Assembly (NCBI GenBank): GCA_026874595.1
Contig: CM049322.1
Coordinates: 55,154,386 to 55,218,385 of the forward strand
Direction: 5' to 3'
Source: Sipunculus nudus
Taxonomy: Eukaryota; Annelida; Sipuncula; Golfingiida; Sipunculidae
DNA length: 64,000 nt
Shown: piece after piece, positions 1 through 64,000 of the stretch
How the letters are laid out: every line of letters begins with the position of its first letter
Numbering within the stretch: position 1 is the stretch's first letter
Notes under the pieces: model-generated
Told to the model about the DNA's origin: nothing
What the model saw: only the letters and a program-made list of their open reading frames with translations
The model's database searches: none
Made by a program: the position numbers and the translations under genes

Positions 1-265
1 TGTTTTTGCAACTGTTCACAACAAAAGTCACACAATTATGAACGGAATCACATTAAACCTAAAAAAATGTTGGTGTTGGTCGGGCACATGATCCGGATTC
101 ACGAACGTCATCAAGGAATAGTCACAAATTTCAAGTTATTAATGCACGAATGAACCCTAGAATAAGTGAATACAAACACGGGCTCAGGAGCATCCCACAA
201 TGGAGGATTCATCATGGCCTTGGTTGTATTTCTTACAATTCAGATTTCTGGTTCATCCTGCTCCA
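1..265 (+). repeat. Interspersed repeat family C, copy 1 (cut by window start)
   Basis: This segment shares ordered blocks with 28,465-28,715: a 'ttcacaac' start, 'gaacggaatcac', then 'atccggat(t/c)ca(c/t)gaacg', 'aaggaata(g/t)tcacaaat', 'gaataagtgaat' and 'cagatttctggtt'. A third, inverted copy lies at 42,885-43,050. I see no ORF or terminal inverted repeat. The element class is unknown; it looks like an old, abundant non-autonomous repeat. Confidence 0.5.
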
Positions 266-575
266 ACACAGTTATAATTTACAACTTGTTTTTTGTTTGA
301 ATTCATAATTTAAATCTCAAGTTTGATTGATTTCAAAAGAAAGATTTTCAATAATCACTCTGTAAATTAAATATGTGTACAAATAAAAATAACTGCCAAT
401 ATTAAACACACAAGAAACTTACTTTATATTCAATGACTTTGAATGGGCTGGAAAACAATCCAGTTTATCGCCCACTACTTGTCATTTTATATCTCGTCCG
501 TCCACCAGACGATGTCACTAAGTAAAAGAATACTCGAAGCTGCAGTAGGGACAAGAAAAGTCCAGAATAAGCAAG

Positions 576-577
<2 letters not shown>
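266..577. other. AT-rich sequence, nothing recognised
   Basis: No repeat, motif or coding potential stands out. The open frame starting at 443 continues into the TA tract and translates it as alternating Tyr-Ile, so it is not supported as a gene. Confidence 0.5.

Positions 578-622
<45 letters not shown>
578..622. repeat. (TA)n microsatellite
   Basis: Uninterrupted alternating TA of about 45 bp, the first of some 27 such tracts in the window. Confidence 0.97.
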
Positions 623-625
<3 letters not shown>

Positions 626-1270
626 GTATGTATATATAAGACTACAAATGATGTCTTTGAAAAAAAGAGGAAATCATTAAGAAATAGCGAGATAGTATGT
701 CTAGATGGATCGAGAACAATGCTAAATGCTTGTGCATTTAACTTATGATATATTATTTCAAGGACCCAAAAGAAAGATTCGAGATTTAAGAGATTGAATC
801 AATATATGAAATAATAAATTTGTAACCAAAATTATGTTGTTGATTATATTTAAATTAAACCATATACTTTTCCAAAGCACATGATATATTATATGCAAGA
901 ATTAGATATACAAAGATTCAACCTAATTTGCGAAAACAGGAAAAAATAAATTATATAATAATTATTTGAATAAACTTAAAGAAAAACTGAAGGTTAATCT
1001 TAATTCGTAGGGGGAATCTTAAATCGATTTCAATCAGAGTCATTTCAGAAATATATCTGTCAAAAGTTGTTATTGCATCCCTGAACAAGTTGAATTAACT
1101 GTTCGCAATATCACAGAGTACATACATTTCAAAAAGGAAATCTAAGTTATTAAAATAAGCGTAAATCACTCGCTTTATGTACACATCTCCCTGCAGTGTG
1201 TTCTCAGTACATGTTCCAGTACAGGTCTCATTCATGACTGTCTGTTAACACGTCATTAATGTACAAGAAA
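623..1270. other. AT-rich sequence, nothing recognised
   Basis: Very AT-rich unique-looking DNA with frequent stops in all frames. No gene, RNA or mobile-element signature was seen. Confidence 0.5.
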
Positions 1271-1274
1271 TGTT

Positions 1275-1765
1275 ATCTCGAGGCGTGCTAAGGTTATTCT
1301 GGGCGCATACTACCGTTACTCTCGGTGCATATTACCTTTACTAGGGGCGTACTACCGTTACGCTTGTGGCATACTATCGTTACTCTTGGGCATACTACCG
1401 TTTCTCTTGGGGCGTAAACCGTTACTCTCGGGGCATACTTTCGTTACTCTCGGGGCATACTACGGTTACTCTCGGGGCAAACAACGGTTACTGTTATGGC
1501 GTACTTTCATTACTCACGGAGCATACTATCGTTACTCTCGGGGCGTACTACATTTACTCTGGGAACGTACTTTCGTTACTCTCGGAGCATACTACCATGA
1601 CTCTCGGGGCATACTACCGTTACTCTTAAGGCTTACTTCCGTTACTCTCGGGTGTAAATCCGTTACTCTCCGGTCGTTGAACGTTACTCTCGAGGCAACT
1701 ACCGTTACTTTCGGGACGTTTTACATTATTCTTGGGGTGCACTATCGTCAGTCTCTGAGCTTATG
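1275..1765. repeat. 22-bp minisatellite, about 21 copies
   Basis: A diverged tandem array with unit roughly 'gcatactaccgttactctcg' plus 'gg'. Spacing of the cggggc blocks (for example 1451 and 1473) gives a 22-bp period. Units vary by substitutions and small indels and decay at both ends. Because 22 is not a multiple of 3, the array cycles through three frames every 66 bp; the open frames at 1366-1629 and 1386-1766 are by-products, not genes. Confidence 0.9.
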
Positions 1766-1769
1766 ATCA

Positions 1770-2901
1770 CGCGTAAAAGTTCAATTTGTTTAAAATTTAT
1801 CTGCGAGAAAACAGGTACAGATAATTGTAGAAGCATGGATAACGTCTCACATTGTTAAGGTGGTATATATTTATAACCACATTTAATATAGCTAATGGAC
1901 TTGTACGAGACATCAGTGACAAACTGGGTATAATTTCATTTCACCGTCTAGTGCTGAGACCACTCCATAATTTTAATTATAAAGTTGTATCCGTGAAAGA
2001 GAGTGACACTTCACAGGTGTGATGGTGTTCAATGTAACCATGTCAAGGGGTCCGTCCATCACTCTAAGACATAAGACATCTCGTAGTCCTCAAAGCAAGT
2101 CCTCAAGTGTGTCACGCGCACAGTCCTCAAGTGTGTCCCGCGCATTGTCGTCTATATCATGTCTGTCCGTTATATATCTTAGAGACAACTTAATTAACAA
2201 TACATGTATTTGATGGAATCTATTCAGGGATTGTATTTTGATTAGCTCCTTACATGACCAACCTTATATATGTCTTCAGTTTACCTTATATAAATATGTT
2301 TGTGTACAATTTAAGGTCGATAAACCCGCAAACATCGACCGTTTCAAGGAAATTTGTCAAAATTAGAATTACTAAATAGAAATAGTCCAATAAAACATTG
2401 TTTTGTTTTATTAATTCGTCACATATTTCTTGTCAATTAAACCGACTGATACATCCATTTCCCATTGCTTACATTTCCTCCTGGAATCAGGATTTCTCAC
2501 CTGCCTACTCAACCTTAAGGCGTCGTGTTACTGGTAAAGAATCTTCATCATGAAGCCTTTTTACTTGTTTGACCTTTAAGTCGTGTGGTTTAACATGAAG
2601 TCCTTACAGATGAGGCTAAATAGTAGAAATCGTTTCGATTTTGCCATGAGTCATTTTTCACGGTGCACTTATTATACACAATGTCATCGTGATCGATTCA
2701 ACAGGAATTGGAAATACAATCCTGTTTAAATACAGTAACCGGTGCAGTCCCGATTAATAAAAAATATTTTTTTCTAGTTGTGCAGTAGGGTCCCTGCCTT
2801 TGACACTGAAATGCTTATTTCATGGCCCATGTAATACCATGTGAGGTTTTAAGAATAGAATAAATCCACCATGCCGTCGCCCAATATATTACACACACAC
2901 A

Positions 2902-2905
<4 letters not shown>
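1770..2905. other. Anonymous AT-rich sequence
   Basis: No recognisable gene. A short direct repeat ('tcctcaa..agtgtgtc', near 2095-2140) is the only local structure noticed. Confidence 0.5.
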
Positions 2906-2906
<1 letters not shown>

Positions 2907-2955
<49 letters not shown>

Positions 2956-3063
2956 GGAGAGAGAGAGAGAGAGAGATGATGAGATGGGATAGAGAGAGAT
3001 ACACACGGAGAGAGATAGAGAGAGGGTGGAGGGAGAAACAGAGAGAGAGAAAGACAGAGAGAG
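2907..3063. repeat. Compound (TA)n-(GA)n microsatellite
   Basis: A TA tract at 2907-2936 passes directly into a GA-rich polypurine tract, nearly pure to about 2976 and interrupted to about 3063. Frames on both strands are open through it (low-complexity Tyr-Ile, Arg-Glu or Ser-Leu) and are not genes. Confidence 0.95.
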
Positions 3064-3985
3064 CGTGCAGGTGAATAGAGAGTCAGACAGACGCTATAAA
3101 AAAACAACAAAAATTAGTTGAGAGAGAAAACAATAAAAAAGTGAAAAAACATACAAAGAGAGACACAAAATGCAAATCAGATTTGTTGCACATTACGGGT
3201 TTGTCTCCTGTGATGGCACACGACACGACACTGGCTTTTATTACAGATACATAAATTAAAGAGAATCATCCTAACCATAATAGTGTAATTATACACTGAC
3301 AGGCAGCGAGCACGGTGACATGCCCTTTTCTTTACAAGCTAAATAATTATACATCTACAGGTAACAACAGGACCAGTTACCTAAATTTCTTTCTTGTATT
3401 CATTTACGTTCATTAATATTATATTTATACAGACTCTTGCACTATTTATGTTATAACAGGACTTGTCCTTAAAAATAGTTTCTCAATCTGACCTCCGAGT
3501 CTGTTTAACTGTGTAATTCGTGTATTTTTTTTAAATTTATATAATATATATATATATACATACATATAAAAACAAATGAAATTGGATCTCAGCTTTACAA
3601 ATAAATACAGTTTCTCATGCTCATGTGAATCTTTGTTATGTGTACTCAAGCCAAATACCAGATCACAAATATCAACCTTGCATTCTGGATGAAATATATC
3701 AGGGGTGGAGGTGGAGGGGAATTTGAGTCGGGCACCTCGATCCTCTCTTTATCTTTGTATGCGAGGGTTTTGTATAAAGTCCACTAACAAACCTATGTCA
3801 CACTGACATGGTGTTTAGCACCATATGCAAACATATATCCACCCAGACAGAATATCTCTTTTAATATTTGCCTATAGCTCTCGTTGTAATAAAGAGAAAA
3901 CGCAACTCCCGGAAAACAATACATTATTATTCCATTTTTCTGGTTAAAATATGCTTCCCCTCATCATTAGGCTTTAACAATCTAA
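3064..3985. other. Anonymous AT-rich sequence
   Basis: Contains a short TA/TACA stretch at about 3541-3565 and nothing else recognised. Confidence 0.5.
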
Positions 3986-3989
3986 CTCA

Positions 3990-4009
3990 CCAATCAGTGC
4001 GCATGCGCC
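3990..4009. promoter_or_regulatory. CCAAT box next to an NRF-1-like palindrome
   Basis: 'ccaatca' at 3990-3996 is followed by 'gtgcgcatgcgc' at 3998-4009, matching the palindromic core bound by NRF-1 family factors in animals. The pairing is typical of housekeeping promoters, but no following exon can be assigned, so a role is inference only. Confidence 0.25.
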
Positions 4010-4273
4010 TGCCGGTGCAATGAAGCTGCTCTCACATTCAGTGATCAGACATCGTGTCAGTCAGAGGTGTGTAAATCCCACACGGTTACCTGTGAAAGGG
4101 AGGAAAACAAGCTGAGCTATGATGCCATAATAATGACACAGTAACAAAAATGGTAAAAAAAAAAAATGTTCTAGTTAACAAGGTCTGACATGACTACATA
4201 ATGGTAAATCAATTATAATGTATTTGGTTACGACACATCATTCGATATATTATATTGATGTAATATCTTATTG

Positions 4274-4274
<1 letters not shown>

Positions 4275-4329
<55 letters not shown>
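4275..4329. repeat. (TA)n microsatellite
   Basis: About 55 bp of TA directly abutting the left end of the LTR-like unit at 4330. Confidence 0.97.
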
Positions 4330-4333
<4 letters not shown>

Positions 4334-4485
4334 ACGAAGACAAATTGCTCAGGGGAAAACATTGGGCCGATGCGGGATTCGAAACCATGTGGTTGGTGCA
4401 CATGTCCGGCGTTACAACCGTTTCGCTGGCAAAGCAATCTTCGATAGCGGGACAGTTCGGTCCGCTTTTATATCACCCCGTAACA
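4330..4485 (-). mobile_element. Short LTR-like (or SINE-like) unit, 156 bp
   Basis: The unit begins tgttacg and ends cgtaaca, the TG...CA pattern with short inverted ends of an LTR. On the minus strand it starts 'tgttacggggtgatataaaa', with a TATA-like motif near its 5' end. It also holds 'ggtttcgaatcccgc' (minus strand), close to a tRNA B box, so a tRNA-related origin is an alternative. It is more GC-rich than its surroundings. TA tracts on both sides prevent recognition of a target duplication. No internal coding region adjoins it. Confidence 0.4.
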
Positions 4486-4486
4486 A

Positions 4487-4528
<42 letters not shown>
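4486..4528. repeat. (TA)n microsatellite
   Basis: TA tract with minor interruptions directly abutting the right end of the LTR-like unit. Confidence 0.95.
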
Positions 4529-4531
<3 letters not shown>

Positions 4532-4594
4532 ATATTATATATTATATATTTATTGATGTATGTAGGTGTCATTTTTATTCAGACGGTTATGCTT

Positions 4595-4659
4595 AGTTCA
4601 GATACAAAGTTCAGATACATAGTTCAGATACATAGTTCAGATATATATTTCAGATATAT
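4595..4659. repeat. 13-bp tandem repeat, 5 copies
   Basis: Five consecutive units of agttcagatacat or close variants (the last two carry tatat instead of tacat). Confidence 0.9.
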
Positions 4660-7600
4660 GCCATGGAATTACTAAGTTATACTCTTGTTTGATCTTGTCT
4701 CTATATGCAACTGTTTTCCCCCTTTTGAATAACGTCCATACTCTCCCTTCACCCTTGCACAATACGTTTATGCTTTCTCGAGATAGGTACATTTAGATCG
4801 GAAAAGCTCTCAATATGGCAGTAACTTTACAACATCCATTTCTAATAAAATTCTTTAAAGTTGGGTTCTTTGATAAAACGTGACAAAGTTCGATCACCAC
4901 CGAGCTAAAAGCATCTGCAAGGTCAGTGCAATTTCATTACTGAAAAAAATGTTAGCTGTATGACGGGGAAGAAACCTTACAAGTCCATTAGCTGCCTTTC
5001 TAAGGGCTCGCCTTCAACTCGTGTTTCAATCTTTCAGTTAGCTGACCCGGCTTTGGTTTTTCTTTCGTTCTATTTTACGGGTTAGGAACAGAATTGCAGT
5101 TACCGGATATTTTGAGTCTTCTTCCGATGAATAAGTTTACTCATTGTTCATCCGGGTAGCACGAAACTTATAATATTTCAAGTGTTGTGTGACATAGCGC
5201 CGTGTAGACCCCCTGACATCGGAGTCTACAACCTTTACAACCTGCAACGAGGACCGCGCTGTAAGGCTCCATGGCGGTGCAAATACGTTCGCCATATTTA
5301 ACGCCTCATGGCCTACAAGTTCGCTGTCACATAAACCAGACCAATCGTTCGCTGTTTCAGCATACATTCTAACAACACCTACCACGCATTAGAAATATTT
5401 TGCCTTAACACAGCACGTATAGTAAATCTCTTTACATGTTTGTTGAATGTCGTCATGTATAATGTGAACAATAAAGATCATAATTCGAAAGGGGTTTGTT
5501 TTTTATTTGACAAGAACTTGTTATGGTTGACGCTGAGAGGGCTAAGGTGCTATAAGGACATGTTTTCCTTTAAAAAATTTAAAAAGAACTGTGAAAAAAA
5601 TGCTCAAGGAGAATGAAAACTTAGTAACCGGTCTGAGACCCAAAGTAACTGAGAGCCAGTCCACAAATCACAACCCCTTTCCTGTAGGAATCGTCCTTGG
5701 GAATGCAAGAGTAAAAAAAATCTACTTTATCAAAACAATTATTTTGATTGCTTTCCATTTCTTGCTGTTACAACAAATGTCACTTAAGAATGATTTGCCA
5801 TGCTTTATTTCAAGCGTTATTTATTTGTGTAATGATACGACGTACACAACATAAAAAAGTGCAAACAGTTTAGAAACAAGATAAATTTATTTAAAATAAT
5901 TTAAAAACAAATGAGAAAATATTAAAATACTTTATGTCACGAATTATTCCAATTGGTAAGTTGGCCGTGGTTTCTGTCTCAGTTAAGGGGACTCTCCTCC
6001 TTCCAACAGGGTAGTCCCATTGCCTTTCATCTTAATATCATGCATACAAAGTTCACCTTTCGGACTGCCTTTTGGAGTTGGAATGAGTTAAGTAAATTAA
6101 TATTTAAAACAGCATTGCTTATGACTTATATGATATAACATCAGTGGTAACTTTGATTTAAACGACCTTTGACTGTCTTATGCTAATGAATTGCTAAAGG
6201 AACTAACGTCACATTTAATTTATATTTATCATCAAACTGATGCGGAATAACACCGATGTTACCCGGACGTAATCCTTATGTTACAAAATATTCCAAAACT
6301 TCGGGAATGTCTCTAGCATATTCAAAAATAATCTGGTGGATACAGAATCTGACCATATCCCAAACCGTCTAATTCCTCTGGAGAGAATAATATGACAGTT
6401 TAGATATTTTTTATTCATATCGTACCGCTCAATGTGCTATGCAGAAGGTGAAAACCCGCTGGAAGATAAAGGAGCGGTATCTCGACTCCATCTAAGCTTA
6501 ACACAGAAAATTGAGGACAAAATCATTTGACGAAAGGGGAAGGGAAAGATTATTAAAATGTCAGCCTTAACAAGCTATCGGTCTCACTGGAGTCTCTTAA
6601 GATCAACCGTTTCAGTAATTCGATTCCTTGCAGACGAAATGCAGCTTTGCGGCAACGGAGCAGACGACAGACGGACTTCCGGTTAAGGTGGGCAGCTCAG
6701 GGTAATGTAAATGGAACCCCCGCGACCGATGTTTGGTGGCTTGATATACGTGGTGTATACAATAGGCACGTGTGTCTGACATAGCCAAGGGCGTCTGGGT
6801 TACTTTCAGTGGAGGCAGCGTATGGAACAAATTGCAGTAATTACCCAGATAACACTCCCAGCTTACATTTCACGAACAGCCTACACGATGGCTTATTTTT
6901 CAGCTATATATAAATCCTAAATACAGGTCTGATTTCAGAATTTCTATGAATTTCTCAAACCCTGATAACATCTGCATGTCTTTTTTTCTTTAACAGCCGC
7001 ATCAGCATGTCCTGTACACGTATGGTACCTGCTGCATATAAACATTAATAACTTTCTTGCTCTTTACAATTTTCGCAAAAAAAATAAATAAACAAAACAA
7101 TGAACCAGTGAGATTTTGCAGGATGGGTAATTCCGAACATGACGTCATATTTGCTCAGGGATTCCCCACACGATTGATATCTCTTAAAGCGAGCAGGAGA
7201 GGGTTTCAGATATACCGAATCTACAATACTTAATAAGAGCCCGATGAACTGCTATATAATCATCACGACATGTAACGTATAAACATAACGATAGAGATGG
7301 CTGAAATATTAAAACGTCTGACTGTAACATAAAGCAAAAGGCAACTCCGGTGTTAGGACTTTCAGGTAACCCCATTTCAGGTTAACCCCCCCCCCCGGTT
7401 AGCACACACACACATATATGTGTGTATATGACCATCCTCCCCTTGCTAAAAGATAGGGGATCTACACCCCGCCCCCCTGTATCCATGCATCGGTTATTAA
7501 TAAAGAGCTGGTTTTACCCGGAAAGCTTGTATCAACGTTCGCCATGACGGCTTGACATCTATGTGTGAATCGGTGCCACAGAGTAGAAAGGAGGTAATTA

Positions 7601-8530
7601 ACATGATTAACGTTGCGTAACAATTTTTTCGTCATTATTCAGTCAAAATAACAAGACCATATAAGCCTCTGATGTCAAATACAACCGCACAGCAAATATT
7701 TTGATCAGACTCTTAGAATGGGAGTTCTATTATGACCTGCAATATGACTCCCAGACCCCTATCGGTTATTTTAGAAGGCCGGAGTGTTATTTTAATATTG
7801 CTTAAGTTATCCTGGGTAATCTGGAGCGGAGGTAATCTGAAATCGCGCACCTGAGAAGATGAGCGATTGATAGCTGATTACTGAAAAGGAAGGAAAATGA
7901 GTGAGATAGACTAAACCTTTATTAAGACAATTTGGAGTACTAAGCGTAACCCAGCTTGATTCTTTATTCGGTTTAATTATATCCTGGAGGAAATCACTTA
8001 CATAACGAAAACAAGTAACATGTTTAAGTATCATAACTATACAAGTAAAACGCTAAATGCAGAAAGGAAAGCCGAACCTAATAAAATTATCTCTCCAATT
8101 TGTTGCAGAAAAAGGTTATCATTAATTGAAACCTAAAACACAAATTGTATATCCGGAGCCTGTGGCCTGCTTGGAGAGAAAACCAAGCCTGAAAAACGCT
8201 CTCGGGACTATCAAATATAATAGCAGAACATTTACTCTCAACTAAATGCTCCTTTTTTCGCTGCCGGTAAGGGTTTCTGGTATATTTAGAAGGACCTGCG
8301 TTTTTTGTTTCATGTCCTTCGGGCCATTCGCAATTAGCATGGATTGTGATCAGTAGGTTGACGAAGGTTAAAACACCATCTGTACCTGGGTTTTGCTGCG
8401 ATAAGTAGAAGGCGGGAAAGGTCGCTTAAGGGCTTATTACAAACCAGACTTCTTTACCATGTAATCTATTTACTGTTCCATAATTATGCAACGACCCTTT
8501 ATATCAATTTACACGGTGCTAAATTGCTCA
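4660..8530. other. Anonymous sequence, 3.9 kb
   Basis: No supported gene. The small open frame at 5137-5385 (minus, 82 codons) has no family I recognise and no flanking signals. A C-run lies at 7386-7396 beside a short CA/TG repeat (about 7404-7428). No element ends were seen. Confidence 0.4.
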
Positions 8531-8535
8531 TCGAT

Positions 8536-8590
8536 TGACGTCAATAGGCCAAAACGAAGTTAGTGCGTTGATCGTCGTGCGCATGCGCAA
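8536..8590 (+). promoter_or_regulatory. CRE and NRF-1-like motif pair
   Basis: A perfect palindromic CRE, tgacgtca, lies at 8536-8543, and a perfect palindrome tgcgcatgcgca (NRF-1 consensus type) at 8579-8590. Forty bases on, an in-frame ATG (8632) would encode a short hydrophobic, signal-peptide-like stretch ending at a stop at 8715-8717. The motifs are seen directly; promoter function is inference and no splice donor could be fixed. Confidence 0.3.
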
Positions 8591-8847
8591 AAGACTCTCC
8601 ATCAAGTTGTATCACTTATTTTTGTCCAGGATGAACATGCTACCAGTGTCGTTTATTCTTTCGCTAATAGTGACGCTGCATTTTCAAAATGCTTTTAATA
8701 AACATGTCAAGGCCTAAACTGATGTGGTAAAAGTTATTCCATACATTACACTGGAACGACCAATCCTGTTTGAACAAATTATTTCGCAAATATTTGAAGA
8801 TGGCTGTGACACGATTGGATCAGGTTGGAGTCAGTCACCTATTTCAG

Positions 8848-8850
<3 letters not shown>

Positions 8851-8927
<77 letters not shown>

Positions 8928-8952
8928 TGTGTGTTTGTTTGTGTGTGTGTGT
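8851..8952. repeat. Compound (TA)n-(GT)n microsatellite
   Basis: TA at 8851-8890 passes into GT-rich sequence to about 8952. Open frames across it are low-complexity artefacts. Confidence 0.97.
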
Positions 8953-8959
8953 ATATCAC

Positions 8960-9835
8960 AATAAAATTTGAAATTAAAATTGAATCCAAATATAATGCTT
9001 CTTGATCCTGACTCATAACAGTGGTTGTTGAAAATAAAAGTGTAAGGTTTACGGAGTAAAAAAAAGGTTTATGTTAATGAGAATTTATCCCAAATTATAT
9101 GACAAAACTGCCACAAAATGCAGTTTCTTAAAGTATTAAAGAGCTCCTTTCCGGTAAAATCTACACTTGAAAAGCAGTAATTTTTTTTTAGTTTATTTAG
9201 GAGACGATAAATGACAAAGGAAATCATTACCTTATACTGATTGTTTAACGGTTTAGGAAAGTTATGAAACTTTTCCAAACCATGGACTTTTCTTACCTAT
9301 CTGATGTTTCTGCTGGTGAAATATTCAAATATTCCATCTATTGAATTACTTACTCATCCCCTTTCAGTGACGCCATAGCTCACTTTCCCTTCCACTATGA
9401 AAATATGGCAACTGGCTCAACTGTATTCCCCCATGAATAATACATTACAACCCGGCGTGTGACTTTTCATATCAAATGCGCCTGTTCAATCAAGTATTTT
9501 CCCTTCTTGTTAGCAGTCGGTTTCGGGACTTTACGAATAAAACGCCCCAATCTGATCAAGTGTTTTTACATTTTTTTATGGCTTTGACATGGCTGTCACC
9601 AGTTTACACGGTATTTTTCTCACGAGGGAAAATATATGTTATACATAAACAAGAGAAAGCCATTTGTACTGTCTGAAAGCTCACAAAATTGATCGTCGGT
9701 AAGCATGACACACACTTTATTTATTCAAGATTTTCAGGGGCCATTTTCCAAGCTTGTTTCGCGTAATCCTTAGGCCTTTCTATCTTAGCTGTTCCGTCTA
9801 ATAGTATATCAACGACCAATCAACTCCATTATACA
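8960..9835. other. Anonymous AT-rich sequence
   Basis: No gene, RNA or repeat recognised. Confidence 0.5.
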
Positions 9836-9837
9836 TA

Positions 9838-9958
9838 CAGTAACAACTCGCCTAATGACCACCTCACTTAGGCGACCACCTAAAAATAACGGACGAACAC
9901 CTAGAAAATACAACAACTTTATCGAGGTCCCTTTAGTTCGTAATAAAGGGACTTACTG
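9838..9958. mobile_element. Mariner/pogo-like MITE, 121 bp
   Basis: The ends are cagtaa...ttactg flanked by TA on both sides, fitting the TA target duplication of Tc1/mariner-superfamily elements. The left end carries 'gaccacctc' and 'ggcgaccacc', which resemble the repeated motifs in termini of pogo/Tigger-type elements. No coding capacity remains. The terminal repeat is short and imperfect. Confidence 0.55.
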
Positions 9959-10254
9959 TATATAACAAAGTGTGTAATGAAATGTTACCCCATCATGGAC
10001 TGAACACTGACTGCCCAAAGCTTCCTTGACATGAATTTAAAATGTTACTATTAAGCTGTTATCATAGCAAACTACAATTTTTTCGAGATATGTAATCTGA
10101 GACCACATGTATATTTCCGCCAGGATCCTAATTAAGCTTCTCTGTGTTCTTCGCAGTTAATGTGTTACTGTTTGAAAACGCCATCAATTATCGTAAAACA
10201 TGCTATGATTGGTCCAGATAACATCTCTTACCGGTTTTTTTTTATTTTTATGTA

Positions 10255-10258
<4 letters not shown>

Positions 10259-10300
<42 letters not shown>
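10259..10300. repeat. (TA)n microsatellite
   Basis: Pure TA of about 42 bp. Confidence 0.97.
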
Positions 10301-10304
<4 letters not shown>

Positions 10305-10401
10305 AAATTTAATTAAAATGTTTAATTATTTAACATACATTTATTTTGTTCTATGTAACCGTCTACATTTTCAATGTAAGCTGGACAAAGTATGGACACG
10401 A

Positions 10402-10726
10402 GCAGAATTCCATTCCGGTTTCGGACTGCATTACAGGGCAGTAGCACGCGTTGCCTCTCTTATTATATCATGGTGTTATAAAAGTCCCTTTACCCCTGCA
10501 CATGCGGGCACTGGTCGTGCATGATTCCCCATTGCTGGGTCGTACCCCAAGGAACCCCGAAAGGCGCACTCGTTTGTTAGTGAAATACTACGATTTGGCA
10601 CAGCCTTGCCATTAAGCCTGCAGAGCGCTCACCGTGAAAAAGCTCACCGTCCCAGCTGAGATTCGAACTCATGATCCCTCGGCTTTTAGTCTGGTGTTGT
10701 ACTCGTAGACCATACAAGCCGGTCAC
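10402..10726 (-). mobile_element. tRNA-derived SINE, family A, copy 1
   Basis: Read on the minus strand, a tRNA-like head with a B box ('gagttcgaatctcagc') is followed by a body with 'gtgagctttttcacgg', 'gagcgctc', 'ggcttaatgg' and 'gcgcctttcggggttcc', ending in 'ggaatggaattctgc'. The same blocks occur in the same order at 43,841-44,158 and 55,953-56,283. The A-box region is decayed in this copy. Such elements are transcribed by Pol III and moved by a partner LINE; no ORF is expected. Confidence 0.75.
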
Positions 10727-11452
10727 ATAAATAATTTTTAACATATTTATTATTTCAAAATGTTAAAGATTTGTGAATATAGTTGGCAAAGAAAGAATTA
10801 TAATAACCTTGTTTTTATAAAGCGATAGCCAGCCATATGAGAACAGTTAAACGCTTAACAGCAAGCTTATAGATTACACTGGTACAGGAGTGAAAGCGTC
10901 ACAACGACATAGCACATCTCACATAGCTGCCATTCACATAACCATTTGATGTAGTCACTTTTACGTTTACTTCTATCCGAAACGTGTTTCTGTCAGACCT
11001 GTAACTATGTCATGTTAGTAATAACTGGTTATAATTTGAATTTTACGTGTTTTATTTCAAGCAGAAACAGTACACCGTCTGCATGGTTTGTAGCAGCTGT
11101 TCGAGTACAGATACTACAGAATAATCAAAACACTCTTATAAACCCTGATAAGTTGTACTGCACAGGGACACCTGACACGTTCATATCTAATATATCAATG
11201 TTGATCTTGAGTATAAAAATGTGCTTAGTGGGCGAAATATTAATTGCACAAAAGTCTTGCCAGCATGGAATTATTTCTCTTATTGGAGGCCTAATGATAT
11301 TGGTACTGCTCAGGTTCAAAGATTTTACTGGAGGTTGCTGAATAGAGCGAAGATTTTTCCTCTTTCCACTCTAACCTAGGATCCAGATAACGCTGGACTA
11401 AATCTTATTTTATCGAACGCTTGTCTATATGTGAATGAGTTGGTGCATAATG

Positions 11453-11455
<3 letters not shown>
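10727..11455. other. Anonymous sequence
   Basis: No gene recognised; the open frame at 11,012-11,341 has no visible family features and a shadow frame on the other strand. Confidence 0.45.

Positions 11456-11459
<4 letters not shown>

Positions 11460-11492
<33 letters not shown>
11460..11492. repeat. (TA)n microsatellite
   Basis: Pure TA of about 33 bp. Confidence 0.95.
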
Positions 11493-11495
<3 letters not shown>

Positions 11496-12265
11496 TGAGT
11501 ACCAGATATACATATAGTGTATTAACTTACATAATGACTTATATTGTAAATAAATGTGCCCCATGTAGACATGCGTGTATTTAGTGCACACACACATAAT
11601 CACACACACCGGTAATTTTCGGTAACAAATCGATAAATTTCCTATGAGAAATACGGCCCTACCGTGTTCTGTTGTTGGCCGCCAATCGATTCACATGAGC
11701 TACCCCGGGTAAGTACAGTATAAAACGAAACCTCGAGTAGCTCCCGACTTTACGACACATAATACATCATTTTAATACAAGGAGTGTATGTGCATTAGGT
11801 CCAGGCCCGTTGCATTCACTTTCTTGAGTAATAGGCTATATTTTTAGATAGGTCCATAGCCGCACCTTTGTGTATGCCTTTTTTTGTCAGTTTTATAACA
11901 TATGAGTTGTGGGATATTGAGGTCGTTATGGTGTCACGCTCCGACTACCATAGGCTTCATATCATGAACTGTCCTTATATATTTACCGACAGACAGGTGC
12001 CTTTGTATATATGACATATCGTGTATGTAAACCTCGGCTTGATACATACATGTGATATGTTAAGTAGCGATAAGGCTCACTCGCACATTGGTATTTTTTC
12101 TAGTTTTCTGTTTAGATATGCTACATTATTTCCACAACAGAAGACGCATTTATATTTCTGTCAGTGTGTCTGTCTCTCCGTCTGTATGCGTGTCAGTCTG
12201 TCTGCGTCAACTCATCAGTCAAACACACACAGGGACTTTTTACATGTACTATATAGAGTTTCATG
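11493..12265. other. Anonymous sequence
   Basis: Contains a short CA-rich patch near 11,588-11,609; nothing else recognised. Confidence 0.5.
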
Positions 12266-12266
12266 T

Positions 12267-12332
12267 ACATACCCTTTCTGTCTGTCTGTCTCTCTGTCTG
12301 TCTGTCTGTCTGTCTCTCTGTCTCTCTCTCTC
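12267..12332. repeat. (TCTG)n/(TC)n microsatellite
   Basis: Alternating tctg and tctc units ending in a pure TC run. The Ser/Cys/Leu-rich open frames over it are artefacts. Confidence 0.95.
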
Positions 12333-12371
12333 TTACACATACTGACAGCTAAAGCTGAATATTGGATATAG

Positions 12372-12595
12372 ACCTAGGGATCTGGACAAACGGGTGGTCA
12401 AACGTGCGGTTCCCTCAGCTGGCGATCTTGGTTCGGTTCCCGGCGAGGCTATGAGCATGGGCCCGCCTCGTTTTGGTGGTTTTCTCCGGGTTCTCCGGTT
12501 TTCTCCGTCCCTATAGATCATCCGAGCTATGGAGAGTGCCTTGAATTAGTTCCTATAACTAATTGTACAATCCATTTAAATAAATAAGCTTAGGC
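12372..12595 (+). mobile_element. tRNA-derived SINE, family B, copy 1
   Basis: The head carries a B-box-like 'cttggttcggttcccggcg'. The body has two 'ggttttctcc' blocks separated by 'gggttctcc', and the tail reads 'agctatggagagtgcc', then 'ctaattgtacaatcca' and an AT-rich end. Diverged relatives occur at 47,808-48,030 and 57,118-57,315. The ggttttctccgggt block recalls conserved central domains known in several animal SINE superfamilies, but I cannot assign one. Confidence 0.7.
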
Positions 12596-12599
12596 TTAT

Positions 12600-13407
12600 T
12601 ATTAGTATAAACAGCATCTCAAGGAAAACATTTCAGTCATGATCATTATGTTATGATATACTTAGATCTTCCTTTAATCCTAAAAGAACATAGAATCATG
12701 CACCATCGCGGTATCGTCCGCTTAAATACGGAAATTGTGGAGATGGCCGTAATGGAGATCAGGGCCTGCACAGTATGTGTTTGGTGCTTGGTGCTTTGGT
12801 GATATCCTTGTTGGTGATACATCTCGAGGCGGCTCAAACTGATTGTCGTAAACTGTCAAATCTATAAATAGCGTGCGCTGTTCTCTCACTCTATTTTATA
12901 CGGCTATACTAAATTATCGGGAGGTCCAAAATGCGTCACCGCCGACACGTTATGTCGTAAACTGTACCCTAAATCATCCCACACACTCTGAGCAATTTAA
13001 CGCTCCGTATACAGAGTGTACGGCATGACAACCGTGGACGCCCACACTTTGTTTTATACCACCTGTGTCACCTGTCTTAACGAAAGAGTTTAGCAATCAT
13101 GCAAAACTCGGCATTGGTTTTCATGTGAATATGTAAGGAAAAATAATTTTATATTTGACTATTTAGTGTTCCAGGACAAAGAAAGAGTTCTAATAATCAC
13201 AGTTGTTTTAAGTTTCGAAACACAGACATTATGGGTGACATTTTAGTTTTGAGTATTTAAGGACCATCAATACGGATACATGAGATATTATCATCAATTA
13301 GTATTAATATCTTACATAAAAAATTTTAAATATCAAAATTGTAACGTAAGTATGAATGGACATCTTTCATATGATATCTTTAGGGAATAAGAAGAAAATA
13401 GTCCGTT

Positions 13408-13415
<8 letters not shown>
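12600..13415. other. Anonymous AT-rich sequence
   Basis: No gene or repeat recognised. Confidence 0.5.

Positions 13416-13418
<3 letters not shown>

Positions 13419-13474
<56 letters not shown>
13419..13474. repeat. (TA)n microsatellite
   Basis: Pure TA of about 56 bp. Confidence 0.97.
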
Positions 13475-13481
<7 letters not shown>

Positions 13482-13567
13482 CACGGGTATATTGTATATA
13501 CCTGTGTATATAAAATATATTTAGATAATATTTACATATATTTTAAACAGGTACGAGGGACGTCTAC

Positions 13568-13570
<3 letters not shown>

Positions 13571-13602
<32 letters not shown>

Positions 13603-13622
13603 TAAATATATATGTATGTATG

Positions 13623-13672
<50 letters not shown>
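13571..13672. repeat. Interrupted (TA)n tracts
   Basis: Two TA tracts (about 13,572-13,599 and 13,622-13,672) joined by TAAATA and TGTA variants. Confidence 0.95.
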
Positions 13673-13674
<2 letters not shown>

Positions 13675-13689
13675 AAATATACATTCCAG

Positions 13690-14615
13690 TGTTTGAAATT
13701 CCTATTTGATTCTGCAAAAGGAGGTCCCCATGTTTTTACCTAATTTATTTATTCAGCAGATCCGTTATACCACGATGACATGATAAGGCCTAAAGCGATT
13801 ACCCATGATGACATCACAAGATCAGTCTGGAACATTCCATGTAGCCGCGATCATTTCCTAAAAATATTTGTTACAGAAAATGTTTGTATCTGATGACAAT
13901 TTGAACAAGCTCCCTTTGGAGCATCACCGCGAGAGTTCCCCTGTTCAGGCTCACGATTTTATTTTCAGTAGCAAAGTTATTTACAAGTTGCGTGTTTTAC
14001 ATGAATTTCACTTACACGTTGGTTGGGAACATCGCATGACTAGTGGTTTTTAATTACACCTGCAGTACTCAATGTAAGTGTTTTATCGCTATTTTCCATG
14101 CACTTCTGTCGTAAGAATCCACGCCAGGCTGAGAGAAACCAAATGACTTGGCTGTTACCTTAAGTGTGCTGGCTAAGTAAGCAACATGTAATCAGAAACT
14201 TTGAAATGCCAGTCAAGTGGTGATTTTGGATTTTATTTAGTTATTAAGGTCAAATAATCGTCTAAAACCGTTCAATTGACATTTATGAAAAACCGTGACC
14301 TTATTGTTGTGTAATGTGTACACAAAAAACGTTTCTGACGTTATAGTGTGCGACATTGAAAAAAATATAGCATTTTAATTCAAATGCCAAACCCACGTTG
14401 AATACAAGACCACGTTCTAATTATTACTATTTTATCTTTATATTAACTAAATATTATTAGTTTTACGTTAGTAACATTCTAATTTCGTGTTGGGTCCGAG
14501 TGAAATCTGATTTGAAGCCAAATGGCGGTCAAATCATTTTTGTCCTGGCCCCAATCAGATGTGTTTTTTTAACATTGTTTAATATTATTGACTTGTAATT
14601 TCAGTGAAATTTCTA
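13690..14615. other. Anonymous AT-rich sequence
   Basis: No gene recognised. A 61-codon open frame at 13,868-14,053 shows no family features. Confidence 0.45.
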
Positions 14616-14619
14616 TAAA

Positions 14620-14795
14620 GTGTGCACTTTTTGAACTGGGCCGAATTGCCGTCATTTTAGAGGTGCCTACTTTATAATAATGCCTCATGAAAAATAATGA
14701 GAAGGGGAAAAAATGGATTAACCCAAATTGCTTATTATATACAGCGGTGCCCACTTTATGGAGGTGCCCACTAACAGAGCTTCCACTGTAAAAAA
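14620..14795 (-). mobile_element. Possible end of a Tigger/mariner-like element
   Basis: Read on the minus strand from 14,795, the sequence 'acagtggaagctctgtta' followed by repeated 'gggcacctcc' and 'gtgggcacc' resembles the start of pogo/Tigger-type termini. I could not find the opposite end, so this is a fragment at best. The 141-codon minus-strand frame at 14,569-14,994 crosses it and is not supported as a gene. Confidence 0.35.
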
Positions 14796-15159
14796 AAAAT
14801 CCTACGGTTCGAAAATAAAATAAAATCACATTCAAACATTCAAACATTCTATGACTGCTCGGGACAAATATGTGTAATGGAATTCTGTCTACACACATAC
14901 ACTTTATATGCAACACATATAAACACATTATATTCACATATGAGCACTCATATAGCAATGTCTCTAGTAAGTGTCGTCCTAACGAGTATGACATGAAATG
15001 AACGCATGCAACTTTACATATTTGGCGAGCTCATTAATCAGCATTAGAGTTGATTTCTAAGAAATGATATCACGGGATTGATTTCTAGAAAAGTGGGACA
15101 AACCTACCTTACGCCGTTATGAGATGTGATGTAAACCAGTTAAGACAGGAGCTCTAAAC

Positions 15160-15985
15160 ACGTTTGTCGGTGCCAGTCAGGTTCATGTTAACAGGTGAGC
15201 TCTATCGCTGGCATTGAGGGTGCCCAGACGGATCGTATACCGGGTACACTGACACACAGTGTTAAAAAGTAGAAGCGCAAATCTTGGCTTAAACGCTATG
15301 ACCTCAAATACCTGGGGAGGATACACCGCGACGCCCAAGGAGCGCGTGGGTACTTTAGAACCTGGTCTGTTTCAACCCTTAAAATGCTTTTAACTCTAAA
15401 ATCATTATCACTACAAGTAGTAGCAGTAGTATCATTTTTATTATTATAAGTATTATAATTATTACTATCATAATTTATTATCATTATAATTACTATTAGA
15501 AGTGGTATAAATGGTAGAAATAACAGTAGTAGTTGAAGTATTTGCTGTAAAATTATTATTTTTATTATTATTATAATTATTATTATTAGTTGTAGTAGTA
15601 GTAGTAGTAGTATTGGTATAAGTATTTTCTAAATATCATTATTAGTATTATTATTAGTGTCATTATTTGCATTAATATCATAAGAAGTAGTATTAGCATT
15701 ATTTTTGTCTTATTTAATATTAGTATGATTATTACTATTAGTATTATCATTAGTATTTTTTAATTATATTTCCGCTTATCGTGCTTAACAGTTTATTGCT
15801 ACATTGGAGAGACATAGCCGTCTATCAAGATGGATCGATCACGCTGCTTATCTGGTAAAACATTAGGGTTTGTAAATCAGATACTTATATAGGTTCGGGG
15901 TCAGGTTCTGTGCCCTCTCTCTGTCCCTGTAAAAAAATCTTCCCAAATATATCTTTATCATTTGTCACCGTGTCTTATCCCTAAC
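15160..15985. repeat. Tandem duplication, copy 1 (about 0.83 kb)
   Basis: Shares long blocks with 15,986-16,885: 'tctatcgctggcat' (15,201 and 16,027, offset 826), 'cgtataccgggtacactgac', 'aaaaagtagaagcgcaaatc', then a degenerate trinucleotide array (about 15,405-15,760), 'gatggatcgat', and 'cttcccaaatat' (offset 895). The different offsets show indels within the trinucleotide section. Confidence 0.85.
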
Positions 15986-16885
15986 AACGCATGTAGGTGC
16001 CAACCAGTACATGTAAACAAGCAAGCTCTATCGCTGGCATAGAGGGTGCCCAGACGTATCGTATACCGGGTACACTGACACACAGTGTTAAAAAGTAGAA
16101 GCGCAAATCTTGGCTTTAATGCTATGACCTCAAACAAGGGGGGGGGGGGGGGGGGGGCATCCACCGCGACTGCCAAGGATAGCGATGGTTCTTTAGATTC
16201 TAGCCTGTTTCAACTGTCAAATTTATGTTTGCCCTTATTTTATTATACCTAATAGCAGAAGCAGTATAGTAGCATTGATATTATTATTATAAATACTAGT
16301 AATAGTAATAATAATATTAGTTGTAGTAGTAACAGTAGACGTAAAATAAGTAGAAGTTGTTTGCCATAAAATTATAATTATAGTGATCACCCTTATTGTA
16401 ATTTTTAGCATTATAATTATCAGTAGAAGTAGTATTAGTAGTAGTAGTAGTAGAAGTAGTAGCAGTCGCAGTAGTTTAGTTGTACCAGAAGTTAATTATT
16501 ATTATTAGTAGTATAGCCACTAGTAGTTATGTTATTAGTATTTTTGTAAATGTTATTATAATTATTATCATAAGTATCATTATTTCCATTTACATCATAA
16601 GTAACAGGATTAACTTTAGTGTTAGTCTTAATATTAGTATTGTTGTTAGTTTTATTATTAGTATTTTTTAATTGTATTTCCTGGTTATTATTTCCGCTCA
16701 TCATGCTTTACATTTGAATGTTTCAAAAAAGAAGCACAGCAATTTATCTAGATGGATCGATGACGCAACTTATTATGTAAATAGTTAATGAATATAAAAC
16801 TGATACGCTATGCCCTCTCTCAGTCTCTGTAATCTTCCCAAATATTTATTTCTCATTTTACACCGTGCCTTGCCCCTTAAAGCTA
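15986..16885. repeat. Tandem duplication, copy 2 (about 0.9 kb)
   Basis: Second copy of the duplicated unit. Its trinucleotide array (about 16,246-16,680, mixed TTA/GTA/ATT steps) is longer or differently arranged than in copy 1. A run of 20 G (16,138-16,157) replaces the short 'ctgggg' found in copy 1. Low-complexity Asn/Ile/Thr frames over the arrays are artefacts. Confidence 0.85.
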
Positions 16886-16889
16886 ATCG

Positions 16890-17738
16890 GGAAACGGTCT
16901 TGTGAGGTGAACGTTATGACTTACAGGTCCCTGTAAATATTAGAATTTTTCCTGGATTTCCTTTTGGATAGATGCGTGTAAGTAAAATAACATCCCGCGT
17001 TAAAACATCACACAAAGTCGTCAGATATGATATTGGCAGCTTGTACGAACTTGTGTGACGGCAGACCGGAGCTTGTCCGTGATTTAACCTTCACACATAC
17101 ACTTGGTTTGTGTTCTGTTCGGGATCTGTACATGTGCTGTTATACACCCGTCATCCGGTATCCGGGACACCGGTTACATATAAATAAAGGAACGCCTGAG
17201 ACGTCAGTATCTGTCTATTCATTCTGCATGCGGGGATATACTTGACGTCCAGGTTAACCATCCACAGTACACAGGTGTCACCTGGGAAGAGGGGAGAAAA
17301 GACTGCTTCATAAAGAGATTATCAACCCCCGCCCGCAAACACACACATACACACACAGGACATAAAGAACAAAATAATGAAACGGTATAAAACATATGGT
17401 ATTTCCTGTTGTTAAGAGTTATAAAATATGCCACATCAAATTGAGCTTTATGGAAGAAATTAGAAACCCCAAACGAGCCTTTACATCAAATATTGTTATT
17501 GTTGAACATATTTTTGCCCTGAAATTAGAGCGTTTTAAAATAAGGCACCGCTGTATTGACTTAAATAAAAGTGATTTTTTTTTTAATCCTTGTTATGAAA
17601 AACATTCCCCTAATACTGGTCAAACATAGTTCATAATTACATTAAACGCGATATCAAAATATTTTTCACGAGCAGACTTCATTAGACTTTGGTTTTTAAT
17701 ATTGCCATTTTGTATACAAGGCATGTAAATGATGCATA
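16890..17738. other. Anonymous sequence
   Basis: No supported gene; a short CA-rich stretch sits at about 17,338-17,358. Confidence 0.45.
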
Positions 17739-17740
17739 TG

Positions 17741-17746
17741 TATATA

Positions 17747-17804
<58 letters not shown>
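17741..17804. repeat. (TA)n microsatellite
   Basis: TA tract with one TG interruption near its start. Confidence 0.97.
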
Positions 17805-17806
<2 letters not shown>

Positions 17807-20425
17807 CAACGTTATTTTATAATGTTTTTGGACACGTGTATAATTTCCAAAACGAATAAACGACCAGTCGCTCTAACGGAATTGCGTCCTCCTTTGAATA
17901 CGTGACAATTGAATCGGGGGAGTATCCAGAATTTATGGGTTTGTTTCCTGGTTCTGGGTGGCTGCACGAATACCTGCCAGTCAAACGGTGTGTGTGTGTG
18001 TTTGTGTGTAGAATTGTTTGATTTTACCCTCAAAACACGAGAAATAATTGCAAGAGCATAACTGACCATTTGTGGAATGAGTAAAAAAATGAGTCAGTTA
18101 TGAACTTATTAATACTTTTCTTAATCATTTGTTTGAAATGTGTAATTCCTTATCTCAAGTTTCTTATTGACGTCTCATGACAGATTATAAGGGATGTCTC
18201 AAGACAGATCACTATGTATGAATTGTTGCAGAAGAGAGTATACCGTGATAAAACTTGATTGATATGTTCATGTTTTTATATTATTTTCCTATAATCTGTA
18301 AAATTTTATCTGAAATCGGAAGCGGGAGGGGAATGGCTCCTTTGGCATCCCCTTTAACTACGTCCCTGATTCAATGATAACCGTTTTATAAAACAACGGT
18401 TCTGTATGTGACAGTATACCTGTGTACTTAATATAAGGTGATTATGTGTTTATCAAATATTTGCTCAATCTGGATATAAAGAATTATCCTATATAAAAAA
18501 ACCTCTTTATTCCGAGAAAGAATGTCAGACATGAAATATTAGCCATACACCGTGTGTCGTCTGTTTCCAGTACGTCTGTCGGGGAAAAACTAAGGCGAAT
18601 TAGCAAATTTGGACGTGAACCAATCACAATAAAAATAATAAGAGGCAAAACCAATGACAGTCGAGTTATAAGAATGATGCACTCTGTCGGCTGTAAAGGT
18701 CACAATGATCAGTGACTTTTGAGTATTATTAACTCCAATTCACGTTCAGAAGTGCTCAACAATAGATACAATAAGGTGTTCTTAAAAACACCTGATAGAG
18801 CAGCATTTTGTGCAAAGGTACCTATTTTGTCATGCAGGAAGCCATTTTCCTGTTGTTTAGGATGTGATGTTTTTGCTTAGTCCACACTTCTCGTATTTCC
18901 AGCGTGGCTTTACCTCAATGTGCGGCACATATGTATGGCATACGTTTATAAAAAAACATGATACGACCCAACAGTCCTTTATATATTACAAAGAAATTGC
19001 ATTTTTTAAAAGTCTTATGTCAAATCAACAGATAAATTAATATAGAAATGTATTTAATTATATTCAAAAATTCTTAGTAGGGGTGACTTGTGAAATGTAA
19101 TTAACATAAGACTTTTCTGAGCGAATTAATTCCTGTTTAAATTTCCCGAAATGCGTCGGAAAATCTGACTTAATTCCGAGCTATCATCCCAAATAGCATT
19201 AGGCGGGTTCATATCTTTTTTTTATTTATATACCGACAAAGAATACCACATTAATTATGTTTCACAAACAGTATCCATCGTCTGTTTCCTGTATGGCGGT
19301 AAGTAGGTAAATAAGAAATGATGAGTCAGCAAGTTGGACACGCACCAATACACAATAAATAATACAAGACCACAGACAAGTGACGGTAAGTTTATGTGAC
19401 GGATGTACTGTTAGAGACGGGCTGTCGGCGGTATCTGATGTCACGTGATGCTTCCAAAATAACAAAGGCTAAGGGTAACCACAAATCAAAATGTATCGGC
19501 ACAACATGCTTTAGGGTGTTGTTATAAGCATATCTTGATATATATTTGTGCGAGAGACAGAGAGAGAGACAAAAAGCAGAGAAACAGAGAGAGAATGTTT
19601 ATGCAAAGGAAGTATAAGTCGTATTATATCCAGAAACTGTAATGGGAGTTCATATTGAATATATGTAAGCACTGGGCCAGGATGGACAGCTGTAATTAAG
19701 TAAAAAAAAATCACTCACTACACCAGGGTCGTTAAGGGTCACTTTTGTGAGTGGGTTTATACAATAACCAGACTAAATCAATAGTGTTCCAGTTCCTGAA
19801 ACTGGTTATCTCTTTTTACCAACCCAGTTAGTAAGGAAGCGGGTTATCAAAAGAGAAGTAAGACAGCAGGTTACGATCCACCTACAGTTACCGTGAATAT
19901 GAGTAGAAGAGGGCTTTCAGGTTGTAATGTGGATCAGCTTATATCAACAACATACCAGTCCCCCTCCCCCTGATTTCTCACAATCGGTTCGTACTAAAAC
20001 TAGTTTGCTAAACCAACAGTAAGTGCATGAATCGTTCAATATTGAATATCGTAGATGGAACGTATCCAGATAATTGTCTAAACCAACACAGTACTTCTTT
20101 TCCTAATCCCAATCTATTTTCGTCAGCATTAGTGTACGGAGACTAGAATGTCAATACACAGCGAAAAAGGTCACTTTAATGATTTAAAGACCGAACTTAA
20201 TTGAATAAACAGGTGCAGTTTAAACTGGTACAGGGGAATCCGGTTAAGTAAACCACCGCCTGGTAGTCCATTTATTGTGTCACGAGAGGCGAAACTTTCG
20301 GTTTCAAAGGTTATTGATTCTTAAGGCTTTATATTTTTAAACTTTGCAAATGTATTATTACTTATTTCATTGAAAGTTTTATTTTTTTTTAGTAAAACAT
20401 TAACTCCGACATAGAGTTATAAGTA
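17805..20425. other. Anonymous sequence, 2.6 kb
   Basis: No gene recognised. A small GT patch lies near 17,989-18,008 and a short GA patch near 19,555-19,593. Confidence 0.45.

Positions 20426-20427
<2 letters not shown>

Positions 20428-20482
<55 letters not shown>
20428..20482. repeat. (TA)n microsatellite
   Basis: Pure TA of about 55 bp. Confidence 0.97.
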
Positions 20483-20484
<2 letters not shown>

Positions 20485-20489
20485 TATTG

Positions 20490-23400
20490 GAGAGAGTCAA
20501 ACATCAGATCTCTTCACTGTATCATACAATTACTACGATCTGCCATGAAACATTCTCACGCACAATGATGAGGCCTTAGCTATTAATTTTTGATGACAAG
20601 CTGTAGAGAGCTGGGACCGTAAACAGCCCTTGATTAACTGCCAAAGCTAAGAGCTGGACAAGGCAAAGTGATAAATATCCCTCTCAGCATAAGCACAATG
20701 TTGCTCCAGGGCGACCATACAGATTATTAACTGCCTAAGCCATTGACTGACACTTATGAACATTCATATGGTATGTGTACCATTTTCCTATTAACCGATG
20801 TCTTCGCGTTGCATTTATTTTACTCCTCATCCTGCCCATTACACAAGTCAAGAGTTAACTATCTCCAACATTACTTAAAATGAGGTAGTCACCGTTGATT
20901 TGGCGCAGTATCTATTTTACGTCCCGTAAAAGTACACTCTGTTCCCAGCGAATATACCTTGCAATTCTTCAGGCCTCCTTCGCTTTAACCGCTGATTTGT
21001 ATAACAATACTTGGATGATTCTACACCAGGGCCTGCATAGGGCCAAAGATTGTCGTCAGACCAATGAAAGCGTGGTATTCCATTGTGCATCAAGCTAATG
21101 AGAGCGGGATGTCGCTGGTTTGCAACTTGGGTACCTCACTGTCATTGGTCTGATTAAAATTTGTTGTCCTGTGCCAACCCTGACGGGGAAATCTTGCTGT
21201 ACAAAACAGCGGCTGAAACGAAGGAGAAATAGAACAGCTTCAGTATATAACTACTTCATGCGGAGTCAAAGCATCTTGATTATCTATTTGAAAATATAAT
21301 GTCCTGGTCTTTAATCCTTGATTTCGTACGAGGTTGTGTTTCTTGGTAGTTTTGGTGACCACCTACAACTGAATTTCATATAAATATATGCCAGTTGGTT
21401 TCTCTTTTAAGAAGCAAACTTTTTAATATAGTAGAAAAGCTTCACGGTCTTCTCACCTGATGAGTTTCGGCGACTCACGACTTTAAGATGTCTGGGCTGT
21501 GGGCGGCGCGATATTGATGCCGCGCCCGGCCAGCGATACCTATAATTGTATTTCGTCATTATAAATGTACATCATAAAAAACATGACGAACTGTACAGAC
21601 ATTACGTATTCATACGTATCGACAAATTGATGTCCAATATTCATGTGTTCTAGGCGCCACGAAATCTAGCTATCTATCATGTACCAAGGCACCAAATGTG
21701 AATGAACCCAAAACATTTTCTAAATTTTTATTTTACCTATTTTCTCAAACTTAGGGGTCGTGAACTGCCTTTGTGTTTGTTCGTATACTCTTTGTACAGT
21801 TGGAATTTTAAGTGACGTAAGATTATTGCTTGATAGTAATACCGTAATAGGACCTGTGTTGCTGCACACAGTATTCTTCATTTTTCATTTTGAGTCCAGC
21901 TGGCTTTCTCAATTAATCCTTTCTTGAGTATTCTATCTTTTCCCTGTTTAGGGGTATTGTTACTTTTTTTAAATTTTCTTTTGATTACTGACAAAATCAT
22001 TAAAACTAACTTATGAAAGACACGTCCGTAAAGCCTGCAATATCTATGTGTTCGCTGTACTGCCTGGCACCTTTTGCCAAACGCATTTACCATTTACTAC
22101 TGTAGAACCTCAAATATCTGAATATATGGGGGGATAAACAAGTTTTTTCGGATAAATGAGGTAAACTAGTTTGAGATTAACTATACTAATTAATATACTA
22201 CAAGTACGCGTGGGCAGATCAACCTTTCATTAACGTTGTCTCATCAGGACAGTTTGTCTTTAATCTTACTTTTTTTACCCAAAAAATGAGCAAATCACAC
22301 ATTTCCCGAGTTTCGTATTTCTTTAATTGTACTTAGTAGATGTAAATTTCATTATTAAAATGTTACGGTTCTAATGTGATTTGAACCAGCTTAATATCAG
22401 CGAACCGTTCCTTGAAACTGCACCGGTACCTTGGAGGATATATGTTGAATCGAACGTTAATCAAGCCACCACCTGTGTGAAGCTAATGATATGCTCCCGA
22501 GGCCCCGGAAATCTTGCGCTTCTAAAGAAGCTACTGACTTTCCCGCTGCCTGCTTGTCCGTTTATGATACACTGTGGCACCAGATGGCAGGTCTGTTAAA
22601 AAAACTACTGATGTGACTAGCAGCCAATCAAATGCCAGTCAACAAACACTCGACAGGCATCATGGCTCCGCCCAGAGCTGCGCTTCATGCGCCACTTGAT
22701 GCAAAACAGTTTAATGGTTACACTTAGTGAAGTCAAATTTTAATAGCTCCCTCTGCCTTTTCGCATCATCGACCGATTCGATAATGACATTACAACTATG
22801 TTAGCGTAGCCATGTATCCATTTTCGGAAAAACTGAAATCAGCCAGCGAGGTGTGCACGGAGCCTATGTTGTTTCATTTCGTTGGAATTACAGCTCACCG
22901 GCCGGGCATCCTATGTACACGAGGACCTTTGCAACCACGTGCGGGGCCATTTTCTCTGAGCCCGTGGCCTGTTCAAACGGTTGCCGGGGCGATGAGCTGT
23001 CACTCAAAATGATATGAACAACATTTTGAAAACCCTTTTTCCTTCCAGCATAGGGTCTCATCTGAATGGACGAAACTACAGTGCTCCCCTCTGGTGTAGC
23101 GATTAAGGATACGAGGTCAAAACAAACAGCGCTTAAGATATAGGTAGTAGGCCTATAGGTAAAGCGCTGTGTAAAGAGCGTAAGCTAATGAACGACGTTG
23201 AAATTGACGCTGTTAGCAGTACAGCTACATTAATGCACTTTGAATCATAACATTGAAATTTTGTACCTAAAAAAACTGTTGTTGTATAGCTAATACAGTG
23301 AAAGGTGTCAGGATCCCATAGCTTACTTTTGTGTCCAGTACACTATAGGTGTTAGTAATGCATTTGTGCGGTTTTTTTTTTGTTGTAAATTTTCACAATT

Positions 23401-23945
23401 CAATATCTTCTCACTCATGTAACACACGCTTCAGGCTTCATGACCTCTGTGTTGATTTAGGGCCCAGATGTTTTCTTGGAAATAAGGCTAGACCATATAT
23501 TACTTTCACTGATACAATTTAAGAACTTGTCTAGCGACACGAAAATATGATTGTGCTGAGGATGAGGGTTTATGCTCACCGCATTGTGGATTCTCAAGTA
23601 AGCGAAATGTACAGATTAAAAAGTATATTTACCGGAGTCCATGTTACCGGAGTTACCTATTTTGATCCCATAAAATCCTTTAAAAATTTGGATATGATAT
23701 CGATAAAAGATCATCTAGCCCAGCCGATAACAGCTCTGAAAGAATTTTTTTTCTGATCCTACACTATCCATATATAAATTTTTTTTTTTAGTTGAGGTTA
23801 ACGACAAAACAAATCAACTTACGTAAAATAACGGTCGCAACGTTAAAAATTTAAATGAAAACAAGTCATAATAAAATTAATTTACATATAATATGGATGA
23901 TGAAAATAGCGATACTGGGAAAAATCAAGGAAGACGCGACAGAAA
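20490..23945. other. Anonymous sequence, 3.5 kb
   Basis: No supported gene. Minor structures: inverted 11-mers cagaccaatga/tcattggtctg near 21,058 and 21,141; a CCAAT box plus GC-box-like 'gctccgccca' at about 22,622-22,675, in a locally less AT-rich patch; and a possible MITE start 'ctgtagaacctc' near 22,101 without a partner end. Confidence 0.4.
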
Positions 23946-23949
23946 AATC

Positions 23950-23986
23950 GTCTGGTCCCGTGGGTGTCCGCTATACAGGGATTTCA

Positions 23987-23990
<4 letters not shown>
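23950..23990 (-). mobile_element. Possible terminus of a Tigger/mariner-like element
   Basis: Read on the minus strand from the TA tract inward: 'tacagtgaaatccctgtata' followed by 'gcggacacccacgggacc'. This looks like a pogo/Tigger-type terminus whose TA target site has expanded into the neighbouring microsatellite. No second terminus was found. Confidence 0.35.
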
Positions 23991-24054
<64 letters not shown>

Positions 24055-24074
24055 TTATATATATATATATATAT
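23990..24074. repeat. (TA)n microsatellite
   Basis: About 85 bp of TA with a TTTATTTA interruption. Confidence 0.97.
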
Positions 24075-24301
24075 GACAACTGATGTAATATCTAGTAAAT
24101 TAACTAGGTGTCTAGAGTAAATATTATAAGGTCATATTTTATTACTATTTCTGTGCTCATTCCACTCTAATTCTTCATCATAGCTATTCGAGGAGACGAA
24201 GTATTTATAATATTTACCACTGGATCTGAAGCTTGTTGGCTTTGTCTCCTAGTAGTTTTAAGCAAGACGTAATGATTGGATTTTGATGAACCTGACTGAG
24301 G

Positions 24302-24304
<3 letters not shown>

Positions 24305-24365
<61 letters not shown>
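24305..24365. repeat. (TA)n microsatellite
   Basis: Pure TA of about 61 bp. Confidence 0.97.
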
Positions 24366-24369
<4 letters not shown>

Positions 24370-24838
24370 CAGGTGTTATGCCATTGTTGCATACGGTTTT
24401 ACCTTTGTCCGGGCCGATAGTCACTAGAATAAATAGGAATTATAGCGGTGGTTTTGTTCACCTGTGACTCGAATTGATGATCCGTGAAACACAGGAAGAT
24501 TTTATTAAAATCTGGCGATAGTCTGTCTGTTCCATCTAAACAAAACAGTTTGGTATTCTTTCCTTTTTTTCCACTGGTCTGGCCTTGTCTGCACATCTAG
24601 CTATATTTAACTAATAGGATATGGTTTTATCTAAGAAAAACGAGAATCATACACAACATACATATAAACGTCAGGCAGGTCGTTACCACTTCTTGCCCCG
24701 CCAGGGTATATACAATCAGTAGCCCTGAATTCTCAGGGAGAGTGGTTTTTATAATCAGACGATCAACCACCTGCAGTAACAGGTTAACGTGTACTTATGT
24801 CGGTGTGGCTCCATGCTCCCTGCCTTGGTGCTAAGATA
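24366..24838. other. Anonymous sequence
   Basis: Nothing recognised; only moderate base composition without ORFs of note. Confidence 0.45.
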
Positions 24839-24839
24839 C

Positions 24840-24856
24840 AATATATATATATATAA

Positions 24857-24909
<53 letters not shown>
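24840..24909. repeat. (TA)n microsatellite
   Basis: TA with two TAAATA interruptions near the start. Confidence 0.97.
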
Positions 24910-24913
<4 letters not shown>

Positions 24914-25266
24914 CATATGAAAATGTACCTTCCTTTCGAGAGTGGTATGTGACTTTTTTATTGCTTTTTATACAGGATTTTATTAAGTATCAAACACTTG
25001 TGTATCATCACATTCGCTGCCCAACCAAATATTCCCCCAGTGCCAGGGCCTGCAACAGTCTCGTGGGTCCGGATGAGTAAGTTCTAGGTGTGAAAAGCTG
25101 ACAACGAAGGTGTGAAGTCCACCTGGTCCAAGGGCCATAAAACTTGCCTGAGGTGTTATGCACAGAATGATGTCATAACCCTGTTCGGCCTAATTAGCTA
25201 ATTAGGCCTACAGCCAGAAAGGACTTCAAAGGAAACAAGCGCGCAAAACAGATACGCCCTCACATG

Positions 25267-25268
<2 letters not shown>
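24910..25268. other. Anonymous sequence
   Basis: No gene recognised; a small palindrome 'taattagctaatta' lies at 25,191-25,204. Confidence 0.45.

Positions 25269-25269
<1 letters not shown>

Positions 25270-25360
<91 letters not shown>
25270..25360. repeat. Compound (TA)n-(GA)n microsatellite
   Basis: TA to about 25,300, then GA to 25,360 with one GGGA interruption, the same arrangement as at 2907-2976. Confidence 0.97.
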
Positions 25361-25365
<5 letters not shown>

Positions 25366-25688
25366 CAACCGATTTTCATATTCCCGAATTTCTTTAAGTC
25401 TTGTACCACTTAACAATTGCATTACAATGCAAAAAACAAAGAATTAAAAAAATATGATTTTATATTTATATGATTGTGTCATAAACACACCTCTCAGAAT
25501 GCTGAGTTGGTTATTTAGGAAGATGATTTATGAAATTGGCAAATTTGCGGAAATCTAGATGATGCTAGAAGCTTTTACCAGTGCCATTATGGGATTCACA
25601 TTATTTCTGTTAATTGAGAGATAAGTCAGAATTGTCACATCTATTCCGAATCTACCAGAAAATAAGCTATTTCAAGCAGTCACTCCTT
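25361..25688. other. AT-rich sequence, nothing recognised
   Basis: No feature supported. Confidence 0.5.
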
Positions 25689-25689
25689 A

Positions 25690-25863
25690 AAGGGGCTCTC
25701 GCACCTATCCATGTTTTCCTTCCGCACCTTTACCCGCTTCCGTCATCCCTCGTCCGTCAAATTCGAGTCAGTTAAAAATACATATATAGGGCATTCACAT
25801 CTATCCGCTTCTGCACCGTCTCACCGTCAGCACAAATCGGTCTGGGACCGATACACGATGGAA

Positions 25864-25932
<69 letters not shown>

Positions 25933-26101
25933 TACGTGAAAGATAATAGTGTATTGTATATGAAACGATGATAAGTGCGGGTGCGGACGGCAAAAATAAA
26001 ACGCGGGTAGGTGTGCATAGAGACGTCGGATGGCGGACGAGGGATGACGGAAGCGGGTGCGGAAGGAAGGAAAAAAAAAACGGATAGGTTTGAGCGAGGC
26101 T
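25690..26101. mobile_element. Inverted-repeat element with a TA-array core (MITE-like)
   Basis: The left arm ('cacctatccatgttttcctt', then 'cccgcttccgtcatccctcg') is the inverse of the right arm ('cgagggatgacggaagcggg', then 'cggataggtttgagcgaggc'), giving imperfect terminal inverted repeats of about 65 bp. The interior contains a (TA)n tract at 25,866-25,928. There is no coding capacity. No convincing target duplication was found, so the superfamily is open. Confidence 0.7.
25866..25928. repeat. (TA)n microsatellite inside an inverted-repeat element
   Basis: Pure TA of about 62 bp in the interior of the element at 25,690-26,101. Confidence 0.97.
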
Positions 26102-26109
26102 TTATTCGT

Positions 26110-28460
26110 AACTCATGAATAAAATCAATTTTGTAGACATTAAAGTTGTTGAGTATTGATCAGGCGGTTAACCATCAAAATTGTTACAGTCAGTTTCTAG
26201 TTTTACCTATGAACTTGAAAGAGTTTATTAGGTAACAAGAATTTTCTTATGTTTTTGGCAACAGTTAACGTTATTATGTTACCACATGCGTGGGGCACGA
26301 AACCGACAAGCTTAGCAGATGTTGATTTCATTTTGTTGTACATTTCTCTCTCGTGCGTACCCTAAATAGAGCACCAGATTGCAGAGCTATCCTTGATAGA
26401 AAAAAAACGTGTAATCCAGGTTGCATGATAAATAATTAGCAAACCATATGGGACATTACGTGTGTAAAACGCATACTAAATCAGGTAGCTTCGAGAAGAT
26501 TGGGAGGGTTCAGGTATTGAGTAAAATTATTTTCACTCAATGGACTTTATCTCCTAATAAAACACAAGAGCTACCTTTTTTGTATATGCATGAAACACTT
26601 GCTTCATCGAGTTTTAGTGATTTTAAGGGTTTTATGAAACACACATATGTCATTTTATTTAACATCCTTGAGAAATTCTTCCCTGTAACCTGAAAATGTA
26701 TTTTTATAAATTAAAATGTTCTTGTCGCTCATGATATGTTTTGAAATGTTCTCCCAGCAGAAAAAAAAATGAAGTATTACTCATATAATGTAAAAGAATC
26801 CGGTTTAAACGACACAAATTATTTAACTAATTAAGACAGTAAAACTCAGTTGATGATTTAAAAGGCTGATATATACCAGACTAGATGATAATCAAAATTA
26901 AGATTAGTACAAGTATACAAAAACTATCATATACATTCATTAGGATTACAACATGGTAGTATCTATCCTGCAGAATGTTGTAATAATAAAACAAACACAT
27001 GTTAATGTATACTTTTATTAAGAAATGCTATTATGTAATGTAAATAACGACTAAAACTGCATCCTTAATCAGCTTCTCAGTCCAACTTTTCAAAGTGTTT
27101 TTTAGAGATAATGACCATGTTTAAACACCTGGTGGTGTACCCATACTTACTGCATGCTACTCTGAAATCAAGGTTTTTGTATATATGCACGCAAAATGGC
27201 AGCCTCTTTGAGCGGCTCCGCGAAACTTGGAGAAATAAACCGGTCAGGATTGGATAAGGGCGCGGGGATGTAACACATAGGTACTCAGAGGATACCGTTC
27301 AGGGGAAATATATCAAAGTTAGAGGGGTATAACGCTTTTTTGGACCATGCCCGAATCAACAAATTGAAGTAGGTTTCAAAATAAATTTGCCGGATTATCA
27401 TCTGGCGGTCTACTCTTTTTGATAAAACCCCATAATGCACTTGATCACTAAAGATGTTTGCACAAATCACACCTGACAATGCATAGTTTCTAATTTACTT
27501 TAAAAGCTGCGATGCGAGATCGAGATTGACATTTTGCACAAAACATAATGTTACGATTATAATGACATGTCAGCACTTTGACTTTAAAGCGACTGAGATA
27601 TTAATGGATACCATTGTTTGGACTTTAGTTGATTAAGACGACTTTTAACCTGTTTCAGCCGAAATTCGATATAATAAGAGGCATTTTGAATTACTTAAGA
27701 AGTGTTTAAAAAGCAAAACCGAGTTTAGATTAGATTGGAAATATCTTTACTTTACATTATTATTTCTTGTAATATTATACCTTACCAATATTGTTTTATA
27801 ATTAATTATATTTAATCGACGGGACAGAGCGACTGTTGTATTTTAGCCTTTAGTCCAAGGCTTCTGTCGCATGTAATTTAATCCCGCGACTACTCACATG
27901 ACACCTGGCTATAGTATCAACTTGAATGGGGATATCAAATAAAAAAAAATAGATTTCGATTTATTATTTCGCCCCTACATAATGCTATCAAATATATTAA
28001 CAAGTAAAATGAAAGAAGACTTTTTATTTCATTTATAAAGAGAATGCTGATAAATTTTAGTGGAAGCACTAGAATTGCATGCAAAAACACAAGACAGCGA
28101 GAGGGTATTTCCGACCAAGCGCGCTGTTGTGTAAAATGTTTTTGGTCGCTTTCACAAAAGGCGTCCATTGACTTTCACTTTCAGTAGAGCTGGATTCTGT
28201 TTCATCATAGTCACGAGAAATGTTTTGATAAGAAAAACTCTACGATATATGTTGTCCTTGAGCTCAATGAGATCAGATTACCTGATCAACGTGTGGGTTG
28301 TATATTTTACAAAACCCAAACGACAGAATTGGTAAAAACGCGCGGAATTTGCGAGCACCAAGCGAAAAGCCGAACAAAATATATTGAGGAAGGATAATTG
28401 CCTCTGCCAAGGTGTGTGCGTGTTCTTCCCGTTAGGATGTGTTGGTGTGTGAGTGTGTGC
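26110..28460. other. Anonymous AT-rich sequence, 2.35 kb
   Basis: No supported gene or repeat; small open frames (for example 26,448-26,693 plus) lack recognisable features. Confidence 0.45.
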
Positions 28461-28464
28461 CTCT

Positions 28465-28715
28465 GTGTGTGTTTGTTCACAACATGACTCATGAAACCCT
28501 GAACGGAATCACAGGGCATCTTGGAAATTGATGAATGAAGAATCGATTAGATTTTGGTGTGGATCAGAAACATAATCCGGATCCATGAACGCCATTAAGG
28601 AATATTCACAAATGTATTGTCACTTACGCAAACCGAAGCTGGGAATATGGGCCGAATAAGTGAATGACTGCCAATTATAGGAATGCAGATTTCTGGTTGT
28701 ACTCCCTACAACCCT
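28465..28715 (+). repeat. Interspersed repeat family C, copy 2
   Basis: Aligns in order with 1-265 ('gaacggaatcac', 'aatccggatccatgaacg', 'ttaaggaatattcacaaatg', 'gaataagtgaat', 'cagatttctggtt') and, inverted, with 42,885-43,050. It retains 'attttggtgtggatc', which is degraded in copy 1. No ORF or terminal repeat. Confidence 0.6.
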
Positions 28716-28719
28716 GTTT

Positions 28720-29716
28720 TGTTTATATTAAAAACAAACCTCTTCCAATTAGGAATTGTTTAACGGCAGGAACTACTTGTCTCAACTGTCAATCTTTATA
28801 AATAGCATTTGTCACAATTCAAGAAAAAAGCCTTTTTGTTTACATTCATATTACCATGCTTAATAACCATTTATTATTCCTTTAAAATCTTACCGCAAAA
28901 AAATATGTTAATCAAATTTGTTTCGAGACAGTTTTTATCCATCATTTTTAATGGATACTTCTACCCAATCACTTCATTGATACCTACGCCACCGGTGTAT
29001 TAAGAAGTTCGAAATGCATTTGGTTACCCGCGATAACTAATCATACAAGTTGCACTCTAGTGCAATAAATGATTTAGTTTTCAGAATATGTTAAATATCG
29101 GCAAATCAGTTGTGTTGTGTGATACAAGTTCCAGGAGAATCAAACGTCTACACGTAAGAGAGATTATTCAGGAAAATGAAATGACGAAGAGAAGTGAACA
29201 GGACACAAGGTACCTTGTCCCCATTCCAACAACGAGGGGATATAATCCCCTGTCAATCCTGAAAGAAGGCCTGTGTTGTATATGGATCACCTGGGCACAG
29301 GGTCATTTGAATATTTTTTCCTTTAATTCGGATTTATTGGAACCGCGAACTAACAGTCACCACATTCATAACACCGATGGATTTTTCATAACATACAGTT
29401 AGATAATAAGCGATGTAAAGCTACACTGATGTGACAGGTAGAATGCCTCAGTGAAACATGGGGAAATTCACTGCAGTGCATTTTAAAAAATCCGTTGGCA
29501 ATTATCGCGGCTCCGTCGCACGCGGATAACTAAGATTCACAAGCCACAGATGAAAACTTTCATTGCAGTTATTTTCTGAACATATGCTAATATTTGCTCC
29601 AATGAAGTACTCAGGACTGCCTGTTGACATAACGCAAGATGTTATTGCACAAATTTATTGAAAGAAAGATAATAATATTACGAAAATTCCGATATATGTC
29701 CAAGAACTGTTGAACA
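28720..29716. other. Anonymous AT-rich sequence
   Basis: No supported gene; the 104-codon plus-strand frame at 29,088-29,402 shows no recognisable domain. Confidence 0.4.

Positions 29717-29718
<2 letters not shown>

Positions 29719-29762
<44 letters not shown>
29719..29762. repeat. (TA)n microsatellite
   Basis: Pure AT alternation of about 44 bp. Confidence 0.97.
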
Positions 29763-29764
<2 letters not shown>

Positions 29765-32234
29765 ACGATCACGAGATAATAGTCATGTAACATACTAAAT
29801 TGTTATACAGTTTGATGTCTTTCAATTATAGCTGTCCGATTGTATTGTATACATTGTTAATTTAAACACGTCACATTTGTTGCTGGAAATAGGAAAAACT
29901 CTCCCGAGGGAGACGATTGACATAGCATACTTCACTCTTTACAAGTAACAATACAAAGATTAAGCGCTATATACAGAGCCCAGTTAACAAGATATACCAC
30001 GATTATGCTGACTGAGGAACAAGACAAATTTGTATATATAAATATGGAGGGTAATAATTATTAATAAAACAACGTTTGTACGTACGTTCTTAAGCATTAG
30101 GTTTAGAGCAAACTTACCTAAAACGATACAATATCATGTCTACGTTTATAACCTCAATACATCCTGGACTGGTCTTGTATTCAAACAATCTTTTGTAAAG
30201 GTTTATATCCAAAAACCTTGTTTTCTTGGATAATTGTCTGTTTATTAATCTGTTATTCTCTGCGTAACTGATTACCAAGTTTTAACCATGGGCCCCAGCA
30301 GTTTTACAAGGCCAATTATGCCATCTGGATATACTCCTTTGAGTTTAAATTTATCGGGACAATGAAACCCTAAAAAGCACAAGATAATAGGGCTGGGTGT
30401 TTGTCTCCTATTCAGTATATTACCTATTTTACTATATTATTATGTTTATAATACTATTTTTATCACCAACAGTGACTCTCATTACGGATCTGATTCATAA
30501 CAGTTCTTCTTTAACTGATGTTTGTTTTTTTCTATTATGCTTTGTAATAATATAAAAGAAAAAAAAGAAAAGCAGCATTTTCTCAAAACAATCATTTAAA
30601 ATAATCATAACTTTTATTCAAATGATACGCTTTGTCGAACTGGAGACTTTCTTAATTTTTTTTCTTATAAACTTGGTTATGAGTCATGTGTTAACCAACC
30701 TCTTATTATTGAAAAAAAAAGTAAAATATCCAGATTTTCTATTCTTTTGATTTCCGTTCTGTAGTTTTGTTACGACACGCAGCACGTCTTGCGGATAGTA
30801 TCTGTAAAAGGTATCTATTTTGTTAGATTCATATATGAATCGAGCTTTACCACTAGATATGATACATGTGGGAACATTAACAATATCTTTGGTCGCAGAA
30901 ATCTCTACATACAAATATATAGGGTGTATGGAGGTGAGGCCAGACCGACCACCATTTTGTAATAAATTTGGGAAGAATGCAAGCTGCATTTCCTAAAAAG
31001 CCAATGTCATTATTACAAGTATCAAACGTTTTAGATATTATCCTACAATTACCTTCGGTTTGATATTACTAATGAGTAGAGGAAATATGAAGCAACGAAA
31101 CTATAAAAAGGCCTAAACTTACATTTATTTCTCTGAACTCCTTGTTTTAATCATTAAACAATTGACGGTTACATTTAAAATATAATTTTGGCACCATATT
31201 CCATGACCACTACATCTGTTCACATGAACACTGAGGAGGCAAGAAAAGGCTTTAATATTAGCAAAGTATTTTTAAGGGAGGGTCCCATATCTCCCTCCCC
31301 TGATCATGAGAGTGGTTCTGCCTCTGCCAGTATCACGTAAGCAAGGAGGGTGCAAAACGGTTAACACTGCTTGCTTGTGCTGGGCATTATTGTTTCTGTG
31401 AAGGTGATTTATTTTATGTTTTTATCAATAACAGATGGAAAGAACGGGCTAATTCTAAATCTTCTTAGCAAAACATATATTAAAAAAAAAACAGCCATAT
31501 GATCTGTTTTTTTCGAGCGGTCTCTTTATGTATGTGAGGAAGCTACGAAGATATGCGGATATGTGTTTATGTGAACATACAGCCATGTAATCGAAAACAA
31601 TAAAACACGTCGCATCATCCTTCCCAGGAGGCTGTTACCTGGAGCGTGTTAAGGGCTGAACGCTTTCCAGTAAACAGACCACCAGCAGGAGAAAGAGTGC
31701 TGGGAAAAGGGTGATTCAAAACATATGATCGGCTGGGAGCAAGGAATCTGCTGTGATGGCAGATAAACTTCCCAGGTAGCCTCCTTTACACACAGGTGCC
31801 CTACTCGGTAGGATAAAAAAAGGCAAAGAAAAAGCATTATATATTGTGCTGAAGTTAATGTCAGTACAACATGATATACGTACAGGGTAGCGATAAGACT
31901 GGTCCTAAAATATAAACATATAAAACACGTTATCTTACAGACGGAATGTATCAGGGTTTGTCAAACATTTCATCTTAAGCAGGTTAATTCTCCCCTTGAA
32001 TGAACCCAGTTCCATGTTGCTGTGATGATAAAAAAAATATACACTTCAAGGGAGTACAAACATATTTGATATCCAGCTATAGTTAGATGCCACTAGAATG
32101 GCCGGGATACATTGTTCATTTCAGCAAAATTTAGAAACCATTGCCCAGTAAAATGTATGACTATGCTTTGACGACTCTTATGATGTAAGGTGAAATTAAT
32201 ATCCAAAAAGAAATACAAGCTGAAAGGATACTTG

Positions 32235-32236
<2 letters not shown>
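29763..32236. other. Anonymous AT-rich sequence, 2.5 kb
   Basis: No supported gene. The 101-codon minus-strand frame at 30,684-30,989 has no features I recognise. Confidence 0.4.
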
Positions 32237-32238
<2 letters not shown>

Positions 32239-32290
<52 letters not shown>

Positions 32291-32302
32291 TGTGTGTGTG
32301 TG
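32239..32302. repeat. (TA)n microsatellite with a short GT tail
   Basis: TA to about 32,284, then ACATATATG and a short GT run. Confidence 0.95.
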
Positions 32303-32819
32303 AAAAAATATATAAAGACTAGACAGATACCACCGATAAGAGCACTTGAAAAGGTTTTTATGTAAAATTGCGTATTTAGCGAAGAGGATATAGAATAGAT
32401 CAATCTCTATACATATATACAAATAAACATACATATTGCGCATTTAAAGATATGTGGTTATAAAATCTTTAGGTTTTAGAGTTCCATTATAACTACCTAT
32501 GTGGATCTATAATAAATTTTACCCGATATATAGAATCGATATTGTAACAGGTGCTCTTTTTATTGTGTGACACGAGCGGAACTCGTGTGGTGACACCCTC
32601 GCCGGGCCGTTTGTTACATTCTATGTTAAATCGGTACTGGCTGAACTCTCATTATCATGCCGGCCTTGGGTTTCTCACCTGGTCGTGAGTCACGTGATGA
32701 GCCTGGTGTGTAGAGATACACAGCGCTGTTTTTCTGGAGAATTCCTGAAACGCGTGTTTACTGTACATGTCTTATAAACTGTTCGGGAAGTGGAAAATTC
32801 TCGGCTGGAGGTGTGAAGG

Positions 32820-32827
32820 TATATAAA
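32820..32827 (+). promoter_or_regulatory. TATA box of the solo LTR
   Basis: 'tatataaa' lies about 280 bp into the LTR; transcription would start about 30 bp downstream, defining the U3/R boundary. Confidence 0.55.
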
Positions 32828-33187
32828 GGAGCTGTGTTTTTTAGAACCAGGGCAGAGAGCAGAGAAGATTCCAGCGGACGCAGAAGCGTGTGTCAGATTC
32901 TAGGACCTTATCCAACGAATGAGGCAATTATACATTTTCAAAGACTTTCTCCTGGATTTTATGCATTTGGACTTCAGTTTACTTTCTGGATGTTGCCAGA
33001 ACTTTCCAATTGACTGTCATTCTCCGGGAGTTTACATTTAAAGGACTTATCGTTGTGATGGTGTTGGTATCCAGGTACTGTGCACATACATTATTTCCTC
33101 TGTGATTGTATTGACTTGTTGCTATACCGCTGTTTTACTGTATAATTGTATTGATTTAGTTCGTTGTAATGTTAGGGTTGTTTTAAG

Positions 33188-33193
33188 AATAAA
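33188..33193 (+). terminator. Poly(A) signal of the solo LTR
   Basis: 'aataaa' lies 71 bp before the LTR end, the usual place for the signal that ends R. Confidence 0.5.
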
Positions 33194-33269
33194 TTCTAGT
33201 TATTTGTTAACAAAATTTGTGTTCATCACTCATACGTGATCTGTTTATATTAGGTACCGTAACAATATT

Positions 33270-33728
33270 GATTCATTTATATGTTAACATATACTTTATG
33301 GAATAGAGTCACATGTGTATATTTAAAGAAGGCTGGAGAAAAGCCCGAGAAAGTATTGTAGTATAAGATCGCGTTTGACGGTAACAGGTTTTGACGGTAA
33401 CGGTTTGTGTACTTGATCCCGTTGTTTGATAACTGTTCGCTCACAAACACGGATAAAGGTACAGTTATGTTTATTTATTATTCATAAAAAGAACAGAAAG
33501 AAGAGGATGTACAGGTGGACCCCGGCAGGATCAGGTAGAGAGGTACCTACCTGTGTTTTCTCTACCATTTGATCTCCGCCTGACGCTAGGTGCCGCCGCC
33601 AGTCTGCCCTATTTATTTTCTTTAGACCTAGGCGCTTACATCAAAGTGTAATTAACCACAATATGTCGATCCCAGGAAGTAAGCGACTCCAGATGGTTAT
33701 AGTGGCTGCCACCAACAGCCGGTGATAC
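33270..33728. other. Anonymous sequence
   Basis: Contains a short direct repeat 'gacggtaac' (about 33,377 and 33,394). No gene recognised. Confidence 0.45.
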
Positions 33729-33730
33729 AG

Positions 33731-33744
33731 AGAAAGCAGCGGTA

Positions 33745-33814
<70 letters not shown>

Positions 33815-33838
33815 CACGCATAAGTTATGCTGCTTTCT
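33731..33838. repeat. Inverted repeat flanking a (TA)n tract
   Basis: 'agaaagcagc' at 33,731-33,740 is inverted at 33,829-33,838, and the flanking aaact/agtt extends it. The centre is a TA tract (about 33,748-33,813). The whole could fold into one long hairpin. Confidence 0.7.
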
Positions 33839-34048
33839 GCATGGAAAGCCCCTTGAATCTTGAGAACGTAATATTTTCGTAAATTATATAAAACAGACTC
33901 GTGGCCATCACAAAATGAATATCAAATACAAATGCACATACTGAAGAGATAATTCTTTCTAAATATCTCTGTCTGTCTGTCTGTCTTACTGTCTCTCTCT
34001 CATACTTATATTCTTCATCTCGACCACAGATAAACATGGCTATACCAT

Positions 34049-34051
<3 letters not shown>

Positions 34052-34082
<31 letters not shown>
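34052..34082. repeat. (TA)n microsatellite
   Basis: TA of about 31 bp continuing into TAAATATATT. Confidence 0.95.
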
Positions 34083-34086
<4 letters not shown>

Positions 34087-34317
34087 TATTATACCATTTA
34101 AATGACAGGCTTTGAACATTACTCACTGCGGTAGTAACACTATAACAGCTTGAGCAAGTTACCCACAGATCGTGTCCTGGCCCGCCCAGCTGTCTAAGCT
34201 AAGGTTACGCAGTTCTAGGCATCCGTGATGCTGGATGCACTGGCACTGCCTAATGACGTACCAGCCGTACCTAACTTCCCAGCATAAACTCTAACTCTCT
34301 CTCTCTCTTTCACTCGC

Positions 34318-34319
<2 letters not shown>

Positions 34320-34374
<55 letters not shown>
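34320..34374. repeat. (TA)n microsatellite
   Basis: Pure TA of about 55 bp, shortly after a TC run at about 34,292-34,306. Confidence 0.97.
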
Positions 34375-34377
<3 letters not shown>

Positions 34378-35060
34378 GTGTACGCTGCATGGAACTATGG
34401 TCCAACTGCTGATCATCTTGACTCCTACAAGAACTTTATAAAGCTTTACCTTTCATTAGAAATTCTCCTTATTTCTTTCTATGCTGACTTGCGCCCGTTG
34501 CTTCGAGCAAGGAAGGCCATAAAATAACTCACGGAAAACCCTTACTTTGTCCATCCCGAGCTTCCCGTCACATCAATACAACATGCTTTTTATATACGTG
34601 TATTACACAATAATCCACTACTTTATATAAATAATACATCAAACTGTGTGCGTACCTTGGCAGGGAAACTCTAATGGATCGGATGGTCTTTTTAGAATGA
34701 TTTCCATTGTAGTTAAAGGTAAACTATCTGAAACAATTTCACGCCCACCTGTAAATTCAAGATTGTTTTATAGATCGACGTAATGTGCCTGAGCCATAGG
34801 TGAATATTGTCTGAATTATTCTAAAGGTACACTGATGACAGTAATCAAAGAAATATATTATTAGTTTATTAATCAAATAACGGTTATCTACAGTTAATGA
34901 TGGATATTTATACAATTTGTTTTGGCACCTATCACCGTAATACCGTATCTTTATAAAGATATATGCCCCGAAGTCTAATAAAAAATTTTTATTTAATGTT
35001 TTTTTGGATACTTTCACTCATATCTTGTACAGGCGTTAGGATTTCCCATGCAATACTGAA
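34375..35060. other. Anonymous AT-rich sequence
   Basis: No gene or repeat recognised. Confidence 0.5.
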
Positions 35061-35061
35061 T

Positions 35062-35516
35062 CAGGGCTCGAAACTGACAAAATGGTCCGCCGGATAATGG
35101 AGCCAAACAATTTACGCAGCCCTAAGTATTTTACTTTATAATAGAATACTTATTGAATTCCCTTGGTTTCTCTTATTATAGTTGTGACAATATTATGTAT
35201 TATGTGCGCTTGAACATATTGCAATATATAATATAACTAAAATTGAAAATTCATCCGCCTGTTTTTTTAGCACAAAAACACACAAATTAATGAATTTGAA
35301 ATAGGCAGTCTCGTATTTGCCAAAGTTGACAAAGTTGACAAAGTTTTAGATTAGCAGCTGACAAATACATGATATGGTAACTAGGTCGCTTACATGGATA
35401 CTGAATGCAGATTATTCGAGCATTTATTTTTGCTCAGCGAACAAAATGTTTGCCCAATTCCCGCGGAGATGCGGCTTTCACTTGTCAAGTGGAGCCGACA
35501 TTAATGTCGAGCCCTG
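35062..35516. mobile_element. hAT-like MITE, 455 bp
   Basis: The left end 'cagggctcgaaactgac' is matched, inverted, by the right end 'attaatgtcgagccctg', giving terminal repeats CAGGGCTCGA(A/C)A. CAGGG-type ends are characteristic of many hAT elements. No clear 8-bp target duplication remains and there is no transposase. The 110-codon frame at 35,374-35,706 overlaps the right end and is not supported. Confidence 0.5.
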
Positions 35517-35519
35517 TCC

Positions 35520-35867
35520 ATCCAGAATTTTCCTATTCCCACTATCGATATACCTGATGCGTCACGGTGTTACGTCATTTCCAGTTGTGTTATATGTTCC
35601 TCCTGACATCTGTTTTATCCACCTCCCTTCATGTATTTTACATCACTGTCAGCCGAATATTTTCCAGATGTTTCTTGTGTTTCTATGTGTTTGTGGTTTC
35701 TCATAAAGTTGTACGCATTATGGGTGCATCTACCTACCTTGTTACAAGATCAATGCACAGAAGTTCTGATAAAAAAAAAAAAAAAAAAACCGTGAAATTA
35801 CACACAACAATTCCAAAGATCGGCAGATATGTCAATACAAAAAACGTATTTTACCTATCTACACAAA

Positions 35868-35870
<3 letters not shown>
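35520..35870. other. Anonymous sequence
   Basis: Contains a run of 19 A at about 35,771-35,789; no gene recognised. Confidence 0.45.
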
Positions 35871-35871
<1 letters not shown>

Positions 35872-35918
<47 letters not shown>

Positions 35919-35919
35919 A
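35872..35919. repeat. (TA)n-(GT)n microsatellite
   Basis: TA to about 35,904, then GT to 35,919. Confidence 0.95.
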
Positions 35920-37722
35920 TTAAATAAATTAATATCTGAAGATAACAGACGGGCGGGTAAAACTCATGCTGATGAAATACTTTAACAAAGCAGGCTCAAA
36001 CGACCGGACCTGCAAAACTGCTATAGTTATTATCAAATGGGTAATTGTAATTCATTTTTGTGTGAATGGACGTCACTGCGGGCGAACGTCTTCAGTTGCT
36101 CACGCTGACGGCCGGTCCAGTGAATTGGTTAAAAACTGATAATTGTGTATAAATAAGTTAAATAGCCGTTGAAAGACCTGGCGATCCTCTCTTTGGTACA
36201 TCAGTACGTTATGCTTTAGATAAAGGATGGTGATTACTAAACGATGCATGCCTTTTTTTTGCAGTAAAAAACACCTTAGGTTTAGTTACACGGTTACTTG
36301 TGGAGCTAATAATAAACGCTTCGCTGTCCATTTTGCTAGACGGTGTGCCTGCGGCCGTGTACTGGTAAGACCAGTCATAATCACCCACATTAACTGGTCA
36401 TAATGCAATTTAGAAAATGTGGGACTGCCCAAAAGTGTCCATTATATAGAGTTGAACACTTTATATATGTGCCTGCAAAGAGGGATTTGACTTGTCATTT
36501 TCTCTCATTCTCCTGGCAAATACTTCCGGTACAGCTAATTAATTGTTTAAATATAAATCTACAGCATGTCGATATTGACTATGCAGGTCTACTGAACTAT
36601 CAACTTATTAATCATATATAATGTATGTTTTCATCCCCCTTTAGACCTCATTTTATATGCAATTTTCTAGCGAATATCACCGCCCGGAATGATGGTGAAA
36701 ATTCGTGCCGGAAGCAGTAGGGTGTATTTTATCGTTGGAAGTTTACTACTTCGATCCCAACATAACATTCAGCAGCATAATCATATAATCTTAACATCTG
36801 ATAACCATTCCTATGTCCTAATTGAAGTTTTGTTGTTTCTCTATAGCATTGACATCATGAAATCCAGAATAACATTCTTAACTTTCCTCGCCTTTCTGAT
36901 GGATTTAGCCATAATTGCCTTAATTTCTACTAAAATAAAGTTTCTTTCAAACTTTTCGGGTCCCATTAGCATGCATGTATAAAGCATTGAATAATTCGGT
37001 CTAAATTAGGATTGTTATTGAGCATTATAGAAAAAAACTAAATGTTGACTTCTGACATAAGGGTTGCCTTTGGGTAGTGGAGACCGGCATAACGGAAAAG
37101 AGTGGGTCACGTGACCCTCCAATCCCCACTGATCACCGGCGTCTGTGGCCAATACGTGGCTTTCTACTAGAGCGGTACGGCAATTATAGTCTGAGAACAG
37201 TACTGTAGTTACGACTCTTGTTATGCCGTCTGCGTGTTAAGCCAATAGTCCACCGAGGGCAGCCCTCGTTATACCGCGATTTGATAGCTCTTACGTCGTA
37301 ATGCGATACAGCAGCTGTTACTTAGAGTTCTTGTCATAGGGCTTTATGGGATAAACTGACAGGGCAACTAACTAGGGACAGGGCAGGCTGAAGGGATTGA
37401 TGGTGTAATGATGATGATCCACAGGCCTGTAGTAACAAGATTTGTGTCTGGAAAAGACGGATATGCATGTCTACACATGTGTTTAAATATGTTTAGATCA
37501 ATTCTTTTTCCATTTATTTTCATTTAGGTGAGAATATAAAAATAAAAACAATTACTTTATGATGTAAACAAACCATTATGAGAAGTTTAAAACTAAGTTT
37601 TAATGCTTTTTGAAAATATCATCATCTCGAAAGTATCTTAAACGATTCATCATGTGTCTTTTCATGGGAGGGAGTGTTTGACAAGTTTCACACTCATGCA
37701 TTAAGGGCAATTAATCTCACTG
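35920..37722. other. Anonymous sequence
   Basis: No supported gene; the 97-codon frame at 36,689-36,982 is hydrophobic but has no recognisable family and no flanking splice signals I can fix. Confidence 0.4.
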
Positions 37723-37724
37723 TG

Positions 37725-37728
37725 TATA

Positions 37729-37778
<50 letters not shown>
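37725..37778. repeat. (TA)n microsatellite
   Basis: TA with one TG interruption, about 54 bp. Confidence 0.97.
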
Positions 37779-37783
<5 letters not shown>

Positions 37784-38083
37784 CTGAAGAAAAACAACAC
37801 TGACACTGTAAATTCCCGATATTTTTACAGATAATTTGGTATACTGTTTTTTATGTCAAAGTGATGTTTTCTGTTAGGAGTTTATATTGTTTTATTTTAT
37901 TGTAGAGAGACAGACACAGAGAAACATATTGTATATTACCTTATATTGTATATTTGTACCACAGAAAAAGGCAGAACACTTTAGCCGCAAGGATTGATAA
38001 AGCCTATAGATCAACATCGGGAAATATAATTTAAATCTCACCCGTGTGGCTACATTTACATATAGGAGAGAGAGACAAACAGA

Positions 38084-38086
38084 CAT

Positions 38087-38126
<40 letters not shown>
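38084..38126. repeat. (GA)n microsatellite
   Basis: Pure GA of about 43 bp. The Ser/Leu-rich minus-strand frame at 37,892-38,263 translates it and is not a gene. Confidence 0.95.
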
Positions 38127-38127
<1 letters not shown>

Positions 38128-40229
38128 AGTAAGTCGTGGGTTGTTTTAGGAGACTTGCACACAATACTAAATTCAATATTAAAACAGTTACGGAAATGCT
38201 AGGAAATAAAGCGGACGGGGAAAAAAGTTGAACCAACAATGAATCAATTCCCTGGAGAACCAAAACTGCTAAAACAAGCTATCTTTTCACTTTCCTAAAA
38301 TACCATGGTATGCAGTTTGAAAAAATACGGAAAAGAAAACCAACAATCTAGTGACTAAATTGCCCCAAATAATTATACCGGGCTCAGCCCTTGTGCATGC
38401 CTAACTGTCAGCGTAAAACAAGAGGTCTTGCCTTTTTAATAGTAATGAGCTGATTCTGATGGGAAAGCCTCGGGAAGCATGGCCTTAGTAAACATGGAGA
38501 TTACCCCAAAATGCACCAATTACGCTGTCCAAATTCCTCTCGTTGTTCAGGAAAAAAATGTCTATCAATCAGCAGCGGAGGCTGGTAAAACTATGGAAAC
38601 TAATTGGGATTCGTGACACTGGGGCCTGCTGCTTTTCATGGCATCAGTTCTCGTCATTTACTTACTCTACAAGTTTCTTTTATTACCAAGTTTCGGTAGA
38701 TGTTATGTGGTGATATCCTTTTGTCTGTGTACCCGCCTGCTTGCTCGGCAAAATGACAAAAATAGAGGTGTATTTGTAAGATATAATGTATAGAGGTTCA
38801 TCTGTGTCTATGTGTTTACGTCCTTTTTCTTCTTCATTTACATGTTATAGGTATAGCAGTATCATAATTAGTGTTTTTAATATCATTTTGAGGGGAAACG
38901 GTTCGCATCATATGATAATATAAAGATATACATATATGGTTCACCGTTATACGTAACGTCCCTGCAGTTAAAAATAATTTGATAGACAATCTAAATATAA
39001 CATTGTATGAATCAGAACTGTAGTAAGAACCTACATTAACCTCCACCCTGATGTCAAGTGAAATATTTCTAATTTTCCTGTGCAAAGCCCTAATATCAAT
39101 GAATGGTACACCAATGGGAAGGAATCATTTAAATAATTAATAATTGATTCAAAATATCTTAAAATTAGAAAATACCCTTGGCATATTATAATCCGCTACA
39201 AACGTTGATGAAAAGATTTTAATTACATTGCAAACAGACTAACAATTCATTTGGAAATTTTTGTAAGTATTGAAATACAGTTAACCATCATATGTGAACA
39301 TACGTGGATACAGACGTGAAAATCATGAACTCTTTACGAGAGTTGTTACCATACATTTAATACATTTAAAACCTCCATCGAAAATAGGAGGGGATGTAAT
39401 AAAGAAAGCAGTTGGTCTGATGTCTTAACACAATATTGAACTAATATTTGCGTCATAAGAATAAAAGTATATCAGTTCAACAAGGACATGGTGATCCGAC
39501 GAACTACAGAAAGGGATCCTTTTATATTGCTATGCATAACACATAACAGTAAATAAATATATAATTCAAAATAAAGCTAATGTAACACAACAAGAAATTT
39601 GCTTGGTTGTTTATATGTGGATGGTTTATATTTGAGAAAATGCATGATTACCAGAGTAAATAACCATACTGCTCTCAGAGTTTCTTATGATTAGTTCTAA
39701 TTATATCAATATATGAGACTGAAGGCAGTATTTTCAGTTGTCTTTTTCGGGCCATTATTTGCTTAAAACTCCATACGGCAGTGTAGCCAGCCAAAATGAC
39801 AAGACATTCTTAGCTAAGTAATATAAATTTCAGTCTTCTATTTACAATATGACAAGTACGGAGTCTGTTACTTCATAATGTAAGTTATTAATCCTGGTTG
39901 TTTTGGCACGATGATGACAGGATGAGTAATAAAATGCTCTCTCATATGGTTTGATCTGCAGCAATAATAATAGTTCCTTTTATTCTTGTCACCAAGAACA
40001 GTCACCTAACAAAGATTCTTTTATGGATTTTTCACTCTGCCGTGTTGTCAACACACTGAAACCAGACCAGTCGTCCCGGGGAGCTCTTTTAACAAATACA
40101 AACACATGAACAAATATGAAGATTTTTGATTACTGAAAAGGCACGTTTGATTATATTCGCGAAGAAAGATTTCAAATGTACGTAATAAAAAGAAACCTCT
40201 CTGGAACCCTGCAGTCTTACCACGGCGTA
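38127..40229. other. Anonymous AT-rich sequence, 2.1 kb
   Basis: No gene or element recognised. Confidence 0.45.

Positions 40230-40231
<2 letters not shown>

Positions 40232-40278
<47 letters not shown>
40232..40278. repeat. (TA)n microsatellite
   Basis: About 47 bp of TA abutting the left end of the GC-rich element at 40,279. Confidence 0.97.
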
Positions 40279-40281
<3 letters not shown>

Positions 40282-40832
40282 CCTCGGTCACAACCGGGAT
40301 ACGGTCGCCGTACGCCAAGTGTTTTGGGCCATTCCGTGCGGTAGACGCACGGCAATTAGCGTTTTTCAAAGGCCGCAGGGACCCGCAACGACCGTAACTG
40401 ACATTAGCGCAAGCGCTTAAGTTGATGCGGCGGCCGTGCGTCAGGCAGCCACCTACGGCCTCCGTACGGACACCGTATAGTAGACGTTCGGTGGTCGTAG
40501 GATACCCGTGCGATTTTTAACGCCTTCTCGGCTACCCGAGAGACGTACGGCGTCCCTGCGGCTGTCGTAAGGGGTCTTTGTGGCTTCCGCAAAGTCAGCT
40601 TGTGGCGTCCGCAGGGTTAGCTTACATTACCGTGCGACGTCTGTGAAGACACCATGCCGTTCCCGCACGTCGGCCGCATAAGTATTCCTGTGATTTCAGA
40701 AACCGAAAGGTGATCTACGGTGTGCGGTTGCCGCAACGGGTTGTGACTGAGGCTTAAAGTATTCCTGCGGTCCCAAAAACCATGCGGTACTCTACGGTGT
40801 GAGGTGACCGCAGCGGGTTGTGACCGAGGCTT
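40279..40832. mobile_element. GC/CpG-rich inverted-repeat element, 554 bp
   Basis: The left end 'aagcctcggtcacaacc' is exactly inverted at the right end 'ggttgtgaccgaggctt' (17 bp). The interior is strikingly GC- and CpG-rich (repeated tacgg, cgtacg, gtgcg motifs) against an AT-rich background. The right terminal block (attcctg(c/t)g...ggttgtgac(c/t)gaggctt) is present twice in tandem (about 40,684-40,757 and 40,760-40,832). No ORF with recognisable features. Probably a non-autonomous DNA transposon; no target duplication was identified, and TA to its left may hide one. Confidence 0.65.
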
Positions 40833-40839
40833 AATGCTA

Positions 40840-41895
40840 AGTTACATTTTTTAAAGCATTTGACCTTCTGATAACCATTTAGCTTTTAAAGGACTCAATG
40901 TATGCACACTTACTTCAATTTTATATAGGTGCATTGCCCTCTGTCGTGAAGAAATTTTGGAAACTTGTTAAATATTCATCTCTCTAACTTAAGCTATTGA
41001 ACAAATATGCAGGCACGAAATGTCACCGCCCTGTACACATAAGTAGGCCTACATAAAGAGGTGTTAGGAATGATCGACCTTCCTTTAATCAAGTTCACAA
41101 CGAATCGACTTAAATGGGCGTGGGAGGGCTATATAATCTCTAATGAGTAACGATTGTCATCGAGCCTTAAAGAAGTTTAGAAAGTCATATAGGAATTCGT
41201 GAGATAGTTAGAAACCACATTTATACCTCTCCCATTTTTGTCGCAAACACATATTTGGCCAATTCCTCGGTGGATCACAGTTAAGATCTTCTCCATAGAA
41301 TCAAGGCAAGCCCTACAACAGGGGATGTCTCTGGTCCTCAGCACTGACATATGTATTACTGTAACCTGCAGCCTGTTTACATTTTAGCATCAACACGCCT
41401 CTGCCCTCAACAAGAAAAAGCAAGAGTGGCATGTAAAAGCATATTATTTAATTTTTCTTTAAACCCTGTAGACACAGAACAAAAGAATGCTTACTTCTTT
41501 AGTTTTGACAAAGTACTGGTGCACACGCCACTCTAAAACCCTCATTTACCTCATTTTTATTCTACCAGGACAGCGAACCTACATGCTTCCAGCTGCTGAG
41601 TTCAGTTAATCATAGAGCGTGTATAGAAAATTAAGCGGCTGAGTTCTGCCAGTCAAATAGCGTGTATAAAAATTCAGCTAATGAGTCCAGTCAATCACAG
41701 AGCATGTGTCACAAACTGAATTGTTCAGATGAGCCAGTTAAAAATCTATCAGCCTAATTTATATTGTCCTCAGAGACCATGATATGCTAATGCCAGGGTC
41801 TAGGTCAGATTTATGTATGTGACACGTAAACGGTGAATGGAACACCAAAATAATGTATGTCATGATTCATCTACGTATTGTTTTACATCACAGGC
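40840..41895. other. Anonymous sequence
   Basis: Includes a few diverged repeats of 'gagt(c/t)(c/t)(a/t)g(c/t)cagtcaa' near 41,640-41,720; no gene recognised. Confidence 0.4.
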
Positions 41896-41899
41896 CAAA

Positions 41900-42727
41900 A
41901 CAAGTCGGCACATAGGACCAGTGATTGACTCTGTCACTCGGCAAGGATAAAAAAGTCGGCACAAAATACCAGTGATTGACTCTGGATCTCGGCCTGAATT
42001 AAAAAAAAAATCGGCACATAATACAAGTGATTGACTCTGTCACTCGGCAAGGATAAAAAAGTCGGCACAGAATACCTGTGATTGACCCTGGATCTCGGCC
42101 TGAATTAAAAAAAATCGGCACATAATACCAGTGATTGACTCTGGCACTCGGCAAGGATAAAAAGTCGGCATATAATACTAGTGATTGACTCTGGCACTCG
42201 GCCAAGATAAAAAAAAAATCGGCACATGATACTAGTGATTGACTATGGCACTCGGTAAGGATAAAAAAAAGGTCGGCACATAATACCAGTGATTGACTCT
42301 GGCACTGGGTAAGGATAAAAAAAGGTCGGCATATAATACCAGTGATCGACTCTGGCACTTGGTAAGGATAAAAAAAGTCGGCACATAAAACCAGTGATCG
42401 ACTCTGGCACTTGGTAAGGATAAGAAAAGGTCGGCACATAATACCAGTGATCGACTCTGGCACTTGGTAAGGATAAAAAAGTCGGCACATAAAACCAGTG
42501 ATCGACTCTGGCACTTGGTAAGGATAAAAAAAAGGTCGGCACATAATACCAGTGATCGACTCTGGCACTTGGTAAGGATAAAAAAAGTCGGCACATAAAA
42601 CCAGTGATCGACTCTGGCACTTGGTAAGGATAAAAAAAAGGTCGGCACATAATACCAGTGATCGACTCTTGCACTTGGTAAGGATAAAGAAGTCGGCATA
42701 TAAAACCAGTGATCGACTCTGGCACAA
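41900..42727. repeat. Minisatellite of about 52 bp, about 16 copies, dimeric structure
   Basis: The unit is roughly gtcggcacataataccagtg + attgactctggcactcggta + aggataaaaaa. Starts of gtcgg at 42,377, 42,430 and 42,481 give periods of 51-53 bp, with differences from A-run length. In the left third, units ending 'cactcggcaagg' alternate with units ending 'gatctcggcctgaatt'. In the right half, 'aatacc' units alternate with 'aaaacc' units. Minus-strand frames of up to 242 codons through the array are artefacts. Confidence 0.95.
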
Positions 42728-42884
42728 TGAAGGTGTAATACCTCACGCCCGCTGGTTGAAGCATAATAAGGAAAACAACCAACTAGAAATATGTATTCTA
42801 AGGATCACAAGCCTCCGCCATGCGGGTGGTCCCTAATCCCAGGCAATGTCTTATTCGGCCATTATTCTTAGGTCCATAAGTGCC

Positions 42885-43050
42885 ATACGTGACTTCACTT
42901 TTGTGATATTCCTTGAGGACGTTCCTGAATGTGGTTCATGTTCCAGATCCACACACAAAAACACTGTTTTTTCTCTTTGTTAGCACACTATCATAAGAAA
43001 TCACATGAGATTCCGTAAAAAATAAACAAACACACTAACACACAAACAGG
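42885..43050 (-). repeat. Interspersed repeat family C, copy 3 (inverted)
   Basis: On the minus strand it carries 'acggaatctcatgtg', 'gtgtgtggatctggaac', 'tcaggaacgtcctcaaggaa' and 'tatcacaaaag', in the same order as the other two copies. Confidence 0.55.
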
Positions 43051-43079
43051 GATGAATTGATATCCTCCTGGCGGAGTTA

Positions 43080-43838
43080 CTGGGGTAGTAGGAGAAACAT
43101 CCATTGCTTGAATTCGCAGGAAAAATAAACACTGTATTCATTTCCAAGGGTGGAGTGACGCCGGTCACAGCTCTCTGTCTTGTGCCTTAGGCAAAGAAAA
43201 CTCGACTGAGCAGAAAAGATAAATACCATCAAAGGGGTGTATGAGATTACAAACCTCGCCGCGATAGATTCAATGAATATTTCTATACATGACGAAGGGC
43301 TGTCTGAATGTCCCTCGTGGCCCGGCATTAATTTTATCTGGTTGTAATATCCCTACTGTTAAACTCATTTCAGCCAAACGCATTGATCTATCCGAGCATG
43401 TCATTAGTTTTTTTTTATTAACAGAAAAACACATAATTAAAAAAAAGTAACAATAAAATGTAAGTGTACACAATATTGGTTGTTACTGTTATACAAAACA
43501 AAGGCATGAACTATTACGCAAAAAGAAGTTTTTTTTTCTACTAAAGTCTCCCGTGGGAACTGTGGTTAGGAATGTTCTGCTCAGCTTGTCTGACAGAATG
43601 ATGCGCCGACGATATTTTATGACTGTAAAATATGCGAACTCTCAACCTTGATATTCAAGAACAGATACAGGATCCTAAAAACAGGTGATGGGTGAGCTCT
43701 AGTGGAGGGTGGGGGGGGGGGCAGAGGGGTTGAGCACTCTGGCAAGGGTAAACAAGTGTGCCCGGAGAGGTGGTAGACATTACACATAATCTCATACGCA
43801 GGAGTATAAAACGGTGCAAAACGTAGACCGCGCCAGTC
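43080..43838. other. Anonymous sequence
   Basis: Contains a G-run at about 43,710-43,719; no gene recognised. Confidence 0.45.
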
Positions 43839-43840
43839 TT

Positions 43841-44158
43841 TTGTGGCTCAGGAGTAGACCGCAGGACTCCAAACTGGGAGATTGTAAGTTCGTATCTCAG
43901 CCGAGGCAGTAAGATGTTTCATGGTCGATCCCCATCCCTGATGAGCGCTCTGTAGGCTTAATGTGGACACTGTGCTCAATAGTCTGTGGCACTCCAAACG
44001 GGTGTGCCTTTCGGGGGTTCCTCAATGTTTTTACCCAGCAAATGGGGACGACACACACCCTGGACCCGCAGGAGTGGTACACCGAGCCTGGTTGACACCA
44101 GGATAAACAGAAATAACCCTGTCATGTTTATCGAAACAGGAATGGAACTCTGCAGATG
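43841..44158 (+). mobile_element. tRNA-derived SINE, family A, copy 2
   Basis: The head 'tggctcaggagtagaccgc' (A-box-like) and 'gtaagttcgtatctcagcc' (B-box-like) are followed by the shared body ('gagcgctctgtaggcttaat', 'gtgcctttcgggggttcc', 'acccagcaaatggggacg') and the shared 3' end 'ggaatggaactctgcag'. Same order as the minus-strand copies at 10.4 and 56.0 kb. Confidence 0.75.
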
Positions 44159-44296
44159 TACATAGTTATAGTAAGTAAGCATTAAAATATGGAAGCCCTT
44201 ACCCCCACCAAAAAAAATGAAAAAAAAGAACCAGCCCTTTAAGGTATAAAGCATATATCATTCTATTTTACAGACGCTTTAGTTCAAAAAGAGGGG

Positions 44297-44460
44297 TCAC
44301 GCCCCACTGTCAAGTGCATCTCATGTTACAGCCACGGTGCCGTAATCGTACGAACGTCATGTGTCGGCAGGATGGATTCACGCCCTTCAGTCCAGTGCAT
44401 CTGTAGTTATAGCCACGGTGCCATAATCGTACAAACATCATGTGTTGGCAGGATGGATTT
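44297..44460. repeat. 81-bp tandem duplication
   Basis: Two copies of a unit containing 'gccacggtgcc(g/a)taatcgtac' (44,331 and 44,412) and 'ggcaggatggatt'. Confidence 0.9.
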
Positions 44461-44464
44461 GATA

Positions 44465-46870
44465 GAGCCGATGGCTTATTTCTTGTGACTGATGTTTTCG
44501 TCAGATAAAATAGTGTCATTAATATATTTTATTTGTGTGGGTATCTTTAGGAAAAAAACATCTCGAGCATCGTTTGAAATGTTTCAATTAAAAAAAACGT
44601 GTTTCAAGCATGACCAAAAAATGTTGGACTGTGTTGGAGGGAAACCATTTTACTTGTTACAAGAAGAGCGAAAAAAAAAAATCCGGGGGGAATGGAATTA
44701 TTTCTGATTAGGACAAGATTGAAAACGCTATACTGATTAAATTATGTTCGACTTCATTGAATTTAAATTGATACTTTTGTAAGGTGGACTTTTCTGCTGT
44801 CAGGTGCCAGAAAAATGCAATATATTTACCTGAGGCCACACCAGATAATAATGTATGCTTAGAAATTTCTGTTGTATATGGATATTGTATTAAGAAAAAA
44901 AAGACTCAAAGGATATTAAGGTTCTGTGTGGGTTTACACCAAGAAAGACCTCGCTTCCGCAGAAGAGAGAAAATACGCTCTTGGTTTGATGCTTACTGCC
45001 TGGCCGCAGTGTAAGCTACCGTTAAACGCTTGTTGGGTTTGATGGAGTACTCGACGTGTAGCGCGGGACGTAAGAAATGGTGCAAAAGAAACAAAAAAAT
45101 ATCATCTCACTCATGCGCCAGAGAAAAGAAACAACTTGAGAAAGTTAACAAATTATCCCTTAAAGTGGAACGTAGAGTAAGAAACCTTTTTCCTGGGTTG
45201 ATGAGTTTTGGAGCCGGTTATGTTGAACGGATACGGGAAAAAAAGAATATCTTACGTGGGACGAAGTATACAAGGACTCATTGATGAAAATGATGAAATA
45301 AGTTAAGAACTGCTAGGAAAAACCTTATATCTTAAAATGCCGTGCTGAGTTTTCTAATTGTTCCTCTAACAGAAATAATGTAGATATTAGCGACTTAAGG
45401 TGAAGCTGATTGTGAAAAATTGCTGCTTCCGCTGCTGTTGTTGATGATAATGATGATTATGAAAATGTAGATAATAAAACTTACCTCTGTAGCGGTAGCA
45501 ACGCTTAAGTCCTGCGCTGGTATCAGCGAGTCAATTGCCAACACACACGATCCTACTGCGCTGAGGAGTAATGCACGCCTGCTTTCTAGCAGCCAGTCTA
45601 ATTCCAGCACTGGATTTCTGCACCAGTCCCAGCGCGGTCCTCACCTGTTCAATAGCTGCAGGTGGCAGCAGCACTTGCTGTTAGCGCGCTGATCATCTTA
45701 CTCGGCATCTCACAAGGTCTATCACATGGTGTTTGTAATGACATCGTAATTAAGAGTTTATCCCGAGGAAGCGAATGCTTGTTCATCAGCCTGAGTTAAT
45801 AGTCAGCGCTGTCTGTTTATCCCGCCAGCCGTCATAAGTTATCATTCAACCTGTAAACAATAGGAATTTGTTCATTTCAGTAAACCACAACAGGGTAAAT
45901 ATGATGAACAAAGTAATCACGGTCAAGGTTGAAACGTAATTAACAGTAAAATCGGGATTGTGCATCTCAGCTGAAGGACGCTATGTAACGTGATTGCATT
46001 GTTCCATACAAGCGGGATGAATATTTAAATTACTGAATTTCGTGTAAATTTGTAGTTAATTTAATGGGTGAAGCAGCCACCGATACATTCTAACCATGTA
46101 TTCAAAAAGTAACATGAATTATTTTGACGTAAGCTATCGCAGTTTAAGACATATTGTTCCGGTCCATATGTGTCTGCTTCTATCACGTTAAAGAAGAAAT
46201 TAGAGCATACAATGTTCGCAATTTTCATGAAAATAGAGTGAAATAAAAGGAAGCCCTTTCCAATGTCACTTTTCCTTTACGGACACACCTACGTCAACCT
46301 TTTGAAAATTAGAATCTGGATCCTTCTTTGATATGGACAGCTCTGTATTACGGATTGACTCAGAATACCTCAGATAAGTATATAGCTGGAAGATCCAAGG
46401 CTTTAACTAATGAATATGGAGAAAACATGATTAAACACCATCATGGAGGGTAAAAAGCAAAAATATAAACTCGAATATCAAATATAAAGTTAAACCACTG
46501 AGTGGAAGAAAAGTCTTGCTTCTTCGTTGTATATATTTCTATTTCGTGGTCAAAAACCGTTTCTTACACCCCTAATAACCGTTTAGGTACTGAACTTGCG
46601 GTCATAATATTTATAGACCGCCTCAACTATTATCAAATTACTACTTTATAGAGGACTACATGGGGGATTCTCTGAGAATCTACCAAGTACTGGGTGAACA
46701 ACACTAAGCTAATGAGGGCAATCAAACCTAGAGGGCGCCAGGGTGTCGTTAGTTGGAGAAGGGCTGTCTTATTTCATCAGGTGACGTACAAATATTCTGG
46801 ATGACCGTTCTATGACGAAAAGTGCACACACAACACTGGAATATATATATAAACAATATATGTTGGATTC
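44465..46870. other. Anonymous sequence, 2.4 kb
   Basis: Three consecutive plus-strand frames (44,492-44,707, 44,784-45,014, 45,030-45,284) are Lys/Arg-rich but show no recognisable domain or splice arrangement, so none is called. No repeats recognised. Confidence 0.35.
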
Positions 46871-46899
46871 TGGGATACGAAAATACAGTTGCAAACCTA

Positions 46900-47085
46900 A
46901 CACACCACATCTAGGGGAGGACCCAGGATTTAGGAAAAGGAGGGGTCTAATGGTAAAACCTAAAAAAGGGTCCCAAGGTCCAGGCCGTGCAAATTTGTCT
47001 GAAACCCTAAAAAATTGCGAAGGAGGTAGAGGGGGGGGGGGGGGGTCCGGACCACCTGGACCCCCCTCTGGATCCGCTTTTAACA
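46900..47085. repeat. GC-rich interspersed-repeat fragment
   Basis: 'ggggaggacccaggattt', 'gggtcccaaggtccaggcc' and 'ccacctggaccccc' plus 'tctggatccgc' surround a G-run (47,031-47,045) in otherwise AT-rich DNA. It looks like a piece of a dispersed element, but no second copy occurs in the window. The Gly/Pro-rich frames on both strands are artefacts. Confidence 0.35.
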
Positions 47086-47089
47086 TATA

Positions 47090-47450
47090 CTTAAGTATAG
47101 TATTTGTATTTTAAAATTGGCAAAATATTTTAAGACTATATGTATAAGACCATTGCTTGATTATGTTCGCTTGTTTGTTCAACCTTACGACTCTCTTGTA
47201 CTTATTTTATTAAAACAAATGAAATTTTAATTTTCGTTGTATTTTGTATATAATTATTCATGATTATTTTTTTTTGTGTGTTGGCTCAAACACATGCTAT
47301 TTCATTCCGGATTATATGCCTGGGTCCAAGTGGAGGTGGCATAATTTAAAGGTGCAGTGACACATTTGTATTACGAGCACACGGGACCAGTCATTAATTT
47401 ACAAGTGGTCTTGTTAGGGAGGTCGGATTACCAAATGTGAAATGCGTTTG
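47090..47450. other. Anonymous sequence
   Basis: Nothing recognised. Confidence 0.5.
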
Positions 47451-47457
47451 GTTCAAT

Positions 47458-47704
47458 CACAGGCGCTTGAATCCCTATTTATAATAAAGTCTTCATATTT
47501 CCAATGTTTTTAGAAATACTTCGACGGAATCAGGTCAAACGACCCAATAATAAAACGGTCATACCATGCTATCACTTGTATTGTGTCATAATACAATGTT
47601 ATGACCGTTTTATTATTGGTCGTTTAACCTGATTCCGTCGAAGTATTTCTAGGAACATTGGAGATATGAAGACTTTATTATAAATAGGGATTCAAGCGCC
47701 TGTG
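47458..47704. mobile_element. Fold-back MITE, 247 bp
   Basis: Nearly the whole element is one inverted repeat: the left arm starting 'cacaggcgcttgaatccc' is inverted in the right arm ending 'gggattcaagcgcctgtg', with arms of about 105 bp and a loop of about 36 bp that holds its own small hairpin. Direct repeats 'gttcaat' (47,451-47,457 and 47,705-47,711), extendable to 'tggttcaat', flank it as a 7-9 bp target duplication, compatible with a hAT-type origin. No coding capacity. Confidence 0.85.
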
Positions 47705-47807
47705 GTTCAATTAAGGATGTTCCTAATAGACAGATAGTCTTATTACAAAGGTGGTCATTCAGACAGGTTCCCCTGTACTTAATTCAAATAAGCTATATTC
47801 TGATTAG

Positions 47808-48030
47808 AGTCTGGGCAGTCGAGGCATTAAACACTGGGCTCTCTCCGATGTCGAACCGAGTTTGAATCTCGTTGTGGCTATGAAAGTGACCTGTCCAGAT
47901 TCGGTGGTTTATTTCGGGGTCTCCCGATTCCTCCACCTCAAGACTACTGAACGCTCCCACCTGAGCCATGGAGAGTTCCTAGTGTAAGTTATAATAACGA
48001 TTTGTACAATCCATGAAAAATAATTTATAA
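47808..48030 (+). mobile_element. tRNA-derived SINE, family B, copy 2
   Basis: A B-box-like 'gagtttgaatctcg' is followed by 'attcggtggtttatttcggg', and the tail 'agccatggagagttcc' plus 'cgatttgtacaatccat' matches the tail at 12.5 kb. It is more diverged than copy 1. Confidence 0.6.
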
Positions 48031-48231
48031 GTACATAATTGAAAACTTTAACCCCAATATGTTTCGTAAGGACACATATGTCCGATTTAAATGGTAAATG
48101 TGTTAATGGCCCCACACCAACAATTTAGAACAGGGAACAATTAATTTTGACTTGTAATAAGAATTGGTAAAGGAAATTTTATAGAACGAGCTTCACGGGC
48201 GTTAACAAGAAAAGCATTTGTCTTATATCAG

Positions 48232-48336
48232 TTAACGCTCCTATTTAACAAAGAAAACATCGAAAGCGATATGGGCCATAATATGATCCTTTAATTTTCA
48301 ACCCAACATACAATTGGGCCAAATAATAAAGGCCCA
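48232..48336 (-). repeat. Split direct repeat B2 (3' end of the Ngaro-like element)
   Basis: About 105 bp, identical to B1 at 48,673-48,777 apart from one base (catcgaaag against catggaaag). It contains three GGCC-centred motifs (tgggcc, tgggcc, ggccca). Confidence 0.92.
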
Positions 48337-48481
48337 TCACATCGTTGCACGAGGTAACATAAATACAGGAAACAAGCAACACATAGCAAAACAACGCAAA
48401 TAAGTACACCGAAATACGTGAAGTAAACCGACCAGAAGAAAAACAGACACATATCGCAATAAATGGACAGTGGGTGGGCGG

Positions 48482-48673
48482 GACACCGACAAAACACAAC
48501 GTGCAACTGACTGGCTGGGGTGTGAACAGTGATTACTGAAGCGTGAGTTCCCCGGCCCCGTGTATAACTAAGCGGGTTTAAGGGGGACGGCTCCACCTGA
48601 ATAGATACGGGTTGCCAGGTCTGCAAGATTCAACTTTAAGCGTTTACAATAATTAACTTCTTTAATTTACATT
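48482..48673 (-). repeat. Split direct repeat A2 (internal copy)
   Basis: 192 bp, identical to A1 at 52,580-52,771 except one base (cgtttacaat against cgttaacaat). It directly abuts B1, sharing 'tt'. Confidence 0.95.
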
Positions 48674-48777
48674 TAACGCTCCTATTTAACAAAGAAAACA
48701 TGGAAAGCGATATGGGCCATAATATGATCCTTTAATTTTCAACCCAACATACAATTGGGCCAAATAATAAAGGCCCA
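48673..48777 (-). repeat. Split direct repeat B1 (internal copy)
   Basis: About 105 bp, matching B2. It lies just downstream of the recombinase gene in the sense direction and joins A2 without a spacer. Confidence 0.92.
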
Positions 48778-48829
48778 CAGTTGGCCGCTTGACTGAGCGC
48801 CAACTTTATGGCCCAATTTAATTAAAGGG

Positions 48830-49856
48830 CTATTTGAAGAAATTCAAATAGCAACCTCTGAACGGTGCCGAGCTTAACCTGCGTTGTAAAGCCATCCGTC
48901 TCGCAAAACCAGTTACAACACTGACAGGAGCTTGTATATATCGTTCATATGCATTACTCGACCATCTGCCTAGCAGCTTGATCTCCCAATCCTGCATACC
49001 TGCCGCTGCTGCATCGGTGGCACCACCTCTACGGAAAGAGTGACCACTATATTGGTCAATTTGAAATCCTGCTAATGCTAATAGCAGCCGAACATGGTTA
49101 ACAAAAAGAGACTTTGTAAGAATGCATGTATTCTCGAGTTTAAACAACGGTTCATCCTTGTTCGCACCATATAGTGAACCTCGTTGATTCATGTACTGCC
49201 GCATAGAACACACGGCACAGATGCTTGTCTGAGAGCAGCCGATGTTGATTACGTAGCCACATCTAGCTTTGTCAGTTTTTGACCCCTTCAATTTTAGAGT
49301 CAGATAATACATGCCCTGCTCATTCTGAAGCAAATGTACATCGCCAACTGTTAAATGGTTAGCCCTATCAAACGAGGACTGCGATGGGACACAAAATTCC
49401 GCCGCTCTCAGACATGCAAAATAAGCCAGTGTCATGGCTGTCCAAAACAAATACGAATCATATGACACCCCTATCTTTTCTCTTAGCTGAAGCAGCATAG
49501 AATAAGTTATGGGGAGTTTCTGCTTTGGCGGCCCCGAATCATATTTAAGACCTGCCAATGCCCGCTTTAGGCGGAATTTGCCTACGAGCGGGTCGCCATA
49601 TGCTTCTTCGATATGCAAAGATCTCACTGCTGAAAGATAAACTAATATGCTAGAATGTTTGAGACTCCTCCTATGTTACAAACATCAATAATATATCCTC
49701 ATTAGCTGGTAACAGTTTAAAGTCATATTGATCACAAAACTTAATGTACTGTCTCTGTGCTGAAGTATATGTTTTTCTGCTGTTTACCCTGAGACCATTC
49801 TTGACAAGCTGACAGGCTTCTGCGTACAGAGCACCCGTGACATCTGAAATACACAT
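48830..49856 (-). CDS. Tyrosine recombinase of the Ngaro-like element (one +1 shift)
   Basis: The enzyme would integrate the circular DNA intermediate by strand exchange through a phosphotyrosine. The N-terminal part (49,856-49,674, 61 codons) looks like a core-binding domain (RKTYTSAQRQYIKFC). It ends at TAG (49,671-49,673), and the protein continues in the +1 frame through LKHSSILVYLSAVRSLH into the catalytic domain. Numbered from the Met at 49,627, catalytic candidates are R74 (in ACLRAAEF), H196 and R199 (GHSFRRGG), W222 (LLGRWSS) and Y230 (ERYI), the R-H-x-x-R-W-Y set. The break is either a one-base insertion or a programmed shift. The gene begins about 20 bp after the RT stop. Apart from this break it appears complete. 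Confidence 0.85.
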
Positions 49857-49875
49857 TATACATTAAATTAAAACT

Positions 49876-51627
49876 TCAAATCAGCTGATGTACTGGTAAA
49901 GGTAATGGCTTAGTCATTTGTGTGTCAGCTGATGGATGAACCAGCCGAAAACGCCTCAGGTCACCTCTGGACAACGCATCCGCGACTTCATTCTTGGCAC
50001 CTGGCACATGTATCGCCGAACACTCAAAACCGTATGTTGCACATGTAAAGAATAATGCACGCATTAGTTTCATTATTGCACAGTCTCGTGAGGATCCTTT
50101 CTGCAGTACGTGCACCACTGCTTGGTTGTCACATTGAAACAGGACACGTTTTGTCGTCAACAGCTTACCCCATGTTGCCGCAGCTTTTGCAATAGCAAAG
50201 AGTTCCCTGTATGTAATTGAATGTTTGGAGTGTTCATCAAGTCTGTCGAATTCCTCATACAACCATGCATTACAAAACACTGCACCATACCCGTAATCTG
50301 AGGCGTCCGTCCACAAGTGCAAGCAAGCGTTACCTGTCCACTGTTCTTCATAGAACAAACTTTTCCTGTTCCATCCTGGTAGGTAGCTAAGCCACCACAT
50401 GATGTCGCTTTTTGCAGCTTTGTTCAGTTTTACACGGTGATGCAGAAACCGTAACTTTCTTGACGCTTCTATTAAACGACGAGTGAATATTTTAGCCGGT
50501 TTCACTACACGTGCTACAAATGTTAACTTGCCGATCAGAGACAAAAGATTCCTCTTTGTCAAGCTTCTAACATGCAACCATTTACGTAACTCTGTTATCG
50601 TGTCTTCTACACGTTCGGAAGACATTGACAACTCCATTCTATTGGAGTCTATTATTATCCCTAGATATTCGAGCCGTGTAGTTGGTTTTACTACCTTTTC
50701 TGGTTGCACAGCAAAACCGAGCTTGTAACAGCATTCTAGCATGGTCTCTAGATTTATATCACACAGAGGGGTTAACGGAGGGCCGCATGTGAAATAATCA
50801 TCTAGGTAATGTTCAACCTCAGAGACTCCGTATTTTTTCATAATGAATTCCAGCCCATCTGCATAATCATTAAACAGTTTCGGGGAACTTCTAAGACCAA
50901 ATGGTAACACCAAATCCACATAATATTCACGCACTAAATTACCCGAAGAATCATGCTTTTCCCACGTAGATCCTAATAGTTCCCAGTCATCCGGGTGCAC
51001 TACTATATGTTTGAAGGCATCTCTTAAGTCTAACTTCGCCATGAGGGTGCCTTGACCATAGCGCTTCACAACGGAAGTTATATCGTCGATTGTTATGTAC
51101 CGAAGCGAATGTTCGTCAGAAGGAATAAAGTCATTTACGGACTGGCCCGGGGGCCATGATAGATCGTGGATGATCCGATATTTTCCTGTAGAGCGCTTTT
51201 TAGGGAATGCGCCCATCGGCGACGCGACAAAGTTTACAAAAGGAGGACTATAAAATGGACCAGCTTTGCGACCTAAACGCACATCCTTGTCAATGGCTGT
51301 TTGTACGGCGGCGTTATATTTATTAGCTGATGGCCAATTATGGCTGTGTCTTGGAGTTCGATGACCTTTGTAACCAATACGAACACCGGTACTGATACCC
51401 TGGACGAGTTTATTTGCTAAGGATCTATCCGGATGACTGGACAGCCCTACCTGCCATTCTTTAGCATTCAAGGGTGACACTGTTCTAATTACAGTGTTGG
51501 CATTTGTATAACGGCTCAGGACCTCTGCACTGTCTACAGACGTGGGCTCGTTTACATGACTGGACGCGACATCGACCGGACTGGTAGTTATTACATCCCT
51601 CACGCTGCTCGTGGTACCAGCGGTCAA
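49876..51627 (-). CDS. Reverse transcriptase-RNase H of the Ngaro-like element
   Basis: 583 codons from the first Met. It would copy the element RNA into DNA and degrade the template. RT fingers motifs lie at about 125-165 (SPMGAFPKKRS, YRIIHDLSWP), motif A at 196-205 (MAKLDLRDAF, D200), the LPFGLRSSP motif at 241-249, and the catalytic YLDD at 274-277. RNase H follows, with D441 (HLWTDAS), E475 (TYRELFA), D500 (FQCDN) and D550 (VADALSRGD). No integrase or protease was seen. The N-terminal 100 residues are low in conserved motifs. The frame starts inside the gag-like ORF (143-bp overlap, +1 frame), so the Met at 51,627 may not be the true start; expression could use a frameshift or internal initiation. 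All key catalytic residues are present. Confidence 0.93.
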   Translation of the reverse strand: MTAGTTSSVRDVITTSPVDVASSHVNEPTSVDSAEVLSRYTNANTVIRTVSPLNAKEWQVGLSSHPDRSLANKLVQGISTGVRIGYKGHRTPRHSHNWPSANKYNAAVQTAIDKDVRLGRKAGPFYSPPFVNFVASPMGAFPKKRSTGKYRIIHDLSWPPGQSVNDFIPSDEHSLRYITIDDITSVVKRYGQGTLMAKLDLRDAFKHIVVHPDDWELLGSTWEKHDSSGNLVREYYVDLVLPFGLRSSPKLFNDYADGLEFIMKKYGVSEVEHYLDDYFTCGPPLTPLCDINLETMLECCYKLGFAVQPEKVVKPTTRLEYLGIIIDSNRMELSMSSERVEDTITELRKWLHVRSLTKRNLLSLIGKLTFVARVVKPAKIFTRRLIEASRKLRFLHHRVKLNKAAKSDIMWWLSYLPGWNRKSLFYEEQWTGNACLHLWTDASDYGYGAVFCNAWLYEEFDRLDEHSKHSITYRELFAIAKAAATWGKLLTTKRVLFQCDNQAVVHVLQKGSSRDCAIMKLMRALFFTCATYGFECSAIHVPGAKNEVADALSRGDLRRFRLVHPSADTQMTKPLPLPVHQLI

Positions 51628-52543
51628 ATCTATCAGATTGGTGGAACTTTGTTTGGATTTGGTTTTCAGTCTCCTCCATCTTGGCTTGTTGCGAGCGAAA
51701 GGGGCATTTTTGGACTACGTGATCAAACGATTTACATCTGAAACACTGAGACGTATTACGTTTCACCGCTGTTGCATCCAAAATTGTGACGTACATGTTA
51801 GAATCAATTTCATCAAAGGCGAATGGATGGAGGCTACCAGCAATCTGACTGCGGTAACGCACATCGTAAGCCATAACGGCAGACCACAAATATTTTCTGT
51901 CACATTCATGAATGAAGGTTCTGTATTTTGCGAAACTATTATATTTATCTGGATACTTCTGCAGTACTACCATCTCGTATCGAGACCACGCTTGGAGCCA
52001 TATGGAAAAATTATCTAATGTTCTACGTGACTTCTTTTGTCGAAATTCTAAATTATCACTGACAAACACAGCCTCGGCTTCTCTGTTAACTGGTTCTGAA
52101 GCAATATATAGAAAGTCAGGCAAATGAACAAACTCACCATTCTGTGCAGCCTGGACATTCTTTTCAGGGATGACCGCCCCGAGCACGTGAACGTTTCCGC
52201 GCGAAACTGGTGTGTCAGCTGGCTTGCGTGGAGGTTGTCCTTCTGAATTCGTGTGTTGCACAGAAATTTCGTTTTCTGAGTTTTGTACTCCCAGAACACA
52301 TTTAGCTAAATTGTCATGTGAAGCTTTCAAGCTTTCTATACCAAAATTCAACTGTTGCATCAAAGAAACTAAAGCTTCCAGAATTTGGTTCGTTGACGGC
52401 TCTGTTTCTTTTATATCTTGTCCCATATCGTCCGGGTTTTTTTCGATTTCGAACTGCCGAGGACATTCCTTGCCTGTAGGGCCGTCGTGACCTTTGCAAG
52501 GAAATTTACAGGTTGTGCAAGTCCTTACTTTATCCGAACTCAT
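51485..52543 (-). CDS. Gag-like nucleic-acid-binding protein of the Ngaro-like element
   Basis: 352 codons, starting about 37 bp downstream of A1 in the sense direction. It probably binds element RNA. A Cys-rich N-terminus (CTTCKFPCKGHD, residues 9-20) precedes a probable helical segment at about 52-85. Near the C-terminus is a CCHC zinc knuckle, C267-x2-C270-x4-H275-x4-C280, then a C317-x7-C325-x4-C330-x3-H334 pattern matching a CCCH zinc finger, followed by two more Cys pairs. The first ATG after A1 gives this start. The last 143 bp overlap the RT frame. The frame has no internal stop. Function is inferred from position and zinc motifs; sequence similarity to a named Gag was not recognised. 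Confidence 0.8.
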   Translation of the reverse strand: MSSDKVRTCTTCKFPCKGHDGPTGKECPRQFEIEKNPDDMGQDIKETEPSTNQILEALVSLMQQLNFGIESLKASHDNLAKCVLGVQNSENEISVQHTNSEGQPPRKPADTPVSRGNVHVLGAVIPEKNVQAAQNGEFVHLPDFLYIASEPVNREAEAVFVSDNLEFRQKKSRRTLDNFSIWLQAWSRYEMVVLQKYPDKYNSFAKYRTFIHECDRKYLWSAVMAYDVRYRSQIAGSLHPFAFDEIDSNMYVTILDATAVKRNTSQCFRCKSFDHVVQKCPFRSQQAKMEETENQIQTKFHQSDRFDRWYHEQREGCNNYQSGRCRVQSCKRAHVCRQCRGPEPLYKCQHCN

Positions 52544-52579
52544 GGTGCGATGACTTAACTAACGATTACATGTACGTGC

Positions 52580-52771
52580 GACACCGACAAAACACAACGT
52601 GCAACTGACTGGCTGGGGTGTGAACAGTGATTACTGAAGCGTGAGTTCCCCGGCCCCGTGTATAACTAAGCGGGTTTAAGGGGGACGGCTCCACCTGAAT
52701 AGATACGGGTTGCCAGGTCTGCAAGATTCAACTTTAAGCGTTAACAATAATTAACTTCTTTAATTTACATT
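52580..52771 (-). repeat. Split direct repeat A1 (5' end of the Ngaro-like element)
   Basis: 192 bp, matching A2 with one difference. Its outer edge at 52,771 joins host DNA 'gaaaacag'. In this family the 5' repeat is expected to hold the promoter; no TATA box was identified. Confidence 0.93.
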
Positions 52772-52900
52772 GAAAACAGAACGCGGGAGGTCATTTCCGT
52801 AATTATACCCGCCCACACGTACATTTGTTACTTACTTTATTACCCACGCGAGGCATGATGCATTTGTTAAACAAAATTAGCGAATAAGGATCATTAAGAT
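52772..52900. repeat. Host repeat interrupted by the Ngaro-like element (right part)
   Basis: 'cgggaggtcatttccgtaa' and 'cccacacgtacatttg' align with 'caggaggtcctttccgttg' and 'cccacttgtatatttg' at 53,028-53,075. The left half of the same repeat lies at about 48,186-48,232, on the other side of the element. Confidence 0.6.
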
Positions 52901-52959
52901 CCAGAATCTAGAACGGGAACCACGTCATTATGTCTGATATCTTTAATTAGTATTGGGAA

Positions 52960-53095
52960 GAATGAGGGATGTCCTTTACAGGCGTCAATACGGAAAGCAT
53001 GCGTCTTATATCAGTGAATACAAACACAGGAGGTCCTTTCCGTTGTAACGTCACCCACTTGTATATTTGATACGTGATGACGTTAACGTGTGAAA
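52960..53095. repeat. Uninterrupted relative of the insertion-site repeat
   Basis: 'gcatgcgtcttatatcagtg' matches 'gcatttgtcttatatcag' left of the element, and the following part matches the sequence right of it, so this copy shows the empty-site arrangement. Confidence 0.65.
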
Positions 53096-53220
53096 GGTCG
53101 GTATATTATTTTAAGTGCACATGTCTTTACATAAAGAATCTCGAAAGAAACCAAGTCATCATGACTTATAATCTTAATAAGTTTTACTCGCCGGCTTGTA
53201 TGTGCATAAGCTTTGAAGGC

Positions 53221-53237
53221 GGGGGGGGGGGGGGGGG
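53221..53237. repeat. G17 homopolymer
   Basis: Seventeen consecutive G, one of several long G or C runs in the window. Confidence 0.95.
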
Positions 53238-53249
53238 TGGAAATTCATT

Positions 53250-53845
53250 TCGAAAAGAGTGAATTTTTAGAGGTTAGGGAATTAAATATAATGCAATTCA
53301 TTTGAATGAGAACGGTTAGAAATACACTTGAATGATTAATATTTAAACTGAAAGCCTATGTTTTGGAATATAACATTTTTTTTATTGCTCAGTGTGTAAT
53401 TATAAATGACTGAAATCATGTTGTTCTTCTGTAAATTAATTGTCCAAGTGAATATTTATTTGATAATTACAACTGTAAACTCCATGTTAGTATGGCAATG
53501 CTACATCCTTGGCTCCTCGGTAGGTTTATCTTTGTTTCCTGCTCCATACCATACACGCCTATGGTTTTGCGTAAAATAAAAAAAAAAAACAGTAACAAAT
53601 CTGAAGTTTTATTAAGATTTGAAGCAGACTATATTATAGTATAAATATAATCAATGGGGCACACATGACATTGTAAATTCAATATTTAATATTTGGTCAT
53701 TTTTGTGTATAATGCAGCACGTGATTATAAGTAGGAATACCCACTCCCACACCGACCCCTTACGGGCGCTAACGCACTCTTAAACTGGCTACACTTGCAG
53801 AATGCACCTCCCCCCACCCCTCGACTTTTAAAACGCTCCAAAGCC
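53250..53845. other. Anonymous AT-rich sequence
   Basis: Nothing recognised beyond an A-run near 53,578-53,589. Confidence 0.5.
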
Positions 53846-53847
53846 TA

Positions 53848-53849
<2 letters not shown>

Positions 53850-53916
<67 letters not shown>
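53850..53916. repeat. (TA)n microsatellite
   Basis: About 66 bp of TA, 34 bp before the palindrome at 53,950. Confidence 0.97.
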
Positions 53917-53918
<2 letters not shown>

Positions 53919-53949
53919 TGTATGAATAGCCATGCTGGTTCATTTTTTT

Positions 53950-54039
53950 TATAGATGGAAAGGGTATACACAGAAAAGTGGTTGACTGCCAGTGGGATCC
54001 CACTGGCAGTGAACCACTTTTCTGTGTATACCCTTTCCA

Positions 54040-54045
<6 letters not shown>
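53950..54045. repeat. 96-bp spacerless palindrome
   Basis: A perfect dyad around ggatcc (centre between 53,997 and 53,998) with 48-bp arms and a single mismatch (53,984 against 54,011). It contains 'gtatacacagaaaagtgg' and its inverse. The right arm runs into the next TA tract. Confidence 0.95.

Positions 54046-54085
<40 letters not shown>
54042..54085. repeat. (TA)n microsatellite
   Basis: About 44 bp of TA starting at the edge of the palindrome and followed by C-runs at 54,110-54,123 and 54,131-54,140. Confidence 0.97.
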
Positions 54086-54089
<4 letters not shown>

Positions 54090-54269
54090 CTGCCCCGCCC
54101 CTAGAATGCGCCCCCCCCCCCCCATAGAATGCCCCCCCCCCACTCCCATCATTTAAAAAAAAACGCCCCTCATATTTAAACAAAATCATATAATAATGCT
54201 TTTAATTTGTAAATTCGCACCTCGGGTCCTTCAGATTATTTAAATTAAGACGGTAAGAAAATTAAATTA

Positions 54270-54350
54270 TAAAATTCCTGATTGGAAACTAATTAACTGT
54301 AAAAGGAAATGGTTCTTGTGTTTCCATTAGTTTTATGCAAATTCTAAATT
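54270..54350. repeat. Diverged repeat family D, copy 1
   Basis: 'attggaaactaattaactgt' followed by 'aaaaggaaatgg' and 'tgtttcc'. Related blocks occur at 55,540-55,625 and 57,695-57,800. Confidence 0.55.
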
Positions 54351-54486
54351 GAATAATTAGTGTGTGCGATTAAAGAAACTTGTATATGGTTAAAAACTTA
54401 GTCACAGTTAGGTAATTAAAGAGTATTCAGCAGACCACATACCCGCGCCTATGGCCTATCACCTACCTTCGTATTTTATAAAAATA

Positions 54487-54568
54487 ACATAATGATGAAT
54501 TTATAAGTGTTAGGTATTTATTACAATAATTACATAATGATGAATTTATAAGTGTTAGGTATTTATTA
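54487..54568. repeat. 45-bp period tandem duplication
   Basis: 'acataatgatgaatttataa' plus 'gtgttaggtatttatta' occurs at 54,487 and again at 54,532; the second copy ends in the palindrome 'ggtatttattatagataaatacc' (split arms ggtattta/taaatacc). Confidence 0.9.
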
Positions 54569-54589
54569 TAGATAAATACCTAAAATATC

Positions 54590-55185
54590 AATGCAGATAT
54601 AGATTATACAAATTTACCGGTGAAAAAAAAGAATACTCAATGTGAGGTTTTGACAGAGAGAGAAATTACGATACCAACAGCTTGATAAGCAATGTATAAT
54701 TCTCTTGCTAACCAGACTAGAAAGTTAAGGAGGGATCTGTATATAATTAACCCAGCTAAGAATGGAAATTAAGGGTGTGTCATTAAGGTAATCATTCTAG
54801 CGTTATTCCGCATATACAAACAGGGAAAATAAATATATAACAGGAAAAATAAATATGTGTTATATTAGATATGCCGACTGAAATTTTGACCTTACCTTAT
54901 GACTGACGCCAAGATTGCACTGCTACTTGTGCCAGAGTTGGAGTAAATAAAAAGTGTTACTCGTGATGTCAGTGTTTACGTCTGTGTATACACTTAACGC
55001 AGGGGGTGTACGACAAATTAGATAAGAGGCGACATCCCAATAATGAACGGGTAATAGCCACAATGTTATTACCAGCTACACTGCTCAGGTCACATGTATA
55101 GTTCAACAACCTCTCACCGCCAACATGTCAATTTAAAATACGTACTTGACAAAGATGAGGGGGTTCGGATTAGAATTAAGAATAT
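54590..55185. other. Anonymous AT-rich sequence
   Basis: No feature supported. Confidence 0.5.
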
Positions 55186-55189
55186 CACA

Positions 55190-55300
55190 AATCGGGCTTA
55201 TAATTATTACGGGAAATCCCTTGTCTTATTGCAGTGACTATAGATTGGAGGGATTTGATACTATTATAACCACCCACTTGTGTTTGTGACTGACAGTTCA
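55190..55300. repeat. Third, more diverged copy of the insertion-site repeat
   Basis: 'cttgtcttattgcagtga', 'ggagggatttgata' and 'aaccacccacttgtgtttg' follow the same order as the copies at 52,960-53,095 and around the Ngaro-like element. Confidence 0.45.
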
Positions 55301-55539
55301 TTCCCCTGACCCAAAGGACACAGAGACAAACTTTCACCGACATGAACTACCCTTAAAAAAACAGCGGAAAGTAACCCAGTTATCGATTTTCTTCAAAATA
55401 TAAAAGGATTCCTTTTTTGAAGCCAACTTTCCTTAAGCAAATTTTAAAAGTTATTTCCCTGTATTTTCACAACAGATTCCAATCCGCTAATTTTTCAGTT
55501 CGTGTCGGTATCCCTCAAGCATCAAATCAGTTAGAAAAA

Positions 55540-55625
55540 GGTAGAATACCATTAATAGGAAACTAATTAACTGTAAGAGGAAACGGTGTTTCGGCGTGAT
55601 TCCGTTAATTTTAATAATTACTTTT
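55540..55625. repeat. Diverged repeat family D, copy 2
   Basis: 'aataggaaactaattaactg' followed by 'taagaggaaacgg', matching copies at 54.3 and 57.7 kb. Confidence 0.55.
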
Positions 55626-55952
55626 TGACGTTAAAGCTGCTTGGTCATGCTTATAGACTTACAGTTTTAACTGTTATTGGATATATGTAATTTACCATAG
55701 ACCGCCAGAGACGTATTTAATTGGTTTATCTTGACGCGTTGATATGGAGCGACAAGGCATACGTGAGTTAATCCGCATCGGTAACGAACTCCTGGATCCT
55801 CCGCTGGATCCGGATGTCTTGTTGGGGAGTACATGGCCCAGTGCCAAGGAACAAAGGTTGATGGTCAAAGGCAAAATAATGTATTTTTTTTAATATATTT
55901 TTTATGGAGGAAACAGCCTCATTTTTTTTGCTGACTTAACTACGTATATGCA

Positions 55953-56283
55953 CATCTGCAGAATTCCATTCCGGTTTCGCACGACGTGACAGGGTAGTTT
56001 CACACGCTTTCATTTATTTTATATCCTTGCGTCAACCAGGCACGATGACTTCTGCAACTGTTGGCCCTTGGTGCGTAATCGTCCCCATTGCTGGGTCATA
56101 CCATAGAGGAACCTCCGAAAGGCGCCCTCGTTTGTGAGTGAAACAAGGCCATTGGGCACGGGCTTCCCATTAAGCCTGCTGAGCGCTCACCCTGGGTGGA
56201 GGTCGACCGTGAAAAACCTCACCGCCTCGGCTGAGATTTGAACTTCCGGCTTTAAGTCCTGTGCTCTACCGCTGAGCCACAGA
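55953..56283 (-). mobile_element. tRNA-derived SINE, family A, copy 3 (best-preserved head)
   Basis: On the minus strand the head reads 'gtggctcagcggtagagcac' (a clear A box) and 'gaagttcaaatctcagcc' (B box). The shared body and 3' end 'ggaatggaattctgcagatg' follow. The minus-strand start gives the family's tRNA-like structure most clearly. Confidence 0.82.
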
Positions 56284-56289
56284 AGCAAA

Positions 56290-57115
56290 TTAAATAGTGT
56301 ACCCTTGATACCTAATCAATAAAAAAAACCTGTAACCCGGTAGACAAAAAAAATAAGACTGCATGTTTTATCGTTCGGTCATCTCCGTCAATAGAAAGTG
56401 TCCCAAACAATACATGGATCTAAGCCAATTATTTTAATAAAATAATGTATTTTCGACACAGATATACAACCCTGCTAGGTTTCATGGTAGAAAGACAAAT
56501 CTCAAGCCTATAACAGGGTGAATAATTATAATTGTCGCACGTGATGACTTATTTGTAACAAGAAAGGAAGAATTCTGTATTTCTTATTAAGAATTAATGA
56601 CTAAGTTTGAAGAGCTATAACCTATTTCTTTTAATCATATTTTAAAAAAGTTTTGTTCGATGAATGAGAACCTGGAGTGTCAATAACAATCCATTGGAAC
56701 CTCTGCCCACAATTTCAACGTTGGGTGTAAGTAGGGTACGGGGGAATTTACGGGATTTTCCCTTTCAGAAATATAAACTTCCTGGCTTTACATTAAACAT
56801 ACAGACACACAACATTGAGAATGGGAGTAGAAAAACGTTTGGTGAACGACCACGCAGCATTAGTAACATCAAAGTAATCAGGGAATGCAACTACATCTCT
56901 CTACAAAACTCTCGAGTGGTCTTCGTAAAAGTAGGAAAAAAATGCAAGTGCAGGAAAATGTGTGCCGGAATGATCACTAGTGAGGATATTTTCAGCACTC
57001 TCTGGACTAGTCCATTAAAATTCTTGGCACAGGAGGTACAGGAGAACATACTGACTGTACACCAGAGAATGCTTGTTCATATTATTTTTTATACCCATCA
57101 CTTTTGTTGTATGAT
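56290..57115. other. Anonymous sequence
   Basis: A 211-codon plus-strand frame (56,664-57,299) crosses most of this interval but runs on into the SINE at 57,118, has no domain I recognise and no obvious flanking gene signals. I treat it as unsupported. Confidence 0.35.
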
Positions 57116-57117
57116 AA

Positions 57118-57315
57118 AGGTGAACATTCGACCGGTTAAACACTTGGCTCATTCCTCTGGCGACCCTCGCTCCATACTCGGCGTGGCAACGAGAATGTGT
57201 TGTCGCGTCCAAGGACGGTGGTTTTCTCCAAGTTCTATTTTTTCATCAGCTTATATACACAACAGAGCGCCATCACTTGAGGCATGGAGGGTTCCTTGAT
57301 TAGTTGTAAAAACTA
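57118..57315 (+). mobile_element. tRNA-derived SINE, family B, copy 3 (diverged)
   Basis: Shares 'ggtggttttctccaagttct' and the tail 'aggcatggagggttccttga', 'ttagttgtaaaaact' with copy 1 at 12.4-12.6 kb. The head is strongly decayed. Confidence 0.55.
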
Positions 57316-57694
57316 AAGCCTTTGTCTCATTTCAAAGTCTTCAGATAACCACAGAGTCGTTACAGTTATACATTGTACCTGGCACTGAACGTCCGCTTAC
57401 GGCTGGATGTTGGCTTCCTTTTCTAATTAACGTTACAGCGTAAACGCACTGCAATTTTGCCTAAATGGACCTACGTTTTCCTATTAGCTAGAATGCAATC
57501 AATATAGTTCTCCTTTTTCCTAATGAATAATTTAAATGGCCCCTTATATAGAGACCACTCTGCCAATACAAATTTTAAAGTTATCCTCCATAATTTAAAT
57601 AATTTAGTTCTTTCTCCCCCTGCAGTCACTAATATACCTCTTTGTGAATTAGCATAATTCCATAATCGCAATTTCTATTACGAGAGGGAATGGA

Positions 57695-57800
57695 TATAAT
57701 TGTTAAAAGATAATTAGCATTAATTGGAAACAAACTAACCGTAAAAGGAACCAGATCTGGTGTTTTCGGTGGGATTTTGTTCTTTCCAATGAAACAATTA
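57695..57800. repeat. Diverged repeat family D, copy 3
   Basis: 'aattggaaacaaactaaccg' followed by 'taaaaggaacc' and 'ggtgttttcggtgggatt', matching the copies at 54.3 and 55.6 kb. Confidence 0.5.
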
Positions 57801-57809
57801 GTGTTTCTC

Positions 57810-60690
57810 ATTAAATCTATTTTGGTATGGTTGTAAGTTTCAATTTTTTAGTTAAAGTACACAATGCATTCCAAGTCCTTTTTATACAGAGATTATTGAC
57901 CCACAGTTTTATGCAAAACTTTGGGTAATCTTAATCCTTAAGTGATTCTAGAGACATGCAGAGGCGTAGGCAGCGAAGCAAAAAGTGATAAAAGAATAGT
58001 TCCTCCTGCGGATTAGTGTAATGAATGAAGGTGGTGTGTGTTCTAAACCTAAAGAAAAGAAGTTTTTGCCTTTATTATATTTTCCTATTATTAGTAAAAT
58101 ATGCTTTTAAAAGTTCCATTTTAATTATTTTTAATAATCAAGAATTGAACCACAATCCAGGACATCTACTTGCTGCATAGACCCAGAGAATTTAAGAGCA
58201 TTTTAACGCCATACCAATGTTCATCTCTTTAAAAAACTCCCCGCTAATTCTGCAGCTCCATGCTAGTTCACAGAAGTTTATTACGTCCTCCGTTCTCGCA
58301 TCTACCGTAGTAAACTCTGTTACATACGGAAGTTATTTGGGAACAAAGACTCATTATCATAATTATGATGTAATCGATAGTTGCCTTTGGTAATCGAACT
58401 TGAAAGTTGCAGCAAACCGACTGACTTTCGATAAAACTCGATGATCGGCCCGCCATTAGTTGTCACGCATCTCCTCTGTGGCCTCGCTTTGGAAATATTC
58501 GATTTTGGTCCTGATCGTCGAGATCAATCCAAAGTGTGTCCTAAAAATGTGCTACAATTAGCCTCACCAAGTCTCTAGTTGGCAGGTGATAGCGCGTTAC
58601 ATGATCCACCATATGTGTGTGTCCGTGCCATATCTTCGTGAGTTCTGATTGAATTTCGATGAAATTTTGTGGAAGGATGGTTCATTGACGAAAGTAGAAC
58701 AAAATAATATGCCAACCTCTATTCAAATCTATCAGAATTCGCCCCTTTTACCTACTGTCGCGTTTGGTTTCCGGTACAATACATACAAAAATGGTTGATT
58801 CGCTCAAAAACTTAATAATGTCTTCCTTCTTGTATGGCCTCAGTCCAAAAAAAATGTCCATTAAAATAAATTTGAAATTTATTTTAGATGTGGAAGGTTC
58901 ATGAGCTACAGTGGGTAAAAATGTCTCGTCCTCATGGTGACGTCTAAGTCATCCAAGTTTGGTTCAGCGACGATGACGTCATAATAACGTCTTGCTGTCC
59001 TGACATCCTGCTGTCGAGTGACTATCTGGGTCCAACTTCCATATAGAAGTCTCAAACAATATACAATAAATCGTTGCCAGTGACCTTGGTGGTACAAAAC
59101 GGGCTGATAAAATAAGGTTATCAATTTTATTTGTTATATCAATCACTCAAAAGATACTATAATGGGGACCGGCACAAACACGTTTACAGTTCATAATCTT
59201 ATACGGAACCTTGATTCCCTAAGAACCAGTTTCACTGAAATTGTTACTGAAAATTCTTTCATCATTAAGCATGACGAACGTTGGTATTTTCTATACTCTA
59301 GGGAGGTTTTATTATAACTGCTTCGGGCCTGTAACGCCTATCGCCTTTCCCTTGGGTAGTGTGTAAAGCCATTCTGCATATTTAGATGTTTCTGTCATAC
59401 GACGGCAGAGAGAAACGATACAGCATCACCAAAACACAGATTTCGTTTGATGGCCTGATGGGTAAGCCGAGCATTAGGGACAAAAATTACAATCTCACCA
59501 TAAGATATTTCTTACTGCTGGCATTTAAATAAAACATGGCGGCTATGATAGTTCCGGTTTCCCGTGAGACCTTTCGCTATCCGGCTGCATATTTGTTTTA
59601 AGAGGTGATATTTGGGGATGAATGGACCGATGACGTCATGTCTATGAAGATTACTTGTCTCATAGGAAGCGAAATAGAGACCACACGCTCCTAAAGCAAT
59701 GGCTGTTAAAGGATAAAGATTTATTTTTTCGTTAATCGACTTTTTATTGGGTAATGTATAGACCCCTTTTATTTTGTTTCTTTTGCCATCTTTTCCCACG
59801 GCAGAGGGAAAATCTCTTTTATCTTTTGAGGGACCGGCTAATGCCAGTTTCTGTTGAGAACGTAACTGAGGTCATATTCACATGCTAAAGAAGACTGTAT
59901 GAATTTCCTTTGCTGTGTAATACAAAAGTGATATTCTGAGAGCTACTGAATTCCGAAAACTTCACTTAAACCACATTTTCTCATATTTTTTACGTTCGTC
60001 ATTTTATACTCTTGTTTTTCTTGAAAGGCAAAGACGAAATATATAAGAATTTAGCCACAAAGGTTTTTTTTTCTTCTGAAAATCTGTCCTTGGTTCCGAT
60101 AATTTCAAAAAAGAAAATATACATGTGAGTACTCTAAGATGGAAAAATATAGTTGGTTTTCGCCCATTCTAGAAAAAGAATAAAGCGAGATAGGACGTGA
60201 GAGGGCGACTTGAAGGCGAGGTGAATAACATACTATACACATGAACTCCCTTTGACAATTAATTAATTTGTCATTATTCTTTCATTATTACAGTATTATT
60301 CATATGTCACTGATGACTAAGACGATCTATTCTGTAAACTTTAAATTCGGTTGTTTATCAACTCGCTAACGCCTCAAATAATTCCACACAACATGTTACC
60401 GTTTTAATTCCAATTAGAAACGTCGTTTGTAAAACAGGAATAAATAAAATAAAATTATCAAAAACAATACATTAATTACTGCAAGTGTAATGTAATAAAT
60501 AATACGGATGGTAGAACGTGATGTAAACTGAACTAGCTTTTCTCTTAACAATTTTCTACTGAAATAAATCCAAAATCTGCGGATCTGACAGGTTTTGTAA
60601 TGATGTGTTAAAAAAATATTATCATTATTAGACTAAGTAAAATTCCGAGTGGACCGGGAGTAGTCGATGCGACCCGGGGGGAGGAGTGGG
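57810..60690. other. Anonymous sequence, 2.9 kb
   Basis: No supported gene. A 95-codon minus-strand frame (59,512-59,799) has a Lys-rich start and one short hydrophobic stretch (LTAIALGACGLYFA) but no family I can name. The region near 58,600-58,690 ('gtgtgtccgtgcc', 'ttcgatgaaattttgtgg') looks like a fragment of a dispersed repeat. Confidence 0.35.
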
Positions 60691-60696
60691 GGTTGG

Positions 60697-60955
60697 GTTA
60701 GGGCATGGCCTTTGCAGGAGAATGACAGCATGTAGTCCTTTCAAATATATTTCATCAGAATTGTTTCAAGGTAAATTACATAGACATTGTTTTATTGCGG
60801 TAAGGACTCCACGGTTTAGGTAATATTTTGTAAGCATAGCCATGTGAAATGTAAACAGGTGCTTCCTTGAAAAGTTACAATTTTTTATTTTAAATTTGAC
60901 ACTTAAAACAAGTAGTCCCGACTGTCCTCATTAATCCACTACAGGAGCTGTTTGT
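60697..60955. repeat. Duplicated unique segment, copy 1 (upstream of the 31-bp array)
   Basis: 'gggcatggcctttgcaggag' (60,701) to 'acaggagctg' (60,941) recurs at a constant offset of 1,098 bp (61,799 to 62,039) with only a few substitutions and no indel. Confidence 0.95.
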
Positions 60956-61790
60956 AGAGAGTATCTGTTTTTGATGGATGTTTTGAAGAGAGGGTCTGTT
61001 TTTGATGGATGTTTTGTAGAGAGGGTCTGTTTTTGATGGATGTTTTGTAGAGAGGGTCTGTTTTTGATGGATGTTTTGTAGAGAGGGTCTGTTTTTGATG
61101 GATGTTTTGTACAGAGGGTCTGTTTTTGATGAATGTTTTGTAGAGAGGGTCTGTTTTGGATGGATGTTTTGTAGAGAGGGTCTGTTTTGGATGGATGTTT
61201 TGTAGAGAGGGTCTGTTTTGGATGGATGTTTTGTAGAGAGGGTCTGTTTTGGATGGATGTTTTGTAGAGAGGGTCTGTTTTGGATGGATGTTTTGTAGAG
61301 AGGGTCTGTTTTGGATGGATGTTTTGTAGAGAGGGTCTGTTTTGGATGGATGTTTTGTAGAGAGGGTCTGTTTTGGATGGATGTTTTGTAGAGAGGGTCA
61401 GTTTTGGATGGATGTTTTGTAGAGAGGGTCTGTTTTTGATGGATGTTTTGTAGAGAGGGTCTGTTTTTGATGGATGTTTTGTAGAGAGGGTCTGTTTTTT
61501 ATGGATGTTTTGTAGAGAGGGTCTGTTTTTGATGGATGTTTTGTAGAGAGGGTCTGTTTTTGATGGATGTTTTGTAGAAAGTGTCTGTTTTTTTATGGAT
61601 GTTTTGTAGAGAGGGTCTGTTTTTGATGGATGTTTTGTAGAGAGGGTCTGTTTTTGATGGATGTTTTGTAGAGAGGGTCTGTTTTTGATGGATGTTTTGT
61701 AAAGAGGGTCTGTTTTTGAAGGATGTTTTGTAGAGAGGGTCTGTTTTGGATGGATGTTTTGTGGAGAGTGTCTGTTTTTGATGGATGTTT
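60955..61790. repeat. 31-bp minisatellite, block 1 (about 27 units)
   Basis: The unit is gtctgtttttgatggatg + ttttgtagagagg, with variants tttttgatgg, ttttggatgg and ttttttatgg arranged in runs. Most units carry gtagagaggg. The minus strand has no stop in any of the three frames, producing a 303-codon frame with a 31-residue super-repeat that is not a gene. Confidence 0.97.
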
Positions 61791-61794
61791 TTGG

Positions 61795-62053
61795 GGTAGG
61801 GCATGGCCTTTGCAGGAGAATGACAGCATGTAGTCCTTTCAAATATTTTTCTTTAGAATTGTTTCAAGGTGAATTACATAGACATTGTTTTATTGCGGTA
61901 AGGACTCCACGGTTTAGGTAATATTTTGTAAGCATAGCCATGTGAAATGTAAACAGGTGCTTCCTTGAAAAGTTACAATTTTTTATTTTAAATTTGACAC
62001 TTAAAACAAGTAGTCCCGACTGTCCTCATTAATCCACTACAGGAGCTGTTTGT
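61795..62053. repeat. Duplicated unique segment, copy 2 (between the two array blocks)
   Basis: Second copy of the 60,697-60,955 segment; differences include tatatttcatc against tatttttcttt. The duplication unit is 1,098 bp and includes block 1 of the array. Confidence 0.95.
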
Positions 62054-62054
62054 A

Positions 62055-64000
62055 GAGAGTATCTGTTTTTGATGGATGTTTTGTAGAGAGGGTCTGTTTT
62101 TGATGGATGTTTTGCAGAGAGGGTCTGTTTTTGATGGATGTTTTGCAGAGAGGGTCTGTTTTGGATGGATGTTTTGTAGAGAGGGTCTGTTTTGGATGGA
62201 TGTTTTGTAGAGAGGGTCTGTTTTGGATGGATGTTTTGTAGAGAGGGTCTGTTTTGGATGGATGTTTTGTAGAGAGGGTCAGTTTTGGATGGATGTTTTG
62301 TAGAGAGGGTCTGTTTTTGATGGATGTTTTGTAGAGAGGGTCTGTTTTTGATGGATGTTTTGTAGAGAGGGTCTGTTTTTGATGGATGTTTTGTGGAGAG
62401 GGTCTGTTTTTGATGGATGTTTTGTGGAGAGGGTCTGTTTTTGATGGATGTTTTGTGGAGAGGGTCTGTTTTTGATGGATGTTTTGTGGAGAGGGTCTGG
62501 TTTTTGATGGATGTTTTGTGGAGAGGGTCTGGTTTTTTATGGATGTTTTGTGGAGAGGGTCTGGTTTTTGATGGATGTTTTGTGGAGAGGGTCTGGTTTT
62601 TGATGGATGTTTTGTGGAGAGGGTCTGGTTTTTGATGGATGTTTTGTGGAGAGGGTCTGGTTTTTGATGGATGTTTTGTGGAGAGGGTCTGGTTTTTGAT
62701 GGATGTTTTGTGGAGAGGGTCTGTTTTTGATGGATGTTTTGTGGAGAGGGTCTGTTTTTGATGGATGTTTTGTGGAGAGGGTCTGTTTTTGATGGATGTT
62801 TTGTGGAGAGTGTCTGTTTTTGATGGATGTTTTGTGGAGAGTGTCTGTTTTTGATGGATGTTTTGTGGAGAGGGTCTGGTTTTGATGGATGTTTTGTGGA
62901 GAGGGTCTGTTTTTGATGGATGTTTTGTGGAGAGGGTCTGTTTTTGATGGATGTTTTGTGGAGAGGGTCTGTTTTTGATGGATGTTTTGTGGAGAGGGTC
63001 TGTTTTTGATGGATGTTTTGTGGAGAGGGTCTGGTTTTTGATGGATGTTTTGTGGAGAGGGTCTGGTTTTTGATGGATGTTTTGTGGAGAGGGTCTGGTT
63101 TTTGATGGATGTTTTGTGGAGAGGGTCTGGTTTTTGATGGATGTTTTGTGGAGAGGGTCTGGTTTTTTATGGATGTTTTGTGGAGAGGGTCTGGTTTTGA
63201 TGGATGTTTTGTGGAGAGGGTCTGTTTTTGATGGATGTTTTGTGGAGAGGGTCTGTTTTTGATGGATGTTTTGTGGAGAGGGTCTGTTTTTGATGGATGT
63301 TTTGTGGAGAGTGTCTGTTTTTGATGGATGTTTTGTGGAGAGTGTCTGTTTTTGATGGATGTTTTGTGGAGAGTGTCTGTTTTTGATGGATGTTTTGTGG
63401 AGAGTGTCTGTTTTTGATGGATGTTTTGTGGAGAGTGTCTGTTTTTGATGGATGTTTTGTGGAGAGTGTCTGTTTTTGATGGATGTTTTGTGGAGAGTGT
63501 CTGTTTTTGATGGATGTTTTGTGGAGAGTGTCTGTTTTTGATGGATGTTTTGTGGAGAGTGTCTGTTTTTGATGGATGTTTTGTGGAGAGTGTCTGTTTT
63601 TGATGGATGTTTTGTGGAGAGTGTCTGTTTTTGATGGATGTTTTGTGGAGAGTGTCTGTTTTTGATGGATGTTTTGTGGAGAGTGTCTGTTTTTGATGGA
63701 TGTTTTGTGGAGAGTGTCTGTTTTTGATGGATGTTTTGTGGAGAGTGTCTGTTTTTGATGGATGTTTTGTGGAGAGTGTCTGTTTTTGATGGATGTTTTG
63801 TGGAGAGTGTCTGTTTTTGATGGATGTTTTGTGGAGAGTGTCTGTTTTTGATGGATGTTTTGTGGAGAGTGTCTGTTTTTGATGGATGTTTTGTGGAGAG
63901 TGTCTGTTTTTTTGATGGATGTTTTGTGGAGAGTGTCTGTTTTTTTGATGGATGTTTTGTGGAGAGTGTCTGTTTTTGATGGATGTTTTGTAAAGAGTGT
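62055..64000. repeat. 31-bp minisatellite, block 2 (about 63 units, continues past window)
   Basis: The same unit as block 1 with a 31-bp period (for example 63,361 and 63,392). Variant runs change along the block: gtagagaggg to about 62,390, then gtggagaggg to about 63,300, then gtggagagtg to the end. Two zones with an extra G (tctggtttttgatgg) occur at about 62,490-62,710 and 63,030-63,190, each containing one ttttttatgg unit. Confidence 0.97.

Follow-up and report, generated by a model that had tools for sequence, protein, structure and literature searches.

An Ngaro-like retrotransposon family in Sipunculus nudus and the A1 joint of its 5′-shortened copies

What kind of element is the retrotransposon with split direct repeats that lies on the minus strand of a 64,000-nucleotide stretch (hereafter the window) of the Sipunculus nudus genome, and how do the copies of its family come by their ends? 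An earlier note, made from the letters alone, had read it as a nearly complete, recently inserted Ngaro-like element. The present analysis indicates that it very probably belongs to a young, multicopy family of Ngaro-type tyrosine recombinase retrotransposons. Taken by itself, the element is an ordinary representative of this kind. The unexpected part is the A1 joint of its sister copies, not the window element.

Layout and coding state of the window element

As listed in Table 1, the 4539-bp element reads A1, gag, RT/RNase H, tyrosine recombinase (YR), B1A2, spacer and B2 on the minus strand, in the order and on the strand claimed by the earlier note. The YR has the same orientation as the RT. 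There is one mismatch in 192 bases between the two A copies and one in 105 between the two B copies, in agreement with the differences first reported (1 of 192 and 1 of about 105). Joining the outer ends (B2 followed by A1) gives a sequence that aligns gap-free with the internal B1A2 and is identical to it at 294 of 296 bases, in agreement with the proposal that the internal B-A junction mirrors a circle junction. The terminal repeats are direct and the internal repeats lie downstream of the YR; of the 98 inverted pairs, the 25 longest include none that joins the element ends. Folded as RNA, the 3′ repeat block was no more stable than its shuffles (z 0.04). The limits of the element were set by a family rule, an ATG start and a GTTAA finish, drawn from 19 left and 19 right ends. 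All 19 left ends counted start with ATG, preceded by a variable base, and 18 of the 19 right ends finish with GTTAA, the remaining one with ATTAA. By this rule, the element spans 48232-52770, shifted one base from the 48233-52771 first proposed.

Table 1. Features of the window element and of the neighbouring repeat unit
Feature	Positions	Strand	Basis
A1 repeat	52580..52771	-	alignment with A2; element start ATG at 52770 by the family rule
gag-like ORF, 352 aa, CCHC pattern at residue 267	51485..52543	-	pattern match
RT/RNase H ORF, 612 codons stop to stop, in another frame than gag and overlapping it	49876..51714	-	RVT_1 2.9e-14, RT_RNaseH 6.7e-6
YR N-terminal piece, 63 aa, in a frame different from the rest	about 49674..49862	-	coordinates hand-counted
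YR catalytic part; R box, HxxR, GRW and Tyr motifs present	48830..49675	-	frame translation, motifs
B1 repeat	48673..48777	-	alignment with B2
A2 repeat, abutting B1, circle-junction-like	48482..48673	-	repeat alignment, joined-ends match
Spacer from A2 to B2, 145 nt	48337..48481	-	repeat layout
B2 repeat	48232..48336	-	alignment with B1; element finish GTTAA at 48232
Uninterrupted paralogous repeat unit showing the empty target site; outside the element	52905..53073	-	joined-flank alignment

For the gag-like ORF, no Pfam family was above its cut-off. The window YR alone reached 0.068 against Pfam, under the cut-off, and a profile built from eight YRs of the same genome found Cre at 7.9e-9. 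The predicted structure of the window YR (mean pLDDT 40.2) was too poor for use. The two YR pieces are in different frames because 8 nt are missing in this copy; these nucleotides are present at that place in all of the 20 compared copies (L009-L028), 13 of which have a YR open from the N-terminus to the Tyr. Judged from its sequence, the window copy is unable to make a continuous YR. It probably derives from an intact relative and then lost the 8 nt, while the deletion may also be an assembly error. Thus, the wording "nearly complete" overstates the coding state, since the YR frame is broken by a private deletion. The broken frame had escaped the earlier note.

Class of the element

The class assignment is based on the anatomy and on an RT tree of ten rows from the same genome, two of them less than half filled and none of them a named Ngaro, DIRS or PAT sequence. 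In this tree, the window RT groups with families lacking a methyltransferase, in which the YR closely follows the RT/RNase H, against a separate group of four methyltransferase-bearing rows, which may be DIRS1-like or PAT (100/100). Its identity is 31-35% to four families without a methyltransferase and 24-30% to the four methyltransferase-bearing rows. A methyltransferase in related copies had been named in advance as evidence against an Ngaro. No match to Dam methyltransferase was found in the three window ORFs (E up to 1), nor did copy L009 have one in its frames for RT/RNase H and YR (E up to 0.05). In those of the compared copies (L009-L028) that have both parts, the gap between the RT/RNase H and the YR is about 200 nt or less, so that there is no room for a methyltransferase. 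Given the A1-[ORFs]-B1A2B2 layout, the missing methyltransferase match and an RT apart from the methyltransferase-bearing elements of its own genome, the Ngaro-like reading stands. No relatives were found in viral contigs, genome contigs or phages, either by similarity or by degenerate YR/RT patterns.

Could the element instead be of the PAT type, in the DIRS clade, having lost its methyltransferase and merely resembling Ngaro? PAT elements also have split direct repeats, and Pat1-like ones have a zinc finger in gag (PMC4157794). Furthermore, a lineage near Pat1 without a methyltransferase is reported from C. briggsae, and its anatomy would look identical (PMC4157794). Both the tree and the RT identities speak against this origin, which is very unlikely. 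PAT elements are described with a methyltransferase, whereas none was found in the window ORFs or in L009. The A-B order, which was said to define Ngaro and PAT, does fit the element, but as a definition it is too simple, since VIPER shares it (PMC6681497).

Ngaro elements of zebrafish, sea urchin, Xenopus, fungi and Cafeteria have in common with the window element the A1-[gag, RT/RNase H, YR]-B1A2B2 layout, the lack of a methyltransferase, and a YR with HxxR and Tyr. Xenopus Ngaro has an SGNH hydrolase (PMC9210276), whereas no match to it was found in the three window ORFs scanned. DIRS1-like elements resemble the window element in having RT/RNase H and YR, but their terminal repeats are inverted, and they carry internal complementary regions as well as a methyltransferase (PMC3266345), while the window element has direct terminal repeats. 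VIPER and SIRE of trypanosomes, which belong to a kinetoplastid lineage, are alike by description in that their direct repeats are split. SIRE, which corresponds to the part from A2 to B2 (PMC6681497), resembles the free A-spacer-B copies that were found in the S. nudus genome. Cafeteria Ngaros include 5′-shortened forms without ORF1, and isolated AB repeats (PMC8547959).

Family age and insertion sites

The earlier note had called for a search of the whole assembly for other copies. In this genome of 1.4 billion bases, I found 79 RT matches, with 26 places at 88% or more (hand count), and 41 matches to the B-A junction; near-identical copies are scattered across the genome. The window RT ORF is 0.44-2.0% apart from those of 17 other copies and has 5 private substitutions in 1836 nt. 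Pairwise divergence of the RT ORF is 0.05-2.5% over 153 pairs, and pN/pS is 0.42 over the same pairs, which are not independent. Each of the 10 carriers of variant B66 and each of the 12 carriers of variant B68 has the variant in both of its repeats. Four A and two B variants with two carriers each are never in both repeats in any carrier, and 76 of 89 single-copy variants are confined to one repeat. The near-identical dispersed copies, the low RT divergence and the main subfamily variants common to both repeats agree with the young age that had been claimed for this copy; they speak for a recent origin rather than for current activity, which the earlier note had also suggested. If the family were old and homogenised by gene conversion, the similarity of the repeats would be uninformative on age, and conversion between A1 and A2 is compatible with the sequence data. 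However, the RT ORF, which is single in each element, is also highly similar between copies, and the single-copy variants mostly stay in one repeat; an old family is extremely unlikely. As a separate observation, a dispersed repeat at 47.8 kb, considered as a SINE, has three much diverged copies in the window.

The joined flanks of the element align with the neighbouring repeat unit at a score of 59.8. When the regions of the flanks and of the paralogue were excluded, 1000 random joined pieces scored 18.3 at best and 1000 shuffles 19.3; an earlier control of 500 random joined pieces without that exclusion had a maximum of 84, ascribed to pieces containing the paralogue itself. Since this unit is uninterrupted and the alignment has no gap at the joint, the insertion looks clean, as judged from a diverged paralogue. 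The target bases at -4, -3 and -2 are T in 24, T in 23 and A in 22 of 29 copies, and TTA is present at the target in 12/29 copies versus 3.0% in flanks. A preference for T at +2 (p 0.014 with 19 ends) weakened to 13/28 (p 0.066) with 28 ends. Possible target duplications of at least 3 nt were seen in 3 of 25 copies, with 1.65 expected by re-pairing. Insertion without target site duplication is expected of YR elements, including Ngaro.

The A1 joint of shortened copies

Thirteen 5′-shortened copies keep A1. In 11 of them, A1 stops at A position 190-191 and is fused there to the body, at a point that differs in every copy, while in the other two A1 ends at A186 and A126. The A190-191 joint coincides with the end of the A1/A2 similarity. 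The joints have 1-4 shared nucleotides in nine copies and 1-10 extra nucleotides in four. Two further copies (L025 and L044) are shortened and have no A1 that could be found, and one copy (L013) has an Abl-interactor-like sequence inside A1. The body starts at a different position in each of the 13, so that descent of all shortened copies from a single shortened master was rejected. Splicing is an unlikely source, with no common acceptor seen by eye before the body joints.

Since 11 of the 13 joints lie at A190-191 and meet 11 body positions, the sequences suggest that A1, with a fixed terminus, was joined to the cDNA end without the help of homology. I tentatively propose that overlapping repeat ends need not anneal each time A1 is restored. 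Instead, A1 might be attached end to end, independently of homology and by template jump or ligation, to the 3′ end of the first-strand cDNA at whatever point reverse transcription had stopped; the other partner would be a nucleic acid terminating at A position 191. The A1-capped shortened copies would be by-products of this step, and perhaps also host mRNA that was captured and now lies between A1 and the element body. The portions of the Ngaro literature that were consulted make no mention of a fixed A190-191 joint or of homology-independent attachment of A1.

The fixed junction could also stem from ordinary deletions in the inserted DNA, if there were a hotspot of breaks where A ends. The shared and extra nucleotides at the joints resemble end joining, other internal deletions occur in the family, and the exceptions at A186 and A126 as well as the two copies with no A1 found fit such deletions. 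Yet such a hotspot would need an accuracy of 2 nt in 11 of the 13 copies, with 13 different partners, and it would have to coincide with the end of the A1/A2 similarity. In addition, one YR deletion is present at three loci (L020, L027 and L039) with three different 5′ states, which is expected if shortening accompanies new insertions. Post-insertion deletion is thus rather unlikely.

In the proposed life cycle, transcription of the element would give an RNA intermediate, which the gag and RT/RNase H proteins would reverse transcribe. A circular DNA intermediate with a B|A junction may follow, to be integrated by the YR, with presumed recombinase chemistry, at short sites resembling TTA and with no duplication of the target. 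The YR-deleted lineage may have moved in trans, and A1 might be rebuilt in the way suggested above. The sequences themselves show the anatomy, the B|A junction matching the joined ends, the clean site, the TTA preference, the shared main variants and the YR deletion at three loci.

What is known of end regeneration in Ngaro-type elements comes from proposed models. A review describes the DIRS-1 mechanism as experimentally not fully proven (PMC5633606), and in one proposed model portions of the repeats anneal to each other (PMC6681497). A family that is young, rich in near-identical copies and partly made up of independently 5′-shortened ones is a natural record of end regeneration, in which the joint positions tell the fixed end from the variable end. 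If end-to-end addition of A1 is true, the annealing model (PMC6681497) needs a homology-independent step as well, and a second explanation becomes possible for the 5′-shortened Ngaros of Cafeteria, which have been discussed via the choice of integration site (PMC8547959).

Anatomy and class of the element

It is very likely that the window element is one copy of a young, multicopy family of Ngaro-type tyrosine-recombinase retrotransposons. The earlier note had claimed a recent, nearly complete Ngaro-like element, and its reality, youth and type were borne out by the anatomy, the family and the similarity of the split repeats. A1 and A2 differ at 1 of 192 bases and B1 and B2 at 1 of 105; the pooled divergence is 2 in 297 (95% interval 0.08-2.4%).

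Parts of the window copy, in element order (RT, reverse transcriptase)
Feature	Position in the window	Strand	Remarks
A1 repeat	52580-52771	minus	
gag-like ORF	51485-52543	minus	
RT/RNase H ORF	49876-51714	minus	RVT_1 2.9e-14, RT_RNaseH 6.7e-6
Tyrosine recombinase region	48830-49862	minus	R, HxxR, GRW, Tyr motifs
B1 repeat	48673-48777	minus	
A2 repeat	48482-48673	minus	
Spacer		minus	145 nt, between A2 and B2
B2 repeat	48232-48336	minus	

The tyrosine recombinase (YR) of the window copy taken singly is below the Pfam cut-off (0.068), and a profile built from eight YRs of the same genome recovered Cre recombinase at 7.9e-9. The four YR motifs are presumably the catalytic boxes. Between its N-terminal and catalytic parts, the window YR lacks 8 nt that are present in all 20 copies fetched through RT matches (L009-L028). 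Thus, it is split over two frames; the gap may be an assembly error. The YR frame is uninterrupted between the N-terminal motif and Tyr in 13 of the 20 copies, and gag, RT/RNase H and YR are all open in 5, as counted from motifs and stops with the end repeats ignored. One common YR deletion, which removes the Tyr region, was found at three loci (L020, L027 and L039) with three different 5′ states. From this pattern, the YR-defective lineage probably moved in trans with recombinase from other copies.

Excerpts of PMC4157794 describe Ngaro elements as having no methyltransferase and carrying internal repeats downstream of YR. The present element resembles them in anatomy and in the place of its internal repeats, and no methyltransferase match was found in the window ORFs. 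The earlier note had asked about this domain in relatives; the RT/RNase H and YR frames of L009, a copy of the same family, likewise gave no match. A search of the genome for Dam methyltransferase gave 11 hits. An RT tree was built solely from rows of this genome, covering part of its RT matches, with the L029 and L053 rows under half filled. In this tree, a 100/100 branch sets four Dam-bearing places (L047, L049, L053 and L055) apart from the window copy, its relative L029 (identity 52% in the RT search and 56% in the tree comparison), and L031, L033, L034 and L035, four families whose YR lies close behind or overlaps RT/RNase H. Outside the tree are L032, L050, L052, L054 and L030 (no RT frame found), L051 (no frame of 100 aa) and L048. 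The Dam hit of L048, on contig C130 (90,356 bp), lies amid ORFs judged by eye to be bacterial- or phage-like, and the contig may be assembly contamination.

Family size, age and target sites

In the host genome (1.4265 Gb, 153 contigs), a hand count gave at least 26 places with RT matches of at least 88%, window included, and a B-A junction search gave at least 41 matches. The copies fetched with their flanks number 31: RT matches led to 20 of them, and B-A junction matches or a partial RT to the other 11 (L036-L046). Since the latter set was picked for missing a full RT match, shortened copies are over-represented in it. C17 and C15 each hold two known places outside the 31 copies, and C12 holds one. 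The search for further copies proposed by the earlier note thus revealed a young multicopy family: 18 full RT ORFs including that of the window (153 pairs) diverge by 0.05-2.5%, with a median of 1.1% and a pN/pS of 0.42. Substitutions private to the window RT number 5 over 1836 nt. At C17:55669397 and C17:55678315, roughly 9 kb from each other and some 0.5 Mb away from the window copy, the family has two RT matches that tie in score and identity; they are probably a local duplication.

Both repeat pairs are wholly identical in 3 of the 16 copies that have them near full length (the partial L013 and L017 being left out). The main subfamily variants usually occupy both repeats of a carrier (B66 10/10, B68 12/12, A158 6/7, A129 4/5). 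Variants of a single copy mostly sit in one repeat, only 9/49 in A and 4/40 in B being in both, and among two-carrier variants, there are four A variants and two B variants that no carrier has in both repeats. Hence the repeats are made alike every cycle and diverge later, and the A/B similarity does bear on age.

Joined end to end, B2 and A1 give a sequence that agrees with the internal B1A2 in 294 of 296 positions. The joined flanks align, gapless where they meet, to another copy of the old repeat they belong to, which lies uninterrupted about 240 bp off. The score is 59.8 versus a maximum of 18.3 among 1000 random joined pieces, and moving the joint by up to 6 positions in either direction always lowers the score. 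To the extent that a diverged paralogue is informative, the insertion thus appears to have neither duplicated nor deleted bases. Among 29 family left ends (those whose A1 reaches its first bases and starts ATG), T, T and A stand at -4, -3 and -2 in 24, 23 and 22 cases. TTA is found there in 12 of the 29 versus 3.0% in flanks, a preference resembling the B terminus (GTTAA). Candidate target duplications of at least 3 nt were found in 3 of 25 two-ended copies versus 1.65 expected from re-pairing.

The window also contains an inverted repeat beyond the B2 end (47452-47710; 93-nt arms, 94% complementary, 73 nt between), an old dispersed repeat about 200 bp long, present in three diverged copies (47745-47975, 12375-12600, 57110-57330), and a long tandem array of a 31-bp satellite, strongly skewed between strands (60951-63997), that reaches the window end.

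Shortened copies and the A191 joint

It was found that 13 of the 31 fetched copies are missing the 5′ part of the body yet retain A1. Their A1 ends at A190 or A191 in 11 cases, at A186 in one and at A126 in one, and no two of the 13 bodies start at the same position (range 431 to 3710 of 3810). The joints share 1-4 nt in 9 of the 13 and contain 1-10 extra nt in 4. If joints could fall anywhere in A, the chance of 11 of 13 within three bases would be about 1e-18. In the RT-selected set, 4 of 20 copies are shortened with A1, all four joined at A190-191. L025 and L044 are shortened and have no A1 within the stretch fetched. The A1/A2 likeness stops at A191-192, the same place as the joint; the C at 192 in both may be chance.

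How might such joints arise? The A1 of a new copy would be made from the A2 of its parent, with A191 as a fixed end and the cDNA stop point, wherever that falls, as the other. Either RT would switch at the cDNA end to a template that terminates at A191, or the two ends would be ligated, and A1 and body would be joined without need for homology. From the sequences at hand, I tentatively favour this joining at A191. A proposed model, in excerpts of PMC6681497, includes annealing between repeat portions, a step not open to a cDNA stopped in the body. Ordinary DNA deletions at a hotspot after insertion could also give joints at A190-191, and are a less likely source. A joint of the A191 type is not mentioned in the titles and abstract openings of the papers listed on the topic, nor in the available parts of PMC6681497, PMC9210276, PMC3783388, PMC3266345, PMC5633606, PMC4157794 and PMC8547959.

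The A1 of L013 (also L063; C10:43242300-43249498) is split: A runs to 191 and, after 1412 nt, resumes from 166 into the body, leaving 26 nt of A (166-191) on both sides. The insert carries a 253-residue open frame, antisense to the element and apparently intronless. Its residues 7-251 match positions 275-508 in an Abl interactor 2 chain (4n78_F, 1.2e-26), and the frame matches the SH3 chain 2ed0_A at 3.5e-31. By this alignment, the insert resembles a host mRNA after processing. Two origins are conceivable, a nested retrocopy that duplicated 26 nt or a capture during replication of the element. Capture is favoured by the left joint, which falls at A191 as in the shortened copies; the sense strand of the insert ends in a T run, not an A run, which does not speak for a retrocopy.

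Four of the seven further spacer-B2 places (L056, L057, L058 and L060, among L056-L062) consist of nothing but A-spacer-B within the fetched stretch. These body-less copies are comparable to solo LTRs and, going by excerpts of the sources, resemble the isolated AB repeats of Cafeteria Ngaros (PMC8547959) and the SIRE of VIPER in trypanosomes (PMC6681497). The window element is of an ordinary kind; the A191 joint is the part worth follow-up.
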